64,000 bases of DNA, taken from positions 4,526,001 through 4,590,000 of the forward strand of contig NZ_CP104307.1 in assembly GCF_025252405.1 (NCBI RefSeq). Reading direction: 5' to 3'. The translations under genes and the position numbers were made by a program. The first letter of the stretch is position 1. Every line of letters begins with the position of its first letter. This DNA is from Flavobacterium sp. TR2. GTDB lineage: Bacteria > Bacteroidota > Bacteroidia > Flavobacteriales > Flavobacteriaceae. This document shows positions 1 to 64,000 of this stretch, in pieces. A model generated the notes under the pieces. The model searched no databases, was not told where the DNA came from, and saw nothing but the letters and a program-made list of their open reading frames with translations.

Positions 1-2
1 TA

Positions 3-131
3 CTTTATACTTACGAATGTGATTTGGGCGATGGCTGGGAAGATCCCGAAGTGCATAACGATCCAGCAAACGTAAGGGACAAAGCGCTTAAAATGGGTGC
101 TAACATTATCAATTATATTTTTACCAATTAA
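3..131 (+). CDS. DUF4159 domain protein, C-terminal end only
   Basis: Only the last 42 codons are in the window; the gene enters from the left edge in the third frame and stops at TAA. The visible tail reads YTYECDLGDGWEDPEVHND, then ends KMGANIINYIFTN. From memory this matches the C-terminus of Bacteroidota DUF4159 proteins, which are exported proteins of unknown function. The RNA methyltransferase gene starts 10 bases downstream on the same strand, so the two may be cotranscribed. With so little sequence the family call is moderate, and no function is inferred. Confidence 0.55.
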   Translation, partial: LYTYECDLGDGWEDPEVHNDPANVRDKALKMGANIINYIFTN

Positions 132-141
132 ATTTTAAAAA

Positions 142-639
142 GTGCAGCTGACTCACGAAGAAAATCAATTTGAAAGAAAAACATTTCCCATTACTTTGGT
201 ATGTGATCATATTTACTTTCAGCAAAATATTGGTTCTTTGTTCCGAATTTCTGAAGCTTTCGGAGTTGAAAACATTATTTTTTTTGGAAAAGACATTCCG
301 CTGACACCACGCAAAATCAATAAAACTTCACGCAGCACGCATCTTCATGTGCCTCATTCTACCATTGAAGACTATAATGAGCTTGAATCCTATTTGACTG
401 ACAATAATTTTGAAATTATTGCCTTAGAAATCACTTCAAACAGCAAACCTTTGAAAGAAGTCATGATTCCTTTTGACAAAAAAATCGCGCTTTTGATCGG
501 AAGCGAGATTAATGGAATCTCTGAGGAACTCCTAAAACTTTCTGATCAAATTGTGCACATTAATATGTTCGGAAAAAATAGCAGCATGAATGTTGTGCAA
601 GCGGCAAGCATAGCGCTTTACGAAATTACTTCTTTGTAA
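142..639 (+). CDS. TrmH/SpoU-family RNA 2'-O-methyltransferase
   Basis: This 165-residue protein is a compact single-domain SPOUT methyltransferase, which transfers a methyl group from S-adenosylmethionine to a ribose 2'-hydroxyl in tRNA or rRNA. All three family motifs are visible: NIGSLFRISEAFGV near residue 30, LLIGSEINGISEE near 118, and NMFGKNSSMNVVQAASIA near 141, where the chain folds into the knot. The length is close to the short TrmL type and lacks the N-terminal substrate domain of longer members. The start is a GTG, 10 bases after the preceding stop. The exact RNA target cannot be read from sequence. Confidence 0.88.
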   Translation: MQLTHEENQFERKTFPITLVCDHIYFQQNIGSLFRISEAFGVENIIFFGKDIPLTPRKINKTSRSTHLHVPHSTIEDYNELESYLTDNNFEIIALEITSNSKPLKEVMIPFDKKIALLIGSEINGISEELLKLSDQIVHINMFGKNSSMNVVQAASIALYEITSL

Positions 640-855
640 AAAATTGAATTCTTGAAATTTATTTTTGAAGCAATATTCTGACTTAACAGCAATTTAACTT
701 TTTATATTATCGTTAAACGACAGATAATCACGACAAAATGCGTTAAAAAATACAAAAGAAAGAAAATACTGCATAATTTTTAAAGACTAATTTTTGTAGG
801 AATCAATGTTTGTAAGGGGTTGTAAAATTTCTCACAAAATTTCTGTTCTAATATT

Positions 856-885
856 TTGCAAGAAAGGTATTTTGTTATAAAATTG
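856..885 (+). promoter_or_regulatory. Candidate promoter of the M43 lipoprotein gene
   Basis: TTG at 856-858 is followed after 19 bases by TAAAATTG, one base off the Bacteroidota TAnnTTTG consensus. It lies about 50 bases before the ATG at 935. The rest of the 295-base gap before this gene is AT-rich and shows nothing else I can name. Confidence 0.3.
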
Positions 886-934
886 CCACATTATTCAACT
901 AATCAACTATTTTATAACAAAAACCTAAATTATT

Positions 935-1900
935 ATGAAAAAAGTTATTATTACCACATTCGCAGCATTAATGCTGTTTGCTTGTCAAAATGATCAATCG
1001 GCTGAATCTGCTAACGCTGATGCAAGTGTTCCATCTAGAAGAGGATGCGCAACGCAAGAAGTTTTAGAAGCTCAATTGAAAGCTGATCCTTCATTGGCAA
1101 TCAGAATGAATGAAATCGAAACTTTTACTATACAACACGAAGGTAAAAATTTCACAGGCCGTCTGGTAAATGGAAAAATTGAAATTCCAGTTGTAGTGAA
1201 TGTTCTTTATAGAACTACAGCTGAAAATATTTCAAATGCACAAATCCAATCACAGATTGATGTGCTAAACAAAGATTTCAATGCTTTAAACTCAGATTAC
1301 AATAATGTGCCAGCATTATTTGCAGGAGTTAAAGCAAACATCGGAATTTCTTTTGTTTTAGACCAAGTTATTAGAAAATCAACAACTAAAACTTCTTGGG
1401 GAACAAATGATGCGATGAAAAAAACAGCTCAAGGCGGACTTGCTCCAACTAGCCCAACTACAAAATTAAACTTGTGGTCATGTGTTATTGGTGGCGGAAT
1501 TTTAGGTTATGCACAATTTCCTGGCGGCGCTTCTGCTACTGATGGAGTGGTAATTGATCCTAAATACTTCGGATTATCTGGTTCTGCAAATGCACCATAT
1601 AATTTAGGAAGAACAGCTACTCACGAAGTAGGTCACTGGATGAATTTACGTCACATCTGGGGAGATGCAACTTGCGGAAGCGACTTAGTTGCAGATACTC
1701 CTACTCATAACACAGCAAACTACGGAGTTCCTGCTTACCCTCATTACAGCACTTGTACAGGCACACCTGTAGAAATGACAATGAACTACATGGATTATGT
1801 TGATGATGCTGCAATGTATATGTTCTCAACAGGACAGAAAAACAGAATATCGGCTATTTTTACAACTGGAGGCGCTAGAGCTTCTTTTGCACAACCATAA
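935..1900 (+). CDS. Secreted M43 (cytophagalysin-type) zinc metalloprotease lipoprotein
   Basis: The 321-residue product starts with a lipoprotein signal (MKKVIITTFAALMLFAC), so it is probably anchored to the outer membrane. The zinc site HEVGHWMNLRHIWGD near residue 232 matches the extended metzincin motif HExxHxxxLxHxxGD of family M43. The Met-turn is in MNYMDYVDD near residue 281. Cysteines around the zinc site fit the disulfides of ulilysin-like enzymes. It is a monocistronic gene closed by a strong terminator. The larger M43 protein at 28.9-32.5 kb has the same catalytic fold but a different architecture. The substrate is unknown. Confidence 0.88.
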   Translation: MKKVIITTFAALMLFACQNDQSAESANADASVPSRRGCATQEVLEAQLKADPSLAIRMNEIETFTIQHEGKNFTGRLVNGKIEIPVVVNVLYRTTAENISNAQIQSQIDVLNKDFNALNSDYNNVPALFAGVKANIGISFVLDQVIRKSTTKTSWGTNDAMKKTAQGGLAPTSPTTKLNLWSCVIGGGILGYAQFPGGASATDGVVIDPKYFGLSGSANAPYNLGRTATHEVGHWMNLRHIWGDATCGSDLVADTPTHNTANYGVPAYPHYSTCTGTPVEMTMNYMDYVDDAAMYMFSTGQKNRISAIFTTGGARASFAQP

Positions 1901-1914
1901 TAAAAAAGAAATTT

Positions 1915-1950
1915 AAAAAAAGGCGAGATGATTTCATCTCGCCTTTTTTT
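1915..1950 (+). terminator. Intrinsic terminator after the M43 gene
   Basis: An 11-bp perfect stem AGGCGAGATGA/TCATCTCGCCT with a short loop is followed by a seven-T run. Confidence 0.9.
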
Positions 1951-2006
1951 GTTTATCCCTGAATTTTACAATGCTTTTTCCTATATTTATGGTCTAAATT
2001 TTAAGC

Positions 2007-3098
2007 ATGATCACATCAAAAACTATTTCTAACGGAATTTTAAGAGCTTTAGCAACAATTTTAATTATCGGCATTGTTTTATATTTTCTCTATGAAATAC
2101 AAACTGTTATTGTCTATTTATGCATTTCTTTAATATTGTGTTTAATTGCAAATCCGTTAGTTTTATTTCTAAAAAACAAACTGAAATTCAGCAATTCAAT
2201 GGCTGCCACCACCACCATCATCTTTTTTATATTTCTAATTGTGGGTTTCATCCTTTTGTTTGTTCCTTTAATTATTTCTCAAGCCAATAATTTAGCATTA
2301 CTAGATACTGCACATCTCCAAACCAATTTTATAGAGGCAGAAAGACATCTAGAAGACTACTTTAATATTCAGCATATTGATTTAAATAAAGTGATAAAAG
2401 ATTCTAAACTTACTTCTGTTTTAGATTTCAGTTATTTTACAGGATTTATCAATTCGATAATCAATTTTATGGCTAATATGGGAATGGGACTTGTTTCTGT
2501 ATTTTTTATTACTTTCTTTTTTATTAAAGACCAGGACATTTTTAAAGATCAGGCTAGAAGAATATTACCAGATTCAAATGAAGACAAAATATTAAATTCT
2601 ATTACCAAAATAAATCATCTTTTAACCCGCTATTTTATTGGTTTATTATTACAATTGATAGTTGTTTTTATTCTTTACTTAATCGTGTTACTGATATTTG
2701 GAAATAAAAATGCATTTGTAATTGCCTTCTTATGTGCAATTCTAAACATAATACCGTATTTGGGTCCAATTATCGGAACTACTTTGGCAGGACTATTAAC
2801 CATGATTAGTATGATTGGAAAGGATTTTCAATCAGAAATTCTGCCAACAACAATTTATGTCATTATTGGTTTTTTATTGGTACAGGCAATTGACAACAAT
2901 ATTAGCCAGCCCATAATTTCGTCAAAAAGTGTAAATTCGCATCCGTTAGAGATATTCTTGGTAATATTAATCAGCGGCATTACGTTTGGAATTGTAGGTA
3001 TGATAATAGCCATTCCTGCATTTACGATGATTAAAGTAATTTTAAAAGAATTTTTCCCTGACAATAAAATTGTCTCCGTATTAACCGAAAGAATTTAG
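2007..3098 (+). CDS. AI-2E/PerM-family membrane transporter
   Basis: This 363-residue polytopic membrane protein has hydrophobic segments near residues 12-30, 33-55, 65-88, 150-172, and several between 205 and 345. That is the seven- to eight-helix layout of the AI-2E (PerM/YdiK/TqsA) family. The conserved C-terminal block appears as IIPYLGPIIGTTLAG near residue 248, followed by a segment reading VQAIDNNISQPIISSK near 293. Members have been linked to autoinducer-2 export and to ion transport, so the substrate here is undetermined. The next gene starts 2 bases after its stop, suggesting one transcript. Confidence 0.85.
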   Translation: MITSKTISNGILRALATILIIGIVLYFLYEIQTVIVYLCISLILCLIANPLVLFLKNKLKFSNSMAATTTIIFFIFLIVGFILLFVPLIISQANNLALLDTAHLQTNFIEAERHLEDYFNIQHIDLNKVIKDSKLTSVLDFSYFTGFINSIINFMANMGMGLVSVFFITFFFIKDQDIFKDQARRILPDSNEDKILNSITKINHLLTRYFIGLLLQLIVVFILYLIVLLIFGNKNAFVIAFLCAILNIIPYLGPIIGTTLAGLLTMISMIGKDFQSEILPTTIYVIIGFLLVQAIDNNISQPIISSKSVNSHPLEIFLVILISGITFGIVGMIIAIPAFTMIKVILKEFFPDNKIVSVLTERI

Positions 3099-3100
3099 CT

Positions 3101-4282
3101 TTGAACACTTCCCTTTTGCATTCAGATATTCAGAAATTTATTATTGAAAATACGGGTGCAGATATAACGAAATTGGCGCTGCAAAAAAATCCATTCCCAG
3201 AAACGGATTGGATTTTAATTTTGAATCAAATTGAAGCACGGAGCAAAGCAAAGGATAAACTGCCGACTTGGTTTGATGCCGAAAATATCATTTATCCTAG
3301 CAAAGTCTCTGTAGAACAAACCTCATCAGAAAAAACAGCTGCTTACAAAGCTTCTTTAATTTCTGGCAAAACTTTAATTGATCTTACAGGAGGTTTTGGT
3401 GTTGATGATTATTATTTTTCAAAGAAATTTAAAGTTGTTGCGCATTGTGAAATTAATGAAGAATTATCTTCGATTGTCAAACATAATTTTCAACAATTAG
3501 AAATAAAAAATTGCTTTTGTTACCCAACCGATTCAATCAATATTTTACATGAATCTGAACTAAAATACGATTGGATTTATATTGATCCTTCGCGAAGAAA
3601 TGACAGCAAAGGCAAAGTTTTTATGCTAAAAGACTGTCTTCCAAATGTTCCTGAACTCCTTGATTTCTATTTCGAAAAATCGGACTGCATTTTAATTAAG
3701 ACTGCACCCTTATTAGACATTTCAGCAGGATTATCCGAATTAAAAAATGTAAAGAACATTCATATCATTGCCCTTGAAAACGAAGTCAAAGAACTGCTCT
3801 TCGAAATTCAAAAAGGCTATTCTGGCGAAATAACACTAAAAACAGCTAACCTTTTAAAAGAAAAAATAGAAACTTTTGAGTTTTCTTTAGGCCATGAAAC
3901 ACCATCGCTTTCTTACGGCTTACCTCAACAATATCTTTACGAACCCAATGCGGCAATAATGAAATCTGGCGGTTTTGATGAAGTTAGCGCCAGTTTTCAA
4001 ATTAACAAACTCCATAAACACTCGCATTTGTATACTTCAGAAAATTTAATTGATTTTCCGGGAAGAAAATTTGAGGTTCAAAAAGTGATTTCATATAACA
4101 AAAATGAGATGAAAAACGAATTATCCAATCAGCAGGCCAATATTACCACTCGTAATTTTCCTGAGACTGTAGATAACATTCGAAAAAAGTGGAAAATAAA
4201 AAATGGCGGTGATTTGTATTGTTTTTTTACGACAGATGTAAAAGATAACAAAATAGTTTTAATTTGCACCAAAATAATCTAA
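3101..4282 (+). CDS. Class I SAM-dependent methyltransferase with THUMP-like domain (PG_1098 type)
   Basis: The 393-residue protein has a central Rossmann methyltransferase fold. The SAM loop is LIDLTGGFGVDDYYF near residue 93, and WIYIDPSRRND near residue 162 resembles the catalytic DPxRR block of this group. The C-terminus (ARNFPETVDNIRKKWKI-like, ending IVLICTKII) matches the THUMP-like domain of Bacteroidota PG_1098 proteins, probably an RNA-binding part, so an RNA base is the likely substrate. The apparent start is TTG, 2 bases after the permease stop. No nearer ATG fits as well, because the N-terminal region aligns from this point. The exact modification is unknown. Confidence 0.75.
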   Translation: MNTSLLHSDIQKFIIENTGADITKLALQKNPFPETDWILILNQIEARSKAKDKLPTWFDAENIIYPSKVSVEQTSSEKTAAYKASLISGKTLIDLTGGFGVDDYYFSKKFKVVAHCEINEELSSIVKHNFQQLEIKNCFCYPTDSINILHESELKYDWIYIDPSRRNDSKGKVFMLKDCLPNVPELLDFYFEKSDCILIKTAPLLDISAGLSELKNVKNIHIIALENEVKELLFEIQKGYSGEITLKTANLLKEKIETFEFSLGHETPSLSYGLPQQYLYEPNAAIMKSGGFDEVSASFQINKLHKHSHLYTSENLIDFPGRKFEVQKVISYNKNEMKNELSNQQANITTRNFPETVDNIRKKWKIKNGGDLYCFFTTDVKDNKIVLICTKII

Positions 4283-4286
4283 TACA

Positions 4287-4853
4287 ATGAAACAACTAAT
4301 TACACTAGCTCTTTTTTTATTAACCTTTACCGCATTTGCCCAAAAACCTTGCGAATATAGCGTCAATGTAAATGACTCTATCGGATCATACAAAGTGACA
4401 AACGAATACTTGATGAGTGAAAAATATTTTGGCGGAAGCTTTAATTATATTTTCTTCTCTTTGGCTCAAACAGATGGTTTGCCGACATTAAACCTGCAAT
4501 CTATCCAAAAAAGCAAGGATTTTATTAAGGCTAACTGTTTTGATAAAAATTCAAAAATCTTTTTGCAGTTAGAAAACGGGAAGATTGTAACGCTTATGCA
4601 TATCAATCAAGAAAATTGCGGCACATTGGTTCGTGACGAAAAAGGTTTCGACAACCGAATCAATACTGGGATTTTTATGTTTATGAAAGATAATTATGAG
4701 GAACTGAAAAAATCTCCAATTTCAATAATGCGAATTAAATATCTAACCAATATAGAAGATTATATTGTAAAACGAGAACTTACTTCTGAGTTAACTGGAA
4801 AAGTGACTAATCCGAATACCTACTTCATGGATAATATTAGGTGTGTGGAGTAA
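4287..4853 (+). CDS. Exported protein of unknown function
   Basis: The 188-residue protein has a clear Sec signal peptide (MKQLITLALFLLTFTAFAQ), cut before KPCEYSV. The mature part has five cysteines or so and no motif I recognise. It begins 4 bases after the methyltransferase stop on the same strand, so it is probably the last gene of that transcript. Its stop is directly next to the stop of the convergent dipeptidase gene, with no intergenic base. Confidence 0.6.
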   Translation: MKQLITLALFLLTFTAFAQKPCEYSVNVNDSIGSYKVTNEYLMSEKYFGGSFNYIFFSLAQTDGLPTLNLQSIQKSKDFIKANCFDKNSKIFLQLENGKIVTLMHINQENCGTLVRDEKGFDNRINTGIFMFMKDNYEELKKSPISIMRIKYLTNIEDYIVKRELTSELTGKVTNPNTYFMDNIRCVE

Positions 4854-5501
4854 TTAATTGCACTTCCATTTTTGGTTGGCCACTTTATCTTTTAAACCTG
4901 TTTTTAAATTGTAATGCCACCACTCCGACTCAAAAGAGTTGAAACCATTTTTTATCATGGTCTTTTTTAGATAAGCCCTATTGGAAAGAATTTCTTTAGA
5001 AAGCTGTTTAAAATTATGACTTGCCATAATGCCAAAAAAGTCAAAAGAAGTTCCCATATCAACTTCTTTTCCTGTAATATCTACCAAAGAAATATCAACG
5101 GCTCCTCCTCTATTATGGATGGAGCCTTTTTTTGGATCTGCAACATAAATTGGATCCGATACAATCTCCCACATTTTTTTCTGAATGTCCAAAGGTCTAT
5201 AACAATCATACAATTTGATTCTGTAGCCTTTTTTCAAAAAATCTTTATTGGCCGCAATCAATGCTTTTACAGTCTTTAGGCGAAGCATACATTCGGCACA
5301 ATCGTAAACTTTTGTTTTCAAGAAATTGTCTTCGGTAGCATATTTCATATCATAAACAAAATCGTTGCTATAATCTCTTAGATTTACAAATGTAGTATCA
5401 GAAATTTTAACTTCTGCTGGAGAAGCGTAAGTTTCATTCTGCGCTTGCAAAAAGCCAATTCCTAAAAGAAAAAAGCTTAAAATTTTGAAAGTATGATTCA
5501 T
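4854..5501 (-). CDS. VanX-like D-Ala-D-Ala dipeptidase (M15D)
   Basis: The 215-residue protein has a signal peptide (MNHTFKILSFFLLGIGFLQAQ) and so works in the periplasm. The M15 zinc motifs are SIHNRGGAVDISLVD near residue 128 (SxHxxGxAxD) and ESEWWHYNL near residue 192 (ExxWH). These are the ligands and catalytic Glu of VanX/DdpX dipeptidases, which split D-Ala-D-Ala. FLKTKVYDCAECMLR and KLYDCYRP also match the family. A role in peptidoglycan dipeptide recycling is more likely than vancomycin resistance, because no VanH or VanA gene is nearby. Confidence 0.85.
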   Translation of the reverse strand: MNHTFKILSFFLLGIGFLQAQNETYASPAEVKISDTTFVNLRDYSNDFVYDMKYATEDNFLKTKVYDCAECMLRLKTVKALIAANKDFLKKGYRIKLYDCYRPLDIQKKMWEIVSDPIYVADPKKGSIHNRGGAVDISLVDITGKEVDMGTSFDFFGIMASHNFKQLSKEILSNRAYLKKTMIKNGFNSFESEWWHYNLKTGLKDKVANQKWKCN

Positions 5502-5709
5502 TGTAAGAAGATTTTAAAAAATTGAAGTTAAACAAAAAATCTTAAAAATTGATTTTTGGCATTATTACTTAAACTTAAAAATTTACTTTTTGGGATTAAA
5601 AACCGTCATAAATTACTTTCAAAACAAAGAATAATTTTAATATCTTTATGAAAATTAGATCATTACGACTTTGTAAACTAAAATTATTAATTCTAAAATC
5701 AGTTATATT

Positions 5710-6231
5710 ATGAATTACAGAGCCAAATACATTTCAGCAGCCATTGTTAGCAGTTTAGTCTTGTTGTCATGCAAAAAAGAAATTATAAAAGAAGTGCCCA
5801 AAACAGATTCAACTTCAATAAAAACTGAAGCTTTACAAGCAGACAGCACTGTTTTGAACCCGAATGATTCTTTGTATGGTCTTGTAGACAAAAGCGTCAT
5901 TGGAACACAATTTTTAACCAAAAGCAGTTTAGCGCCAAGATTGAAAAAATTATTAGGCCCCGATTACGATCAGATGGTAAAATACTGGAATACTGAGACC
6001 CCTTTTGAAAAGCAAGACAATGTACTGCACGCTTGGGGATGCAAACAGCATGACTGCAGCACGTATTCGTATGATTTGTATATTGATGTAAAAAACAACA
6101 AAATCAATGTCTATAAATTCTCTGAGTCCAAACTGACGATTTTTAAAGAAGATAATTTTGATATTGAAATAAAAGGCAACTTCTTGAAAGATTTAAATAT
6201 TAAAAAAGAAAATACAGCAGTTAAAAAATAA
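5710..6231 (+). CDS. Predicted lipoprotein, function unknown
   Basis: The 173-residue protein carries a lipobox (SSLVLLSC) after a short hydrophobic stretch, so it should be a lipoprotein. The mature part has a Lys/Thr/Ser-rich linker and then a region with GPDYDQMVKYW and HAWGCKQHDCSTYSYDLYID. That region could be an inhibitor- or lysozyme-inhibitor-like fold, but I do not recognise a family. It stands alone and shares a bidirectional hairpin terminator with the convergent desaturase gene. Confidence 0.6.
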   Translation: MNYRAKYISAAIVSSLVLLSCKKEIIKEVPKTDSTSIKTEALQADSTVLNPNDSLYGLVDKSVIGTQFLTKSSLAPRLKKLLGPDYDQMVKYWNTETPFEKQDNVLHAWGCKQHDCSTYSYDLYIDVKNNKINVYKFSESKLTIFKEDNFDIEIKGNFLKDLNIKKENTAVKK

Positions 6232-6242
6232 GCGCAATCATA

Positions 6243-6270
6243 AAAAAAGCGGTTCAAATGAACCGCTTTT
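6243..6270. terminator. Bidirectional terminator
   Basis: AAAAGCGGTTC/GAACCGCTTTT forms an 11-bp stem with an AAAT loop between two convergent genes; A- and T-tracts on the two sides serve both strands. Confidence 0.85.
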
Positions 6271-6290
6271 CCATTTACTATTTTTTAGCA

Positions 6291-7394
6291 TTAGATTTCT
6301 CCTGTCACTAAAATATTTTCTTTTACACCTTTGTCTTTCAACATTCTGAAATGAGATCGAACAGCGTGATAAAACGGATATGAAGTATAAGGCAAGTTAT
6401 ATTCTTCTGCATAACGCTTGATAATTGGCGTAATATACGGATAGTAAGTGTGTCCAACCGCTGGAAAAAGATGATGCGCTACATGATGTGTAAATCCGCC
6501 GTAAAGAAAATTAGCCAATTTGCTCTCTGTGCTAAAATCTTTAGTCACGATCATTTGATGCATAACCCATGTATCCGAAAGATTTCCGTCTTCATCAGTA
6601 TGCGGAAAGTGGGCATCTTCATCAACGTGAGTGGAAACCAATGCCACGACACCAATTGCGCTACCGCACAAATGCATAGACAGCCAAGCAAAAAGCACCA
6701 TATACCAAGGCTGGCTTAAAAGCATCATTGGAATAAAAAGCAAATAAATAAGGTTAATAATCTTAGCCGCAAATAATCTGTAAACTTCTTGTCTCGGAAT
6801 TTTGTCTACAACTTTCTTTACATAATTATCCTTTGTTCCAAAAAAGTCTTTAAAATCTCTTATGTAAAGCCAGTTCAAGCTATAAAGAGGATAGATGAAC
6901 CACATATAAATATGCTGATACTTGTGGTAATTAAACAATGGGCTATTTGGAAATATCCTAATAATATCACTCTGCTTAATGTCAACATCCCAATCTGGCA
7001 CGTTTGGATAGGCATGATGCAGGCTTATATGGCGTCGCATCCAAAGCCAATGATTACTCCCGAAGAGTTCTAAAACATATAAAAACCATTCATTGTGCTT
7101 TGGCTTTCTAAACAAAGCTCCGTGTGCAGCATCATGAAAAGCATTTATAAATAAAACGATCATTGTAATGCCAGACAAAATGTAAAAAAGAAATAACAAA
7201 GGCGTCTGGTTGCCAAAAATTAAAATACAGGCGTAGAACAAAAAAAATACTGCCAGAAGCCCTAAAGACTTCACGACATTCAATACATACAAAGACGAGT
7301 TTTTTAAGACCGTTTCATTCACTTCTAAACGCATCTTTTTAAAAAAATCATCTGCTCCAGGTTTAACATAAACCGGTCGTTTTAATTTTTCCAT
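6291..7394 (-). CDS. Membrane fatty acid desaturase
   Basis: The 367-residue integral membrane protein has the three histidine boxes of the di-iron desaturase family: HDAAHGALF near residue 87, HISLHHAYPN near 122, and THHVAHHLFP near 304. It has paired hydrophobic segments near 45-85 and 205-245. Such enzymes place a double bond in acyl chains of membrane lipids and use O2 and an electron donor. The position of the double bond (delta-5/6/12 classes share these boxes) cannot be decided here. The gene is monocistronic between two terminators. Confidence 0.88.
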   Translation of the reverse strand: MEKLKRPVYVKPGADDFFKKMRLEVNETVLKNSSLYVLNVVKSLGLLAVFFLFYACILIFGNQTPLLFLFYILSGITMIVLFINAFHDAAHGALFRKPKHNEWFLYVLELFGSNHWLWMRRHISLHHAYPNVPDWDVDIKQSDIIRIFPNSPLFNYHKYQHIYMWFIYPLYSLNWLYIRDFKDFFGTKDNYVKKVVDKIPRQEVYRLFAAKIINLIYLLFIPMMLLSQPWYMVLFAWLSMHLCGSAIGVVALVSTHVDEDAHFPHTDEDGNLSDTWVMHQMIVTKDFSTESKLANFLYGGFTHHVAHHLFPAVGHTYYPYITPIIKRYAEEYNLPYTSYPFYHAVRSHFRMLKDKGVKENILVTGEI

Positions 7395-7483
7395 ATTGGT
7401 TACTGCTAGAAATTGTTAATCAAATTTAATAAAAAAAAACTTAAACAGTTAAGCTGTACTTAATTAAAAATGAAGTATTTTAA

Positions 7484-7514
7484 AACAAAAAAACCACTCC
7501 TTTTAGAGTGGTTT
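7484..7514 (-). terminator. Terminator of the XRE regulator gene
   Basis: Read on the minus strand, AAACCACTC/GAGTGGTTT (9 bp) is followed by a T-rich tract (complement of AAAACAAAAAAA). Confidence 0.8.
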
Positions 7515-7573
7515 AACCAATGCTGTAATTGCTAAAATTGTCAGCTATAATTTTAGAAAACTCCTTACTGCAA

Positions 7574-7897
7574 TTATTCCTCAAAATTTTTATCTGCTAA
7601 ACGCAGCCTGATATTATGAATGCGCACTTCAATTTCTTGCAAGTCATTCAAAATATTCTGTTTTTCATAAACTGCACCAATTTCATTGACCATATCTTGC
7701 TCATCGGGAGCAAAAAGATCATTCAAATCCACATCTGGAAAATTTTTACTTAGACTGATAATAAAATCTGAGCCAATACTGGCAGTCCCATGTAAGTATC
7801 TTCCAATCATCGCAGGGCTAAATCCTAAAATTGCCCCTACTTCCTTTTGCTTTAATCCTTTATCCCTAAAGAATTTACTTAGTTTCTCATGATACAT
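7574..7897 (-). CDS. XRE-family helix-turn-helix regulator
   Basis: The 107-residue protein has a helix-turn-helix domain over residues 5-60. The recognition region GLKQKEVGAILGFSPAMIGRYL is typical of Cro/C1-type regulators. The C-terminal 45 residues (EIGAVYEKQNILNDLQEIEVRIHNIRLRLADK) look like an amphipathic helix that could dimerise. It is divergent from two small genes starting at 8022, with an AT-rich 124-base interval that carries an inverted repeat. I infer that it regulates itself and the divergent pair. No phage or toxin partner is recognised. Confidence 0.8.
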   Translation of the reverse strand: MYHEKLSKFFRDKGLKQKEVGAILGFSPAMIGRYLHGTASIGSDFIISLSKNFPDVDLNDLFAPDEQDMVNEIGAVYEKQNILNDLQEIEVRIHNIRLRLADKNFEE

Positions 7898-7948
7898 CTT
7901 CTAAAAATTCATGTAAAATATAGCCAAAATATATTTTTTAACATTAAA

Positions 7949-7975
7949 AAGAATAATAAATATAATAATATTCTT
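7949..7975. promoter_or_regulatory. Candidate operator of the XRE regulator
   Basis: AAGAATA and TATTCTT are inverted arms separated by 13 AT-only bases between the divergent XRE gene and the gene at 8022. TACATTTA, a near match to the -7 element, overlaps the right side. AT-richness makes chance symmetry easy. Confidence 0.3.
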
Positions 7976-8021
7976 ACATTTACACAGACCAATTAACCTA
8001 TTAATAATAATTAGCAAAGAT

Positions 8022-8297
8022 ATGTCAAAATTAATCAATAATAGCAATTTTAAAGAAGATAATTCTCACAATACGAAAGCTTACGAATTTATAGATAAGC
8101 ATTTACCTGTAACTTATGTAGACCTTACTATAAACTGCATCGTAAAAAAAGGACTGCCTGCTCCAAGCAAAGCACTAGTCAGAAACGTGAGAAACAAAAC
8201 CATTTTGAGAAATGACATCCTACTCGCATTAGTAGAAGTCGCATATGAAAATAAACAAGCCATCGAAAAAATAAAGCTTTTAACTTCTCAAGTCTAA
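8022..8297 (+). CDS. Small protein of unknown function
   Basis: The 91-residue protein is hydrophilic and basic in its middle (IVKKGLPAPSKALVRNVRNKTILRND), with no signal peptide or membrane segment. KTILRNDILLALVEVAYENKQAIEKIK looks like a helical segment. No family is recognised. It is divergent from the XRE regulator and is followed 38 bases later by another small gene in the same direction, which suggests a regulator-controlled pair. Confidence 0.5.
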   Translation: MSKLINNSNFKEDNSHNTKAYEFIDKHLPVTYVDLTINCIVKKGLPAPSKALVRNVRNKTILRNDILLALVEVAYENKQAIEKIKLLTSQV

Positions 8298-8335
8298 AAA
8301 GTACCGTTAACTATTTTAACAAAAGCATCAATTTT

Positions 8336-8536
8336 ATGACCGCCCACAATAGCAATAAAAAAGAAAACAACCAGTCAGATTCTATTCAAAAATTTGAAGT
8401 TACGTCTTCACACAAGATCGACTTTGAAAATATACCTTATTTATACGGAATGAGCCTTGAAGAATATAAAGAAGGACTTGAAATTCACTCACAATACTTT
8501 AATCAGATGAAAAAAATAAAACAAATAATGAATTAA
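8336..8536 (+). CDS. Small protein of unknown function
   Basis: The 66-residue product is polar, with an Asn/Lys/Gln-rich first 20 residues and the segment FENIPYLYGMSLEEYKEGLEIHSQYFNQMKK. No domain is recognised. It follows the 91-residue gene closely and is probably cotranscribed. After it, the 186 bases up to the cellulase gene hold only AT-rich DNA with a near-consensus TAATTTG about 25 bases before the cellulase ATG. Confidence 0.45.
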   Translation: MTAHNSNKKENNQSDSIQKFEVTSSHKIDFENIPYLYGMSLEEYKEGLEIHSQYFNQMKKIKQIMN

Positions 8537-8722
8537 AATTGTCCGACAGCCAATAAAAATCACATCAAATACACATCATTGATTTTTTAATTAAAGCATA
8601 AATCCCGCTAAAATTAATTCGATATTGCAATTTTCGAATTTTTAGTGGAAAAACATTTGGTTTAGGTAAATTTTACCTTTTTTGTAATTTGCCCTTTCTA
8701 CGGGCTAAAAAACAAAAAAACC

Positions 8723-10492
8723 ATGCTAAAAATCAGAAAACAATTAAGATGTGTTGTATTAGTTTTGCTCCTTTCCATTTCGGCTTACAGCAAAACTATC
8801 ATTTTTGTAAATCAAGTTGGCTTTGATCCCAAAAGTCCAAAAATTGCTATAATCGAATATTCCAGCAATCTCTTGAATTCAACTTTTGATATCATAGATG
8901 CCGAAACAGGAAAAACAGTTTTCACTTCTAAAATTGGAAAAGCAGAAACTGTTGAAGATTGGAAACTAGGCAAATATTATTACAAAGCTGATTTTTCGTC
9001 TTTCCAAAAACCGGGGAATTATCAAGTTGCATTCAAAATTGGAGATCAAACTTATAGTTCCGCACGTTTTTCAATTGAAGAAAACATATTAGCCAAAAAA
9101 ACCATTTCTTCCATTGTACATTATTACAATAAACAAAGAGCCAACACTCCCGAAGAACTTGAGGCAGACAAAAATATGCTATTGTTTGGAAGCACTAAAA
9201 AAGTAGATGTACATGGCGGATGGTGTGATGCGTCTGGCGACGTGAGCAAGTATTTTTCGCATTTAGCCTACGCTAATTTTGTATCGCCTCAGCAGACACC
9301 TTTGGTCACTTGGTCGCTTATTAATACCTCCGAAACCATTCCAAAAAAGCTTACAGAATGGAAAATAAAAGATTCTTTGGATAATGAAGCCATTTGGGGA
9401 GCCGATTATATGATGCGCTGCCTTTCTGATGAAGACTATTTTTACATGATTGTCTTTAGCTATTTTGACAAAAATCCATCAGCGAGAAGAATTGTCGGAT
9501 TAAAGGCTAATAGTGTTACAACAGATGAATATCAATCTGCTTTTCGCGAAGGCGCAGGAATGGCTATAGCATCACTTGCGAGAATTTCAAAATGGAAAAA
9601 GAGAGGCGATTTTACTTCAAAACAATATCTAGAGGGCGCCAAACGAGCCTACGCCCATCTCCTAATCAACAACACAAAATATGATGATGACGGAAAAGAA
9701 AATATTATAGATGATTATTGCGCTTTGATGGCTGCGACAGAATTGTGGATTGCAACCAATGATGATTTTTATAAAAGCGAAGCCAGAAAATGGGCTCATA
9801 AACTTGAAAACCGAATGACGGATAAAGGATGGTTTAGAAGCAATGACACGAATCGTCCGTTTTGGCACGCAGCCGATGCAGGTTTACCAATTGTAGCGCT
9901 AACTCGATATCTAAAAAAAGAATCTGACAATAAAGAAAAAGCTGCTGCAGAAAATGTCATCAAAAAGGCCTTAGAATACAATCTAGCCGTTACAAACAGT
10001 GTAGCTAATCCGTTTGGTTATGCACGACAAAGCTTTTTATTTAATGACAAAGTTCAAGACGGATTTTTTATTCCGCATGATAACGAAACTGGCTGGTGGT
10101 GGCAAGGCGAAAATGCCAGATTGGCCTCATTGGCAACTGCGGCAATAGAAGGCGGAAAAAACATTTCGTTTCAAAAAAATAACAGTACAAAAAAATCACT
10201 CGATTTGTATGCTTCTCAGCAATTATCTTGGATTTTAGGATGCAATCCGTATTCCATGTGCTTTTTGTACAAATTTGGAGAAAACAATGTGCCTTATATG
10301 CATTCCAATTACGGTCATGGATCTGAAAAAGGCGGTATTTCTAACGGAATTACCGGTAAAGACGGAAATGGAGATGGTTCTGGCATTGATTTTAAAATGG
10401 AAGATAAGGGAAACGAATGGCGCTGGACCGAACAATGGATTCCGCACTCAGCATGGTTTTTACAAGCAATAACTGCAATGGTTGAACCGTAA
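8723..10492 (+). CDS. Glycoside hydrolase family 9 endoglucanase with N-terminal Ig-like domain
   Basis: The 589-residue exported enzyme has a signal peptide of about 23 residues. Residues 28-120 form the CelD_N immunoglobulin-like domain (NQVGFDPKSPKIAIIEY at its start). The GH9 barrel follows: GGWCDASGDVSKY near residue 167 is the DAGD-equivalent site with both Asp residues, although the first reads DAS instead of DAG. ADAGLPIVALTRYL, ILGCNPYSMCF and NEWRWTEQWIPHSAWFLQA near the end hold the rest of the active site. It should cleave beta-1,4-glucan or a related glucan. It has no type IX tail. The ThuA gene lies 27 bases downstream, so the two may be cotranscribed. Confidence 0.85.
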   Translation: MLKIRKQLRCVVLVLLLSISAYSKTIIFVNQVGFDPKSPKIAIIEYSSNLLNSTFDIIDAETGKTVFTSKIGKAETVEDWKLGKYYYKADFSSFQKPGNYQVAFKIGDQTYSSARFSIEENILAKKTISSIVHYYNKQRANTPEELEADKNMLLFGSTKKVDVHGGWCDASGDVSKYFSHLAYANFVSPQQTPLVTWSLINTSETIPKKLTEWKIKDSLDNEAIWGADYMMRCLSDEDYFYMIVFSYFDKNPSARRIVGLKANSVTTDEYQSAFREGAGMAIASLARISKWKKRGDFTSKQYLEGAKRAYAHLLINNTKYDDDGKENIIDDYCALMAATELWIATNDDFYKSEARKWAHKLENRMTDKGWFRSNDTNRPFWHAADAGLPIVALTRYLKKESDNKEKAAAENVIKKALEYNLAVTNSVANPFGYARQSFLFNDKVQDGFFIPHDNETGWWWQGENARLASLATAAIEGGKNISFQKNNSTKKSLDLYASQQLSWILGCNPYSMCFLYKFGENNVPYMHSNYGHGSEKGGISNGITGKDGNGDGSGIDFKMEDKGNEWRWTEQWIPHSAWFLQAITAMVEP

Positions 10493-10519
10493 ATTAATTC
10501 GATTTACTAAATTACTTTC

Positions 10520-11293
10520 ATGAAAAACGCAATAGTATTTATTTTACTTCTTTTAAGCTGTTTCTTTCAGCAGGACTGTCAGGCTCAAAAACAAAAAAAA
10601 TCACGTTTTAAAGCTTTGGTTTTATATGAAAATGGCGGGCATCACCTTCCATTTACCAAAGCAGCAAAACCGTGGCTCAATAAACTTGCCATCGATAGCA
10701 GTTTTACAATTGACTATATCGAGAACACTAAAACAATCAATGAAGCACTTTTAAAGCAATATCAAGTTTTCATCCAATTGGATTATCCTCCTTATACCTG
10801 GAGCGAAGAATCGATGCAGGCCTTTCAGAAATACATGAACAGCGGCAAAGGCGGATGGGTTGGCTTGCATCACGCTACCCTGCTCGGTGAATTTGATGGA
10901 TTTCAAATGTGGAAATGGTTTTCTGATTTTATGGGCGGCATTAGGTTTGCGAATTACATACCAGATTTTGCGAGCGGAAAAGTAAATGTAGAAGATAAAT
11001 CACATCCAGTAACTAAAGGAGTTCCTTTTGATTTCCTGATTAAAAAAGAAGAATGGTACACGTATGATAAAAGCCCTAGGCCAAATGTTCATATTTTGGC
11101 TTCGGTTGACGAATCTACTTATCAGCCAGATTCAAAAATAAAAATGGGGGATCACCCTGTAGTATGGACAAACGATCATTTTAAATCTCGAAATGTTTAC
11201 ATCTTTATGGGACATTCGCCAGAATTATTCGAAAATGGCGCCTATACTACCCTGCTTCGAAATTCAATTTTCTGGGCAGCTGGCAAAAGATAA
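10520..11293 (+). CDS. Exported ThuA-domain protein
   Basis: The 257-residue protein carries a signal peptide with Cys residues near its end (LLLLSCFFQQDCQA); a lipoprotein is possible. The rest is one ThuA domain with a class I glutamine-amidotransferase-like fold. KALVLYENGGHHLPFTKAA opens it, GGWVGLHHAT near residue 112 is the conserved core, and HPVVWTNDHFKSRNVYIFMGH near residue 212 closes it. ThuA proteins are often tied to sugar use in Bacteroidota. Its position behind the GH9 gene supports a carbohydrate role, but the reaction is not established here. Confidence 0.82.
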   Translation: MKNAIVFILLLLSCFFQQDCQAQKQKKSRFKALVLYENGGHHLPFTKAAKPWLNKLAIDSSFTIDYIENTKTINEALLKQYQVFIQLDYPPYTWSEESMQAFQKYMNSGKGGWVGLHHATLLGEFDGFQMWKWFSDFMGGIRFANYIPDFASGKVNVEDKSHPVTKGVPFDFLIKKEEWYTYDKSPRPNVHILASVDESTYQPDSKIKMGDHPVVWTNDHFKSRNVYIFMGHSPELFENGAYTTLLRNSIFWAAGKR

Positions 11294-11354
11294 AGTCAAT
11301 ATTGGACATAATTGCTATTTTTGCCATTCATCAAAAAATAAACAAATTTAAACT

Positions 11355-11786
11355 GTGATTCAAAAAGTAAATAAAACAGAGTATCCTGAACTTATTTCGG
11401 TTTGGGAGTCTTCTGTAAAAGCAACACACGACTTCTTAAAACCCGAAGATTTTATATTTTACAAAGAACTTATCCCAAACTTTTTTGATAATGTTTCATT
11501 GCACTGCATAAAAAATGACCAACAGCAGATTATTGGTTTTATCGGAACCCATGATGGAAACTTAGAAATGCTATTTGTAACGGCAGACCAAATAGGAAAA
11601 GGAATTGGCAAAAAATTATTATTGTACGCAATTGAAGAGCTTAAGATCACGAAAGTTGATGTAAATAAAGAAAACCTAACAGCCTCAGCATTTTACAAAC
11701 ATTTTGGTTTTGAGACAAAATCAACATCTGATGTAGACGGCTGTGGAAAACCCTACCCGATTCTGCATTTAGAACTGATAAAATAG
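11355..11786 (+). CDS. GNAT acetyltransferase, YjaB-like
   Basis: The 143-residue protein is a single GNAT domain. The acetyl-CoA loop is QIGKGIGKKLLLYAI near residue 76, after the strand LEMLFVTA. The N-terminal ESSVKATHDFL and the C-terminal FYKHFGFET plus GKPYPILHLEL closely resemble E. coli YjaB. It should transfer an acetyl group to an amine, substrate unknown. The start is GTG; there is no better ATG. Its stop codon lies inside the shared terminator stem. Confidence 0.82.
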   Translation: MIQKVNKTEYPELISVWESSVKATHDFLKPEDFIFYKELIPNFFDNVSLHCIKNDQQQIIGFIGTHDGNLEMLFVTADQIGKGIGKKLLLYAIEELKITKVDVNKENLTASAFYKHFGFETKSTSDVDGCGKPYPILHLELIK

Positions 11787-11809
11787 CCGCTCAATTGAAT
11801 GGCTATTTT
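11780..11809. terminator. Bidirectional terminator overlapping two stop codons
   Basis: AAAATAGCC/GGCTATTTT (9 bp) separates two convergent genes; both stop codons fall in or beside its arms. Confidence 0.75.
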
Positions 11810-12314
11810 ATAATTTGCGTAGAATTTGATCTAGTCTTTCAGATAAACTTCCTCTGACTTTAATTACCTTCAAATCAAAATCATCAATTAATTCGACAAT
11901 ACTATCATTTACTTCATTTCTAAGATCAGGCAAATCGGAGTCTGCACATGAAAATCGGTCGGGCTCTTCAATAGGGACAAATACAAAAACATCAATTTCT
12001 TGAATTGCATTTTGAATTTTATTAAATAGTGCCGAAAAATCTAATGTATTGTCCGCTGCCATAGCGTATGCTAAAAGATCAATCGGACAGCGATCGAAAA
12101 TAGCATTTCTGCCGCTTCTCAAGATTTGCTTTAATGAATGTTCAAGCTGCATCATATAATCATCTGTAGTCGGTGTTTCAGAAAAATCAAAACCCATTTC
12201 CTGCAATTCAAAAAAAGGCTCCGGATAAAACTCATAATTAGGAAAAGATTCATGCAGTTTTTCAGCCAAAGTAGTTTTGCCAACCCTATGAGCTCCTAAT
12301 ATTGCTATTTTCAT
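11808..12314 (-). CDS. P-loop ATPase/kinase-like protein
   Basis: I place the start at the ATG giving MKIAILGAHRVGKTTLAEKL (168 residues). The open frame runs 24 codons further upstream, but that extension is hydrophobic, out of keeping with the family, and would place the P-loop too far in. GAHRVGKTT is the Walker A motif; residues around DRCPIDLLAYAMA near residue 80 resemble the LID/substrate part of NadR-like and thymidylate-kinase-like AAA proteins. Cytoplasmic, substrate unknown. Downstream of its start lies the terminator of the tRNA-Arg region. Confidence 0.7.
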   Translation of the reverse strand: MKIAILGAHRVGKTTLAEKLHESFPNYEFYPEPFFELQEMGFDFSETPTTDDYMMQLEHSLKQILRSGRNAIFDRCPIDLLAYAMAADNTLDFSALFNKIQNAIQEIDVFVFVPIEEPDRFSCADSDLPDLRNEVNDSIVELIDDFDLKVIKVRGSLSERLDQILRKL

Positions 12315-12374
12315 ATTCTGAATATTTTTTTTATCATGAACAATTAAAATAAACAAAATAGGTATAAAACAAAA

Positions 12375-12401
12375 AAGGATGATCATTTCTTGATCATCCT
12401 T
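12375..12401 (-). terminator. Probable original terminator of the tRNA cluster
   Basis: AAGGATGATCA/TGATCATCCTT is an 11-bp perfect stem. On the minus strand it is followed by a T-tract, directly downstream of the tRNA-Arg fragment. I infer it terminated the tRNA transcript before the element inserted. Confidence 0.7.
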
Positions 12402-12405
12402 AAAA

Positions 12406-12474
<69 letters not shown>

Positions 12475-12506
12475 TGAAACTATTGAGTTCTTTTATTATT
12501 CTAATC

Positions 12507-12533
12507 GTTTGTGCAAATAGTGTGCAAACAAAA
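12507..12533 (+). promoter_or_regulatory. Candidate integrase arm-binding site, left end
   Basis: GTGCAAA-TAGT-GTGCAAAC followed by AAA is two direct GTGCAAA copies 10 bases apart. A close copy in the same orientation is at 22071-22094 near the other end; 18 of the first 22 bases match. Confidence 0.45.
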
Positions 12534-12682
12534 ACCTGATTAATATTGCTTTTAATTGATGCTTCCAAGGGGGGAACACTCAATTTACTAAATCTTAAGG
12601 GGGTGTCTTATCAGGAGTACCCTGTCTTTTCCAACACAAATCATTAAAAAAAATCAAAAAAAATAATTATGAATATACAATG

Positions 12683-12740
12683 GCTCTCTTTTTAAAGAAT
12701 TCTACTCACATTGTAATTTTTAAATTCTTTAAAAAAGAGC
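12683..12740. other. Long hairpin near the left end of the element
   Basis: GCTCTCTTTTTAAAGAATT (12683-12701) and AATTCTTTAAAAAAGAGC (12723-12740) pair almost fully with one bulge around a 21-base loop. It could terminate the minus-strand genes or act in element transfer. The remaining bases between 12475 and 12846 show no gene. Confidence 0.4.
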
Positions 12741-12846
12741 ATCCATAGGGGCTTGGGGAAATGGAAGATTACCCCAACTAAACTTTCCTTGTGCGTAGGC
12801 AGGAGAAATGGCAAAATTAATCCCTGATATTAAAAAGTATTTAATT

Positions 12847-13053
12847 CTAAAACAAGCTTCTTAGACCTATGAAAATCATACTAAAAATAAAGATTGTAAT
12901 TACTACTACTGTAATGACTGACAAAAAAGTCTTTGATTCATCTTTTCCTTTGAAAAGAAAAATTAAAACAGCTATCAAAAGAGAACTCATAAAAATGACT
13001 TTTAAAAAACTGTCGGTCATAAAACTATCTTCTAAAACTTCTTTATCAACCAT
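12847..13053 (-). CDS. Small two-helix membrane protein, unknown
   Basis: The 68-residue frame encodes two hydrophobic segments, FLKVIFMSSLLIAVLIFLF (residues 16-34) and a second near residues 43-65, joined by a charged KGKDESK turn. The opposite strand also has an open frame here (12869-13120), but it is a Lys/Thr/Ile-rich product typical of an antisense shadow. Nothing identifies the function. It is the last gene on the minus strand before the left end of the element. Confidence 0.45.
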   Translation of the reverse strand: MVDKEVLEDSFMTDSFLKVIFMSSLLIAVLIFLFKGKDESKTFLSVITVVVITIFIFSMIFIGLRSLF

Positions 13054-13125
13054 ATTTCAAATTAAAAATTATACTTCTAACAAGCAAAATAAGCCTATCT
13101 ACAGACACTTTACGCATTGAAAGTG

Positions 13126-13551
13126 CTATTGCTCATTTATTCCAAATTCACTCAAATTGGAGCATTTATAAGAATTAAAAACATTTCCTTTCTCTTTTTG
13201 CCAACTTTGTAATAATGAATGCCTATCAAAAAACAAATGAGGAATTAAAACTACAATTTTGCCATTCATCTCCTTATAATTCTTGATTAAACAGAATTGT
13301 AAGCTTTTTTCTAATTCATTTGTATAATTTGATATAGAGTACATCTTAGAATATTCAGGCGGAATAATATCCCCAAAGAAATCTTTCTTCGAAACACTAT
13401 TTCCCATTTCCAAAAAAGTATAATAGACATAAGAAACATTATTATTACTTATTTTGTTCTTAGACTGAAGCCCTTTATTATTTTGATTACTAACCTGTGC
13501 ATTTATGCTAAAACAGAATAAAACAAAGATGAGTTTGGCTATTTTTTTCAT
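13126..13551 (-). CDS. Exported protein of unknown function (element cargo)
   Basis: The 141-residue protein has a signal peptide (MKKIAKLIFVLFCFSINAQ) and a mature part with two cysteines and no recognisable domain. It is followed by the small membrane protein and preceded 38 bases upstream by a lipoprotein gene in the same direction, so the three form a likely cotranscribed cargo group. Confidence 0.55.
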   Translation of the reverse strand: MKKIAKLIFVLFCFSINAQVSNQNNKGLQSKNKISNNNVSYVYYTFLEMGNSVSKKDFFGDIIPPEYSKMYSISNYTNELEKSLQFCLIKNYKEMNGKIVVLIPHLFFDRHSLLQSWQKEKGNVFNSYKCSNLSEFGINEQ

Positions 13552-13589
13552 TTCTGTGGCAAATGATTATTAAGACTATTTAATAGATT

Positions 13590-14045
13590 TTATTTAGTAT
13601 TGTTTACCCAATAAGAAGCCCCAAAGAATTTCTCAATCAAAATATCTGTCCTTGGACTAACAGTGGTAGTTTTATCTTGAACGAGCTTATTATTAACATA
13701 TATTTTAAATCTCACATTTCCTTCGCTCACAGGCTCTATATTAGTGTTAACAACTAAAAACATAGGCATTTTTGCAACTCTAGAAGTAAAACTATGAGTC
13801 CACGTTTTACTTAAATCACCTATTTTTACTCTATTATGTAAAAAATAATTTTCGGAAGAACTTTCACTTCCGTATTCAATAACTGTATAATTCCTTTTTT
13901 CTTTTAGACCTTCTGAAAAGATTACCTCATACTTTACATCAAAGGGCTGTTTAATATTTTCATTTACAACAGATTTATCATCATCTGATGAACAAGATTG
14001 GAGAACAAAAAAAAGGATTGTAATTAAAAGACTAACTTTTTTCAT
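13590..14045 (-). CDS. Predicted lipoprotein (element cargo)
   Basis: The 151-residue protein has a lipobox (LFFVLQSC) followed by SSDDDK, the acidic start common in exported flavobacterial lipoproteins. The mature part (residues 30-150) looks like one beta-sandwich domain of about 115 residues (KYEVIFSEGLKEKRNYTVIEYG; VRFKIYVNNKLVQDKTT); I do not recognise the family. It is divergent from the HTH gene at 14209. Confidence 0.6.
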   Translation of the reverse strand: MKKVSLLITILFFVLQSCSSDDDKSVVNENIKQPFDVKYEVIFSEGLKEKRNYTVIEYGSESSSENYFLHNRVKIGDLSKTWTHSFTSRVAKMPMFLVVNTNIEPVSEGNVRFKIYVNNKLVQDKTTTVSPRTDILIEKFFGASYWVNNTK

Positions 14046-14208
14046 TATTTATATTTTAGTTGATTAAGGTTATTTAAAGCTTGTTTATTCAATGGGCAAA
14101 TCAAATTCTTTAAATTCAATTTATTTACAAACTTATAAAAAAAACGGTTGAAAACAATACGACTACATCAATCACTTTATTTTAATCTCTTGAAAGTAAT
14201 TTTCCTAA

Positions 14209-14457
14209 ATGGAAAAGAAAGGTAGAAAATCAGCAATCAACGAAGAAGTTGTTCTTTTAGGAACACGTATTACTGAAATTATTAAAGAAAAAGGGTTAAA
14301 GACTAGAATTGTAGCACATGATGCTGATTTAGATGTAGAAAATCTACGAAAATACATGAAAGGGAAACAAGAAATGAAAATTACAACAATGCTCAAGATT
14401 CTTAAATCTTTAGACGTTTCTATAGAGGAGTTGTTCAATTTTATAAAAGCAAAATAA
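14209..14457 (+). CDS. Small XRE-type helix-turn-helix regulator of the element
   Basis: The 82-residue protein is almost all HTH domain: GTRITEIIKEKGLKTRIVAHD, then DLDVENLRKYMKGKQEMKI and TMLKILKSLDVSIEELFNF. This is the short Cro-like layout found in Bacteroidota mobile elements. It is the only plus-strand gene in the element. It faces the start of the lipoprotein gene on one side and the end of the defence operon on the other. It probably controls element genes, although its operator is not identified. Confidence 0.75.
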   Translation: MEKKGRKSAINEEVVLLGTRITEIIKEKGLKTRIVAHDADLDVENLRKYMKGKQEMKITTMLKILKSLDVSIEELFNFIKAK

Positions 14458-14471
14458 TTTTTTAGATTATC

Positions 14472-14627
14472 TAATTAAAAAAGTTATAAAGCTATATTAT
14501 TATATTTTGGGATCTAATTATTAAATAATTCTTGAAAAGATAAATTCTCAACTAATGAGAAGACGGCTTGTATTTCCTTTCCAAATAACAAATGCTAAGA
14601 TTTGAGATGTTATAACTTTTTTAATTA
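14472..14627. repeat. 18-bp perfect inverted repeat, 156-bp unit
   Basis: TAATTAAAAAAGTTATAA (14472-14489) and its exact complement (14610-14627) flank 120 bases with no gene. The 443-base interval 14458-14900 also holds a small hairpin AAGGAACT/AGTTCCTT (14709-14730). It could be a MITE-like remnant, a structured RNA, or a binding site. Confidence 0.6.
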
Positions 14628-14900
14628 TAAAACTTTACAGTAAAACATCAATTTTATCAATCAAACCCTTGAAATTGTCCAAAAAATAGTCGAACTTTGC
14701 TGAACACTAAGGAACTTGGTAGAGTTCCTTTACAATTAACACTTCATTTTTTTAATCAACTCTTTTCAAACACTCCCTTGAAAGAATCTCTCATACTTCT
14801 TAGTTCTATCAAGGAATAAAGAAAAGTAAATACTTTAAAAAGTATAACAAATAATTAAGGGGATAGCTATGCCCTGTTGCTAACCTTATTACAGTATTAC

Positions 14901-15932
14901 TTAAAAGTTCATTTTGTATCTTGCTGTTTCCTGATAAGCTATCGACAGTTTAGAATTCTCCATAGCAAGTATTACAGGTGCTTTAATAGATTCAATATCC
15001 AGATCTTTTTTCATAATCGTGGCATACATATTTTTCTTTGTATCAAGATCTACATGCTTAAATGTCGGATCCTCTAAAAATTCCCAGTAATTCCTAAACC
15101 AGTTATCTGCTTTCCCTTTTGCTCTTTTTATGTATCTTGTAGTAATACAAAAAATATCATTCCATGACTCGATTTCGTCAACTCTGTCATCCAAAGTACC
15201 ATAATCAAATGTAAATGTATAATCTGCTTCATTTTCTAGTTTGGCATTTATTGTAATGCCTTGATGCAATTGATCATAATACCAGAATATTTTCCTGCCT
15301 CCATTATTTAATACATCTTTATTTTCTTTGTAATCGGAATTACAATCAACACAAATTGGTGCAAGATTTTTAAAATTTACAGCTGAAAAAGGATAAATAG
15401 TATATGGTAACAAATGATCATAATCCTCTTTTTTTTCTTCTCTAGAATTTTGTGGTATTAGTCCACATACTGGGCATTTAAAAATCTCATTCTCATCAAT
15501 CTTAAATAATTTAAAATGCTCCTGCATATCTCCATAAATTCCTTTACAATGACTCCCATACAAAACTTGCTTATATAGATCGGCAAATAATTTTTTAATA
15601 TCAACTGCATTCGTTATTTCTTCATCAATCTCTGTTATCTTCAAAGGAAAAACTTCCCTTTTACAGATTCTTTCTATATCATTACTTATCCTTATCTCAT
15701 TACAAAAATTTGTCCTTTTAATTTGATCCCATTTTTTAATAATATCATAGATCGCAATCAGAGGCTCTTCTAATATTTTTTTATGATGACTAACAATATT
15801 ATTATAAAAATCGGGATCAAAAAAATTTGTTGAATAATCATCTGTTTCAAATTCAATGCGATTAAAAAAACCAATTATATTCTCGTTTAAAAAACGGTGT
15901 GAAGTCTCTATGTATTTATATGATCTAAGCAT
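14901..15932 (-). CDS. HNH endonuclease, Septu PtuB-like effector
   Basis: The 343-residue protein holds a zinc-ribbon HNH site: FKCPVCGLIP (Cys153, Cys156), DYDHLLP (Asp172, His173), and PICVDCNSDYKENK (Cys194, Cys197, Asn198). This is the CxxC-DH-CxxCN arrangement of HNH nucleases. The first 150 and last 130 residues have no motif I recognise. It is the last gene of the four-gene operon and its start is the base next to the ATPase stop. ATPase plus HNH gene pairs are the hallmark of Septu (PtuA/PtuB). I infer it is the DNA- or RNA-cutting effector, replacing the missing HsdR. Confidence 0.8.
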   Translation of the reverse strand: MLRSYKYIETSHRFLNENIIGFFNRIEFETDDYSTNFFDPDFYNNIVSHHKKILEEPLIAIYDIIKKWDQIKRTNFCNEIRISNDIERICKREVFPLKITEIDEEITNAVDIKKLFADLYKQVLYGSHCKGIYGDMQEHFKLFKIDENEIFKCPVCGLIPQNSREEKKEDYDHLLPYTIYPFSAVNFKNLAPICVDCNSDYKENKDVLNNGGRKIFWYYDQLHQGITINAKLENEADYTFTFDYGTLDDRVDEIESWNDIFCITTRYIKRAKGKADNWFRNYWEFLEDPTFKHVDLDTKKNMYATIMKKDLDIESIKAPVILAMENSKLSIAYQETARYKMNF

Positions 15933-17618
15933 CTAATTCTCTTCTTTAAATTCTTCTTCTTTTAGCAATAAATCTCTAAAAAGAAATACCTTTTCAGGAG
16001 AATCTCCCAACAATCTAGAATCCTCCTTAGCTTTCTGAATATCTTCAATTGAATCGAACTTTCTATTTTTTATTTTATTTAATTCAGACAAAGAATAATT
16101 AGGTATACTTTCTTCTTTTCTAAATATTTCTTCCAACACAATATTTACAGAAGTTCCAAAAGTATTAAAATTCATATCCCATGCATTAACTGGTTGATGA
16201 CCTTTTTTAAAGACTACCACTTTATCAGGAAAACAATCTGATATTATAAATGGAGAATGTGACGTAATTAAAATATCCCTAACAAGATTATTACTCTCTC
16301 CTCGTTCTAAGCTATCCTTTAAAACACTTATAAATTTTGACCGCCAGTCTGGATTAAAATGAGTTTCAGGCTCGTCTAACAACAATAAAGCTGTTTTGTT
16401 TTTCAACATTAAACAAATTCCCATACTGTGCAAAAATTGATGCTCGCCATCAGACAAATTTTTTACTAAAACTGGTTGATCATCATTTTTCTTTTTTATT
16501 AAAAAATCATTAAAATAAAAGACTAAATCCTTCCCTTCTGGCTTTGGCATTTTTTCAGAAACATACATACTATTAGATGTATAAATTGTTTTCTTTAAAG
16601 TTTCGTTTATGGAATGAAGATTAAGCTCTAATAATGTTTGCAAATCTTGAAATAAATCATATGGAGAATCAAAATTTTTTTGAAATGCCGTTTTTGTTTC
16701 TCTATTTACAAAATAATCTAATACTAATTCTCCATCAGCAGTTAAATATGATGAAGTTGAGCACAACTTTAATTTATCAATAATTGATAGTTCCCCTTTT
16801 TCTTTCAATTGAGATAATAGTTTTCGATTCTTTGATTTCGAACTTTCTTCCTTTCTAATTAAAAAATCTTTAATTACCAATCGAAAGCTCTGTAACTTCT
16901 CAATCTCCAATATTTCTTTTATCGGTTGTAATAAATCTAATTTTTCATCTTCAAATTCTTTTTGCATCAAAAAATTAGATAATAGTACCGCTTGACTCAT
17001 ACTATAATCTATATAAACTAAACTTGTTAATGGTTTCTTTTCATACTTTTCATCTTCAAGTAAAGATTGTTTATAATTATCACTGTGAATTAATCTTGTT
17101 TTTAAAAACGGTAAACTTAATATTTCATTCTCTCCTGATGAATAACCTATCACAATTTCTGGAAGATACTGTTTTGCAACAGCATTACTTTTAATAATCC
17201 CTTCCCTTACTGGCACTGTACTAACTCTAATAATTTCGCCATCTTCCGAAAAACGATAAAATTCAACTGGTTTATTGTCAGGCTTAATAATTTTTATTGG
17301 AATAATCGAATCGTTATCTTGTTTATAAATAAGATATTCTAATTCAAATGAAAATGGAATATTGCTTTTTTCAAACGCTTCATTAAAATCATCTGGCAGA
17401 TATTTTGAAAAAGAACATTCTAAATAAAAAAAAATTAGCGATAAAGCCTCCAGAATATTAGATTTACCGCTCCCATTAAGACCAGCAAAGCAAAAAGGAT
17501 GAAATTGATTTAATTTATCACGATCTAAAGAACTATTTTTTCTAAAAATTAATTCAAAACCTTTCGGTAAACTCCTAAATTTAGTATTTAATTTAAAACG
17601 TAATAACTTCATTATCAT
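15933..17618 (-). CDS. ABC/AAA-type ATPase, PtuA-like, restriction-associated
   Basis: The 561-residue protein has a split SMC/ABC-like ATPase. Walker A is GLNGSGKS (46-53), the signature is LSDGE (388-392), Walker B is LLLLDEPE (411-418), and the switch His is in ITSHSP (451-456). The 330 residues between the halves contain a Lys/Glu-rich stretch near 250-285. This is the AAA_21/AAA_15 layout of PtuA and OLD-like ATPases, but without a TOPRIM domain. I recall a database name 'restriction system-associated AAA family ATPase' for similar proteins (unverified). It overlaps the end of hsdS by 26 bases. A second ATG two codons in is an alternative start. Confidence 0.85.
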   Translation of the reverse strand: MIMKLLRFKLNTKFRSLPKGFELIFRKNSSLDRDKLNQFHPFCFAGLNGSGKSNILEALSLIFFYLECSFSKYLPDDFNEAFEKSNIPFSFELEYLIYKQDNDSIIPIKIIKPDNKPVEFYRFSEDGEIIRVSTVPVREGIIKSNAVAKQYLPEIVIGYSSGENEILSLPFLKTRLIHSDNYKQSLLEDEKYEKKPLTSLVYIDYSMSQAVLLSNFLMQKEFEDEKLDLLQPIKEILEIEKLQSFRLVIKDFLIRKEESSKSKNRKLLSQLKEKGELSIIDKLKLCSTSSYLTADGELVLDYFVNRETKTAFQKNFDSPYDLFQDLQTLLELNLHSINETLKKTIYTSNSMYVSEKMPKPEGKDLVFYFNDFLIKKKNDDQPVLVKNLSDGEHQFLHSMGICLMLKNKTALLLLDEPETHFNPDWRSKFISVLKDSLERGESNNLVRDILITSHSPFIISDCFPDKVVVFKKGHQPVNAWDMNFNTFGTSVNIVLEEIFRKEESIPNYSLSELNKIKNRKFDSIEDIQKAKEDSRLLGDSPEKVFLFRDLLLKEEEFKEEN

Positions 17619-19032
17619 CCAATTTATGTTCCCTAAGTGTCTTTATAGATATTTTATTATTAGAATAAACTTGTACAATCCCTTTACTATAAGATAAATC
17701 ATCTTTAGAAATTTCAATGTTCTTTTCAGTTCTGTCTAAAATTTTAAATAATATATTTTTATAAACATTGTATTGCGCTAAAGATTCAAAATCGGATGCT
17801 AAAATTGTCCCTATAATAGTTTCAACTTCTAAATCATCATTCATTATTTTATCTACTTCATCCTCATCGACCTTTTCATTATTAAAAGAATTATACAAAA
17901 TTGATTGAAAAATCTCTTCTAAAAGACTCAATGACTTTAGACATTTCTGTATTTGTATTTCAACTTTTTTTAATGTTTCACAATATTTATTCTGGAGGTC
18001 AATTCTAGGAATTGGAAAATCAATTCCTTTCAACACACTTACATTTAATGATTGAACAGCGCCACCCTTAGCTATATCCTTAAGGTATGCTTCAAAATAA
18101 TTTGTTTCAAATAAAGACTTAATATAAAAAGGATTTACCAAATTATTATTTATTGAAATTTTAATTAAACGTGGATTTATAATACCCTCTTGAAAATTTT
18201 CAGGAACAATTGCAACTTTCCCTAACGTGCCTACTAAACTAATTAAAATATCTCCAGATTCTATCTTACAACTTTTTAATTTTTCATATCTTTCATCATC
18301 AATAAAATAATCTCCATAATTAAAATCATTTCTAATAACCTGCTCCTGCCCATAAACTTTATAACCATTATCTACATAGAATTCTTTTTTCAATTCTGAA
18401 CCAAACGGGCCAGCTTTAATAGCATTCCTTTTATTTAAAACTAATTCTGATAATTTTTTAAATTTAAATTTTTTATTACTTGAAATAGGAGGTCCAAACA
18501 TATTATAAAATGTTGAACTAATATACTCTTTAAGTAATTCTATTGTTCTTTTTCTCTTTACAATTAAAGATTCAATATTATTGAGTTTATTTATAATTTC
18601 TGTTTGCTTTACTAAATCAGGCAAAACAAATTCATACTCATCAAATTGAGCTTTTGTCAAATGTTTTAAACCGACCCCTCTCATTTTGTAAGTTAATTCT
18701 TCGATAGCTAATTGAATAACATATCTGAAGTAATCTTTTGAAATTTTATTGGTAATAAATTCAACTTTAAAAATATGCTGATTAAGATAAGCACTTTCTT
18801 TTTTCCATTCATACACTCCTAATGAGGCAGACCAAGATATAAGAATATCACCTTCCCTCACAAGATACTTATCGTCAATTTCTATAGCCGTTTTATTAAA
18901 AATTGCCAGTGGATTATTCAAATTTTGGATTCGAATAATTTCAATTCCTTTTTCCCCCCAATCAACAGGCTTAAAAGGATAACCATTAACTAATTTGACA
19001 ACTTCTTTTAATTTTACTTTTTTATTCTCCAC
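17593..19032 (-). CDS. hsdS: Type I specificity subunit HsdS with C-terminal extension
   Basis: The 479-residue protein has two target-recognition domains (about 1-140 and 188-343) and two helical conserved regions (QTEIINKLNNIESLIVKRKR at 143-162; QNKYCETLKKVEIQIQKCLK at 347-366). Each repeat ends with a recognisable FYNMFGPP or ILYNSFNNE segment. It should direct the modification complex to a bipartite DNA site. The last 95 residues (384-479, from EKVDEDEVDKIMNDD) are extra compared with usual HsdS and have no name I know. It overlaps hsdM by 11 bases and the ATPase by 26 bases. Confidence 0.9.
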   Translation of the reverse strand: MENKKVKLKEVVKLVNGYPFKPVDWGEKGIEIIRIQNLNNPLAIFNKTAIEIDDKYLVREGDILISWSASLGVYEWKKESAYLNQHIFKVEFITNKISKDYFRYVIQLAIEELTYKMRGVGLKHLTKAQFDEYEFVLPDLVKQTEIINKLNNIESLIVKRKRTIELLKEYISSTFYNMFGPPISSNKKFKFKKLSELVLNKRNAIKAGPFGSELKKEFYVDNGYKVYGQEQVIRNDFNYGDYFIDDERYEKLKSCKIESGDILISLVGTLGKVAIVPENFQEGIINPRLIKISINNNLVNPFYIKSLFETNYFEAYLKDIAKGGAVQSLNVSVLKGIDFPIPRIDLQNKYCETLKKVEIQIQKCLKSLSLLEEIFQSILYNSFNNEKVDEDEVDKIMNDDLEVETIIGTILASDFESLAQYNVYKNILFKILDRTEKNIEISKDDLSYSKGIVQVYSNNKISIKTLREHKLDDNEVITF

Positions 19033-20635
19033 TTTCTTTTAATTGGGATAACCCCTTAAATATTTCTTCTTCCAAAACAAACAACTCATCTAAAATATAT
19101 TTAGGCAACCTATATTCTTCTGCTTGGTATTCAAAATCTTTATATCTATTAAGGTTTAATTCATATTTGTTTTTTTGAATTTCAGCGAATGGTATGGCAA
19201 AATATTGCAATTTCCTATCAGACTGTTCTTCCTTATGTCGATTATTCCATTTTTTAATTGATTCAGGTAAGGGATTCTCTTTTAATTTTTTCCTATTTGT
19301 ATCTAAAGTGTACCCATCTGATTTCATTTCATAAAACCACACATCAACTTCTTGTGGTGTAGTTTTTCTATATTTTTTCTTTTCAAAAATCAATATAGAA
19401 GTTTTCACTCCTGTGTATGGCTGAAAAACACCACTAGGAAGCGAAATAACTCCCTGAAGATCACAATCATGCATTAATATTTTACGAGTAGAAACATGTG
19501 CTGATGAAGTATTAAAAAGTAAGCCTTCAGGAACAACGACGCAGGCTTTACCACCATCTTCAAGCATATAGATCATCCTTTCCAAAAATAACAATTCCGA
19601 CTGTACTGTTTTTTGCCTTTCCTTTTTATCACTTTTCTTATTGTGTACGATTGGATAGATTCTATCTAAGTTTTCTGAAACAGTTTCACTATTAATCTTG
19701 CCTGTAAAAGGAGGGTTTGCAAGAATATATTTATACTGACCTTGCAACTTTTTATTTTCGATTTTAATCCTATCACTTGAATCAAATGATTCATTAATCC
19801 TTTTAGCTTCTAACTTCTCATAATCTAATGAAAGAGTATCAATATGCTCAATATTCGGCTTAGTAATTCCATGCATCATTAAATTCATCATGCCTATACG
19901 AACCATTGTTTGATCAATATCAAATCCGTAAAATGTATTTTCCCTCAACAATATATCCTTCCCATTATTTTCTGCTTTTTGAAATTCTTTGCCATCTAAC
20001 CCTTTCCACAAACCATTTTCATCTTTTATTTTTTTTGCAGAGTACTTTGTAACAATATACTGATACGCACCTATTAAAAAACCTCCAGATCCACATGCTA
20101 GATCGCAAATTTTACCATCAACATCAGGATCTAATATCTCTGTCATCATTTGAATAATATGCCTTGGTGTTCTAAATTGTCCATTTTTTCCTGCCTCACT
20201 AGTATGCTTTAACAAATACTCATAAACATCTCCCTGAATATCATGAAAATATTGATTATTTTCCTTTTCTTGTTTTTCAATATCTTCATAAATCGAATCT
20301 ATAAAAACTATACAATCTTTTAAAAGTGATGGATTATTAACAATGAAAGAAGAATCTCTAAGCGCTTTAGCAAAAGGTTCTTCTTCACTCGCTAAATTAT
20401 TTTTAATATACTCAAAAACAACCTCCTTTATGTGACGGACTAATTTTTCATTTTCAAAAGTGTTATAGGTACTCCATTTTAAATTCTTTTCTAGATTTGG
20501 AGAAAATTTTTCCAATCTTTTCATAAAAAGTAAATACGAAATTTGTTCAATGGCTGTTATGGGATTCGACAATCCTCCAGCCCATAGTCTATCCCATAAA
20601 AGTTGTATTTTGTTTTTTATTTCTGTTGTTAACAT
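19022..20635 (-). CDS. hsdM: Type I DNA N6-adenine methyltransferase HsdM
   Basis: The 537-residue protein has the HsdM N-terminal helical domain (LWAGGLSNPITAIEQISYLLF near 18-37), the SAM-binding loop DLACGSGGFLIGAYQY (178-193), and the catalytic motif NPPF (307-310). FRTPRHIIQMM before the SAM loop is characteristic. It methylates adenine in the site chosen by HsdS. It is the first gene of the operon. No HsdR-type helicase/nuclease gene is present anywhere in the element. Confidence 0.94.
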   Translation of the reverse strand: MLTTEIKNKIQLLWDRLWAGGLSNPITAIEQISYLLFMKRLEKFSPNLEKNLKWSTYNTFENEKLVRHIKEVVFEYIKNNLASEEEPFAKALRDSSFIVNNPSLLKDCIVFIDSIYEDIEKQEKENNQYFHDIQGDVYEYLLKHTSEAGKNGQFRTPRHIIQMMTEILDPDVDGKICDLACGSGGFLIGAYQYIVTKYSAKKIKDENGLWKGLDGKEFQKAENNGKDILLRENTFYGFDIDQTMVRIGMMNLMMHGITKPNIEHIDTLSLDYEKLEAKRINESFDSSDRIKIENKKLQGQYKYILANPPFTGKINSETVSENLDRIYPIVHNKKSDKKERQKTVQSELLFLERMIYMLEDGGKACVVVPEGLLFNTSSAHVSTRKILMHDCDLQGVISLPSGVFQPYTGVKTSILIFEKKKYRKTTPQEVDVWFYEMKSDGYTLDTNRKKLKENPLPESIKKWNNRHKEEQSDRKLQYFAIPFAEIQKNKYELNLNRYKDFEYQAEEYRLPKYILDELFVLEEEIFKGLSQLKESGE

Positions 20636-20782
20636 ATTTTGTCTTTTGTTTATTTAATTTGTTACCTGAAATAACATCTGTTAGCATATTACAAAAAAAC
20701 TCTAATAATCTAACATGAAATATTAATAAGTTTTTTTGAAACTATAACTAAACACAAATAAATTGATAAAAGTAAAAAAATC

Positions 20783-20825
20783 TTTTTTTGACAGGATATC
20801 GCCAAGGCATATCCTATCAAAAAAA
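20783..20825 (-). terminator. Terminator after the integrase gene
   Basis: A 17-base arm TTTTTTTGACAGGATAT pairs with its near-complement (one G-T) around a 9-base loop. T-tracts occur on both strands. The other bases between 20636 and 20841 are AT-rich and must hold the hsdM promoter, but I see no clear consensus. Confidence 0.8.
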
Positions 20826-20841
20826 TACAATCCAAATACTT

Positions 20842-22044
20842 TTAACAAATTACCGAAAAATGCATTTCATCAACAATATTTTGATTAAATGAATGCAAAT
20901 AAATATTAGTTGTCCGATTTCCATACTCATGTCCTAAAGCCTCCGCAATAATTTCATTTGAATAACCTAGTCTTTTTGCTGTTGTTGCGAAAGTGTGCCT
21001 TGCCACATAGGTAGTTATCTGAACACTCATATCTTCTTGCCTTCCTAGACGCTTTAAATACTTATTTGTGGTTTTAATCCACTGCTTGATAATTTTCTTA
21101 GCTTCTTGACTATCCTCAGGAATATTTTCATTTAAAACAGGAATCAAATACTTACTAGTAGCTGAATTGAACTTATTAATAATACTTTCTGACTTTGCAA
21201 AAAGTTTAATTGAATAGTTTTTATGAGTTTTTCTCCTTTTAAATATTATTCTCCCATTAATGATATTCTCAGTCTTTAAATAGGCCAAATCAGTGAACGA
21301 CATACCGACAAGATAAAAACTTAAAAGAAAACAATTTACAGCCTTCCATGAGCCTGAATTTTCAACAAGGGCCATTTGCTCAAACTTTAGAATATCCTTC
21401 CTTAAAACAGCTCTATTCCCTGTTTTTTCAGACTTTATAATTAAATCATTAAAAGGATAAAAAGAACGTTCCACTATTTTAGCTTTTATAGCTTTATTAT
21501 AAATTGCCCTAATAGTTCGTAAATAATTCGAAATACTATTTTGCTTCAATCCTTTTATTTGAAGATGATGAACAAACCGCTCCAATAAAGTATAATCAAT
21601 ATCACTAAACAACAAACTTGATTCAGAAGCAAAAGAAACAAACTGATTAACCGCAGTTTGATAAACCAAAGCATTACCAGTCTTTTTCACTTCAAACATT
21701 TGAACTATTAACTTATCTGAAAATGATTTAAAAGTTACCGCTTCTGAAACATTTGCTTTTCCTTCCAATTTATTCTTCAAATCAGTAATAGAAAAAGTTT
21801 CATCAAGCTCTAAGATCAATTGTTGTATCTTGAAATATTCTTTTGACAACTTAATATTCAACAGTTTTGAATTGGGATGAGATTTATCCAATTCTTTTCT
21901 TTGTTCATTCCAATACATTTCTGTAGTTGATATTCCAGAGTTTAAAGTGTAAACTTTTCGATTGTGAGTAATCCTAAAAATAACATTATAGTTGCCATCA
22001 TTCTTTTGTCTTCTTTTATCAAGGAGAACTTTTAAATTTGCCAT
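20842..22044 (-). CDS. Tyrosine recombinase (integrase) of the element
   Basis: The 400-residue protein has an N-terminal arm-binding domain (ITHNRKVYTLNSGIST), a SAM-like core-binding domain (about 100-200), and a catalytic domain. The C-terminal box is YVARHTFATTAKRLGY, then ALGHEYGNRTTNIYLH with the nucleophilic Tyr. The place of the first catalytic Arg reads VGMSFTDLAYL, i.e. Ser, as in several Bacteroidota integrases of the IntDOT type. It lies 134 bases from the attR tRNA, transcribed away from it, with a candidate arm site in its promoter. It should cut and join at the tRNA-Arg repeat. Confidence 0.93.
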   Translation of the reverse strand: MANLKVLLDKRRQKNDGNYNVIFRITHNRKVYTLNSGISTTEMYWNEQRKELDKSHPNSKLLNIKLSKEYFKIQQLILELDETFSITDLKNKLEGKANVSEAVTFKSFSDKLIVQMFEVKKTGNALVYQTAVNQFVSFASESSLLFSDIDYTLLERFVHHLQIKGLKQNSISNYLRTIRAIYNKAIKAKIVERSFYPFNDLIIKSEKTGNRAVLRKDILKFEQMALVENSGSWKAVNCFLLSFYLVGMSFTDLAYLKTENIINGRIIFKRRKTHKNYSIKLFAKSESIINKFNSATSKYLIPVLNENIPEDSQEAKKIIKQWIKTTNKYLKRLGRQEDMSVQITTYVARHTFATTAKRLGYSNEIIAEALGHEYGNRTTNIYLHSFNQNIVDEMHFSVIC

Positions 22045-22070
22045 AATAAAGGGTAAATTATGGTTCTTAT

Positions 22071-22094
22071 GTGCAAACTATATGCAAACAAATG
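22071..22094 (+). promoter_or_regulatory. Candidate integrase arm-binding site, right end
   Basis: GTGCAAACTATATGCAAAC plus AAATG resembles the left-end copy at 12507-12533. It lies upstream of the integrase start, so binding could also repress the gene. Confidence 0.45.
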
Positions 22095-22147
22095 AAAAAA
22101 CAAAAAGATAATGCACAACATTTTATGCTTTCGAAAGGATATAAAAC

Positions 22148-22176
22148 AAAAAAGCCACTCTATTTGAGTGACTTTT
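22148..22176 (-). terminator. Terminator carried by the element, replacing the tRNA terminator
   Basis: On the minus strand, AAAAAGTCACTC/GAGTGGCTTTTT (one wobble pair) with a T-tract follows tRNA-Arg. The flanking bases TATAAAACAAAAAAG match those beside the old terminator at 12375, so the element copies the layout of its target. Confidence 0.75.
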
Positions 22177-22177
22177 T

Positions 22178-22252
<75 letters not shown>

Positions 22253-22268
22253 ATTATTTCAATTGTAG

Positions 22269-22343
22269 TCGGGGTGGCAGGATTCGAACCTGCGGCCTCC
22301 TGCTCCCAAAGCAGGCGCGATAACCGGGCTACGCTACACCCCG
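22269..22343 (-). tRNA. tRNA-Pro (anticodon TGG)
   Basis: The 75-nt minus-strand gene has acceptor CGGGGTG/CACCCCG, anticodon stem CCTGC/GCAGG and loop TTTGGGA. It lies 16 bases upstream of tRNA-Arg in the same transcript. Confidence 0.95.
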
Positions 22344-22357
22344 ATGCAAAATTTAAG

Positions 22358-22441
22358 CGGAGAGACAGGGACTCGAACCCTGGCGACGGTTACCCGTCGA
22401 CAGATTAGCAATCTGCTCCATTACCGCTCTGGCACCTCTCC
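22358..22441 (-). tRNA. tRNA-Ser (anticodon GCT)
   Basis: The 84-nt minus-strand gene has acceptor GGAGAGG/TCTCTCC, anticodon loop TTGCTAA and a long variable arm (TCGACGGGTAACCGTCG), as expected for class II tRNA-Ser. It is the first tRNA after the promoter. Confidence 0.94.
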
Positions 22442-22473
22442 TTGCTAGTGGAATTGCTTCCGTTTTGCGAGTG

Positions 22474-22504
22474 CAAATGTATAACAACATTCCTTTTCTC
22501 ACAA
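22474..22504 (-). promoter_or_regulatory. Promoter of the tRNA-Ser-Pro-Arg cluster
   Basis: On the minus strand, TTG is followed by 20 bases and then TACATTTG, an exact Bacteroidota TAnnTTTG element. It lies 33 bases before tRNA-Ser. Confidence 0.8.
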
Positions 22505-22626
22505 GCTTTTTTTTGAGTTTTTTTTAGTTTTTTTTCATCTTTTTTCAAAACCACTTCACAATCAAACAAATAGAATTAACAAAAATTTCACCTTAAATTT
22601 AAAATTAACCCTATTCAATACAAAAT

Positions 22627-22656
22627 TTGAATTTATTCAAATAAACAGTAAATTTG
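22627..22656 (+). promoter_or_regulatory. Promoter of the thiolase gene
   Basis: TTG (22627-22629), 19 bases, then TAAATTTG (22649-22656), all matching consensus; the ATG follows 25 bases later. Confidence 0.8.
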
Positions 22657-22681
22657 CTTACTAACTATTATTAAACAGAAA

Positions 22682-23860
22682 ATGAACAAAAGAGTTGTTA
22701 TCGTTTCTGCCGTTAGAACACCTATCGGAAGTTTCATGGGCGGGTTATCTACTGTACCTGCACCAAAATTAGGCGCTGCTGCTATAAAAGGAGCCCTTTC
22801 AAAAATTAACCTTGACCCAAAATTAGTCGATGAAGTTTTCATGGGGAATGTAATTCAGGCAGGTGTTGGACAAGCTCCTGCACGCCAAGCAGCACTTTTT
22901 GCCGGCCTGTCTGAAGAAGTTGCCGCAACAACAGTAAACAAAGTATGCGCTTCTGGAATGAAAGCCGTAATGTTTGCCACTCAGGCTATCGCCTGTGGAG
23001 ATGCTGAAATCGTAGTTGCGGGCGGAATGGAAAGCATGAGCTTGATTCCTCACTATGTGCAAATGCGTGCTGGAAACAAATTTGGTCCTGCAACTATGCT
23101 TGACGGTATGCAGAAAGATGGTTTGACAGATGCTTACGACAACAACGCAATGGGAGTTTGCGCTGATTTATGTGCATCTGAATATAAAATTACTCGTGAA
23201 GAGCAAGATGCTTTCGCTATCCAATCGTATGAAAGAAGCGCAAAGGCTTGGGACGCTGGAAAATTTGACAATGAAGTTGTTCCTGTTGAAGTTCCGCAAA
23301 GACGTGGCGAACCTATTATATTTTCTAAAGACGAAGAATATACTAATGTGAAATTAGATAAGATTCCATCTTTAGCTCCAGTTTTCACAAAAGACGGAAC
23401 TGTAACTGCTGCAAATGCTTCAACAATCAATGACGGCGCTGCTGCTTTGGTTTTAATGTCTGAAGAAAAGGCAAATGCATTAGGTTTAAAACCTTTAGCT
23501 TACATAAAAGGGTATGCAGATGCTGCTCAAGAGCCAAAATGGTTTACAACAAGTCCTGCAAAGGCTTTACCAAAAGCTTTAGACAAAGCAGGAATCTCAA
23601 TTTCAGATGTTGATTTCTTCGAATTCAATGAAGCTTTCTCTGTAGTAGGATTAGCTAATGCAAAAATTTTAAATTTAGATAACGACAAAGTAAACGTAAA
23701 CGGTGGTGCTGTTTCTTTAGGACATCCTCTTGGAGCTTCGGGAGCACGTATTATTGTAACTTTACTAAACGTTTTAGAACAAAACAATGCAAAAACTGGA
23801 GCTGCTGCAATTTGCAACGGTGGTGGTGGCGCATCGGCAATTGTTATCGAAAGAGCTTAA
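22682..23860 (+). CDS. Acetyl-CoA C-acetyltransferase (thiolase)
   Basis: The 392-residue protein is a full-length thiolase. The nucleophilic Cys is in NKVCASGMKAVM near residue 89. The substrate His is in EFNEAFSVVGLA near 320. GGAVSLGHPLGASGARI near 341 and CNGGGGASAIVIE near the end complete the active site. It condenses or splits acetyl-CoA/acetoacetyl-CoA. The length and motifs favour the biosynthetic AtoB/PhaA type. It stands alone between its own promoter and terminator, so no pathway partner is given by context. Confidence 0.93.
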   Translation: MNKRVVIVSAVRTPIGSFMGGLSTVPAPKLGAAAIKGALSKINLDPKLVDEVFMGNVIQAGVGQAPARQAALFAGLSEEVAATTVNKVCASGMKAVMFATQAIACGDAEIVVAGGMESMSLIPHYVQMRAGNKFGPATMLDGMQKDGLTDAYDNNAMGVCADLCASEYKITREEQDAFAIQSYERSAKAWDAGKFDNEVVPVEVPQRRGEPIIFSKDEEYTNVKLDKIPSLAPVFTKDGTVTAANASTINDGAAALVLMSEEKANALGLKPLAYIKGYADAAQEPKWFTTSPAKALPKALDKAGISISDVDFFEFNEAFSVVGLANAKILNLDNDKVNVNGGAVSLGHPLGASGARIIVTLLNVLEQNNAKTGAAAICNGGGGASAIVIERA

Positions 23861-23871
23861 AACAATATCAC

Positions 23872-23909
23872 AAAAAATCAGGAGTTATAAATACAGCTCC
23901 TGATTTTTT
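23872..23909 (+). terminator. Terminator after thiolase
   Basis: AAAAAATCAGGAG pairs with CTCCTGATTTTTT across a 13-base loop and ends in six Ts. Confidence 0.9.
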
Positions 23910-23930
23910 CAACTTTATAAATTTCCTTAA

Positions 23931-24692
23931 ATGTTTGGAATTTGCAATTTAGCCATAGTACCTGTTCGATCTGAACCAAGCGACAGAAGTGAAATCGTTA
24001 CACAGCTTTTGTTTGGCGAACACATCGAAATTTTAGAACGCCATAATCAATGGGCTAAAATAAGAATTCAGTTTGATAATTATGAAGGCTGGGTAGATTC
24101 TAAACAATATCAGGTAATTACAAAAGAACAATTTGATCAGTTGAGCCAAGAGGCAATTATTTTAAATGCTGATTTAGTTGATTATATTACAGCTCCAAAC
24201 AATCTTTTACTGCCAATTCCGCTTGGAGCCTCACTATCTTTTTTAAACAACAGCGAAATCAATATTTCGAACTTTGATTTTGAAGGAACCAAAACTAGCG
24301 GCATAAAGCCTAAAAGCGCTTTAATTAAAACTGCTTTTATGTATTTGAATGCTCCGTACTTGTGGGGCGGAAAAACTCCTTTCGGCATTGACTGTTCTGG
24401 TTTTACCCAAATGGTTTACAAATTAAACGGTTATAAAATTCATCGTGATGCTTCTCAACAGGCGCTCGAAGGCGATCCTTTGAGTTTTATTGAAGAATGT
24501 GAAGCCGGTGATTTGGCTTTTTTTGATAATGACGAAGGCAATATTACCCATGTTGGCATCATAATGGAAAATAACTACATCATTCACGCAAGTGGTAAAG
24601 TTCGCATTGACCGCTTGGATCATACCGGAATTTACAATCCTGAATTAAACAAGCACACTCATAAACTTCGTGTAATTAAGAAGATTATCTAG
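23931..24692 (+). CDS. NlpC/P60 (C40) peptidase with SH3 domains
   Basis: The 253-residue protein has an N-terminal SH3-like region (residues 1-65; VPVRSEPSDRSEIVTQLLFGE, WAKIRIQFDNYEGWVDSKQY), probably a second SH3-like segment, and a C-terminal NlpC/P60 domain. The catalytic Cys is in GIDCSGFTQMVY near residue 149, and the His is in ITHVGIIMENNYIIHASGK near 205-223. This is the layout of YkfC-like gamma-D-glutamyl-L-diamino acid endopeptidases that trim peptidoglycan peptides. No signal peptide is evident from the chosen start, so it could act on recycled peptides in the cytoplasm. Confidence 0.87.
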   Translation: MFGICNLAIVPVRSEPSDRSEIVTQLLFGEHIEILERHNQWAKIRIQFDNYEGWVDSKQYQVITKEQFDQLSQEAIILNADLVDYITAPNNLLLPIPLGASLSFLNNSEINISNFDFEGTKTSGIKPKSALIKTAFMYLNAPYLWGGKTPFGIDCSGFTQMVYKLNGYKIHRDASQQALEGDPLSFIEECEAGDLAFFDNDEGNITHVGIIMENNYIIHASGKVRIDRLDHTGIYNPELNKHTHKLRVIKKII

Positions 24693-24782
24693 TTTTAATT
24701 TTTATTATTGAAAAGAGAATTAAAGTACGCGGATAAAACGGATTTGCTTTGCGAAGACGCGGATTTGTACGGATCTGTTTTT

Positions 24783-24859
24783 TCTCTCTCGCAGATTGAG
24801 CGGATTTAAACAGATTTAAAAAAAATAAATTCGCATAATCTGCTAAATCTGCGAGAGAA
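24783..24859. repeat. Dispersed inverted repeat, CTCTCGCAGATT family (copy 1)
   Basis: TCTCTCGCAGATT pairs with AAATCTGCGAGAGA at the far end, with a second internal pair around GCGGATT. The whole 24693-24949 gap is made of related CGCGGATT/CTGCG words. A second copy is at 33527-33628. No gene is seen. Confidence 0.7.
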
Positions 24860-24949
24860 AATTAATAAGCTAAAAAATCATTTTTAATCCACAAAATCTG
24901 TGGCAAAAATAAATTTAGTGCAAATTCGGGAAATTCGTGGCTAAAAAAC

Positions 24950-25795
24950 CTATGCGCTTAGTCGAATTGTTTTTCTAAACTCAGACGGACTATATCCCTT
25001 TTGTTTTCTAAAGAACTTATTAAAGTGGCTTTCATCCGTAAAACCAAATTCATATGCGATTTCATTAATGCGCTTTTCGCTGAATTGCAAACGATGTTCA
25101 ATCAGTTTGGTTTTGTAGTTACTGATATACTGCTGCATGGTTTCGCTGGCGTGTTTTTTAAAATAACGGCCTAAATAGGTATTCGAAATTCCGAAATAAT
25201 CGCTGATTGATTCTGCTTTGATTTTTTCTGGATAATAAATATTGTTCTGAATATACTGCAGAATATCCATCGCTTTAGCCTCAGTATTTATTGTTACCTG
25301 TTCTGGAAGATATTTCGCAATATTTCTCGCTACGATGATAATTAGGGTGTTTACCAACTGCTGAATCAATTCCTGATTGTAAACATCTTTGTCCTGATGT
25401 TCACGGCAAATGGCTTCAATCATTACTTTCACCAAGCATTTATCAGGGTCATTTTTAAGAATACAGCCCGGCTGATGATTGGCATTTTGAAGAATATATT
25501 CCAATCGTTGAATGTTTTCGTTCTGCAGACTAGAATTTTTCAAATAGATATCATTAAACCTCAAAAAGAAAAATTTCGTTTTAGTTTCAATTGTAAAATT
25601 ATGGCAGTCCTCAGGCGTCAATAAGAACAAATGCCCTGGATCATACTCGAAAATATTCTTATTGATACATTGCCTCCCCGTTCCTTCTAAAATATAAACG
25701 AGTTCAAAAAAATTATGACGATCTCCAACGTCTGGATATTCATTCAGGGTTTCAAAAGAGACTGTAAAGGGTTCGTATAAGTTTTCTTTTTTCAT
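24950..25795 (-). CDS. AraC-family transcriptional regulator
   Basis: The 281-residue protein has a cupin-like sensing domain (residues 20-100; NFFELVYILEGTGRQCINKN, GHLFLLTPEDCHNFTIETK) and a C-terminal double HTH domain (ISDYFGISNTYLGRYFKKH; INEIAYEFGFTDESHFNKFFRKQKG). It is divergent from the aldo/keto reductase with a 116-base interval. That interval contains its own promoter and two CAAATATA copies. I infer it controls the redox genes to its right in response to a small molecule. Confidence 0.9.
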   Translation of the reverse strand: MKKENLYEPFTVSFETLNEYPDVGDRHNFFELVYILEGTGRQCINKNIFEYDPGHLFLLTPEDCHNFTIETKTKFFFLRFNDIYLKNSSLQNENIQRLEYILQNANHQPGCILKNDPDKCLVKVMIEAICREHQDKDVYNQELIQQLVNTLIIIVARNIAKYLPEQVTINTEAKAMDILQYIQNNIYYPEKIKAESISDYFGISNTYLGRYFKKHASETMQQYISNYKTKLIEHRLQFSEKRINEIAYEFGFTDESHFNKFFRKQKGYSPSEFRKTIRLSA

Positions 25796-25816
25796 GATTC
25801 AATTTATTTGAAGATG

Positions 25817-25849
25817 CAAATATACCTAAAAAAGACAAATATATACCAA
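25817..25849 (-). promoter_or_regulatory. Promoter of the AraC-family regulator gene
   Basis: On the minus strand, TTG, 22 bases, then TATATTTG. A second TATATTTG sits 19 bases further upstream at 25836-25843. On the plus strand TAATTTTG (25871-25878) is a -7 match for the aldo/keto reductase, without a clear TTG. Confidence 0.6.
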
Positions 25850-25911
25850 ATAAGAATCACAAAAACGGTATAATTTTGCCTCATCAATTTTAAATATAAA
25901 AAATCACAATC

Positions 25912-26898
25912 ATGGAATATAGAAAACTAGGCAACTCAGAACTTGAATTATCAGCAATTACATACGGTGCATTTGCCATTGGCGGGACGATGTGGGGCGG
26001 AACAGAAAAGAAAGATTCAATAGAATCTGTTCAAGCTTCAATCGACCACGGCGTTACTACAATTGACACCGCTCCTTTTTACGGATTTGGTTTAAGTGAA
26101 GAAATGATCGGCGAGGCGATAAAATCTTACGACCGTTCTAAAATTCAATTGCTTACTAAATTCGGTCTGGTTTGGGACGGAAGCAATAATGGAAAAGGCG
26201 ATTACTTTTTTGATGCAGATGATAATGGCAAAAAAGTTCCGATTTACAAATTTTCATCAAAAGAAAACGTAATTAAGGAAGTTGAAGAAAGCCTAAAACG
26301 TCTTCAAACCGATTATATCGATTTAATGCAGATTCACTGGCCAGACTCAACAACGCCAATTTCTGAAACAATGGAAGCTGTTGAAACCCTTATCCAACAG
26401 GGAAAAATTAGAGCTTTTGGGGTGAGCAATTACAATGTAGCGCAAATTCAAGAAGCTCAAAAAACAATTCAAGTGGCTTCAAACCAAGTGGCGTACAGTA
26501 TGCTAAACCGCGGAATTGAAACAGATTTAGTTCCATTTACAGTAGCAGAAAACATCGGAATCATTGCTTACAGTCCAATGGAAAGAGGTTTATTGACTGG
26601 AAAATATTTCACTGACAGCAAATTAAAAGAAAACGACCATAGAAACGGTTATTTTGGAAAATTCGATTTGCAGCAGGTAAAAACTTTAATCGAAGAATTA
26701 AGTGCTTTAGCGCATTCAAAACATATTTCTATTTCTCAATTGGTTTTGCGCTGGACGACTTTACAAAAAGGAATTTCAATTGTTCTTGCAGGAGCGAGAA
26801 ATGCAGAACAAGCCATTTCAAACGCCAAAACAATGGATTTTGACTTATCAGCTTCTGAATTGGAATTTATCAATCAGGCAATTGCTAAAATAAAATAA
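25912..26898 (+). CDS. Aldo/keto reductase
   Basis: The 328-residue TIM-barrel protein shows the family tetrad: Asp in TIDTAPFYGFGLSE near 50, Tyr in the same segment, Lys in LLTKFGL near 84, and His in MQIHWPDS near 130. The C-terminal cofactor region is IVLAGARNAEQAISNAK. It uses NADPH to reduce a carbonyl compound. Its divergence from an AraC regulator, and the quinone-related genes downstream, suggest detoxification of reactive carbonyls or quinones; this is inference. Confidence 0.9.
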   Translation: MEYRKLGNSELELSAITYGAFAIGGTMWGGTEKKDSIESVQASIDHGVTTIDTAPFYGFGLSEEMIGEAIKSYDRSKIQLLTKFGLVWDGSNNGKGDYFFDADDNGKKVPIYKFSSKENVIKEVEESLKRLQTDYIDLMQIHWPDSTTPISETMEAVETLIQQGKIRAFGVSNYNVAQIQEAQKTIQVASNQVAYSMLNRGIETDLVPFTVAENIGIIAYSPMERGLLTGKYFTDSKLKENDHRNGYFGKFDLQQVKTLIEELSALAHSKHISISQLVLRWTTLQKGISIVLAGARNAEQAISNAKTMDFDLSASELEFINQAIAKIK

Positions 26899-26910
26899 TT
26901 CTTTTTTTTT

Positions 26911-27083
26911 AACACATAGAAACATAGGTTTTGCTTTGTCTGCAAAGGCGTTTCACTTGCATAAACACACATAGTATGCACAACCTCGCCATTCGAAATG
27001 ACAAACTTTGTGAGCTATGTTTTAGAAACTAGTTTCTTTCTATTCTCTTTTCCAGAAAGAAAAACTCTATGTTTCTATGTGTT
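26911..27083. repeat. Dispersed inverted repeat, AACACATAGAAACATAG family (copy 1)
   Basis: AACACATAGAAACATAG (26911-26927) and its exact complement (27067-27083) bracket about 140 bases. A related copy is at 44463-44568. The bases from 26899 to 27244 contain only repeats. Confidence 0.75.
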
Positions 27084-27111
27084 TAAAAAATCATAAAAAT
27101 TAAATAATTAA

Positions 27112-27230
27112 GATTTGGGCGTGTTTCGCCGCGGCGAATCGGGCTATCCGTTACAATCTTTTGCGACTCGTTAAAAAACGAGACACAAAAGAATTTCCAC
27201 TACTATCCCTCACGCATCCATTTTCAAAAG
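27112..27230. repeat. Dispersed GC-richer repeat, GGGCTATCCG family (copy 1)
   Basis: It contains GGGCTATCCG, CAATCTTTTG, and ACTACTATCCCTCACGC. Related sequence occurs at 39724-39793 and, inverted, at 59083-59161. An open frame continues through it upstream of the next gene, but that part is repeat and not protein. Confidence 0.65.
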
Positions 27231-27244
27231 AAACAACAGTAAAA

Positions 27245-27850
27245 ATGAAAAAGATATTTATAATTAATGGCGGGCAAAAGTTCGCACATTCAGGAGGACA
27301 ATTCAACAAAACCGTTCAAGACTGGACAGTAGAATTTCTTTCAAAAAACAGCAATTACGAAATAAAAACTACACATATTGAAGACGAGATTGATCTGCAG
27401 GAAGAAGTAGAAAAATTTGTTTGGGCAGATTTAATCATCTATCACACGCCTGTTTGGTGGTTTCAACTGCCAAACCTTTTCAAGAAATATATTGATGATG
27501 TTTTCACACAAGGGCACGACAATGGAATCTATAAAAGTGACGGCAGAAGTCGCGTAAACCCAGACATTAATTACGGAACTGGCGGACTTTTACATGGACG
27601 CAAATATATGCTCACCACAAGCTGGAACGCGCCCGCAACGGCTTTTACCCTTCCGGGAGAATTCTTCGAAGAAACTTCTGTTGATGATGGCGTAATGTTT
27701 GGCTTCCATAAAATGAACAAATTTACAGGAATGGAAAAAATAAACGGATTCCATTTTCACGATGTGGAAAAAGGCGCAACACCAGAAAATATTGTTATCT
27801 TTAAAGAGAATTATACGAAACATTTAGAGCAAACTTTTAAAAACTTATAA
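27245..27850 (+). CDS. NAD(P)H quinone oxidoreductase, MdaB-like
   Basis: I start the protein at MKKIFIINGGQKFAHSGGQF (201 residues). The frame extends 28 codons upstream, but that part lies in a dispersed repeat. It is a flavodoxin-fold protein of the MdaB group. ADLIIYHTPVWWFQLPNLFKKYIDDVF near residues 61-87 is the FMN/FAD and interface region; GRKYMLTTSWNAP and GFHFHDVEKGATPENI follow. MdaB reduces quinones by two electrons. The monooxygenase gene starts 2 bases after its stop, matching the E. coli mdaB-ygiN pair. Confidence 0.85.
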   Translation: MKKIFIINGGQKFAHSGGQFNKTVQDWTVEFLSKNSNYEIKTTHIEDEIDLQEEVEKFVWADLIIYHTPVWWFQLPNLFKKYIDDVFTQGHDNGIYKSDGRSRVNPDINYGTGGLLHGRKYMLTTSWNAPATAFTLPGEFFEETSVDDGVMFGFHKMNKFTGMEKINGFHFHDVEKGATPENIVIFKENYTKHLEQTFKNL

Positions 27851-27852
27851 TT

Positions 27853-28131
27853 ATGATTTCGATTACAGCAATTTTAAAAAGTAAACCAGAGCATTTAATT
27901 GAAGTTCAAAACCTGCTGACGCATCTAGTAACCGAAACTAGAAAAGAGGCTGCCTGTATTCGTTACGATTTACACACTTCCGAAAATGTTTTTATTCTTT
28001 GGGAAGAATGGAAAGATCAACCGGGATTGGAGCTGCACAACAATCAGTCCTATTTGCAAGAGTTCATCAAAAAAACCGAAAACTTGGTTTCAAGCCCAAT
28101 TCAGGTTTACAAAACTGCGCAGATTTTATAA
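27853..28131 (+). CDS. Antibiotic biosynthesis monooxygenase domain protein, YgiN-like
   Basis: The 92-residue protein is one ABM ferredoxin-like domain: MISITAILKSKPEHLIEVQNLL, the middle block TRKEAACIRYDLHTSENVFILWEEW, and SPIQVYKTAQIL at the end. YgiN is a quinol monooxygenase forming a cycle with MdaB. The 2-base gap after the MdaB-like gene supports that role here. It probably works as a dimer in the cytoplasm. Confidence 0.85.
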   Translation: MISITAILKSKPEHLIEVQNLLTHLVTETRKEAACIRYDLHTSENVFILWEEWKDQPGLELHNNQSYLQEFIKKTENLVSSPIQVYKTAQIL

Positions 28132-28138
28132 TTCTCCT

Positions 28139-28199
28139 CCCGCAAGGTTTTTAAAACCTTTCAAAAAAATACCTACAATGTTTTAAAAATCTTGCAGGA
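28139..28199. repeat. Hairpin repeat, GCAAGGTTTT family (copy 1)
   Basis: CCGCAAGGTTTTTAAAACC and ACCTACAATGTTTTAAAAATCTTGCAGG can pair over most of their length. A cleaner copy is at 61140-61214. Confidence 0.65.
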
Positions 28200-28287
28200 T
28201 TAATATGGGTGGCATACATAACTTATTTCTTTAAAATAATAATTCAGAAAAAGCTTAACTTGTCTGCAAAATCACAAATAATTTAAT

Positions 28288-28764
28288 ATGAGCAAATATC
28301 ATCTTGCCGAAATTAATATTGCCAAAATGAAAGGTGTCGATATTAACGACCCAATTATGAAAGAATTTGTAGATAATTTGGATGCTATAAATACTTTAGC
28401 TGAAGAAAGCGAAGGTTTTGTCTGGCGTTTAAAAGACGAAACCGACAATGCTACAAATCTTAATCCGTACAATGATGAACAAATTATTATCAATGTTTCT
28501 GTTTGGGAAAGCATCGAAACTTTAGAACATTATATGTACAAAACTTTTCACAGTGACTTTTTAAGACGCCGAAAAGAATGGTTTCAAAAATTCGGAAAAG
28601 CGCATACTGCTATGTGGTGGATTCCAAAAGGGCATATTCCAAGTCTCGAAGAAGCTGTTGGAAAATTAGATTATCTGCAGCAAAATGGAGCTTCAGAATT
28701 GGTTTTTGATTTTAGAACTAAGTTTCCAGCACCGAGAGCAAAAAACACTTCAGAAATAGAATAG
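28288..28764 (+). CDS. DUF3291 domain protein
   Basis: The 158-residue protein matches DUF3291 by its AEINIAKMKG start, EGFVWRLKDE near residue 44, ISVWES-like NVSVWESIETLEHYMY near 70, and AMWWIPKGHIPSLEEA near 110. This is a dimeric alpha/beta-barrel fold related to ABM monooxygenases, so it could be a small-molecule-binding or oxygenase protein, but no reaction is known. It comes 156 bases after the YgiN-like gene, and the interval holds a hairpin repeat, so it may be transcribed separately. Confidence 0.82.
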   Translation: MSKYHLAEINIAKMKGVDINDPIMKEFVDNLDAINTLAEESEGFVWRLKDETDNATNLNPYNDEQIIINVSVWESIETLEHYMYKTFHSDFLRRRKEWFQKFGKAHTAMWWIPKGHIPSLEEAVGKLDYLQQNGASELVFDFRTKFPAPRAKNTSEIE

Positions 28765-28795
28765 GCATTTTTCTAAAATCTTATCTCATAAAACA

Positions 28796-28833
28796 AAAAA
28801 AAGACTGCAATCTATTTACAGATGCAGTCTTTT
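28796..28833. terminator. Bidirectional terminator
   Basis: AAAAGACTGCA/TGCAGTCTTTT, an 11-bp stem with a 13-base loop, between convergent genes, with A- and T-tracts on both sides. Confidence 0.85.
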
Positions 28834-28853
28834 CTTTTTTATTGATTTTTAAT

Positions 28854-31800
28854 CTATTGTTTTATTATTTTCTGATTAAAAATCTTTTGGGTCGAAGAAG
28901 TCACGTTTAAAAAGTACACTCCTTTTGATTGTTTTGCTAAATTAATCGCTTTAGTGTTATTGTTTTTTGTTTGGAATTTTTCGCTGTAAATCACTTGTCC
29001 AGCCACGTTATGAACGGTAACAGTATAATCATCTCCAGAAGACGGTGCTGTTAGGTAAAACACATCGCTCGACGGATTTGGATATATTTGAACGCCCTCT
29101 AAATCAATTGGCTTCTTAGGTTTTGCCACGGCCAAATTCGGACCATTATCCACTTTCAAATTATCGAACCAGATTCTTGTCCCGTAGCCCGAAGTATTTT
29201 TTATTTTAAGCAGCACATTCTTTTGATTTTTTACAATCTCTAAATTAATTTTTTCTTCTCTCCAATCCGAATTTTTGGTCGGAATCCAATCATTGGTTTC
29301 ATTTGTCATTGTAGTGGCAGGATCGTCCTCAATTCTAGGCGTAACAGTCTGCAGCTGTGTCTGATTCTTTGAATAAACAGAAGTCCATGTTGCTCCACAA
29401 TCTGAAGACGCGAATATCTCTATTTTATCGGGAGCAGGCGTTGGATCAAAAGCATTTATATATTGCGTATAAGCCAAATCGAAATATAAAAATGGACTTG
29501 AAGCGGCAGAAAAATCAAATGGTTTTAATATCAGCTCATCTACCAAATCGGCTGGATTGTCGGCATTATTAATTACTAGACAAGACAAATCTCCTTTTCC
29601 AGCATCTGAACGTTTTTCCCAAGTTATAGCATCTTTGTCTAGGTTAATAATTTCCCAATCCTGAATAGGAAAATTCGATTCAAAATTCTCAAAATACGGA
29701 AGACTATTTTTTCCTTTTACAACCACTACCCCTGTTTTATGCATTACGGTTCCAACTCCATAAGAATTGGTGGCCGTTAATGTAACGTCGTAAGTACCTG
29801 GGTTTTCATAAATAACAGCTGGCGTCTTGCTTGTAGAAGTAGACGGAGAACCGCCTGGAAACGACCATAGCCAAGAAGTAGGCTCTCCTGTTGAAATATC
29901 CTTAAATACAACTGGCAAATCGCTGCAGATTTTATCGCTTTCTATAGTAAATTCTGAAAACGGACTTTCTTTACTGTCAAAAGTGAATTTAACATTGTCA
30001 ATCCATATTCTCGATCCATATCCTGAAGTATTTTTAAATTTAAATAAAACATTCGAAGTACCTTTAAATTCGGTCAGCAACACTCTTTCTGTTCTCCAAT
30101 GAGAATCTGCCGTCGGAATCCAATTATTAGGATCTGTACTTATAAAAGTCTCCAATTCGGTATGCGTCTTTGCATAAATAGTTTTCCAAGTTGCACCACA
30201 GTCTGTAGAAGCTAAAATTTCTAAAACATCCGGACTTTCAGCATCAAATTTCGCATAAGCAATATCAAATGAAAAATCAGTTATTCCTACAGACATATCA
30301 ACAGGTTTAAGGATAATTTCGTCAATAGCGCCCACTTTATCATTATCTGCATTATTCATGACCATACATGACGAAGAATTATGTCCTGCATCTGCTCGTT
30401 TTTCCCAAGTCAGTTTATTGTCTGGATTAACAATTTCCCATTCTGCTGGAGGAAAAGAATTTTCAAAATCCTCTGTATAAGAAATTCGGTCTGGATCAAC
30501 AATCTTAATAAAATTAGATTTGGTTAAAGTTGTTCCTGTTCCATTGCTGTTTTTTGTAGAAAGTGTAACCGCATAAGAACCTGGCACATTATAAGTTACC
30601 AAAGGATTTTTATCTGTCGAACTTGCTGGCGTACCTCCTGGGAAAGACCACTCCCAAGATGTAGGATTTCCTGTTGAAACATCTACAAACGGAACAGTAA
30701 GATTTGTACATCTCGTGCTTCTGGTATTGGAAGTAAAATCAGACACTGGAGTAGCTGCTTGTGTTACTGCTACATTTACATTATCAATCCAAATTCTCGT
30801 TCCGTATCCTGATATATTGACAAATCGAATAGAAACATTTCCATTTCCTTGATAAGCACTCAGGTCTACAACTTCTTTTCTCCAATTGGCATCTCCTGTA
30901 GGGATCCAATTATTTGCCAAAGCAGTAGGCACCTCAGTGGTCTGCAAAAGCGTATGTGTTTTGGAGTACACGTCATTCCATGTCTGTCCGCAGTCAGTCG
31001 AAACCTGCACTTTCAAAACATCTGGGCTCACATCATCAAATTTTGTGTAAGCCACATCAAAAAACATTTGGCTGTTTTGTCCTGCGGTAAAATCAAAATA
31101 AGGCAGTCTGATATAATCTAATGCGCCAACAACTGCATTATCGGCATTGTTCATAATCATACAAGAACTGTCGTTGTGCCCTATTCCATTGCGTTTTTCC
31201 CATGTCAATCCATTATCAGGATTAGAAACTTCCCATCCTAAAGGAGGAAAAGCGCCAGAAAAACTCTCCGCTAAATTCACAGCCGATTTTTGGTCTACTT
31301 CAATATAATTTGGTATTTCTTTTGCGTTTGTTCCCAAAGAATTTGTAACCTCCAATTTCACTTTGTATACTCCAGAAGCATTGTAAACAACCGTCGGATT
31401 CGATTCTGTAGAGGTCGAAGGCGTTCCTCCTTCAAAAGTCCATAACCTCGAAACAGGCAAACCTAGAGAACGATCTTTAAAAACAATTGCTTTTCCAGAA
31501 CAAACCGCAGTTGTACTGCTGCTGAAATTTGCTACAGGAACCGCTTCTATCACCCCAACCGATCTAAGATTGTTTTCCTGCCATAAAAACCCTCTTGGGT
31601 ATTTTGCCACCGAAGTATCGTCTAGCCAATAAGTCATTGCATTTGTCTGATCTCTGGTAAACATATTTTGGCAATCTGTATTGTAATCCATATGATTCTC
31701 AGCATTGGCGTAAACTCCGCAGCTATTGAGCACATTTCTAGTGCAGCCTTCCCCTACTTTTGTAGGCGGAGTATCGGCCATACCATCGTTAATAGGATCG

Positions 31801-32531
31801 CAATCATCTTGAAAAGTGTGTTTTAATCCAAAATAGTGGCCAAACTCATGTGTCATTACCTTTGCGAAAGTAGCGCTGGCATCAGATCCGCACGTGCTTC
31901 CAATATACCTGTGATTGTAGGTCACGCGAGGAATAGCATCTTGAATGGGCAAAAATGCGTGCCCAGAACCAACAGATCCTTGACCTGTATTCGGCTCATT
32001 AACAACCAAAACATCCAGATAATACCTGCTGTTTTTGCCATACCAAATGTAATCGTAAATTCTAGAATCGTATCCATCGCTTATATGCGCTTCCGGGTGC
32101 CAGTCTACGCCAGGTATCTCCAATGGATTGCCCTCTGGATCAACAGTAGCTAAAACAAACTGGATATTCATCTTACTTTTAACTCCGTCAAAACGCGGAT
32201 CTGTCATGGCATATTCAGGAAACAAACCATTAAAATCTTTATTTATGGTAAGCAATGCATCATCAATCCTGCATTTCATCTGCTCTTTGGTAAAACCGCT
32301 GCTAACATTGGTTCCATCCGTCAAAATATGAAATACAACAGGAACGATATAGGGCGCTGCGGTCATCTTGGCCGTACTTCCTTTTTTCCATGTTTTAATT
32401 TTTGATAGCGATTTTACGAAAGCGGCTTCTTCCTTTTGAGATAATTGGGTTCCGCATCGAGTTGGGTTTTGTCCAAAGGACACAAAAAATTGAAGCAGAA
32501 AAGCTGCTGCAAAAAAGTAGTGTTTTTTCAA
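28854..32531 (-). CDS. Secreted modular M43 metalloprotease with PKD and choice-of-anchor domains and T9SS tail
   Basis: The 1225-residue protein has a signal peptide (FLLQFFVSFGQ), then an M43 protease domain (about 60-325) with the zinc site THEFGHYFGLKHTFQDD near residue 228 and Met-turn HMDYNTD near 283. Three repeated modules follow, each a PKD domain (LWTFEGGTPSTSTESNPTV, WEWSFPGGTPASS, WLWSFPGGSPSTS) and a choice-of-anchor-J-like sandwich ending in SGYGTRIWIDNV. The last about 80 residues (VQIYPNPSSDVFYL to IFNQKIIKQ) are a type A type IX secretion signal. It should be cell-surface or secreted. The third module has an insertion (AFDPTPAPDKIEI, then TMTNETND). Confidence 0.93.
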   Translation of the reverse strand: MKKHYFFAAAFLLQFFVSFGQNPTRCGTQLSQKEEAAFVKSLSKIKTWKKGSTAKMTAAPYIVPVVFHILTDGTNVSSGFTKEQMKCRIDDALLTINKDFNGLFPEYAMTDPRFDGVKSKMNIQFVLATVDPEGNPLEIPGVDWHPEAHISDGYDSRIYDYIWYGKNSRYYLDVLVVNEPNTGQGSVGSGHAFLPIQDAIPRVTYNHRYIGSTCGSDASATFAKVMTHEFGHYFGLKHTFQDDCDPINDGMADTPPTKVGEGCTRNVLNSCGVYANAENHMDYNTDCQNMFTRDQTNAMTYWLDDTSVAKYPRGFLWQENNLRSVGVIEAVPVANFSSSTTAVCSGKAIVFKDRSLGLPVSRLWTFEGGTPSTSTESNPTVVYNASGVYKVKLEVTNSLGTNAKEIPNYIEVDQKSAVNLAESFSGAFPPLGWEVSNPDNGLTWEKRNGIGHNDSSCMIMNNADNAVVGALDYIRLPYFDFTAGQNSQMFFDVAYTKFDDVSPDVLKVQVSTDCGQTWNDVYSKTHTLLQTTEVPTALANNWIPTGDANWRKEVVDLSAYQGNGNVSIRFVNISGYGTRIWIDNVNVAVTQAATPVSDFTSNTRSTRCTNLTVPFVDVSTGNPTSWEWSFPGGTPASSTDKNPLVTYNVPGSYAVTLSTKNSNGTGTTLTKSNFIKIVDPDRISYTEDFENSFPPAEWEIVNPDNKLTWEKRADAGHNSSSCMVMNNADNDKVGAIDEIILKPVDMSVGITDFSFDIAYAKFDAESPDVLEILASTDCGATWKTIYAKTHTELETFISTDPNNWIPTADSHWRTERVLLTEFKGTSNVLFKFKNTSGYGSRIWIDNVKFTFDSKESPFSEFTIESDKICSDLPVVFKDISTGEPTSWLWSFPGGSPSTSTSKTPAVIYENPGTYDVTLTATNSYGVGTVMHKTGVVVVKGKNSLPYFENFESNFPIQDWEIINLDKDAITWEKRSDAGKGDLSCLVINNADNPADLVDELILKPFDFSAASSPFLYFDLAYTQYINAFDPTPAPDKIEIFASSDCGATWTSVYSKNQTQLQTVTPRIEDDPATTMTNETNDWIPTKNSDWREEKINLEIVKNQKNVLLKIKNTSGYGTRIWFDNLKVDNGPNLAVAKPKKPIDLEGVQIYPNPSSDVFYLTAPSSGDDYTVTVHNVAGQVIYSEKFQTKNNNTKAINLAKQSKGVYFLNVTSSTQKIFNQKIIKQ

Positions 32532-32734
32532 AATAGTGTTGTTTAGGTTAGTAGTACTGGTTAGCTCCTACAAAAACCAATTAAAAAAGCATCCTCACTT
32601 CGCCTCTTAATTGTTTTGTTTATTATTTTTTTTGATAAAAATATTTAAATGGAATGCAAGAAAATGATATTATCTTATTGTAAAACAATTGTATATTAAC
32701 TAGTTCCGTTAAGTTCCTAAACTATTTCTATAAA

Positions 32735-32762
32735 ACAAAAAAACTGCCTCCAAGGGCAGTTT
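32735..32762 (-). terminator. Terminator of the methyltransferase gene
   Basis: On the minus strand, AAACTGCC/GGCAGTTT is followed by T7 and a TGTTTTA tail. The rest of 32532-32734 is AT-rich with no gene or clear promoter. Confidence 0.8.
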
Positions 32763-32801
32763 CTCTTAAATGCATTTATGCATTTGAGTCTCTTTCAAAT
32801 C

Positions 32802-33509
32802 TTATTTTATTCCTCCAAAAGCCCCGAAGCACATATTTTTGTGTAAAATTTCAACTTTAGAAAAACCTACTTTTTTCATCAGATCCAATTGATAATTCAT
32901 CGATCTCGGAGAATCTTCTTTCTCAATGTAATCCAAAACTTTCTGTCGATATTCACTCCCTCCTATTCCTTCCAAATATTCGCCATAACGCTGCCAAGTG
33001 TATTCGTTCAATAATTCGGTATCTTGAGTAATTAAATCCGAAATCATCAAACAGCCTCCCGGTTTTAACAATCTGAATAATTTTGCAAAAGTTGTCTCCC
33101 AGTCCTTATCATCACGCAAATGATGCAAAACGGCACCCGCTAAAATAATATCAAAGCTGTTTTCTTCTAAATCTGCCTCACGAATATCACCTTGTTTAAT
33201 TTCAACCTTTCCTTTTGTTTCTGCCGAAACCCTTTCAAAAGCACGATCTAACATAGGCAGACTCAAATCGACCAAGATACAGTTTAAATCCGGCACTTTA
33301 GACAACATTTTTAAAGTATAATTTCCAGCTCCGCAGCCCACATCCAAAACATTTTTGGCATTCGGTACAATACGTTTTGAAGCTTCAGTTATCAATTCTA
33401 AAGAAATAGTAGCATCGATTGTCGCCACTTGCCCCGTTTCTAAATTTGAAAATCGTTCGACATCATTGTCAAATCGTTCTTTGATTTCTGCAATAGTTGA
33501 TTTTTTCAT
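32802..33509 (-). CDS. Class I SAM-dependent methyltransferase
   Basis: The 235-residue protein has a Rossmann methyltransferase domain: VLDVGCGAGNYTLKM near 59 (motif I), CILVDLSLPMLDRA near 82, and DIILAGAVLHHLRDD near 131, then LLKPGGCLMISDL. Substrate unknown. It is divergent from the LysR gene across a 199-base interval with a repeat and a clear LysR operator, so it is likely the regulator's target. Confidence 0.87.
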   Translation of the reverse strand: MKKSTIAEIKERFDNDVERFSNLETGQVATIDATISLELITEASKRIVPNAKNVLDVGCGAGNYTLKMLSKVPDLNCILVDLSLPMLDRAFERVSAETKGKVEIKQGDIREADLEENSFDIILAGAVLHHLRDDKDWETTFAKLFRLLKPGGCLMISDLITQDTELLNEYTWQRYGEYLEGIGGSEYRQKVLDYIEKEDSPRSMNYQLDLMKKVGFSKVEILHKNMCFGAFGGIK

Positions 33510-33526
33510 GGTCTTTTGTTTTTGTA

Positions 33527-33628
33527 ATCTCTCGCAGATTTCGCGAATCTTTTTGCTATTATGGATTGGAAATATTATGGTTTAGACGATTTTTATCTAA
33601 ATTAATAATCTGCTCAATCTGCGAGAGG
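33527..33628. repeat. Dispersed inverted repeat, CTCTCGCAGATT family (copy 2)
   Basis: AATCTCTCGCAGATT at the left end and AATCTGCTCAATCTGCGAGAG at the right end pair; same family as 24783-24859. Confidence 0.7.
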
Positions 33629-33659
33629 TTTATTTATTTCAAAACTATCCTTTTCATAA

Positions 33660-33707
33660 ATACTTTAAAAATACTATTTTTATCAATTAATAATACTTTT
33701 AAAGTAT
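33660..33707. promoter_or_regulatory. Candidate LysR operator
   Basis: ATACTTTTAAAGTAT (33693-33707) is a perfect 7+1+7 palindrome of the LysR ATAC-N7-GTAT (T-N11-A) type, one base before the regulator ATG. ATACTTTAAAA at 33660-33670 repeats its half site 22 bases upstream. Confidence 0.65.
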
Positions 33708-33708
33708 C

Positions 33709-34587
33709 ATGGAATTACGACACTTAAAATATTTTTTGGCTGTAGCCGAAGAACTCAACTTTACCAAAGCATCCGAAAAACTCTTTATTTCGCAGCCTCC
33801 ATTAAGCCGACAGATTGCTGAACTGGAAGAAGAGCTTCAGGCCAAGCTTTTCATCAGAAATAATAAAAAAGTAGAACTTACAGAAGCGGGAAAGTATTTT
33901 GAAAAAGAAATAAAAGAACTTTTCCAGCATCTTGAGCACGTTGCGGCGAAAACAAAAAAGATTGCAGAAAACGTTTCTGGCGAATTTAGGATCGCTTACA
34001 TCAGCTCGATATATTCTTCTATTATTTCAGATTTAATCAAACATCTGAAAACACAGTTTCCGTATGTGAATTTCAAACTGTTTGAAGTTTCCACCACTAA
34101 ACAAATCAATGCTTTAGAGCAAGGAAAAATAGAAATGGGAATTATCAGATCGCCCATTCATTCGCCTAAAATAAAATCGCATTTATGGTTTAAAGATGGA
34201 TTTTCATTGGTTTACAATAAAAAATTTATTCAGATAAAATCTGAAAGTGAAATTACATCCCTAAAAGATGAAACATTCATTTTCTTCAACAAAGACTATG
34301 CACCGCATTATCATGAAGTTTTATTAGAACTTTGTGCGTTTTATGGCTTTACGCCGAAGATTATTCACGAAGCCAATAATATTAACTCCATCGTACAATT
34401 AGTCAAAAACGGATTGGGAATTTCGATTGTTTCGTCAAACATTGCCAAAAACAATCAGGATCCGGAGATTGGTTTTATTGAATTGAAAAAAGTGAATCTT
34501 CAGACAAATGTGTCAATTATAATTTCAAAAGAAGATGATTCTGAGATCACGAAAACTGCTGTTCATTTTTTATTGAATAAAAGCTAA
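33709..34587 (+). CDS. LysR-family transcriptional regulator
   Basis: The 292-residue protein has the standard N-terminal winged HTH (MELRHLKYFLAVAEELNFTKAS, then LFISQPPLSRQIAELEEEL) and a periplasmic-binding-like effector domain from about residue 90 (FRIAYISSIYSSIISDLIK). The effector is unknown. It is divergent from the methyltransferase gene, and an operator-like palindrome abuts its start, so autoregulation is likely. Confidence 0.92.
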   Translation: MELRHLKYFLAVAEELNFTKASEKLFISQPPLSRQIAELEEELQAKLFIRNNKKVELTEAGKYFEKEIKELFQHLEHVAAKTKKIAENVSGEFRIAYISSIYSSIISDLIKHLKTQFPYVNFKLFEVSTTKQINALEQGKIEMGIIRSPIHSPKIKSHLWFKDGFSLVYNKKFIQIKSESEITSLKDETFIFFNKDYAPHYHEVLLELCAFYGFTPKIIHEANNINSIVQLVKNGLGISIVSSNIAKNNQDPEIGFIELKKVNLQTNVSIIISKEDDSEITKTAVHFLLNKS

Positions 34588-34649
34588 GTTTCGTGGTGAA
34601 ATTAATCTCGCAAAGACGCAGAGGTGCAACGTTTTTATTTATAAGTTGC

Positions 34650-34767
34650 GTCCAGCTTTAGCTGGATGGAAAAATAATTAAGTTTAAAAGGCTTTAACCA
34701 ACAAATACGGGTTTGGCTAAAGCCTTTTCCAATTCAACTTTTACACCTCCAGCTAAAGCTGGAGGCA
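34650..34767. repeat. Nested hairpin repeat, CCAGCTTTAGCTGG / GGCTTTAGCCA family (copy 1)
   Basis: The outer hairpins CCAGCTTTAGCTGG and CTCCAGCTAAAGCTGGAG flank a central GGCTTTAACC...GGCTAAAGCC pair. A second copy is at 39824-39948. The gap 34588-34929 contains no gene. Confidence 0.75.
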
Positions 34768-34929
34768 ATTCAAAAAATCCTTAATCTGTAGCTAAAAAAA
34801 ACTTTGCGTCTTAGCGCCTTCGTAGCTATAAAAAAAAATCGTTACAAATTAGTACAGAAATCCACATTATAAAAAGAGAAGTTTTAAATATCTTAGCAAA
34901 TTCAAATTCTACAATAAATTTCAATAAAA

Positions 34930-36216
34930 ATGGCCGAGCAATCTTCAATTCAGTGTCCAAACTGCGGAACTCCTATCGATGTAAATGATGTCTTAAAACA
35001 TCAATTGGAAGATAGCATTCGTAAAGAGTTTCAGCAAAAAGCCAATATTCAAAACCGTGAATTAGAGCTTAAAAGCGAACAATTGGAAAAATCGAAAGCC
35101 GAATTTGAAGCGAAGAAAAAACAGGAAAATGAACTTTTTGCTGAACGCCTAGAGCGCGAGAAAAAAACAGCCGAAAAAGAAATTTCTGAAAAGCTGAAAG
35201 CAAAACTCGAAGAAGAAAATAAAGACCGTTTGCTTTTGATGGAAAAAGAACTCTCTGAAAAATCGGAAAAAATCAGAGAATTAAATAAAATGGAAGGTGA
35301 AATCGCCAAATTGCAGCGCGAAAAACTGGAAATGAAAGAAGCGATTCAAGCCGAAGCCGAAAAGCAATTGAATGCGCAATTGGCTTTGGAACGCGAAAAA
35401 ATCAGAAAACAGGAGGACGATAAAAACGAACTGAAATTTAAGGAACTTCAGAAACAGCTGGAAGAACAAAAAAAGCTGACCGAAGAAATGAAGCGCAAAC
35501 AAGAACAAGGTTCGATGCAATTGCAGGGCGAAGTAATGGAATTGGCGATTGAAGAATGGCTGGCCAACAATTTCCCGCTTGACAGTATTGACGAAATTAA
35601 GAAAGGCGCCAACGGTGCTGACTGCCTTCAAATTGTCAACACGCGCGAACATCAAAACTGCGGATCAATTTATTACGAAAGCAAAAGAACCAAAGCTTTT
35701 CAGCCTTCATGGATCGAGAAATTCAAAAATGATATTAGAACCAAAAGGGCCAATATCGGAGTTTTAGTGACTGAAGTAATGCCTTCGGGAATGGAACGAA
35801 TGGGTATGCGCGACGGAATATGGATTTGCACTTACGAAGAATTTAAAGGTTTGAGCGCTGTTTTGCGCCAGTCGCTAATTCAGATCAATCAAGCGGTTCA
35901 AGCGCAGGAAAACAAAGGAGATAAAATGTCAATGCTATACGATTTCTTGACGAGCAATGAATTCCGTTTGCAGATTGAAGGAATTGTAGAAGGTTTCACT
36001 CAAATGCAAAGCGATTTAGATTCTGAAAAAAGAGCCATGCAGAGAATCTGGAAACAGCGTGAAAAACAAATTGAAAAAGTCGTTCACAACACTTTAGGAA
36101 TGTACGGTTCTATACGTGGCATAGCCGGAAATGCAGTTCAGAGCGTTCGAGCTTTAGAATTGGATTTTATCGAAGAAGAACCGCAAGACGAAGAACCTAA
36201 GGAATTGTTTGAATAA
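34930..36216 (+). CDS. DUF2130 domain protein with coiled coil
   Basis: The 428-residue protein starts with a zinc-ribbon-like pair (IQCPNCGTPIDVND) and has a long charged coiled coil (about residues 25-195, rich in Glu/Lys). The DUF2130 domain follows (VMELAIEEWLANNFPLDSIDEIKKGANGADCLQ, IYYESKRTKAFQPSWIEKFKNDI, NIGVLVTEVMP). This region resembles restriction-endonuclease-like folds in the literature for this family, but its function is unknown. It is monocistronic and cytoplasmic. Confidence 0.85.
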   Translation: MAEQSSIQCPNCGTPIDVNDVLKHQLEDSIRKEFQQKANIQNRELELKSEQLEKSKAEFEAKKKQENELFAERLEREKKTAEKEISEKLKAKLEEENKDRLLLMEKELSEKSEKIRELNKMEGEIAKLQREKLEMKEAIQAEAEKQLNAQLALEREKIRKQEDDKNELKFKELQKQLEEQKKLTEEMKRKQEQGSMQLQGEVMELAIEEWLANNFPLDSIDEIKKGANGADCLQIVNTREHQNCGSIYYESKRTKAFQPSWIEKFKNDIRTKRANIGVLVTEVMPSGMERMGMRDGIWICTYEEFKGLSAVLRQSLIQINQAVQAQENKGDKMSMLYDFLTSNEFRLQIEGIVEGFTQMQSDLDSEKRAMQRIWKQREKQIEKVVHNTLGMYGSIRGIAGNAVQSVRALELDFIEEEPQDEEPKELFE

Positions 36217-36228
36217 ATCCTATCAACT

Positions 36229-36305
36229 CTCCCACGGTTGAAACCGTGGGCTATGTTTCTATTAATTATGCTCAACAGAAACTTGAAACTTGAAACTTGA
36301 AACAA
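36229..36305. repeat. CACGGTTGAAACCGTGG hairpin and GAAACTT repeats
   Basis: CCCACGGTTGAAACCGTGGGCTATGTTT is a hairpin of the family also found at 51133-51220. It is followed by GAAACTTGAAACTTGAAAC heptamer repeats. Confidence 0.65.
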
Positions 36306-36319
36306 AACAAACAAAACCT

Positions 36320-37093
36320 TTAATCCACCTTCTTAAAAACAGCCAATTTTCCAGAAGGATTAGACAAAGTCAATTGATTGTTTCCAATAGCATACGTTGT
36401 TGTACTTTGCAGCGCCTTCAAAAAATCGCCTTCTTTATTTCCTTGAGGACAAGCCATTAATGTAGATACTACTTTTGTAAAGCGGAGTAAATCTTTTTCG
36501 AAAAAGATTTGTCCAGTTATGGAATTGCAGCCTCCAAAGCCAGAGAATCGGTTTTCAGCTGAATTAATCTCTATCCTTGGGAATTCTTTCTGAAAGTCTG
36601 CAGCAAAAACTTTATAACCGTTTAATTCTTCCAAAACCCAAATATCATGAAGTCGATAATCCGTTAGATATTTTCCGCAGCCGCTTAATTTCTTCATTTC
36701 TAATTCTGAGCTGTTTTTAATTTCAACCTTTACGCTATAAGGAGAAATCGCTCCCGACATCGAATCCTGGCAATCTAACTGCTGAATTGTAATCGTTGCA
36801 GAAGCAGTCTCGTTACTTACTCTATACATTTTCACATTCGCATCCATCGCTCTAACTGCATCAACCGCAGGAAAAATCAGTTTTTCTTTCCCTGGTATTA
36901 AAGACGTAAAAACAATTTCATCATTTCCTATTTTGATTCCCCAAAAAGGTTCATTCCCTGTACCTTTAAAATAGTATTTTAAATCTTCTTCTGTCGAACT
37001 TACAGAAGAGTTTGCGCTAGATTCTTTGTTTGCCGCTGTTTTACAGCCTATCATTACAAATGACAAAAACAATATTGAAAGTATATTTTTCAT
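36320..37093 (-). CDS. Lipoprotein with COG3650-like and META (HslJ-like) domains
   Basis: The 257-residue protein has a lipobox (LSFVMIGC). The first domain (FKGTGNEPFWGIKIGNDEIVFTSL near 42-66) is of the COG3650 type. The second is a META domain (WVLEELNGYKV, FSGFGGCNSITGQIFF, TLMACPQGNKEGDFLKAL). HslJ-family META lipoproteins are linked to envelope stress and antibiotic tolerance in E. coli. The role here is only inferred. Its start faces a 500-base interval with TACGTA motifs and tandem repeats. Confidence 0.85.
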   Translation of the reverse strand: MKNILSILFLSFVMIGCKTAANKESSANSSVSSTEEDLKYYFKGTGNEPFWGIKIGNDEIVFTSLIPGKEKLIFPAVDAVRAMDANVKMYRVSNETASATITIQQLDCQDSMSGAISPYSVKVEIKNSSELEMKKLSGCGKYLTDYRLHDIWVLEELNGYKVFAADFQKEFPRIEINSAENRFSGFGGCNSITGQIFFEKDLLRFTKVVSTLMACPQGNKEGDFLKALQSTTTYAIGNNQLTLSNPSGKLAVFKKVD

Positions 37094-37236
37094 GAGATTT
37101 CAGTTTAAAAAATGCTCCTATTTTTAAAACGCCTATAAAATTCTTATGAATTTACGACATTTTTTCGAAAAGCCTATTTAGAATTTTTTCAAATTTAAAA
37201 AAGCAAGACAGCTGTAAAATTATTTCAACCCCAGAG

Positions 37237-37341
37237 TACGTAAAAGGTTAAGTCAAAATACTTAATTTAAAACCCAAATCACGAAACAAAAAATAAACAA
37301 ATTACGTGTTTTTATAAGCACAAATACTTACATTTACGTAA
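37237..37341. promoter_or_regulatory. TACGTA motif cluster upstream of the DUF4202 gene
   Basis: TACGTA at 37237-37242, TTACGTG at 37302-37308, and the palindrome TTACGTAA at 37334-37341. The same hexamer occurs at 40084, 40117, 40815 and 40825, all beside the two-component genes. The remaining 37094-37593 bases have no gene. Confidence 0.35.
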
Positions 37342-37460
37342 TAACACTTAATTAAAGTAATAAATTTTGCGAAAAGTTCGTTGCAAAATCAGGACAGGAA
37401 AAGTATCAAATCACAGTATTTGGAGAAGAACCAAGAAATAGTCTGGCTCCTTTCATCTCA

Positions 37461-37550
37461 CTTTCGACTTTCGACTTTTGACTTTCGACTTTTGACTTTC
37501 GACTTTTGACTTTCGACTTTTGACTTTCGACTTTTGACTTTCGACTTTTC
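37461..37550 (+). repeat. 14-bp tandem repeat
   Basis: The unit CTTTCGACTTTTGA is repeated about five to six times with little change, ending 13 bases before the -7 box of the DUF4202 gene. Confidence 0.9.
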
Positions 37551-37562
37551 TACTTAATTCCC

Positions 37563-37570
37563 TATCTTTG
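37563..37570 (+). promoter_or_regulatory. -7 element of the DUF4202 operon
   Basis: TATCTTTG is an exact TAnnTTTG match, 23 bases before the ATG. The nearest TTG upstream lies 26 bases away inside the tandem repeat, longer than usual. Confidence 0.5.
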
Positions 37571-37593
37571 AAATTCCATTATCAAACCAAAAA

Positions 37594-38178
37594 ATGACTA
37601 CACCTTTTCAAAAAGCAAGCGAATGGATTGATGCAGAAAATGCACAAGATCCCAACATCGAATTAGACCAAAACAAAGAATACCCAAAAGAATTACTGTA
37701 TTCTGACAGGATGTACAAAAGACTGATGGAATTTGAGCCTAATGCATCAGAAGAAATTCAGATTGCTTCAAAAGCACAGCACATCTGTCGCTGGAAAGTC
37801 GCTCGCGAATCGTACCCAATGGATCGTGTAGGTTATTTAAAATGGAGAGAAGAACTGAAAAAATTTCACGCAAAAACTACTGCAGAGATATTAGAAAAAG
37901 CGGGGTACGATCAAACTTTTATTGATCGCGTTTCTTTCTTAATTGAAAAAAAACTGCTGAAAAAAGATGCTGAAACACAATTACTCGAAGATGTTATCTG
38001 TCTGGTTTTCTTAGAATATTATTTAGAACCTTTCGTTCACAAACACGATGAAGAAAAGCTGAAAAACATCATCAAGAAAACTTGGGATAAAATGTCGGAC
38101 AAAGGACACGAGGAAGCCTTAAAAATCAAATATTCTGAAGAAAATTTAAACCTGATAAAAGCTTCTTTGGGATTGTAA
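37594..38178 (+). CDS. DUF4202 domain protein
   Basis: The 194-residue protein matches DUF4202 along its length: FQKASEWIDAENAQDPN at the start, AKAQHICRWKVARESYPM-like near 66-82, and DVICLVFLEYYLEPFVHKHDEEKL near 131. The His/Asp pattern resembles an HD-type metal site. From memory the family often sits with nitrate or nitrite assimilation genes. The kinase gene starts 7 bases after its stop, so they form an operon. The function is unknown. Confidence 0.85.
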   Translation: MTTPFQKASEWIDAENAQDPNIELDQNKEYPKELLYSDRMYKRLMEFEPNASEEIQIASKAQHICRWKVARESYPMDRVGYLKWREELKKFHAKTTAEILEKAGYDQTFIDRVSFLIEKKLLKKDAETQLLEDVICLVFLEYYLEPFVHKHDEEKLKNIIKKTWDKMSDKGHEEALKIKYSEENLNLIKASLGL

Positions 38179-38185
38179 AAAAGAT

Positions 38186-39565
38186 ATGAAGAAAAGCAAT
38201 GAGGAAGCTGCAGAAAAAATCACTTTCAAAAATTTACGACGGCTGTATTTTTTTGCGCTTCTTACTATTGCCTTAATCATAATCATCAGTCAGTTTTTAG
38301 CACAACACAATCTGAATCAGCAGTTAAGCGATTCTAAAATCATTAATTTTTCGGGCAAGCAAAAAATGCTGAGCCAAAAAATCGTCAAAGAAGTACTGAT
38401 TTTACATTACGTTTCTGATTCGGCTACTGCCAAAAAAACCTCGCACTTAAAAGAGGTTTTAGAACTTTGGAAAAAGAACCAAAATGCACTGGAAAATGGC
38501 AGTGATAGTTTGGCTTTTCCAAAAGAAAAATCAGAAACACTTTCTAAATTATATCTTGAAATCAATCCGATTTTCAATAAAATTGCACAAACTACAGATT
38601 CTTTTTTATTGAATTTACAGCAGCAAAAAACAGCTTCAGAAAATCTGAAACTAGTTCAAATTATTCTAGAAAACGAAGGTATTTTCCTTTCAAAAATGAA
38701 TCAGATTGTAACGCAATACAATCTCGAAGCACACCAAAAAGTAACCGAACAGCGCAAAATCGAATATTGGATTTTTGGTTTCACTCTGCTTGTTCTGCTT
38801 TTAGAATTCTTCTTCATTTTCAAAGCAACCAGTTTCAACATTACCGAACGCAAAAAAATGCAACGAGAAGTCGAGCGTTTAAACCTTGAAAACACAACCG
38901 AAAAAATCAATCAGCAGAAGATTATTTCAAGCAAAATTGTCGAAAATCAGGAAAACGAGCAAAACCGAATTGCCAAAGAAATTCATGACGGAATCGGTCA
39001 AATGCTTACGGGCTTAAAGTTCAGTTTGGAAAGCATTAATCTGGATGATAGAGAAAAATCAGAACAAAAAATTGAGCATTTAAAGAAACTTTCTCTGGAT
39101 ATTATCAAAGGCGCCCGCACCGCAACCTTTAATCTGATGCCACCAGAATTAAGCGGTCACGGCATAGTTTCATCGCTTTCAAAATTAACTCAGGAACTCT
39201 CTAAACTTACCGGAAAAGAAATCCTTTTCTACAATAAAACCGATTTCGACCAGCGCTTAGATTCCTTAATCGAAATCAATATTTACCGTCTTACGCAAGA
39301 AGCGATAAACAACGCCATAAAGTATGCCGAATCATCGCATATTATTGTCCAGCTTTCGCACAGCGAGACACTTTTAACCATCATCGTAGACGACAACGGA
39401 AAAGGTTTCGACATCAATTCGGTAGATAAAAAACGCAACAGCGAATCTGGAATGGGACTTTTATTCATGAAAGAAAGAATCCAATACATCAACGGGCGCG
39501 TTTTCATGAACTCCATTCCAGGCGAAGGCACAAGAATTACCTTCGACATTCCGATCTTAAAATAA
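38186..39565 (+). CDS. Sensor histidine kinase, NarX-like
   Basis: The 459-residue protein has two membrane helices (about 20-40 and 193-215) bracketing a periplasmic four-helix PilJ/NarX-type sensor domain with FSGKQKMLSQKIVKEV near 55. The phosphorylated His is in AKEIHDGIGQMLTGLK near 266 (HisKA_3). The ATPase has RLTQEAINNAIKYAE (N box), DDNGKGFD (G1), and GMGLLFMKER (G2). With the NarL-like regulator at 40151 it should form a two-component system. The sensor domain type suggests nitrate or nitrite sensing, but key ligand residues cannot be confirmed. Confidence 0.88.
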   Translation: MKKSNEEAAEKITFKNLRRLYFFALLTIALIIIISQFLAQHNLNQQLSDSKIINFSGKQKMLSQKIVKEVLILHYVSDSATAKKTSHLKEVLELWKKNQNALENGSDSLAFPKEKSETLSKLYLEINPIFNKIAQTTDSFLLNLQQQKTASENLKLVQIILENEGIFLSKMNQIVTQYNLEAHQKVTEQRKIEYWIFGFTLLVLLLEFFFIFKATSFNITERKKMQREVERLNLENTTEKINQQKIISSKIVENQENEQNRIAKEIHDGIGQMLTGLKFSLESINLDDREKSEQKIEHLKKLSLDIIKGARTATFNLMPPELSGHGIVSSLSKLTQELSKLTGKEILFYNKTDFDQRLDSLIEINIYRLTQEAINNAIKYAESSHIIVQLSHSETLLTIIVDDNGKGFDINSVDKKRNSESGMGLLFMKERIQYINGRVFMNSIPGEGTRITFDIPILK

Positions 39566-39723
39566 TGTGGCAATATGCCAATTCAAAAATTAGATAATTA
39601 TTTAACACATTCATAAAAATTATCTAATTGACACATTAACTCATTATCGAATTATCATGGCGAGCCAGTATTAGAAAAAGTGGGCTACCAATCTATGTCT
39701 TAATTCGCCCACTTTCCCTAATC

Positions 39724-39948
39724 CTGTCGGGCTATCCGCTCCGCAGTGGCGGATTGCTCCTATCCCTCTCGCGGGCAAAGGTTTTCAAAAGAAGATTTTA
39801 ACTTTATTTAAGAATTACAAATCAATTGCCTACAGCTTTAGCTGGAGGTAGGCAAACAAGTTCTAAAAGGGCTTTAGCCAAACTTATTCATTTGGCTAAA
39901 GCCCTTTATGTTTTCTACAAAACCTCCGACTAAATCTGGAGGCAATTG
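39724..39948. repeat. Two dispersed repeats (GGGCTATCCG and CAGCTTTAGCTGG families, second copies)
   Basis: GGGCTATCCG and CTATCCCTCTCGCGGGCAAAG at 39729-39780 match the copy at 27112-27230 in part. From 39824 a second copy of the GGCTTTAGCC/GGCTAAAGCC hairpin follows, framed by CTACAGCTTTAGCTGGAGG and TGGAGGCAATT. The 585-base gap 39566-40150 has no gene, although it separates a kinase from its likely regulator. Confidence 0.7.
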
Positions 39949-40083
39949 AAGCTCAAACTTTGTCAAAGTTGACCATACAAAGCTTTGGAATTTGGAATTT
40001 AGATATTGTAATTTAATTTTTCTAATGATTTTTTAATATTAGAATTTGAAATTTCAAAAAATTGGAATTTAAAATCAAAAAAG

Positions 40084-40122
40084 TACGTATATTAGCGTCT
40101 TCCCTTTAGATGAATATACGTA
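40084..40122. promoter_or_regulatory. Inverted repeat with TACGTA upstream of the response regulator
   Basis: TACGTATATT (40084-40093) and AATATACGTA (40113-40122) are perfect inverted 10-mers spaced by 19 bases, 29 bases before the start codon. A regulator binding site or a leader hairpin are both possible. Confidence 0.5.
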
Positions 40123-40150
40123 AAAATCCAAAATCAAAATTAAGTAAACT

Positions 40151-40810
40151 ATGAGCAATATTATTCGAGTAGTACTGGCAGATGACCATGTTTTTGTTAG
40201 AGACGGAATCAAATCTTTACTTGAAAATGAAGCAAACATTGAGGTTGTAGGCGAAGCAATCGATGGTGCTGATGCTCTGGAAGTCGTTGCTGCGACAAAT
40301 CCAGATTTACTTATAGTAGATATTCGTATGCCAAATTTAACCGGCATCGAGGTAGTAGAAAAACTTAGAAACGAAAAAAACAGCATTAAAACCATCATGC
40401 TTTCAATGCATGAATCTGAAGAATACGTACTGAAATCTATCAAAGCTGGTGCCGACGGCTATTTATTGAAAGGTTCATCAAAAGAAGAATTCTTAAAGGC
40501 ATTACATAGCGTTGCCAGTGGCGGAAAATACTATAGCGGAGATATCTCTTCTATTTTAATTAGCCAATTGACAAATTCATCTGCATCATTAGAACCTAAA
40601 CAAACACTAGGCGAAGAAATGATGATTACCAAAAGAGAAAAAGAAATACTTGCTCTTTTATTATCAGGAAAAGGAAACAAAGAAATTGCTGAAGCGCTGG
40701 ACATTAGCAAAAGAACTGCGGAAGTGCACCGTTTTAACCTAATGAAAAAACTGAAAGTGAAAAACCTAATGGAACTTTCGAACAAAGCAACAGAGTATTC
40801 TTTAATTTAA
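40151..40810 (+). CDS. NarL/FixJ-family response regulator
   Basis: The 219-residue protein has a receiver domain with acidic pocket DD (11-12) and phosphoacceptor Asp57 (LLIVDIRMPN), and a C-terminal LuxR-type HTH (TKREKEILALLLSGKGNKEIAEALDISKRTAEVHRFNLMKKL). It is the expected partner of the NarX-like kinase, separated from it by 585 bases of repeats. TACGTA sites flank it on both sides, so it may be autoregulated. The likely targets are the nitrate-related and cofactor genes, most of which are now gone or broken. Confidence 0.93.
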   Translation: MSNIIRVVLADDHVFVRDGIKSLLENEANIEVVGEAIDGADALEVVAATNPDLLIVDIRMPNLTGIEVVEKLRNEKNSIKTIMLSMHESEEYVLKSIKAGADGYLLKGSSKEEFLKALHSVASGGKYYSGDISSILISQLTNSSASLEPKQTLGEEMMITKREKEILALLLSGKGNKEIAEALDISKRTAEVHRFNLMKKLKVKNLMELSNKATEYSLI

Positions 40811-40814
40811 AAAA

Positions 40815-40830
40815 TACGTACAAATACGTA
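40815..40830. promoter_or_regulatory. Paired TACGTA sites after the response regulator
   Basis: TACGTA occurs twice, 10 bases apart (40815-40820 and 40825-40830), directly upstream of the broken transporter gene. One helical turn spacing fits a dimeric regulator. Confidence 0.35.
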
Positions 40831-40842
40831 ACTATCACAATA

Positions 40843-41121
40843 GGAATTTTGACCGATAAATTTGGCGGCAAATACGTTTTTTCTCTTTTATTACCACTTT
40901 GCTCGATTCTGCTTTTCCTCGTTCAGGAGGTTTAGGAAGATTTTTTAGTCCAATCATCTTCGGATATTTATTGACCGCAACCGGAATCTGGTCAAGCTCA
41001 TGGATTTTTATTCTTCTCTTCTCAACAAATCTGCCTTGTTTGGATGCATTATACTATAAATCAATTATCTAAAGAAAAACAAAATAAAATCAGCAAGACA
41101 AAACTAGAGCCCGCGTATTAG
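40843..41121 (+). pseudogene. Remnant of a NarK/NasA nitrate/nitrite MFS transporter
   Basis: Three frames join to give MFS nitrate-transporter pieces. First, GILTDKFGGKYVFSLLLPL (40843-40920) is the TM2-TM3 motif. Then, after a frame change, SGGLGRFFSPIIFGYLLTATG and IWSSSWIFILLFS (from 40923) is the C-terminal block. A further shift gives ICLVWMHYTINQLSKEKQNK to a TAG at 41121. The start, and about 250 middle residues, are missing. So the gene has at least one large deletion and two frameshifts and cannot make a transporter. It sits between a NarL-like regulator and a porin gene. Confidence 0.75.
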
Positions 41122-41214
41122 AGATAGAGTTAAAAAGCGAAATTATGATTACAGCGGTAAAAAAACACGGCTTTTTCTTATAAATTTACCACCGTTAAAA
41201 AATTTAAAAAATTT

Positions 41215-42474
41215 ATGAAAAAACTTAAACTAATTTTAATTCTTATCGTAGGATTAAGTTTTGAAATTCAGGCACAGGAATTAGATGTCAATCTGCAGAT
41301 TAGGCCACGTTTTGAATACAGAAACGGCTACAAAACCCTATTGCCTTATGGTCAAGAAGGGACTTCTCAAATTTCGCAGCGTTCACGTTTAAATATCAAT
41401 TTTAAACAAGATGATTTAATTTTAAAATTAACTTTCCAAAATACAAGAACCTGGGGTGATGTTCCTCCAGCAACGGTTGCCGATAAAAATGGCGTCGCGG
41501 TTTTTGAAGCTTGGGCACAATACAACTTTACTGAAAAATGGAGCGCCAGAATCGGACGCCAGGTGCTTTCTTATGACAACCAGCGTATTCTTGGAGAGAT
41601 GGACTGGGCTCAGCAAGGTCAGAGCCACGATGCTCTTACCGTAACTTTTCATACCGAAACTCAAAAATTAGACTTTGGAGGCGCCTATAATTCAAATGCA
41701 GAAAACGTCGTGCAGACTCCATATACCGTTGCCAATTATAAAGCCATGCAATATGCTTGGTATCACAATCAATTTAGCGCTGATTTGGGTTTGAGTTTCC
41801 TATTGCTTAATACAGGCTATGAATATGCCAATGCAGATGCAAAGTTATTGGTAGATTACAAGCAAACCTTTGGTCCCTATCTGACTTACAAAAAAGGCAA
41901 AATCGACACTAATTTCTGGCTGTACGGACAAACGGGAAAAAGCACCGATCTTCAAGTAAGCGCATACAATGTGGCCGCAAATTTCAATTACAACATAACA
42001 GACTCATTTAAAGCAGGTTTAGGTTACGAATTTTTATCCGGAAAAGCTTCAAATGACGGAAGCACAGTCATAAAATCTTTTAATCCGATATTTGGAACCA
42101 ATCACGGTCTTAACGGTTACATGGATTACTTTTATGTTGGAAATCATTTAAATAGTGTCGGTTTGCAAGATGCTTTTATCAAATTGAATTACAATGTAAA
42201 CAAATGGCAGTTTGCTTTGATTCCTCATGTGTTTTTATCGGCTGCTGATGTTGTTACGCCTGCAAATGAAAAACTGGATTCGTATTTAGGAACTGAGATT
42301 GACGCAACTTTTGGTTATAATTTCAAGAAAAACATTACGGTTTCAGGCGGATATTCTCAAATGTTTGGTTCTAAAACAATGGAATTTATTAAAAGCGGAG
42401 ATGCAAGCCATACCAACAATTGGGCTTGGCTGATGATTTCTGTTGATCCTAAAATTTTTAGCTGGAAAAAATAA
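41215..42474 (+). CDS. Alginate-export-family outer-membrane porin
   Basis: The 419-residue protein has a signal peptide (LILILIVGLSFEIQAQ) and a sequence of alternating amphipathic strands. RPRFEYRNGYKTLLPYG, QRSRLNINFKQDDLILKLTFQNTRTWGD near residues 30-75 and ARIGRQVLSYDNQRILGEMDW near 115 are features of the alginate_exp/OprD-like beta-barrel family. The end (WLMISVDPKIFSWKK) is a typical barrel-closing strand. It likely lets a small anionic solute through the outer membrane. Its place beside the nitrate-transporter remnant suggests nitrate or nitrite; this is inference. Confidence 0.82.
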   Translation: MKKLKLILILIVGLSFEIQAQELDVNLQIRPRFEYRNGYKTLLPYGQEGTSQISQRSRLNINFKQDDLILKLTFQNTRTWGDVPPATVADKNGVAVFEAWAQYNFTEKWSARIGRQVLSYDNQRILGEMDWAQQGQSHDALTVTFHTETQKLDFGGAYNSNAENVVQTPYTVANYKAMQYAWYHNQFSADLGLSFLLLNTGYEYANADAKLLVDYKQTFGPYLTYKKGKIDTNFWLYGQTGKSTDLQVSAYNVAANFNYNITDSFKAGLGYEFLSGKASNDGSTVIKSFNPIFGTNHGLNGYMDYFYVGNHLNSVGLQDAFIKLNYNVNKWQFALIPHVFLSAADVVTPANEKLDSYLGTEIDATFGYNFKKNITVSGGYSQMFGSKTMEFIKSGDASHTNNWAWLMISVDPKIFSWKK

Positions 42475-42502
42475 TTTTTCATCAAAATTAACCTATAAAT
42501 TT

Positions 42503-42538
42503 TACCCTTTTCCTATTTCTGGAAAAGGGTATTTTTTT
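42503..42538 (+). terminator. Terminator after the porin gene
   Basis: TACCCTTTTCC/GGAAAAGGGTA, an 11-bp stem with a 7-base loop and a seven-T tail. Confidence 0.88.
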
Positions 42539-42611
42539 ATTGCAAAATAGTGTAGATTATATGTTTAATTATTTATATTTGAATCGATTATGAACCCCCA
42601 ATTCTATCCTA

Positions 42612-42977
42612 ATGAAACCATTTCTAAAATTGTCTTTGCTGACTTTTATTGTCACGCAAACAGGTATTGCCCAAAAGTACGATGATGCCTTAATTTCGAA
42701 AAACTCTGAAATCAATTTTGCAAAAACGCAAAAAAGAGGAATCAAAAAAAACAACATTGTCTATTATGTAGAAAATGATTTGCAAACCATTTCTGCCTAC
42801 AAAAGAAAAAAACTGAAATGGCAGACCAATGTAATTTCAATCTGCGGAAAACCAAAAAAAGGAGAACCTGAGATTAGATATGTTGGTTATAACTCAGACA
42901 AACTGCTTATCGTTATCGGAAAACATAATTTTGCTGAAATCGACATTAATAGCGGTGAGACAAAATTTGTTGGTTAA
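42612..42977 (+). CDS. Small exported protein of unknown function
   Basis: The 121-residue protein has a signal peptide (LKLSLLTFIVTQTGIAQ). The mature part is Lys-rich and carries NIVYYVENDLQTISAYKRKKLKW and EPEIRYVGYNSDKLLIVIGKHNFAEIDINSG, which look like beta-propeller or PQQ-like strands. No family is recognised. TATATTTG, a -7 match, lies 30 bases before the ATG. It is closed by its own terminator. Confidence 0.55.
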   Translation: MKPFLKLSLLTFIVTQTGIAQKYDDALISKNSEINFAKTQKRGIKKNNIVYYVENDLQTISAYKRKKLKWQTNVISICGKPKKGEPEIRYVGYNSDKLLIVIGKHNFAEIDINSGETKFVG

Positions 42978-43004
42978 GATTAAAAAAAAATAAACATATA
43001 AACT

Positions 43005-43040
43005 GCCCTTTTTCTATTTTGAGAAAGGGTATTTTTTTTG
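43005..43040 (+). terminator. Terminator
   Basis: CCCTTTTTC/GAGAAAGGG stem with a loop of six bases, then a run of eight Ts. It resembles the terminator at 42503, so the two may share an origin. Confidence 0.8.
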
Positions 43041-43084
43041 TTTAATGTAAATTATTCTAATTTTTTAATTGATACATTTGATGT

Positions 43085-43789
43085 ATGAAGAAACATAAAA
43101 GTTTTGCAATTATACTCTTAATTATTCTCTTTTCAAGCTGTGAAAAGAAAATGACCGATTTAGAATTTGAAAAAAATGTAATGACAGAAATTTTTCCTAG
43201 TCTAATAGATTCAACCTGTATGGATACAAGGCTATTTATTAATTTTCCTCCTGAATATGGTGAGCCAATATATAATAAAGCAGGTCATTACGTAGGTGTA
43301 GATAGCACAAAAGCAACAAAAGAACAAAAGCAAAAATTATTAGAGTGGAAAATTAATACAGAGAAAATAAAAAAAGACACATCAAAAATCATAATTGCAT
43401 TTGATCCTATAATAAAATATAGCAGGGAAGATTTAAAAGAATATCTTAAAAAATATTTTAAAAATACAAAAGCATTTGTTCCAAAAGAGAAAGTATACAA
43501 TGAATATAATTTTGACTTTGCAAAGATCAAACTTAATAACAGATTTGAATTAAGAAACAGAAATCAGTTTCCTAAAGAAAGAGGCAAAATTTGGGAAACT
43601 AAATATAACTTTAATTTTTCAGGAACTGTTTTCTTTACAAGAATACAATTTGATCAAAATAAAAAATTGGGGGTTTTAAATGGAGGTTTTGTTTGCGGGA
43701 GACTTTGCGGTCAAGGTTTTAGAATTTATATAAAAAAAATGAATGAAAAGTGGATTATCGATAAGATTGAAGAAACATGGGTTTCTTAG
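43085..43789 (+). CDS. Predicted lipoprotein of unknown function
   Basis: The 234-residue protein has a lipobox (LLIILFSSC) and a charged, Lys-rich mature part with two or three Cys (STCMDTR, GGFVCGRLCGQGFR). The C-terminal beta-rich block (FSGTVFFTRIQFDQNKKLGVLNGGF, KMNEKWIIDKIEETWVS) looks like the NTF2-like or SnoaL-type closing part of other flavobacterial lipoproteins, but this is not secure. The codon use is more AT-rich than the neighbours. TACATTTG lies just 5 bases before the ATG, so the transcript may be nearly leaderless if that element is used. Confidence 0.55.
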   Translation: MKKHKSFAIILLIILFSSCEKKMTDLEFEKNVMTEIFPSLIDSTCMDTRLFINFPPEYGEPIYNKAGHYVGVDSTKATKEQKQKLLEWKINTEKIKKDTSKIIIAFDPIIKYSREDLKEYLKKYFKNTKAFVPKEKVYNEYNFDFAKIKLNNRFELRNRNQFPKERGKIWETKYNFNFSGTVFFTRIQFDQNKKLGVLNGGFVCGRLCGQGFRIYIKKMNEKWIIDKIEETWVS

Positions 43790-43825
43790 AATTATCCTTT
43801 AATAATTAAATTCAATATATAAACC

Positions 43826-44446
43826 ATGAACAACTGGACTCAGCGTTGGGACGACCGTTATAAAAGCGAAGAATTTGCATACGGCGAAGAACCCAATAAT
43901 TATTTAAAAGAACAACTGGAAAAATTAAACCCAAGTACAATTCTTTTTCCTGCCGAAGGCGAAGGACGAAATGCCGTTTTTGCCGCAAAATTAGGATGGA
44001 AAGTTTCGGCTTTCGATATTAGCGAAGAAGGAAGAAATAAAGCTTTAAAACTTGCTGAAGCAAATAATGTTTCGATTGATTATCAGGTTGGCGAACTAGA
44101 AACACTGGATTTTCACGAAGAGCAATTTGATGCTGTCGCATTGATTTATGCGCATTTTCCGGCTGAAATTAAATCTGAAATTCATCAACGATTAAATGCT
44201 TTAGTACGCAAAAACGGCATTATTATTTTTGAAGCTTTCAGCAAAAAGCATTTAGAGTATGTAACCCAAAACGAAAAAGTCGGCGGACCAAAAGATATTG
44301 AATCCTTATTCTCTATCGAAGAAATAAAAACCGATTTTACAAATTATGAAATCATCGAATTGGAAGAAAAAGAAATCGAACTCAGCGAAGGTTTATTCCA
44401 CAACGGAACGGGTTCTGTAATTCGATTTGTGGGAAGGAAAAAATAA
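43826..44446 (+). CDS. Class I SAM-dependent methyltransferase (TehB/thiol-methyltransferase-like)
   Basis: The 206-residue protein opens with [28 protein letters not shown], a pattern of TehB-like small-molecule methyltransferases. [33 protein letters not shown] near 38-70 is the SAM-binding block. [14 protein letters not shown] near 102 is motif IV. Substrate unknown; tellurite, thiols or halides are methylated by relatives. It is monocistronic. Confidence 0.85.
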
Positions 44447-44462
44447 ATATTTGCACACCATT

Positions 44463-44568
44463 CATTTTAACACACAGAAACTTACACATAGATTATATGT
44501 GAAAATCTAGATTTCTAAAATCATTTTATTTAGGAATTCAAAATTCTATGTTTCTATGTGTTAAAATG
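44463..44568. repeat. Dispersed inverted repeat, AACACATAGAAAC family (copy 2)
   Basis: CATTTTAACACA (44463-44474) and its complement (44557-44568) frame a unit whose right arm CTATGTTTCTATGTGTT is identical to the copy at 27067-27083. Confidence 0.75.
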
Positions 44569-44726
44569 GAGAAACACTGCAGTGCAACTCTACAAAAGAT
44601 CTCTTAAAAAATATTCTTTTAGAAGATAATTTGTAAACTTGAAAAAATAGTAACGACAGTATAAAACAACTGCTGAGCTTTTAGAAAAATACAGACAAAA
44701 CAAACTCATTTCCAAAGCTTTAAAAT

Positions 44727-44858
44727 TCAGAATACGGAGACGAGACACAAGGAATTCCAAAAGGCCTTTTGTTTGAGAATCTTTCAGAAACCTACTGCTG
44801 TTCTCTTTGTGAAGCTTCTAAAAGCAATTTTAGATTTTTGGAAACCGTTGAAAATTAA
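44727..44858 (+). pseudogene. Remnant of a rubredoxin domain (probable nitrate/nitrite reductase flavoprotein)
   Basis: The frame reads SEYGDETQGIPKGLLFENL, then ETYCCSLCEASKSNFRFLE and TAA at 44856-44858. This is the second half of a rubredoxin: the GD..GI.PGT-like loop and the C-terminal iron ligands CxxC (C-S-L-C). The N-terminal CxxC half is absent; an in-frame stop lies just upstream. Other bits around 44597-44640 (DLLKNILLEDN) could derive from an upstream FAD-dependent oxidoreductase, but weakly. Rubredoxin domains are fused to assimilatory nitrate/nitrite reductase flavoproteins in some bacteria, so this fits the decay of the nitrate locus. Confidence 0.6.
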
Positions 44859-44988
44859 TGCGTTCTATTATTTATGTATTCAAAAATTGCGTATATTTAG
44901 CTTAACTAAGAATTCACAGCAAAGCAATACACTTCAAAAGCTTTAATCTGCTTGGTTAACATCTATTTATTCAATAAAAAATACAGTT

Positions 44989-45624
44989 ATGATAAAAAGA
45001 ACAACACAATCTTCTGCTGAAAAAGCTACTGATGTTCCAGCAGAAACAGCTGTAGAAAGCACTACAGAAACACAGACGCAGCCAGAAGCCAAAACAACAA
45101 TTAGAAGAACAACCAAAACTGCTGCAAAACCTACGACAGTAAAGGCTCCAGCGACCAAAACGACAACTGCCAAAGCACCTGCGGCAACCGTTAAATCAAC
45201 TGCAAAAACACCAGTGAGCGCCGCGTCTAAAACAACGCCTAGCGCAACTGTAAAAAAAGCAGCAGCAACACCTGCTAAGACAGCGCCTATTGTTTCTGAA
45301 ATTGTAGAAATTAAAACTGATGATATACCAGTTCCTTTTGAAGAAAACAAGCCAGTGGTGACTGTCGAGAAAATTGGCAAAGAAAAAAACGATATAAAAT
45401 CAAAACTGAAAGCTAAGCTTAAAGCCAAAAAAGAGAAAGAAAAGAAAAGGGAAAAAGCGATTAAGGCAGTGATTAAAAAATTAGAAAAAGCTAAAAAAGC
45501 AAAATTAAAAGCTGCCGAAAAGAAAAAAGAAAAGGCTAAGAAAGCAAAAGAAAAAGCGAAAGCTAAGAAACTTGAAAAGAAAGCGAAAGCACAGAAAAAG
45601 GCTAAGGCTAAAAAGAAAAAATAA
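44989..45624 (+). CDS. Histone H1-like Lys/Ala-rich basic protein
   Basis: The 211-residue protein has two parts. Residues 1-105 are low-complexity Thr/Ala/Lys/Pro with repeated TTKTAAKPTT, KAPATKTTTAK and TVKSTAKTP words, like histone H1 or mycobacterial HupB tails. Residues 106-135 are an acidic linker (EIVEIKTDDIPVPFEENK). Residues 136-211 are a dense Lys/Ala/Glu helix (KKAKLKAAEKKKEKAKKAKEKAK). It probably binds DNA, or RNA, by charge. The opposite strand has a long open frame, but it is an antisense shadow of this repeat-rich sequence. It is not near a known chromatin gene, and its role is unknown. Confidence 0.7.
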   Translation: MIKRTTQSSAEKATDVPAETAVESTTETQTQPEAKTTIRRTTKTAAKPTTVKAPATKTTTAKAPAATVKSTAKTPVSAASKTTPSATVKKAAATPAKTAPIVSEIVEIKTDDIPVPFEENKPVVTVEKIGKEKNDIKSKLKAKLKAKKEKEKKREKAIKAVIKKLEKAKKAKLKAAEKKKEKAKKAKEKAKAKKLEKKAKAQKKAKAKKKK

Positions 45625-45631
45625 CTGCAAG

Positions 45632-45665
45632 AAAGGTTTGACTTTGAGAGTTGAACCTTTTTTTA
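45632..45665 (+). terminator. Terminator after the basic protein
   Basis: AAAGGTT/AACCTTT arms with partial extension and a run of seven Ts. Confidence 0.7.
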
Positions 45666-45692
45666 TTCGCTCCAGCGAGTCCATTACAGATT

Positions 45693-45810
45693 AGGCTTCT
45701 CCCGAAGTTTCGGGACGCTCAGCCTGACAAACGTTGTGTCACCCTGAGCGAAGTCGAAGGGATATTACGTTGAATCATTCATAATTCATAATTCATAATT
45801 CATAATTCAT
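45693..45810. repeat. GAGCGAAGTCGAAGGG repeat and ATAATTC heptamers
   Basis: GGCTTCTCCCGAAGTTTCGGGACGCTCAGCC and CACCCTGAGCGAAGTCGAAGGG form a dispersed repeat, found inverted at 51021-51096 and in part at 63198-63240. It is followed by about five tandem ATAATTC units (45776-45810), ending just before the moaA stop. Confidence 0.75.
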
Positions 45811-45815
45811 AACTA

Positions 45816-46823
45816 TCACCCCCCAATCGCAATCATGCTGCGATTATCTGAGTGAAGTGACGGATCATTGATTTCGCTTACTGTAGACATTCCGGCACGA
45901 ACTTCCTTTTTGTTCTGAATCGATGCGGCAATCAAGCTGGCAATAGATTCTCCATTTCTAAAAGCGGTCAACAAATCGGTTTCTGAATTGGAGAATAGGC
46001 AGTTTTTTATTTTTCCGTTTGCCGTCAAGCGGATTCGGTTACAGCTATCGCAAAACGGATTTGTTATGGAGCTAATGATTCCGAAATCGCCTTGAAAATC
46101 TTTGATTTTATAATTTCGGGCGGTGAAGTTTTTTTCATCTTCCAGTTTTTGAATTTCTTCTGAAGAAAAAACACTTTCAGCTGCAGCTAAGATTTCTTTC
46201 TGCGAAACCATTTTACTCCTGTCCCACTCGTTTCCTGCAAAGGGCATAAATTCGATGAAACGGACAGAAATTGGAAGAAATTGCGTCAATTTTACAAAAT
46301 CGACAATTTCGTTGTCATTAAACCCTTTGATCAAAACCACATTTACTTTTACCTGAAAATCATTTTGGAGAAGCAGATGCAAATTGCCAATCACTTTCTC
46401 AAACTGATTTCGAAGCGTTATAGAAGCAAATTTAGACGAAACCAGAGTATCTAGACTCAAATTGATTTTTCTAACTTTAAACCGCTTTAAAGTCTCGATA
46501 TGACGGTCAATTAAAATTCCGTTTGTCGTTAAGGAAAGTGAAATCTCTAAATCAGATAATTTAGAAACAATTTCAGGAAAATCCTTTCTTAGTAAAGGCT
46601 CTCCGCCTGTTAACCTTATTTTGTCAACACCGTTTTTTACGAAAGTCTGGGCAATGGCAAAAATCTCGTCGGCCGTCATCAAACTGGCTTTTGGAGATAA
46701 TGCAATTCCATCTGCAGGCATACAGTACGTACAGCGCAGGTTGCATTTTTCTAGCAGTGAAATGCGCAGATAATTGTGCTTGCGCCCAAAACCATCCGTC
46801 AAAATAGTGTTAGAGGCTGTCAT
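45816..46823 (-). CDS. moaA: GTP 3',8-cyclase MoaA
   Basis: The 335-residue radical-SAM enzyme starts molybdopterin synthesis by converting GTP to 3',8-cH2GTP. The first iron-sulfur cluster motif is EKCNLRCTYCMP near residue 26. The second cluster has Cys in FCDSCNRIRLTANGKIKNCLFS near 258. The C-terminal GG (IAIGG) needed for activity is intact. It overlaps the moaCB frame by 14 bases and is the last gene of the cofactor operon. Confidence 0.96.
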   Translation of the reverse strand: MTASNTILTDGFGRKHNYLRISLLEKCNLRCTYCMPADGIALSPKASLMTADEIFAIAQTFVKNGVDKIRLTGGEPLLRKDFPEIVSKLSDLEISLSLTTNGILIDRHIETLKRFKVRKINLSLDTLVSSKFASITLRNQFEKVIGNLHLLLQNDFQVKVNVVLIKGFNDNEIVDFVKLTQFLPISVRFIEFMPFAGNEWDRSKMVSQKEILAAAESVFSSEEIQKLEDEKNFTARNYKIKDFQGDFGIISSITNPFCDSCNRIRLTANGKIKNCLFSNSETDLLTAFRNGESIASLIAASIQNKKEVRAGMSTVSEINDPSLHSDNRSMIAIGG

Positions 46824-47724
46824 GGTTTTTTCCTTTTAAAATATGAAAAACGTGCATAACGTGAGGAAACACGGCATCCATCGATTCTTTTGCCCCGTTT
46901 GTAGAACCCGGCAAGGCCAAAACCAGACTTTTGCCCAAAGTTCCCGCAACACTTCTCGAAAGCATTGCATAAGGCATTCTCTGCTGTCCATAACTGCGAA
47001 TAGCTTCTTCGATACCAGGAATTCTGCTTTCTAAAATTGGCTCTAAAGCTTCTGGCGTAACATCTCGTGGCGACAAACCCGTTCCTCCCGTAAAAATCAC
47101 CAGCTGGTTTTCTTTAGCAAGAGCTTTTGTTTTCTCCTGAATAATATCCAGCTCATCCGGAATGATTTCGTAATGAGAAGTCTCCACTCCGTGCAATTCT
47201 AATTTTTCGACAATTGCTTTTCCTGAGCGATCTTCTTTATCGCCTGCAAAAATCGAATCGGAACAGACAAAAACCGCTGCTTTTATAGTGTTTGGAAACT
47301 TATTTTTGAAAGATGACTTTCCGCCTTCTTTATTGATTAATTTGATGGTTGAAATCTCAATTTCCTTATCTATCGGCTTGAGCATATCGTACATGGTAAG
47401 CGCTACAATTGATGCGCCGTGCATTGCTTCTACCTCAACTCCAGTTTTGTAGACCGTTTTTACTTTAAAAATAATCTGAATTTCTAAACCTTCGATATGA
47501 TATTCAACAGAAGTAAATTCAATAGGAAGCGGATGGCAGTCCGGAATAGACAAATGCGTGTTTTTTACCGCAAATAATCCAGCCGTTTTGGCCATTTCTA
47601 AAACATTTCCTTTAGGCACCAAATTATTGACAACGGCATCAATCGTTTCCTGTTTGCTGACTTTTACGATTGCAGTTGCAGTTGCCACTCTTAAAGTGCT
47701 TATTTTATGCGTAATATCTACCAT
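46810..47724 (-). CDS. Bifunctional MoaC/MogA-type molybdopterin protein
   Basis: The 304-residue protein fuses two domains. Residues 1-145 are MoaC (cyclic pyranopterin monophosphate synthase; DCHPLPIEFTSVEYHIEG and VEVEAMHGASIVALTMYDMLK). Residues 150-300 are a MogA/MoaB-like adenylyltransferase domain (VFVCSDSIFAGDKEDRSG, VIFTGGTGLSPRDVTPEA). This fusion is common in Bacteroidota. It is 9 bases after moaE and overlaps moaA. Confidence 0.93.
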   Translation of the reverse strand: MVDITHKISTLRVATATAIVKVSKQETIDAVVNNLVPKGNVLEMAKTAGLFAVKNTHLSIPDCHPLPIEFTSVEYHIEGLEIQIIFKVKTVYKTGVEVEAMHGASIVALTMYDMLKPIDKEIEISTIKLINKEGGKSSFKNKFPNTIKAAVFVCSDSIFAGDKEDRSGKAIVEKLELHGVETSHYEIIPDELDIIQEKTKALAKENQLVIFTGGTGLSPRDVTPEALEPILESRIPGIEEAIRSYGQQRMPYAMLSRSVAGTLGKSLVLALPGSTNGAKESMDAVFPHVMHVFHILKGKNHDSL

Positions 47725-47733
47725 TTTATTTTC

Positions 47734-48165
47734 TTAGGTATTTTGTTTCCAAGTGAAGGTATCATTTTCAAACATTTCTTTGCCAAAAATCGGCACATCG
47801 GTTTTAATCCAGTTTACAATAGCTTCTGTCGCTTCGTAAACTTGCTTGCGACGTGTTGCCGAAACAAAAACAAACAGACAGATTTCGCCCGCTTTTACAA
47901 CGCCTAAGCTGTGATAAATATGCATACAGGTTAAGTCAAATTTAGCGAACGCTTTTTCGCGAATGGCGTACAGTGCTTCATTTGCCATATCTTTATATGC
48001 CGAATAATCAATTGCAACGACTGTATTCTCGTGAATAACATCTGCGCGAACTTGCCCTAAAAAGATGTTATGCGCCCCAATAGTATGTTTGGATTGGTGC
48101 TTGGCAATCGATTCTGCAATAAATTCAGGAGAAATTGGTCCTTCTACAAATACATTTTTACTCAT
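47734..48165 (-). CDS. moaE: Molybdopterin synthase catalytic subunit MoaE
   Basis: The 143-residue protein is typical MoaE length. GAHNIFLGQVRADV near 30, AIDYSAYKDMANEAL near 52, the catalytic Lys region HSLGVVKAGEICLFVFVSATRRKQVYEA near 87, and IVNWIKTDVPIFGKEMFEN near 117 are all conserved. It pairs with MoaD to put two sulfurs into the pterin. The gene lies in the same operon as moaD. Confidence 0.95.
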   Translation of the reverse strand: MSKNVFVEGPISPEFIAESIAKHQSKHTIGAHNIFLGQVRADVIHENTVVAIDYSAYKDMANEALYAIREKAFAKFDLTCMHIYHSLGVVKAGEICLFVFVSATRRKQVYEATEAIVNWIKTDVPIFGKEMFENDTFTWKQNT

Positions 48166-48234
48166 TTTTTATTTTTTTTTAACAGCCACGAATTCACGAA
48201 TTTTATTTTTAAAATCTATACGCAAAATATTTGT

Positions 48235-49344
48235 TTAATTCGTCAATTGCCTCGACAGTTCGTTTTCACTCGAGTCGTAGCTATTCTTTTTACTTAGTAC
48301 ATTTTTCATTGCCAAAGCTCCGCCAGCAATGCTTTTTATATTTTTAAATCGATGCTTTTGAAGCAATTCGGCTGCAATTTTACTTCTAATTCCAGATTGG
48401 CAAAAAACATAGATTTTTTGGTTTTTATCCAGTTTTTCAATTTCTTTTTCCAAATGCATCAACGGAATCTGAATTTGATTTTTTATACTGATTTTTGGCG
48501 ATTCGTCAGTATTTCGGACATCTAGAAAAAGAGCTCCTTCAGTATCTATTTCATTCAATGCAGCTTCAAAATTTATTTCTTCAACTTCGCATTTATTGTA
48601 TTTTTCTTCGAATGCTTCTCTAGTTATGGCTTCAAAATTGCTTTTTTCAAAATCATACTTTTGCTGTTCATTATTCAAAGTATTATAAACCAATATTTTT
48701 CCGCTCAGGACCTTGCCAATTCCCAGAATCATTTTTAGGATTTCATTAGCTTGAAACATCCCGATAATTCCAACCGAAACGCCAAGAACGCCAGCATCTT
48801 CACAATTTGCAGCATTCGAATTTTCATCTGGATACAAACATCTGTATGTTGGACCGTTTTGATAATTGAAAACCGATACTTGTCCTTGAAACCTGAAAAT
48901 AGATCCGTAAACCATTGGCTTCTCTGTCGCCAGGCAGGCATCATTTATTAAATATTTTATTGCAATGTTATCTGTTGCGTCTACTATAATGTCATATTTT
49001 TCAAATAGAGAAATAGCATTTTTTCCAGATAATTTTTCAGAAATTGATTTTACTTTAACCAAGGGATTCAAGTCAGAAATCATTGCCTTGGCTTGCTTTG
49101 CTTTAGATTTTCCTATAGCGTCAGTTTTGTAGATAACTTGTCTCTGCAAATTCGAAATTTCGATAAGATCATCATCTACAATTCCAATTTCGCCAACTCC
49201 AGCTGCAGCGAGATAAGGCAGAATTGCAGCGCCCAAACCTCCAGAGCCAATAACCAAAACTTTTGATTCCAATAATTTTTGCTGACCCGCCTCTCCTATT
49301 TCAGGAAGCAAAATCTGTCTATTATATCGTGCAGTTCCACTCAT
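48235..49344 (-). CDS. moeB: MoeB-type adenylyltransferase with C-terminal rhodanese domain
   Basis: The 369-residue protein activates the MoaD C-terminus with ATP. RYNRQILLPEIGEAGQQKLLES and VLVIGSGGLGAAILPYLAAAGVG near 6-55 form the nucleotide site; DLIEISNLQRQVIY and NVATDN-like VDATDNIAIKYL follow. The zinc ligands of the usual MoeB CxxC pairs are reduced. The C-terminal rhodanese domain (about 265-355) has Cys in YVFCQSGIRS near 316, so it can supply sulfur. The fusion joins activation and sulfur transfer. It lies between moaD and moaE. Confidence 0.9.
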   Translation of the reverse strand: MSGTARYNRQILLPEIGEAGQQKLLESKVLVIGSGGLGAAILPYLAAAGVGEIGIVDDDLIEISNLQRQVIYKTDAIGKSKAKQAKAMISDLNPLVKVKSISEKLSGKNAISLFEKYDIIVDATDNIAIKYLINDACLATEKPMVYGSIFRFQGQVSVFNYQNGPTYRCLYPDENSNAANCEDAGVLGVSVGIIGMFQANEILKMILGIGKVLSGKILVYNTLNNEQQKYDFEKSNFEAITREAFEEKYNKCEVEEINFEAALNEIDTEGALFLDVRNTDESPKISIKNQIQIPLMHLEKEIEKLDKNQKIYVFCQSGIRSKIAAELLQKHRFKNIKSIAGGALAMKNVLSKKNSYDSSENELSRQLTN

Positions 49345-49356
49345 CTTTTAATTTTT

Positions 49357-49596
49357 TTAGCCTCCTGCAAACGGCGGCAATAAAGCTACGATATCATGTG
49401 TCTGCAATGTGTAATCTGCAGTTTTGGGAACTATTTTTTGATTGACCGCAACACTGAAAGTCAGCGATTCAAACTCATATTTTTTGTTTAAATCCTGCAA
49501 TAGTTTTTGCAATGATAATTCTTCTGAAAAAGACAATTTTTCGAATTCACATTTTGTTTTTTCAGCAACAGCTCCAAAATATTTTACCTCAATCAT
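49357..49596 (-). CDS. moaD: Molybdopterin synthase sulfur carrier MoaD
   Basis: The 79-residue ubiquitin-fold protein ends in ...VALLPPFAGG, with the required C-terminal Gly-Gly that carries the thiocarboxylate. VKYFGAVAEKTKCEFEKL opens the fold. It is 12 bases upstream of moeB, whose product activates it, and 2 bases after cobA. Confidence 0.92.
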   Translation of the reverse strand: MIEVKYFGAVAEKTKCEFEKLSFSEELSLQKLLQDLNKKYEFESLTFSVAVNQKIVPKTADYTLQTHDIVALLPPFAGG

Positions 49597-49598
49597 TT

Positions 49599-50387
49599 TT
49601 ATAAATTTAAATTCTGAAAAATAAATTCGTCATCAAAGTGTTCTTGAAAATACGAGATCCAGCTTGATGTATTTCTCACTACTTCGCCAATGACAATTAT
49701 TGCCGGCGATGCTATTTGTTTTTCAGCTACCAATTTAGTGATTGTATTGATAGTTCCTATCACTTTTTGTTCTGAATTTTTCGTTCCGTTCTGGATAATG
49801 GCAATGGGCAGATCGTCATTTCTGTTTTGCTGATAGATCGAAATGATTTCGTCCAATTTATGCATCCCCATTAAAATAACAACTGTTGCCGCCGATTTTG
49901 ATGCCAACAGAATATCGTTTGATAATTTATGGTCTGAAGTAGTTCCTGTAATTACCCAAAAACTTTCGGCTACTTTGCGCTGGGTCAAACTGATTCCAAC
50001 TGAAGCAGGAACTCCTAAAGCAGATGAAATTCCAGGGACAATTGCGGTTTCGATTCCGAAATCTTCTGCAAATTCGATTTCCTCGCTTCCTCTCCCAAAC
50101 ACAAACGGATCGCCGCCTTTTAAACGAACCACGTGTCCGTGAGCTTTTGCCATAGAAACAATTAAATCATTAATCTGATCTTGCGTATAAGCATGACAGC
50201 CTAAACGCTTTCCAACAAAAACAATTTCTGCATTTGATGCATATTCTAATAGTTCTTCGTTGACCAAGGCATCATATAAAACCACATCAGCGCTTTTTAA
50301 TGCTTTTATTGCTTTCATTGTAATCAATTCAGCGTCGCCTGGACCTGCGCCTACAATGGTCAATTTTGGTGTTTTTAAATTTCGCAT
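49599..50387 (-). CDS. cobA: Uroporphyrinogen-III C-methyltransferase
   Basis: The 262-residue protein is the monofunctional SUMT class. VGAGPGDAELITMKAIKALKSADVVLYD near 12-40, VVRLKGGDPFVFGRGSEE near 85, and the PGISSALGVPASVGISLTQR segment near 119 are diagnostic. It methylates uroporphyrinogen III toward precorrin-2, and so to siroheme or cobamides. Siroheme is the cofactor of nitrite and sulfite reductase. Its place in a molybdopterin operon is typical of nitrate assimilation. Confidence 0.94.
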   Translation of the reverse strand: MRNLKTPKLTIVGAGPGDAELITMKAIKALKSADVVLYDALVNEELLEYASNAEIVFVGKRLGCHAYTQDQINDLIVSMAKAHGHVVRLKGGDPFVFGRGSEEIEFAEDFGIETAIVPGISSALGVPASVGISLTQRKVAESFWVITGTTSDHKLSNDILLASKSAATVVILMGMHKLDEIISIYQQNRNDDLPIAIIQNGTKNSEQKVIGTINTITKLVAEKQIASPAIIVIGEVVRNTSSWISYFQEHFDDEFIFQNLNL

Positions 50388-50392
50388 AATCC

Positions 50393-50965
50393 TTAACTTA
50401 AATTGATATTCAAATCGTTTAATTCGTCGGCAGAATTAATATTGGTCAAAGGAAAATTTTCACTTTCTTCTATATTGATAATCTGATGAGGCAGTTTTGC
50501 CAGCAAATCCATTATTTTTAATTCATTAGCATCGATGGCTTCTTTTATAGTCGAAACGATATTTTTTGAATAGATCCCAATTAATGGATGCGTTTTGCTT
50601 TCGGAGGCAAAAACTGTAATTCCAGCTTCTTGGGTATGCTTTGAAATTAATTCCTGCAATAATTCGGTTGAAATTAACGGAATATCACAGCTTAAAATCA
50701 GATTGAATTCGGTTTCTGAATGCGATAATGCGGTATAAATTCCACCGAGCGGACCTTTATCTAAAATTAAATCTGGTATTTTTTCGTATGCTAAATAATC
50801 ATATTCTTTTGATGCCGTAATCAGTTTTATCTGATCTGTTATTGGCAAAATCGCCTGAATGATGTGTTCTATAAATGGTTTATCCTGAAACAAAACCAAT
50901 CCTTTCTCTGATTGCATTCTGGTGCTTTTTCCTCCGCAAAGAATAAATACTGTTAGTGTTTCCAT
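50393..50965 (-). CDS. mobA: Molybdenum cofactor guanylyltransferase MobA
   Basis: The 190-residue nucleotidyltransferase has the start motif VFILCGGKSTRMQSEKGLVLFQDKPF (LxGGxSxRMGxDK form) near 6-31 and LSCDIPLISTELLQEL near 91. It attaches GMP to the cofactor, as needed by nitrate reductases of the DMSO-reductase family. It is 5 bases upstream of cobA. Confidence 0.92.
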   Translation of the reverse strand: METLTVFILCGGKSTRMQSEKGLVLFQDKPFIEHIIQAILPITDQIKLITASKEYDYLAYEKIPDLILDKGPLGGIYTALSHSETEFNLILSCDIPLISTELLQELISKHTQEAGITVFASESKTHPLIGIYSKNIVSTIKEAIDANELKIMDLLAKLPHQIINIEESENFPLTNINSADELNDLNINLS

Positions 50966-50980
50966 GGTCGTTTTTTGTTT

Positions 50981-51220
50981 CAGGTTTCAAGTTTTCTTTG
51001 TTTCAGGTTTCATGGTTTGCCAGGCTGAGCGTCCCGAAACTTCGGGAGAAGCCCACATTCCAATTGGAGCGCCCTTCGACTTCGCTCAGGGTGACAATCT
51101 TTATTTAAGTTTCAGGTTTTGCCAATCTATGTCTCCAGCGGTTGAAACCGCTGGCTATGTTTATATGGCTTCCTTTAACATTTGATCTTCAAATATAGCC
51201 CAAGGTTTCAACCTCTGGAG
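50981..51220. repeat. Mixed dispersed repeats between mobA and the TSUP gene
   Basis: TTTCAGGTTTCAAG words, the CAGGCTGAGCGTCCCGAAACTTCGGGAGAAGCC / CTTCGACTTCGCTCAGGGTGAC repeat (inverse of 45693-45762), and a CCAGCGGTTGAAACCGCTGGCTAT hairpin paired with ATATAGCCCAAGGTTTCAACCTCTGGAG at 51192-51220. The 279-base interval holds no gene. Confidence 0.75.
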
Positions 51221-51244
51221 CACCCCAATAAGCAAATCAATTTT

Positions 51245-51991
51245 TCAAGGAAAAATCAATTTAATGCTTGCCATTAAAATCACTGTTCCTAAAACCATTT
51301 TTAATGTTCTGTTTGAGAAGGAACCGCTGCCGTAAAACCCTCCTAACATTCCTCCTACAACCGCAATTGGAACTAAATAAAAACTTTCCATCGGAATTGT
51401 TTTTCCTCCTAAAAAGAATCCCAGCATTCCGGCAAATGAATTCACAAAAATGAATAAACTCGAAATCGCTGCCGATTCTTTGACTGAGGCCCATCCTAAA
51501 AATAACAGAATCGGACTTAAAATAATTCCGCCTCCAATTCCTAACATTCCTGATAATAATCCGATGACAAATCCAATTGCTAGGGCAAACGGAAGGTTGA
51601 TTTTTACTTCTTCTTTTTCTTTAAAATTAAATACTCCAAACAACCTCAGCGCTGCAAAAACCAATACAATTCCTAAAACAATTTTATAAACTGCATTCTC
51701 TAAAGTTATAAACCCACCAATAAACGCTGCCGGAATTGATGCAATGGCAAACGGATAAAACAGCTTGGGTTTGAAATAATTATTCTTGTAATAAAACAGA
51801 AACGAAATGCTCGAAACAAACAAATTCAGCAGCAAAGCCGATGGTTTCATGATCGAAACCGGAAAAGCAAAAATGCTCATCAAAGCCAAATATCCAGAAG
51901 CTCCTCCGTGCCCAACGCTTGAATATAAAAATGCAATGACTATTAAGGCAAAACTAAACAATAGTATATTTTCTGAATTTAGGAGGCTCAT
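51245..51991 (-). CDS. TSUP (TauE/SafE) family membrane permease
   Basis: The 248-residue protein has about eight hydrophobic segments. The internal repeat of the TSUP family shows as SVGHGGASGYLALMSIFAFP near 26 and LSGMLGIGGGIILSPILLFLGW near 144. Relatives move sulfite, sulfonates or other small anions, often in the export direction. It lies in the same direction as the molybdopterin operon but is set apart by repeats on both sides, so a role in sulfite or sulfate balance during nitrite/sulfite reduction is only an inference. Confidence 0.88.
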   Translation of the reverse strand: MSLLNSENILLFSFALIVIAFLYSSVGHGGASGYLALMSIFAFPVSIMKPSALLLNLFVSSISFLFYYKNNYFKPKLFYPFAIASIPAAFIGGFITLENAVYKIVLGIVLVFAALRLFGVFNFKEKEEVKINLPFALAIGFVIGLLSGMLGIGGGIILSPILLFLGWASVKESAAISSLFIFVNSFAGMLGFFLGGKTIPMESFYLVPIAVVGGMLGGFYGSGSFSNRTLKMVLGTVILMASIKLIFP

Positions 51992-52019
51992 TTTGCTTTT
52001 TGTTTTATTTGTTTTATTT

Positions 52020-52130
52020 GTTTCAAGTTTCAGGTTTCAAGTTTCAGTTTCAAGTTTCAGGTTTCAGTTTCAAGTTTCAGGTTTCAGGTTTCAAGTTTCT
52101 CCCGAAGCTTCGGGATCAAGTTTCAGGTTT
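52020..52130 (+). repeat. TTTCAAG/TTTCAGG short tandem repeats
   Basis: Seven-base words GTTTCAA and GTTTCAG alternate about twelve times from 52020 to 52130, interrupted by CTCCCGAAGCTTCGGGA. The same words occur at 36280-36305 and 50981-51013. Confidence 0.85.
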
Positions 52131-52195
52131 ATCGCTGTGTGTTTTTATTTATATAGCGCTCTTTATTTTTTATCTAAATTTATTTCTAAGAGTCA

Positions 52196-53368
52196 TTAAT
52201 CAATTGGTAAAATTGTTACTGACGCACCTTTTTTAATGCTTTCAGTATCATGCGGGACAATGACCAAACCATTTGCTACAGCAAAAGAATTCAGCATTGA
52301 AGATCCCTGTCCTTGTAAGATTTCAACGCTAGTTTCATTGTATAATGCTTTCAAGAAAAGAGTTTTTCCCGTATCATTTGCTATTGCATTATCTAATTTT
52401 CGAACAATTTTTGGCAAATGCGTATTAGAAAACCCCATTTTGTTTTTGACTGCAGGATATACGTAAATATAAAAATTAGTCAGTGACGAAGCTGGGTTTC
52501 CTGGCAATGCAAAAACCAGCGTATCTTTTTTGGCGCCAAAAAACATCGGTTTTCCGGGTTTCTGATTGATCTTGTAAAAAAGCTCTTCTACGCCATTTTT
52601 CAACAATGCCTCTTTCACAAAATCATAATCTCCAACTGAAATGCCGCCAGAAACCAAAACAATATCATTCTTTTTAAGAATTGATTTCAATGCTTGCTTA
52701 GTCGCTTTTAAATTGTCTTTAACTGTATGAATTTTAATTTTATCAATTCCGATAGTTTGCAAAGCAGCTTGCAGCATAACGGAGTTGCTTTCGTATATTT
52801 TTCCTTTTGAAAGTTTTTTTCCTAGCTTTACCAATTCATTCCCTGTGACTAAAATTGCCACTTTCGGCTTTTTATAAACTGTAATTTCTGTTATTCCTAA
52901 ACACGCTAAAAAGCCAATTGCGGCAGGAGTAATTAAGGTATTAGCGTCAAAAACAACATCTTCCTCATTAATTTGTTCCCCTTTACCTCTTACATTGGAA
53001 AAAGGTTCTGGCATTTTTGCAATCAAAATCGAATCTCCGTTTACCATCACGTCTTCCTGCATTACTACCGTATCTGCACTGTTTGGAACGTATGCGCCTG
53101 TAAATATGCGTACAGCTTGATTTTCTTTTAATTTTATATTGGCATGATCTCCTGCCTGAGAAATTCCGACTACATCAAATTGATGTCTTCGCGAATGGAT
53201 AAAAGCATAACCATCCATTGCTGACTGGCGAAACGGAGGCATCGAAATTGGCGAATAAATTGTTTCTGCCAAAATATATCCCAGTGCCTTACGCACAGAA
53301 ATTTTTTGAGTTGACAAAGTTGAACTATTTGCAGCGACAATTTCTAAAGCTTCTTTTACTTCTATCAT
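52196..53368 (-). CDS. moeA: Molybdopterin molybdotransferase MoeA
   Basis: The 390-residue protein inserts molybdate into adenylated molybdopterin. LAETIYSPISMPPFRQSAMDGYAF near 31-54 has the family signature, and IFTGAYVPNSADTVVMQEDV near 88 matches. VLVSGGISVGDYDFVKEALL near 238 and LVFALPGNPASSLTNFYIYV near 289 complete the site. It is the first gene of the leftward cofactor set. Upstream it faces a 764-base gap before the cysteine-rich second leader frame. Confidence 0.95.
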   Translation of the reverse strand: MIEVKEALEIVAANSSTLSTQKISVRKALGYILAETIYSPISMPPFRQSAMDGYAFIHSRRHQFDVVGISQAGDHANIKLKENQAVRIFTGAYVPNSADTVVMQEDVMVNGDSILIAKMPEPFSNVRGKGEQINEEDVVFDANTLITPAAIGFLACLGITEITVYKKPKVAILVTGNELVKLGKKLSKGKIYESNSVMLQAALQTIGIDKIKIHTVKDNLKATKQALKSILKKNDIVLVSGGISVGDYDFVKEALLKNGVEELFYKINQKPGKPMFFGAKKDTLVFALPGNPASSLTNFYIYVYPAVKNKMGFSNTHLPKIVRKLDNAIANDTGKTLFLKALYNETSVEILQGQGSSMLNSFAVANGLVIVPHDTESIKKGASVTILPID

Positions 53369-53773
53369 TTCTGTTAATTATAAAACTAAATAATAATACT
53401 TGATAAAAATATAAGTATTTATCGTTAGGTTGGTTAAAAAATTTATTATTTCTTTTGGTACTATAAAATTACTCTAATTTATTCAAAATCAACTTTAAAA
53501 TTTTAGCGTAGATTTTACAAATAAATAGGCAAAACATTCATTTAAGGCTTTTTTGGCTCGTTTAAACCATTAAAAAATCTTTATAGAGTTATTTTAAAGC
53601 TTCAAAACAAACGTAAAAATACTACAATTTAGGTTCGGAAATAAAATTCTTTTTAACATTTTTACAGAACCTAAATTTCTTATGATACGCCTGAAAATAA
53701 GGCATGAACATAAATCCTCCATTTATTTCGGTCCTCACAGCAGCATATTTTTCAAAAAAAACTTCACAAACTT

Positions 53774-53803
53774 TTGGTTTTTATTATATAAAATTTAACT
53801 TTG
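53774..53803 (+). promoter_or_regulatory. Promoter of the SusC/sulfatase operon
   Basis: TTG (53774-53776), 19 bases, then TAACTTTG (53796-53803), a full match to the Bacteroidota consensus. Transcription should begin near 53810, giving a leader of about 490 nt before the SusC ATG. From 53369 to 53773 I see no feature. Confidence 0.75.
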
Positions 53804-53857
53804 TCTATAGGATTAGTAGAGTTTAAAATAATATTTCAAACCATAAAAACTATTATT

Positions 53858-53944
53858 GTGAAAACAACAGAAAGCATATTACATTTCATTCTTCCTAAAA
53901 AGTACACTTATAACACTTTTTGTTATATGTGTATCTGTTGTTAA
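53858..53944 (+). CDS. Leader peptide 1, cysteine-rich (28 residues)
   Basis: A short frame starts at GTG and reads MKTTESILHFILPKKY, then ends TYNTFCYMCICC and TAA. Four of its last seven residues are Cys, and the last two codons before the stop are both TGT. It starts about 48 nt after the predicted transcription start. A nested ATG gives MCICC as a still shorter alternative. Cysteine is rare in such proteins, so a C-terminal cluster in a leader ahead of sulfatase genes looks like a device for sensing Cys-tRNA charging. No protein product is expected to act by itself. Confidence 0.5.
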   Translation: MKTTESILHFILPKKYTYNTFCYMCICC

Positions 53945-54132
53945 TACTCTGCTTTTATTCTTTTTGCTTTGAGGTTTTGCATCAAAGTAAATTTCTAAGA
54001 AAACACCACCAAAAATATTTTACTGAATTTAAACCAAAAATCTCTCCTATGCCCGTAAGTGCATTGGACGGATTCTTGAAATGATACCTATTATCCAACA
54101 AATTAAATGACTAACAACTAAAAAAATCAAAA

Positions 54133-54165
54133 ATGAAAATAATGCAAACGTGTTGCTGTAAATAA
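54133..54165 (+). CDS. Leader peptide 2, MKIMQTCCCK
   Basis: A ten-codon frame starts at ATG (second in-frame ATG at 54142) and reads MKIMQTCCCK with three Cys codons in a row (TGT TGC TGT) two codons before the stop. The stop is 6 bases before a perfect 10-bp hairpin. This codon run is hard to explain by chance and is placed 133 bases before the SusC start. Poly-cysteine leader peptides that tie translation to cysteine level are known in mycobacteria (established). I infer an analogous role here. Confidence 0.6.
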   Translation: MKIMQTCCCK

Positions 54166-54170
54166 AAAAA

Positions 54171-54196
54171 GCCATTTCTGCGGCAACAGAAATGGC
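54171..54196 (+). promoter_or_regulatory. Leader hairpin next to leader peptide 2
   Basis: GCCATTTCTG/CAGAAATGGC is a perfect 10-bp stem with the loop CGGCAA, 6 bases after the leader stop codon. No T-tract follows, so it is not a simple intrinsic terminator; ribosome stalling at the Cys codons could change its folding, or expose a Rho site. Confidence 0.7.
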
Positions 54197-54238
54197 GAGG
54201 CTTAAAGAATATTTATCACTAAATCAAGAACACTTTTA

Positions 54239-54260
54239 GAGTGCTGTATAAACAGTGCTC
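54239..54260 (+). promoter_or_regulatory. Second leader hairpin before SusC
   Basis: GAGTGCTGT and ACAGTGCTC pair over 9 positions (two G-U) around ATAA. An alternative short stem CACT/AGTG (54231-54234 with 54240-54243) would compete with it. Confidence 0.45.
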
Positions 54261-54298
54261 AGGGCGTCTTGTTAATTACTTAAAACCAATACAAAGAA

Positions 54299-57200
54299 AT
54301 GAAAAAAAAGTTAAACATATACATACTGCTGTTTCTACTCTTCATAACGGCAGGAATACAAGCCCAAAATACTACCCCGCTTATTCAGTCAAAATTGGAT
54401 GGAACTGTTGTAGATGCTATTACAAATCAACCTGTTATAGGAGCTTCAGTTACCATTAAAGGAACAACTCACGGTGTAGTTACAGATGCTGAAGGAAAAT
54501 TTTATTTTCAGACAGGACAAAAATTCCCTTATACGTTGATTGTAAGCTACATTGGATATAAAAAACTGGAAGTAATTGTAGAGAAAAATCCAGTTATCAT
54601 TAATCTTAAAGAAGAGCGTCAGGAACTAGATGAATTGGTAGTTGTGGGATACGGAACCCAAAAGAGAAAAGACATTACGGGTTCTGTAGCTTCAGTTCCA
54701 AAAGCCAATTTATCTCAAGTGACTTCTTCTGCCGATAATCTTTTAAGAGGTGCCGTTGCAGGAGTTGTAGTTACGCAAAGTTCAGGTCGCCCGGGTGCAT
54801 CTTCGAGTGTCCGCATACGTGGAGGAAACTCTATTACTGCTGGTAATGAGCCTCTGTATGTTGTTGACGGAATTTTAATTTACAATGACAACAGCAACAG
54901 TGGCGCGGGCGTGACCTATGCGGGTGCAACTGTAAACGTTCTTTCTACTATAAATCCAGCCGATATTGAGTCTATCGAGGTTCTAAAAGACGCTTCGGCA
55001 ACTGCAATTTATGGTTCTCGCGGTGCGAATGGGGTGGTCATTATTACAACTAAAAAAGGAACAAAAGGTCAAGATAACATTTCATATCAAGGCTATTTCG
55101 GATTCCAAAATATTTCAAAAAAACTTAAGCTGATGAATGCCAGCGAATGGGCAAGTTTAAGAAACGACGTTCAGGCAAGCATTGGCCAAGCTCCTTCTTT
55201 TTCTCCTCAACAAATTGAAGCGTTAAAAACTTCTGGGAACTACGATTGGCAGTCTGCAGCATTCGTAACTGCTGCTCCGGTACAAAACCATAATCTATCT
55301 TTTTCTGGCGGAGACGAGAAATCAAGATATGCTGTTTCTGCTGGATATTTTGATCAAGACGGTATTGTTTTAGGCTCTGATTTTAAACGTATTTCGCTTC
55401 GAGCAAACTATGAACGAAATTATTCTCAAAAATTCAAATTCGGCGTAAATGCCAATTATACCAATTCTATTGCAAATGGCGTAGGCACAAATGGAGGCGC
55501 TTCTGCCGGAAGAAATCCAAATCCGCTTGTTAGTGTCGTTTTGACCGCTCCTGTTGTTCCTATCAAAAATGCAGACGGAACCTATAATGTAACCAATAAT
55601 CCTTATGCGACTTCTGTAAATGGCTATGTCCCAAATCCGATTAACGATTTGGAAAATACAATCAACGAAACGAAGCTAAACCGAACTCTAACCAGTTTAT
55701 TTGGCGAGTACAAATTCAATAAAGAACTGACTGCCAAAGTTGCTGTAAGCGGGGATGTTTTAAATACGAAACAAAATTATTATGCTCCTTCAAACACCAC
55801 TACTGGCGCAGGAACAAAAGGATTGGCTTCTATTGGAGAAAGACAGGTAAGTTCTGTTTTGAATGAAAACACACTGAATTACAACACACATTTTGGCGAA
55901 AACCATAAATTCTCAGCTTTGGGAGGTTACACGCTACAGTACACAAAAGGCGAAGTTGTAAATGCTGGCGCTCAAACTTTTGTTAATGATGCCAATACTT
56001 ACAATGCGCTTCAAGATGGTGTAGCGGTAAAACCTTATAGTGAAGCTTACGAAAGTGTTTTGAAATCTTGGCTGGCTAGAATAAACTATTCGTATAAAGG
56101 AAAATACAATTTTACCCTATCAGGAAGAGCAGACGGTTCTTCTAGATTTGGTTCTGAATCACTTTGGGGCTACTTTCCTTCTGCTGGATTTTCTTGGAAT
56201 ATTACAGACGAAGAATTTGCCAACAACATTAAAGGCGTAACCGAAGCAAAACTTAGAATTACAGCAGGAACAACAGGAAACCAAGAAATTGGAAACTATC
56301 TTCCTCTGGCTTCAATGGGATCTGTAAATTATTCTTTTGGAGGAACATTGTACACAGGTCTGGCCCCTACCCGACTGGCAAACCCTGATTTGAGATGGGA
56401 AAAAACAAATCAGTATAATGTTGGATTGGATTTGTCTTTACTAGACCGAAGAATCAATTTTGTTTTTGATGTGTATTATAAAAAGACAAAAGATTTATTG
56501 ATCAACGTTCCTGTGCCATTGAGTTCAGGTTATGCAACAGTGCTTCAAAACATTGGTGGCGTTGAAAATAAAGGTTTTGAGGTTGGTTTAACAACTGAAA
56601 ACATTAAAACAGAAAACTTCGCTTGGAACTCCAACATCGTGTTTTCTTTAAACCGAAATAAAGTTACAGAAATTGGAAATGGCGTAGATCAGTTTTTCCC
56701 TGTCGTGCCAAACGGTTCTTTGTTGCAGCAGCAGCCCGTTACTGTAAAAGTAGGACTGCCTTTGGGAACTTTCTGGGGATATAAAACCAACGGAATTTTC
56801 CAGACTCAGGAAGAAGTTAACACGCAGCCAAAAATCAACAGTTTGGCAAATACGAAAGTGGGAGACAGAAAATATGTAGATACCAATGGAGATGGCGTAA
56901 TTACCGCTCTCGACAAAGGAAATTTAGGCACTTCCCAACCCAAATTTGTCGGAAGTTTTAGCAACACGGTTTCGTACAACGATTTTGATCTGAATTTCTC
57001 TTTTCAAGGAGCTTATGGCGGAAAAATATTCAATGCTTTAAATCAGCAGTTAGAAATTTCTACACTTGGAACTAATGCCGCAGCCACTCTGAATGACCGC
57101 TGGACACCAACAAATCCAAGTAATGAAATTCCGAGAGCTTCAAGTTCTCCGTTAGGAATCGTTTCTGAACGCTATGTAGAAGATGCTTCTTTCTTACGAT

Positions 57201-57430
57201 TAAAATTAATCACCTTAGGATACACTTTACCAAAAAGCGTTTCTAAAAAATTGGGAACAAAAAGCGTAAAAATCTACATCTCAGCAGAAAACCTAATTAC
57301 ATGGACCAAATACACTGGCTATGATCCAGAGGTAAGTTCATACGAACAAAACAACTTATATCCGGGAATTGACTTTGGCTCTTATCCAAACTCCAAAACA
57401 TTCATCTCGGGCTTGAACGTAACTTTTTAA
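54299..57430 (+). CDS. SusC/RagA-family TonB-dependent outer-membrane transporter
   Basis: The 1043-residue protein has a signal peptide (LNIYILLFLLFITAGIQAQ), a carboxypeptidase-D-like regulatory domain (about 33-110; GASVTIKGTTHGVVTDAEGKFYF), and the TonB plug opened by DELVVVGYGTQKRKDITGSV near 118. The plug has SSSVRIRGGNSITAGNEPLYVVDG near 170 and ATAIYGSRGANGVVIITTK near 235. The remainder is a beta-barrel ending LNVTF. It imports a large ligand with its SusD partner, 16 bases downstream. Sulfatase genes after it point to a sulfated ligand. Confidence 0.95.
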   Translation: MKKKLNIYILLFLLFITAGIQAQNTTPLIQSKLDGTVVDAITNQPVIGASVTIKGTTHGVVTDAEGKFYFQTGQKFPYTLIVSYIGYKKLEVIVEKNPVIINLKEERQELDELVVVGYGTQKRKDITGSVASVPKANLSQVTSSADNLLRGAVAGVVVTQSSGRPGASSSVRIRGGNSITAGNEPLYVVDGILIYNDNSNSGAGVTYAGATVNVLSTINPADIESIEVLKDASATAIYGSRGANGVVIITTKKGTKGQDNISYQGYFGFQNISKKLKLMNASEWASLRNDVQASIGQAPSFSPQQIEALKTSGNYDWQSAAFVTAAPVQNHNLSFSGGDEKSRYAVSAGYFDQDGIVLGSDFKRISLRANYERNYSQKFKFGVNANYTNSIANGVGTNGGASAGRNPNPLVSVVLTAPVVPIKNADGTYNVTNNPYATSVNGYVPNPINDLENTINETKLNRTLTSLFGEYKFNKELTAKVAVSGDVLNTKQNYYAPSNTTTGAGTKGLASIGERQVSSVLNENTLNYNTHFGENHKFSALGGYTLQYTKGEVVNAGAQTFVNDANTYNALQDGVAVKPYSEAYESVLKSWLARINYSYKGKYNFTLSGRADGSSRFGSESLWGYFPSAGFSWNITDEEFANNIKGVTEAKLRITAGTTGNQEIGNYLPLASMGSVNYSFGGTLYTGLAPTRLANPDLRWEKTNQYNVGLDLSLLDRRINFVFDVYYKKTKDLLINVPVPLSSGYATVLQNIGGVENKGFEVGLTTENIKTENFAWNSNIVFSLNRNKVTEIGNGVDQFFPVVPNGSLLQQQPVTVKVGLPLGTFWGYKTNGIFQTQEEVNTQPKINSLANTKVGDRKYVDTNGDGVITALDKGNLGTSQPKFVGSFSNTVSYNDFDLNFSFQGAYGGKIFNALNQQLEISTLGTNAAATLNDRWTPTNPSNEIPRASSSPLGIVSERYVEDASFLRLKLITLGYTLPKSVSKKLGTKSVKIYISAENLITWTKYTGYDPEVSSYEQNNLYPGIDFGSYPNSKTFISGLNVTF

Positions 57431-57446
57431 GTAAAAAAATATCAAA

Positions 57447-58919
57447 ATGAAAAAGATAATCATAACATTCCTTTTAAGTGCCGGTCTATTGGCATCGTGC
57501 ACCGATCTTGAGGTAACGCCTACCTCTTTTGTCACAGAAGACAATTATTTTGTCACTCAAGATGATGCTACTGCAAGTGTAACCGCTGTTTACGCCTCTT
57601 TAAGCCTTGATCCGGGCGAACAGAGTTTATTTGGCCGAAATCTCTATTTCTTAACCGACATGGGATCTGATTACGCAGCTGCAGGAGTTTCTGCTACAAA
57701 CCCGCAAGTTAGGGCAATGAGCAGTTTGACGCACGATGCTACTAACGACCGCGTTCAGGTAGCATGGAGACAAATTTACAATGGAATTAATCGAGCCAAC
57801 GTTTCGATTGACAATATTCCGAAAGTATCTGGCTCAGAAGTCATCAAGACGAGATTGATCAATGAAGCAAAATTCATTAGAGCATTGCTATATTTTCAGG
57901 CAGTTCGTCTTTGGGGCGGAGTTCCGATTGTGCTGCATGAAGCGACTTCTATCAATTTAGGAGATTTAAAAACAAATCGTTCCACAGCTGACGAAGTTTA
58001 CAATCAAATCATTAAAGACTTGACTGATGCTGAAGCTTTACCCAAAACATACACAGCGGCAGATGCTGGACGCGCTACTTCGGGAGCTGCAAAAGCTATT
58101 TTGGCAAAAGTATATCTGACTAGAAAAGACTGGCCAAATGCAATTGCAAAATCAAGAGAAGTTATAAACGGCGGTTATGGATATGCCTTATTTGAAGATT
58201 TTCAGGATATATTCACTAAAACCAAAAAGAACGGGAAAGAGCATATTTTCTCTGTTCAATTTGAGCCAAATCAAGCTGGAAATGGTTCTAGCGGAAGCAC
58301 TTTTCAAGCTACTTCTTTTACTGGATTTACAGCAACAGAACCGGCAGATATTGTCTCAGACGTTGCTTTGTTTTACGATATCTATGCCCCTGGAGACAAG
58401 AGAAGAGATGTAAGCTATGCCAAACAACTGCTAAATCCTGCAACAGGAACGCTTTATACTTTTCCGAAGCCAATCTTCAAAAAATATTTGGATTTAAGCA
58501 ATCTCGCAACGCCTTCCAATGTTGCCATCAACTTTCCGGTTATTCGCTATGCAGACATCCTTTTGTCTTTAGCGGAAGCGATAAATGAACAAAGCGGACC
58601 AACTGCAGAATCGTATGAATTGATTAACCAAGTAAGAAGAAGAGCTTTTGGAAAAGCCATTACAACACCAGATGCCTCTGTTGATTTGGTTGGATTAAAC
58701 CAAACCAGTTTTAGAGCTGCAATTCAGGAAGAACGCAAAAAAGAATTTGTTCAGGAAGGACAGCGCTGGTACGATTTGGTAAGATGGGGAACATTGGTTA
58801 CCGAAGTTAAAAAAGTAACGGCTAAAAACTCGGTTTCAGAGCGCAATAATCTGTACCCGATACCGCAAAGCGAAAGAAATATTAACCCTGACGGCTTGCC
58901 TCAGAATCCTGGATATTAG
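57447..58919 (+). CDS. SusD/RagB-family substrate-binding lipoprotein
   Basis: The 490-residue protein has a lipobox (SAGLLASC) and the SusD start TDLEVTPTSFVTEDNYF. WRQIYNGINRANVSIDNIP near 107, NEAKFIRALLYFQAVRLWGGVPIVL near 139 and ERKKEFVQEGQRWYDLVRWGTL near 434 are conserved blocks. It ends RNINPDGLPQNPGY, as the family does. It forms the surface lid of the SusC transporter and binds the ligand outside the cell. The gene starts 16 bases after the SusC stop. Confidence 0.95.
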   Translation: MKKIIITFLLSAGLLASCTDLEVTPTSFVTEDNYFVTQDDATASVTAVYASLSLDPGEQSLFGRNLYFLTDMGSDYAAAGVSATNPQVRAMSSLTHDATNDRVQVAWRQIYNGINRANVSIDNIPKVSGSEVIKTRLINEAKFIRALLYFQAVRLWGGVPIVLHEATSINLGDLKTNRSTADEVYNQIIKDLTDAEALPKTYTAADAGRATSGAAKAILAKVYLTRKDWPNAIAKSREVINGGYGYALFEDFQDIFTKTKKNGKEHIFSVQFEPNQAGNGSSGSTFQATSFTGFTATEPADIVSDVALFYDIYAPGDKRRDVSYAKQLLNPATGTLYTFPKPIFKKYLDLSNLATPSNVAINFPVIRYADILLSLAEAINEQSGPTAESYELINQVRRRAFGKAITTPDASVDLVGLNQTSFRAAIQEERKKEFVQEGQRWYDLVRWGTLVTEVKKVTAKNSVSERNNLYPIPQSERNINPDGLPQNPGY

Positions 58920-58947
58920 TATTCAATGAAATATAAACACATAATCT

Positions 58948-59161
58948 TGTCATTTCGACGAAGGAGAAATCTCCGCAAGAAACTCGACAAAGATTTGCTA
59001 AGCTTTACGGAGCTACTCACAGAGATTTCTCCTTCGTCGAAATGACAAATAGAGACGAAATCAATCTTCTGACAATGAATACCCTAGCCCCGATAGAAGT
59101 GAAAATCCTTTTGTGGCGGGGTTCGCCACAAAAGATTGCAACGGATAGCGGGATTAGCTCC
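58948..59161. repeat. 25-bp perfect inverted repeat plus GGGCTATCCG-family copy
   Basis: A 25-base arm starting TGTCATTTCGACGAAGGAGA (58948-58972) has its exact complement at 59023-59047, with a 50-base loop. From 59083, sequence with CCTTTTGTGGCG, GCCACAAAAGATTGCAACGGATAGCG is the inverted copy of the repeat at 27112. The 294-base gap between SusD and the sulfatase has no gene. It could end or weaken transcription inside the operon. Confidence 0.8.
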
Positions 59162-59213
59162 TAAAAAAACAAAATATTATTTGAAAACCTTTTAACTAAA
59201 AAAATTATACACT

Positions 59214-61130
59214 ATGAAAAATTTAAAAAATAGCATCTCAATCAAAGGCTCTAAGAAGGGGCTTTTGCTTACCGCTTTCTTAATTGCTCAATTAGGATTT
59301 GCACAAGAAAATACAGAATTTAAAGGAACCATAGGAAAAACTTTGGCCGATTCCAAAGAATATTGGCCAGATCCCGTTACGGCACCAAAAGGCGCTCCGA
59401 ATGTGGTTTGGATTTTATTGGATGATGTAGGATTTGGAGCTTCAAGCGCATTTGGAGGTTTAATCAACACGCCTACTTTTGATAATCTGGCAAACAATGG
59501 TTTACGTTACACAAACTTCCATACAACTGCAATTTGCGCTCCTACCCGTGCAGCATTATTGACAGGAAGAAATTCAGGAAGAGTTCATGTAAGCGGATTT
59601 TCGCACACCATTTTATCAGCAGGTTTCCCAGGTTGGGACGGTAGAATCCCTTCTGATAAAGGAACCATTGCAGAGATTTTGCGTGACAATGGCTATAATA
59701 CTTTCGCCGTTGGAAAATATGGCGTTACGCCAGACGAAGATGCCACAGATGCAGGTCCGTTTGACAGATGGCCAACTGGAAAAGGTTTCGATCATTTCTA
59801 CGGATTTTTAGGTTCTCAAACCGACCAATACAATCCTGATTTGGTAGAAGATCAAGTTCATATAAAACCAGATGGGCGCCATTTGAATGAATTAATTACT
59901 GATAAAGCCATCAGCTACATTCAGAAGCAGCAGAAAGCGGCACCTGGAAAACCATTTTTCTTATATTATGCACCGGGAGCAGTTCATGCACCTCATCAGG
60001 TAGCAGAAAAATGGGTTGAACCATACAAAGGCAAATTTGACGAAGGTTGGGATGTTTACCGCGAAAAAGTTTTGGCTAACCAAAAGAAACTAGGAATATT
60101 TCCTCAAAACGCAGGACTTCCAGATCGTAACGCCTTAATTACAGAATGGAAAAAACTGACTCCTGACCAAAAGAAAGTATACGCTAGATTCATGGAAGTT
60201 TACGCTGGATTCTTGACGTATACCGATTACGAAATTGGAAGAGTTGTTTATTATTTAAAACAAAGCGGACAGCTTGACAATACTTTAATCTTTGTGGCCA
60301 TTGGCGATAATGGCGCAAGTAAAGAAGGCACTTTGCAAGGAACAATCAATCAGAGTTTATTTGCTCAAGGAAAAACAGACGAAGAGAACTTTCAAAGCAA
60401 TTTGAACAATATTGGGGAAATCGGAACAGCAAAAGGTTTAAACACCAATTATCCTTTAGGATGGGCTCAGGCAACAAATGCTCCTTTCAAAAACTGGAAA
60501 CAAGATGCCCATTCAGAAGGCGGAACTCGCAACCCATTGATTGTTTTTTATCCAAACGGAATTAAAGACAAAGGCGGCATTAGAAACCAATACAGCCACG
60601 TAACCGATTTGCTTCCTACTACTTTAGCCATTACTGGAATTAAAGCGCCAGAATATATCAAAGGAATCAAACAAGACATTATTCAAGGTTCATCATTTCA
60701 AGCTTCTTTAGATAATCCTAAAGCAGAATCGCTGCATAAAGTGCAGTACTACTACATTTTTGGAAACAGGGCCATTTATAAAGACGGATGGAAAGCTTCT
60801 GCCGCGCATTTGCCAGATTCTTTTGCTGTGAAAAAATCTTTAGGCAATAACGAGAAACCCGCTCCAAGCAATTTTGATACAGATGTTTGGGAATTGTACA
60901 ATCTAAACGAAGATTTTAACGAACGTAATAATCTGGCGAAAAAATATCCTGAAAAACTGGCTGAACTTCAAAAATTATTTGACGAGCAAGCCAAAGAAAA
61001 CAATCTATACCCATTGATTGACTGGCAGGATGTTTACAACAGAAGAATCCATAATACTGGTGCCGACAAAGGAAAAACAGTTTCTGACTTGATCAAACAG
61101 GCTACAAAACCTGGAGGAACAAATAACTAA
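59214..61130 (+). CDS. Exported arylsulfatase (type I sulfatase)
   Basis: The 638-residue protein has a signal peptide (LLTAFLIAQLGFAQ). Metal ligands are LLDDVGF (Asp70, Asp71). The formylglycine motif is ICAPTRAALLTGRNSG with Cys108 in the CxPxR form. VGKYGVTPDE near 157 and GDNGASKEGTLQGT near 353 hold further active-site residues. It cleaves sulfate esters in the periplasm or at the surface after Cys conversion by a maturase, which is not in the window. The long, arylsulfatase A-like architecture fits aryl or lipid sulfates better than polysaccharide sulfate, but the substrate is not proven. Confidence 0.93.
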   Translation: MKNLKNSISIKGSKKGLLLTAFLIAQLGFAQENTEFKGTIGKTLADSKEYWPDPVTAPKGAPNVVWILLDDVGFGASSAFGGLINTPTFDNLANNGLRYTNFHTTAICAPTRAALLTGRNSGRVHVSGFSHTILSAGFPGWDGRIPSDKGTIAEILRDNGYNTFAVGKYGVTPDEDATDAGPFDRWPTGKGFDHFYGFLGSQTDQYNPDLVEDQVHIKPDGRHLNELITDKAISYIQKQQKAAPGKPFFLYYAPGAVHAPHQVAEKWVEPYKGKFDEGWDVYREKVLANQKKLGIFPQNAGLPDRNALITEWKKLTPDQKKVYARFMEVYAGFLTYTDYEIGRVVYYLKQSGQLDNTLIFVAIGDNGASKEGTLQGTINQSLFAQGKTDEENFQSNLNNIGEIGTAKGLNTNYPLGWAQATNAPFKNWKQDAHSEGGTRNPLIVFYPNGIKDKGGIRNQYSHVTDLLPTTLAITGIKAPEYIKGIKQDIIQGSSFQASLDNPKAESLHKVQYYYIFGNRAIYKDGWKASAAHLPDSFAVKKSLGNNEKPAPSNFDTDVWELYNLNEDFNERNNLAKKYPEKLAELQKLFDEQAKENNLYPLIDWQDVYNRRIHNTGADKGKTVSDLIKQATKPGGTNN

Positions 61131-61139
61131 AATACATAA

Positions 61140-61214
61140 CCTGCAAGGTTTTCCAAACCTTGTAGGTTTCTACTAAAAAAACAAATACCTACAAGGTTTA
61201 AAAAACCTTGCAGG
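61140..61214. repeat. Hairpin repeat, GCAAGGTTTT family (copy 2)
   Basis: CCTGCAAGGTTTTCCAAACC and TTGTAGGT pair with ACCTACAAGGTTTAAAAAACC and TTGCAGG; related to 28139-28199. Confidence 0.8.
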
Positions 61215-61231
61215 ACATAAAATGAACGATT

Positions 61232-61351
61232 ATGAAACGAGTAGATTATGAAATTATCGGAAAAAAGATTGTCGTTGGGATAATCTTGTTCTTAGTTCCT
61301 CTGGCCATTCTTGCTGGCGGACTAGCAGTAGTAAATCAATTTTTAAAATAA
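61232..61351 (+). CDS. Small single-pass membrane protein (39 residues)
   Basis: The frame reads MKRVDYEIIGKKIVVGIILF, then LVPLAILAGGLAVVNQFLK. A charged N-terminus is followed by one hydrophobic helix (residues 13-34) with a GG pair, so it is a one-helix membrane peptide with an N-in orientation by charge. It begins 102 bases after the sulfatase stop and ends 6 bases before the sterol-desaturase-family gene, so it is inside the operon. No family is known to me. A role as a subunit or stabiliser of the neighbouring membrane oxygenase is plausible. Confidence 0.6.
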   Translation: MKRVDYEIIGKKIVVGIILFLVPLAILAGGLAVVNQFLK

Positions 61352-61357
61352 GAAATC

Positions 61358-62410
61358 ATGGCAATAGTTCAAAAAGAAAAATTAACGAGAGACTTAACCA
61401 TAAGTTTCTTCATTTACAGTTTGCCTGTTGTGGCAATTTACCTTTATTTTAAATTAACAGGCGGAGCTGTAAGCGAATCGCATATTACGCTTCCTTCATT
61501 TTTAGAATTTGCCCAACCTGTTTTTGCTAACATCAGAACTTGGGGGCTAACAGTCTTTATGATCGTTTTAGGAATCATTGAATTTGCGGCTGGATTATAC
61601 GATGATGAATGGACAGGCGAAGAACGCAAAATTGACATTGTTTGTTTCTTAGCTCCAAAATTGCTTTTGCCTCCTGTAATTGCATTTTTCAGCTTAACCG
61701 CTTTGCCTTATCTATTGCCAAATTTGGCTAATTCACTATCGTGGGTCCCATTTTGGGGAGGTTTTTTCTTAATTGCAATTGCAGACGATTTAACCCAATA
61801 TTGGTATCACAGATTGCATCATCAGGTTCCTTTTTTGTGGCGTTTTCATAGAACGCACCATTCAGCTCCATACATGGGAATGGCAATGGCTTCTAGACAA
61901 AACTTTATTTATACGGTTTTCTTCTCTCAAATTTATTTGACGGCGACTTTAACGTATTTAGGTTTAGGGCTTCCTGCGTTGTTTGTTTTAGTAATCAAAA
62001 GTTTCATCACTTTAGGAGCGCACTCCAGCATTCCATGGGATAAACCTTTTTACAAATACAAAGTATTGCATCCAATTGCGTGGGTTTTAGAAAGACTGAT
62101 TTCTACTCCTGCAACGCATCATGCACACCACGCAGACACAAGCGGAGACGGTGTAGGACATTTCAAAGGAAACTTCGGAAATATGTTCTTCATCTGGGAT
62201 GTCATTTTCGGAACAGGATTGATTACTCGCCAATATCCAAAATCATTCGGAACAAAATCGTACAAACAAGAAGAATGGTACGCTCAGTTTCTTTGGCCGA
62301 TTTTTAAATCTAAAAAAGAAGGAAGTTCTCTTGCCGAAGGCGTTTTGTCACTTCCGTTAAAACCTAAGGCTGCTGAAGAAACCCCTGCGCCAGTATTAGA
62401 AAGAGTATAA
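61358..62410 (+). CDS. Sterol desaturase / fatty acid hydroxylase superfamily protein
   Basis: The 350-residue protein has about five membrane segments and the histidine clusters of the di-iron hydroxylase family: YHRLHHQ near residue 148, HRTHHS near 163, and ATHHAHHAD near 250. GKGNFG-like FKGNFGNMFFIWDVIFGTG follows. It would use O2 to hydroxylate or desaturate a lipid-like substrate. In a sulfatase operon it may handle a sulfated lipid or sterol, or modify the lipid released by desulfation. This is inference. The C-terminal tail is Pro/Ala-rich. Confidence 0.88.
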   Translation: MAIVQKEKLTRDLTISFFIYSLPVVAIYLYFKLTGGAVSESHITLPSFLEFAQPVFANIRTWGLTVFMIVLGIIEFAAGLYDDEWTGEERKIDIVCFLAPKLLLPPVIAFFSLTALPYLLPNLANSLSWVPFWGGFFLIAIADDLTQYWYHRLHHQVPFLWRFHRTHHSAPYMGMAMASRQNFIYTVFFSQIYLTATLTYLGLGLPALFVLVIKSFITLGAHSSIPWDKPFYKYKVLHPIAWVLERLISTPATHHAHHADTSGDGVGHFKGNFGNMFFIWDVIFGTGLITRQYPKSFGTKSYKQEEWYAQFLWPIFKSKKEGSSLAEGVLSLPLKPKAAEETPAPVLERV

Positions 62411-62422
62411 TACTTCTCGATT

Positions 62423-63139
62423 ATGAAAAATAAAATTCTAAAAACCAGCATAACAGCAATTGTCTTTTTATGGACAGTTGCTGCTTTTTCTCAAAATGAA
62501 ATCCATAGCTCATTGTCTCTGGATTCTTTTTATTCGAAAATTAAAAGTCAAAAAAATCCACAGATTGTTGACGCGAGAACGCCTGAAGAATTTGCATTGA
62601 ATCATATTGAAGGTGCGGTAAATTTTAATCTTCAGTCTGAAAATTATGCGCAATCTGTTGCTAAATTAGATAAGTCAAAACCTGTTTTTATTTATTCTAT
62701 CGGAGCCGGCAGAAGTGTCGCCTTAGAAAAAGAACTATTAAAAAACGGTTTCTCAGAAGCCTATAGTTTGGAAGGCGGAATTGCAAATTGGATTGGAAAC
62801 GGAAAACCTTTTTACTCCAACCTAAAAAGCAAATTGTCTTTGGCTGAATTCAATACAATCATTGCTGAAAATAAAACCGTTTTGGTTGATATTGGCTCAA
62901 AATACTGCGGCGCCTGTAAAAAAGTCAAACCGCTTTTAGAAACCATTAGATCAGAATATGGTTCAAACTTAAAAATCGTAGAAATTGAGCTAGAAGACAG
63001 TCCGCAAGTTATTGCCGATTTAAAAACCGTAAAAGTTTTCCCTACTTTGATTTTATATCAAAACGGAAAAATCGTTTTTAAGAAAGAAGGCATCAACGAT
63101 TTGAAGAACGAAGTTGATGTAGCACTGGTTTCGAAATAG
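62423..63139 (+). CDS. Exported rhodanese-like and thioredoxin-like fusion; rhodanese Cys missing
   Basis: The 238-residue protein has a signal peptide (TSITAIVFLWTVAAFSQ), a rhodanese-like domain (about 26-120; IVDARTPEEFALNHIEGAVN) and a thioredoxin domain (about 128-235) with active motif YCGACKK near residue 160. In the rhodanese loop, where the active Cys is expected (VYCxxGxRS), the sequence reads FIYSIGAGRSVA, so Ser replaces Cys and sulfur transfer is unlikely. The thioredoxin pair CxxC is intact, so it could reduce periplasmic disulfides. Its place in a sulfatase operon suggests care of sulfur or Cys-containing proteins. Confidence 0.85.
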   Translation: MKNKILKTSITAIVFLWTVAAFSQNEIHSSLSLDSFYSKIKSQKNPQIVDARTPEEFALNHIEGAVNFNLQSENYAQSVAKLDKSKPVFIYSIGAGRSVALEKELLKNGFSEAYSLEGGIANWIGNGKPFYSNLKSKLSLAEFNTIIAENKTVLVDIGSKYCGACKKVKPLLETIRSEYGSNLKIVEIELEDSPQVIADLKTVKVFPTLILYQNGKIVFKKEGINDLKNEVDVALVSK

Positions 63140-63147
63140 ATATTTCA

Positions 63148-63240
63148 AACTTTGTCAAAGTTTTAAACTTTGACAAAGTTAATCAGTGCACTGCTTGTCA
63201 GGCTGAGCGATCCCGAGACTTCGGGAGAAGCCTCGGAATG
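63148..63240. repeat. Tandem AACTTTGTCAAAGTT hairpins and GAGCGATCCCGAGACTTCGGG repeat
   Basis: AACTTTGTCAAAGTT (63148-63162) and AAACTTTGACAAAGTT (63165-63180) are palindromes in tandem; the same word occurs near 39957. From 63198, CAGGCTGAGCGATCCCGAGACTTCGGGAGAAGCC is a third copy of the repeat at 45693 and 51021. Confidence 0.75.
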
Positions 63241-63319
63241 ACAAAAAATACTTGTAAACCTTTATCAAAATCTTAAAACCTTGAGAAAGGTTACTCAAAA
63301 ACCAACCAAAAACCATACT

Positions 63320-64000
63320 ATGGCAACCTATAAAAAAATAACCAAAATTGCTGTTCCCATTTTAATAGCGCTTCTCATTCTGGCAGCATTTTTATTTTGG
63401 CCGATAAATACGGATGGCACTTTAATCAAAGAAGACCAAAAACTGGCAGAAGGGAAAAAAGAATTTTTAGCTTCAAAACCTAAAGATTCCGTTACTGGGA
63501 AAAAGACCAATATTATTATTCTCCTCGCAGATGATTTAGGAAAATACGACATTTCGCTTTACGGCGGAAAATCGACACCGACACCCCAAATCGATTCTCT
63601 AGCAGCTTCAGGAGCTACTTTTACAGACGGTTACGCCTCTGCCGCAATCTGCTCGCCCTCACGTGCAGGACTGATCACAGGAAGATATCAAGAACGCTTT
63701 GGACATGAATATCAGCCCGGAGATCGCTATCCTAAAAACAATCTTGAATATTATGCTTTTAAATATTTAATCAAAACGGACGGTTGGAAATTAAATGACA
63801 AGATCGATTATCCAAACGAGGCCTCTATCAAAACGCAAGGACTCCCTAAATCTGAAATCACTTTTGCCGATTTAGCCAAAAGGCAAGGTTACAGCACAGG
63901 AATTATCGGAAAATGGCATTTGGGCCACAACAAAGGATTTTTTCCTTTAGATCGAGGTTTCGATTATCATTACGGATTTTATCAGGCGTTTTCGCTTTTT
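63320..64000 (+). CDS. Second sulfatase, 5' part only (runs off the window)
   Basis: The first 227 residues are present. A membrane anchor (IAVPILIALLILAAFLFWP) is near residues 9-28. NIIILLADDLGKYDISLYGGK near 64-84 carries the metal ligands. AAICSPSRAGLITGRYQ near 109-125 has the formylglycine Cys111 in CxPSR form. GIIGKWHLGHNKGFFPLDRGFD near 194 is the next family block. It is a type I sulfatase of a different group from the first one (CSPSR against CAPTR). The gene is cut at the right edge. Confidence 0.9.
   Translation, partial: MATYKKITKIAVPILIALLILAAFLFWPINTDGTLIKEDQKLAEGKKEFLASKPKDSVTGKKTNIIILLADDLGKYDISLYGGKSTPTPQIDSLAASGATFTDGYASAAICSPSRAGLITGRYQERFGHEYQPGDRYPKNNLEYYAFKYLIKTDGWKLNDKIDYPNEASIKTQGLPKSEITFADLAKRQGYSTGIIGKWHLGHNKGFFPLDRGFDYHYGFYQAFSLF

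Follow-up and report, generated by a model that had tools for sequence, protein, structure and literature searches.

A 2020 study of mycobacteria by Canestrari reportedly describes polycysteine sORF attenuators with leaderless frames, and to our knowledge few cases of ribosome-mediated control have been described in Bacteroidota. Several published systems are comparable. Cysteine leader peptides are found ahead of actinobacterial sulfur genes (PMC1262725), the uORFC-8-2 motif precedes cysS in Rhodobacterales (PMC8632094), and leader-peptide attenuation is proposed ahead of biosynthetic amino-acid operons in Flavobacterium psychrophilum (PMC9723704). CruR is a copper-responsive uORF encoding a DUF2946 protein with a CXXC and a C-terminal RAPP arrest motif, located before a TonB-dependent transporter gene (PMC9426467), and the DonS-type RNAs of Bacteroides PULs are 78–128 nt long and antisense to susC homologues (PMC7366714). 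Among the matches listed in the open-licence PMC literature, a body of text distinct from subscription papers and supplements, none concerns the leader described below.

This leader lies in a 64,000-nucleotide stretch of Flavobacterium sp. TR2 DNA (the window), ahead of an operon encoding SusC, SusD and sulfatases. Its features are as follows.

53773–53803, + strand: Bacteroidota-type promoter TTTG-N19-TAACTTTG, from the sequence
53805–53819, no strand assigned: near-palindromic box CTATAGGATTAGTAG, directly 3' of the -7 element
53858–53944, + strand: uORF1, 28 codons, GTG/TTG start, Cys-rich C-terminus (pattern, alignment, fold)
53945–54132, + strand: spacer between uORF1 and uORF2, 188 nt, richer in C than in G (base counts)
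54133–54165, + strand: uORF2, MKIMQTCCCK (pattern, alignment)
54171–54196, no strand assigned: hairpin H1, 10 bp, with an A-run before it (scan, alignment)
54225–54271, + strand: hairpin H2, inner stem 54239–54260, before SusC (covariation)
54299–57430, + strand: SusC/RagA TonB-linked outer membrane protein
57447–58919, + strand: SusD family lipoprotein
59214–61130, + strand: sulfatase
61358–62410, + strand: fatty acid hydroxylase family protein
62423–63139, + strand: rhodanese-thioredoxin protein
63281–64000, + strand: second sulfatase, running past the window end and continuing in L141 (1282–2937)

The first-pass annotation had already noted the promoter, both Cys-rich frames and two sulfatases, and all of these are present, the second sulfatase starting near 63281. 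Sulfate is linked metabolically to cysteine, and the target genes fit cysteine metabolism: the operon contains sulfatases and a rhodanese, an FGE gene is present in one relative (L157), and in all 80 orthologous loci fetched a gene related to the first sulfatase follows.

As described, the mycobacterial and actinobacterial leaders resemble this one in having runs of Cys codons close to where a short frame stops, with sulfur genes downstream, and the mycobacterial leaders are likewise presented without a conserved terminator hairpin. Unlike the leaderless mycobacterial frames, uORF1 starts at a GTG (53858) about 48 nt 3' of the promoter-inferred start, and unlike both groups the Flavobacterium leader, in another phylum, combines two frames with conserved hairpins and a recurring box and has SusCD-sulfatase genes as its target. 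The uORFC-8-2 motif also encodes a leader peptide containing Cys codons in tandem, and ribosome-mediated attenuation is proposed there too, but it has one frame, Cys codons within the first stem, a terminator U run and cysS as its target. The F. psychrophilum leaders come from the same genus, and the main-text passages cited name neither a cysteine leader nor a SusC or sulfatase target. CruR, whose output is given as Rho-dependent, is likewise a CXXC-encoding uORF that precedes a TonB-dependent transporter gene, and the DonS RNAs are similar in that a possible antisense terminator lies just upstream of susC, although no promoter for such an RNA was found here.

We compared 81 orthologous leaders, chosen by SusC similarity and all closely related; the leader is present too in L013, which comes from an F. 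johnsoniae record. The TTTG-N19 promoter form with its 19-nt spacing is conserved in 76 of the 79 leaders scored, and a box near the -7 element is likewise present in 76 of 79. In the window uORF1 reads VKTTESILHFILPKKYTYNTFCYMCICC from its GTG; a longer in-frame reading begins at TTG 53801, a start that falls within the -7 element. Of the orthologous Flavobacterium-type SusC leaders, 80 were long enough for this comparison, and in all 80 uORF1 ends in Cys codons. A pattern requiring [LVM]K at the start and CC at the end found 79 frames with 55 distinct peptides; 76 of them are 28 codons long, and they start with TTG (57) or GTG (22). A codon alignment was made from 74 of the 81 leaders, leaving out L063 (contig too short), L065, L067 and L075 (too diverged), and the three 29-codon frames L028, L038 and L054. 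Cys22, Cys25, Cys27 and Cys28 are kept in all 74 frames with no residue change, synonymous changes occur at Cys25 (8) and Cys28 (12), and Met24 is also invariant. Within this alignment pN is 0.10 and pS 0.31 in frame, against pN/pS values of 0.15/0.13 and 0.13/0.19 in the shifted frames, and we conclude from these sequence comparisons that uORF1 is under purifying selection as a protein. In the consensus fold (47 of 76 frames used) the start of uORF1 pairs with its own Cys end.

In all 81 leaders uORF2 has two or more Cys codons side by side, the frame with the most Cys being taken where several end near H1. Cys8 is kept, with synonymous changes, in 71/71 ten-residue frames, and the last Cys codon lies 14 nt from H1 in 67 of the 81 leaders and 14–18 nt in all of them. 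The expectation that the Cys codons would be conserved while their surroundings drift is thus borne out in both frames. Conservation is a stronger argument than chance statistics: when the 489-nt leader was put through 3000 dinucleotide shuffles, a CCC frame arose in 18 of them, a frame of at least four Cys in 164, and both in seven. The two short frames have the properties that define attenuator leader peptides, in that they are short, have clustered codons for a single amino acid and are conserved at the protein level. The spacer between them is richer in C than in G in 76 of 79 leaders, hardly above the 65 of 73 upstream control stretches, and offers weak evidence for a possible Rho loading zone.

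The perfect 10-bp hairpin reported after uORF2 is present as H1, but the gap after the stop codon is 5 nt rather than 6. Its sequence is the same to the letter in 80 of the 81 orthologous leaders. The covariation term of H1 is slight (-0.12). A consensus scan finds it terminator-like on the - strand only, and in 97 of 101 leaders A occupies at least seven of the eight positions before it. Among 14 distinct forms of H1 the non-Watson-Crick positions comprise nine - strand wobbles, three + strand G-U pairs and three unpaired either way. For H2, tested on 43 of the 81 leaders, 94.2% of cells are paired and the covariation score is 0.212, with no slid version exceeding 0.093; two of five measures fail to beat shuffles, the value for pairs changed on both sides being reached by 39/500 shuffles and that for further pair types by 412/500. 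RNAalifold, run on 35 of the 101 leaders, found H1 alone, H2 being out of register in that set. The consensus scan found no + strand terminator-like site in 53300–54600, and because of this the SusC leader is not classed as a trp-type terminator attenuator. No Rfam family scores above the gathering threshold in the leader, and the three matches below threshold resemble chance hits. Visual inspection suggested that the Cys codons of uORF2 pair with the H1 loop, but this idea was dropped as the pairing fails in some leaders, and an open frame from an ATG within H1 is by eye not conserved across leaders.

Boxes similar to CTATAGGATTAGTAG are also found at cysH-cysD, metY, gdh-type (glutamate-dehydrogenase-type) and PhyH genes. 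In its first form the box matches the own genome exactly at four sites, one of them at cysH-cysD; with one mismatch allowed there are 13 matches, barely above the 8 of the control. A wider form was picked after the metY case had been seen. Of 24 box hits, five (including L242) are left unassigned. The box is a candidate operator for a sulfur regulator. Ahead of metY there is a frame MKTIAKRNMMCCKMMQMCIPICCCQK, with Cys and Met codons, followed by a terminator; a DNA match to this leader occurs in 44 of 150 genomes, with such a frame at 29 of 30 loci (L229 has none by the pattern used) and the box at 23 of 30. The gdh-type gene has tandem Cys frames ahead of it, with a terminator between the frames, and a box; metY and the gdh-type gene are the two kinds whose Cys-rich frames come with terminators. 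The PhyH leader, found in relatives and with no match in the own genome, has a run of four to nine consecutive Cys at 15/15 loci and a box at 13, and in nine of the 15 the frame continues well past the Cys run. The box-bearing gdh-type and PhyH genes are not obviously sulfur genes.

The cysteine-sensing role proposed in the first-pass annotation gains support from the conserved Cys codons together with the Cys-rich frames and similar box before metY, gdh-type and PhyH genes, and we consider it likely that the SusCD-sulfatase leader is cysteine-responsive and ribosome-mediated, within a regulon of part of the genus Flavobacterium that has sulfur genes at its core. Ribosomes slowed by cysteine shortage would very probably raise operon expression; transcription, translation, the cysteine response and its direction are all predicted here. 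A transcription factor would act at the box near +1, and ribosomes would translate uORF1 and uORF2. With Cys-tRNA plentiful they would reach the stop codons, the terminating ribosome on uORF2 pressing into the foot of H1, and with Cys-tRNA short they would stall at the Cys codons. The front of a ribosome stalled at the last uORF2 Cys codon would only just reach H1, which would stay folded, and a stall on uORF1 would keep its Cys end unpaired and mask the beginning of the spacer. Expression of the SusC operon would most likely increase on stalling, with Rho-dependent termination, reinitiation or mRNA stability as candidate outputs.

H1 could instead be the terminator of a DonS-like cis-antisense RNA against the SusC leader, acting as the main regulator with the Cys frames secondary, or acting beside them. 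The - strand terminator-like form of H1, the A-run before it and the excess of - strand wobble over + strand G-U among its departures favour this, as do similar A-run hairpins that visual inspection picked out between the FecR and SusC genes of other genera. However, no conserved consensus-type - strand promoter was found in the 101 leaders, an A-run hairpin precedes only two of the 24 own-genome SusC genes scored, both with this leader type, and the stem of H2 has + strand G-U pairs. An antisense RNA also leaves the Cys conservation unexplained, and we regard it as unlikely to be the main regulator.

Two further explanations appear less probable still. The sensor could be the Cys-rich nascent peptide rather than Cys-tRNA supply, responding to copper or another metal like CruR in Bordetella, since uORF1 precedes a TonB-linked receptor gene, its C-x-M-C-x-C-C end contains CXXC, and its Met24 is invariant. 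But the 28-residue uORF1 has no RAPP motif and falls outside the CruR family, described in the cited text as DUF2946 proteins that sense copper; the operon and the box point to sulfur; and the Cys pattern varies (FCYMCFCC, GRVCCCC or RMCCCC in uORF1, two to four Cys in uORF2, and the longer runs before PhyH), as expected if codons are counted rather than a fixed site recognised. Alternatively, the box alone might matter, with a transcription factor that sets promoter activity according to the sulfur state and short frames that are decaying relics. A box is indeed present at cysH-cysD, where inspection by eye finds no Cys frame in the short leader, and seven SusC leaders without a poly-Cys uORF1 (L142, L145, L149, L151 and L161–L163) keep a box-like site, but relics would hardly show purifying selection on uORF1, Cys codons kept in both frames, an invariant H1 and narrow Cys-to-H1 spacing.

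Returning to the cysteine-responsive leader, a broader scheme is possible, with a probability we place a little short of even: a cysteine regulon in part of Flavobacterium would combine one near-palindromic operator with variously shaped Cys-codon leader peptides that read Cys-tRNA charging (28 residues ending RMCCCC or CYMCFCC; MKxMQxCCCK; Met plus Cys at metY; tandem at the gdh-type gene; up to nine Cys before PhyH). At SusCD-sulfatase loci two peptides would act in series, the second bringing a stalled ribosome to rest exactly at an invariant hairpin, a platform that would need no intrinsic terminator and for which we know of no described counterpart. If so, a Bacteroidota SusCD system would answer a ribosome-read amino-acid (sulfur) signal and not only its glycan. 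A covariance model searched with strict filters against 397 family genomes gave strong matches in three genomes, of the own genus only; two weak matches in other genera are an ordinary terminator (L173) and a FecR-SusC hairpin (L174). Eleven SusC loci of other genera (39–43% identical, not orthologues) have no similar upstream adjacent-Cys frame, a weak negative. Such a regulon would offer a testable set of leaders with several target genes, in which Cys codons have been gained and lost naturally. Among 20 further leaders, which exclude L156 (a match that precedes no SusC), eight are without a 28-residue poly-Cys uORF1 and five have a uORF2 with fewer than two adjacent Cys; L159 and L048 share one type of locus. 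Distant uORF1 copies share little beyond the LK start, the length of 28 and the Cys end, for example RMCCCC.

We consider it quite likely that the SusC leader senses Cys-tRNA, a reading made from sequence and favoured because the target genes acquire sulfur: when cysteine is scarce, ribosomes would stall on both of its short Cys-codon frames, uORF1 and uORF2 (MKIMQTCCCK), and expression of the operon would rise. The leader contains the following features (window positions).

53773-53803, + strand: promoter TTTG-N19-TAACTTTG of the Bacteroidota type, read from the sequence
53805-53819: near-palindromic box CTATAGGATTAGTAG, directly after the promoter, read from the sequence
53858-53944, + strand: uORF1
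188 nt: spacer between uORF1 and uORF2
54133-54165, + strand: uORF2
54171-54196: hairpin H1, with a 10-bp stem
54225-54271: hairpin H2
54299, + strand: SusC start

The leader is followed by SusC, SusD, a sulfatase, an FA hydroxylase, a rhodanese-thioredoxin, and a second sulfatase truncated by the window end, and the operon content described in the first-pass annotation (SusC, SusD, and two sulfatases) is thus all present. The closest named relatives of the window SusC are from Flavobacterium, with up to 98% identity, and tblastn places SusD and a relative of the first sulfatase downstream of SusC in all 80 fetched orthologous loci. Within these loci, which stop about 6 kb past SusC, tblastn also finds the FA hydroxylase in 66/80, the rhodanese-thioredoxin in 35/80, and a relative of the second sulfatase (>60% identity) in 18/80. 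Two relatives (L157 and L159) were scanned further; both have a PF03601 membrane protein further along, and L157 also has a formylglycine-generating enzyme gene. Upstream of the leader, TauE-family and MoeA genes lie on the opposite strand (51245-53368, −), with tblastn relatives upstream in 26/80 and 33/80 orthologous loci respectively, eight loci having little upstream sequence. Rfam Flavo-1 RNA has two matches in the window, one inside the operon in the gap from SusD to the sulfatase (59082-59159, +, 78.4 bits) and one at 27133-27223 (−, 56.8 bits).

Among 3000 dinucleotide-shuffled leaders a CCC frame occurs in 18 and both kinds of frame in seven; beyond these statistics, conservation settles that the frames exceed chance. 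The set compared consists of 80 orthologous loci from named records, chosen by SusC similarity, together with the own locus (n=81). uORF1 was recovered by pattern in 79 of the 81 leaders, and these copies represent 69 distinct DNA sequences and 55 distinct peptides; L009 has a uORF1 whose altered second residue places it outside the pattern, and the L063 contig is too short for uORF1 and falls outside the count. uORF2 and H1 were found in 81/81 leaders, H1 being letter-identical in 80. The stretch from uORF2 to SusC has a DNA match at E ≤1e-10 in 44 of 199 sampled Flavobacterium genomes (counted from the match table), and the leader thus marks part of the genus.

When substitutions in 74 aligned uORF1 frames were counted on the SusC tree, no residue changes were seen at Cys22, Cys25, Cys27, Cys28, or Met24, bearing out the proposed check that Cys codons be kept while their surroundings drift in related Flavobacterium. 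Switches between TGT and TGC number eight at codon 25 and 12 at codon 28, with none at codons 22 and 27, and pN and pS are 0.10 and 0.31 in frame versus 0.15/0.13 and 0.13/0.19 when the reading frame is shifted. Judged by these substitution patterns, selection is acting on the Cys codons of the uORF1 peptide. uORF1 starts with TTG or GTG, and in more distant leaders its length of 28 codons, its Cys end, and an LK or VK opening persist, with nearly everything between replaced (LKTIKNTSFLIKQGSLSFDTLSRMCCCC). The middle Cys of uORF2 is fixed in 71/71 ten-residue frames and its codon varies synonymously, with drift at residues 3 and 6; there are three Cys in 60/81 frames, two in 19, and four in two. 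An alternative to Cys-tRNA sensing is that the nascent peptide acts as a metal sensor.

The comparison was extended to 20 further leaders, from paralogues and from orthologues of other species, with L156 left out. Twelve have a 28-residue, Cys-ended uORF1, and in 11/12 tblastn finds a sulfatase within the fetched stretch; the one exception, L155, lies directly behind a sulfatase gene. Of the eight lacking such a uORF1, one (L160) has a sulfatase, its neighbours being an amidohydrolase, a luciferase-like monooxygenase, and an amino-acid permease. For the other seven leaders lacking the 28-residue uORF1 (L142, L145, L149, L151, L161-L163) SusC is ~30% identical to the window SusC; in L163 an ATG opens a frame that contains two Cys. 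At least two adjacent Cys are present in uORF2 of 15/20 further leaders. A covariance model search of 397 genomes of the family found nothing convincing outside the genus. By eye, L174, L182, L187, and L190, from other genera, have an A-run and a hairpin without a U run at an H1-like position, shortly past the stop of the gene preceding SusC (FecR-like by sequence).

The last uORF2 Cys codon begins 14 nt 5' of H1 in 67/81 leaders and 14-18 nt in 81/81; given the usual ribosome footprint, a ribosome waiting there would reach no further than the edge of H1, and at the stop codon its front would lie inside the hairpin. H1 has double-sided changes at three stem pairs somewhere among 35 aligned leaders, with a slight covariation term (−0.12). 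The H2 test used 43 leaders (37 distinct) from the orthologous set of 81: 94.2% of cells are paired versus 28-51% when slid, double changes number 27 versus 9.6 in shuffles, and the covariation score is 0.212 versus ≤0.093 for slid alignments; two other measures were no better than shuffles, being equalled in 39 and 412 of 500. The start of uORF1 is predicted to pair with its own Cys end in the consensus fold (47 of 76 leaders). A consensus scan found no + strand terminator in the SusC leader, and H1 resembles a terminator only on the − strand; an antisense RNA terminated by H1 is possible, perhaps acting in addition to Cys-tRNA sensing. An ATG inside the H1 3' arm begins a short frame, MARLKEYLSLNQEHF (54192-54239, +), that by eye is different or shortened in other leaders.

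Leaders of this type are known: published reports describe Cys-codon leader peptides before cys operons in Actinobacteria (PMC1262725) and before cysS in Rhodobacterales (PMC8632094), and leader-peptide attenuation proposed for amino-acid operons of F. psychrophilum (PMC9723704). No cysteine leader in Bacteroidota or before SusCD-sulfatase operons was found in the open-licence literature, among the matches listed, and the SusCD-sulfatase form in Bacteroidota thus appears new.

A first form of the box, built on the cysH promoter and on SusC leaders, occurs exactly four times across the own genome, counting perfect matches: in the SusC leader, in a second SusC leader (L097/L142) that encodes MKKRMCCR and has an H1 without a poly-Cys uORF1, in the promoter region of a set of genes with cysH, cysD, and cysN among them, and upstream of a glutamate-dehydrogenase-type (gdh-type) gene. 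Allowing one mismatch gives 13 matches in the own genome versus eight in the control, barely above it. A wider form, picked after the metY case had been seen, has 24 exact matches in 15 Flavobacterium genomes versus six for the reversed control, with none in 9/15; they lie before SusC (8), metY (4), cysH-cysD (1), gdh-type (4), and PhyH (2) genes, the assignment leaving out five. One gdh-type call was made by Pfam and three by first residues, and one of the two PhyH calls by Pfam. The putative regulon, comprising box and Cys-codon leaders, covers only part of the genus. This limited range and the weak one-mismatch control slightly lower our confidence in Cys-tRNA sensing and very slightly raise that in regulation by the box alone, which we regard as very improbable.

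Cys-codon leaders near the box recur before several genes, as seen for metY, gdh-type, and PhyH genes. The metY leader, with DNA matches in 44/150 genomes, encodes MKTIAKRNMMCCKMMQMCIPICCCQK followed by a terminator and resembles a classical attenuator for sulfur amino acids; 29 of 30 metY loci read have such a frame and 23 have the box. Three of four gdh-type leaders have a terminator-like hairpin flanked by two frames with at least three Cys each, and in the fourth the first frame has two Cys and the second six. No PhyH leader was found in the own genome; 121 genomes yielded 15 such loci, all with an unbroken run of 4 to 9 Cys codons, and in 9/15 the frame extends tens of residues past the Cys run.

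L196, L253, L254, L255: gdh-type leaders with two Cys frames, terminator-like hairpin between the frames
L251, L258-L272: PhyH-family gene loci, up to nine consecutive Cys, box in 13/15

A 58-codon frame without an NCBIfam match lies between the metY-leader terminator and metY (L207:1374-1550). A one-mismatch box, CTATCGAATTAATAG, at L203 (G000:C1:3625943) is immediately upstream of a frame that may encode an MsrA.
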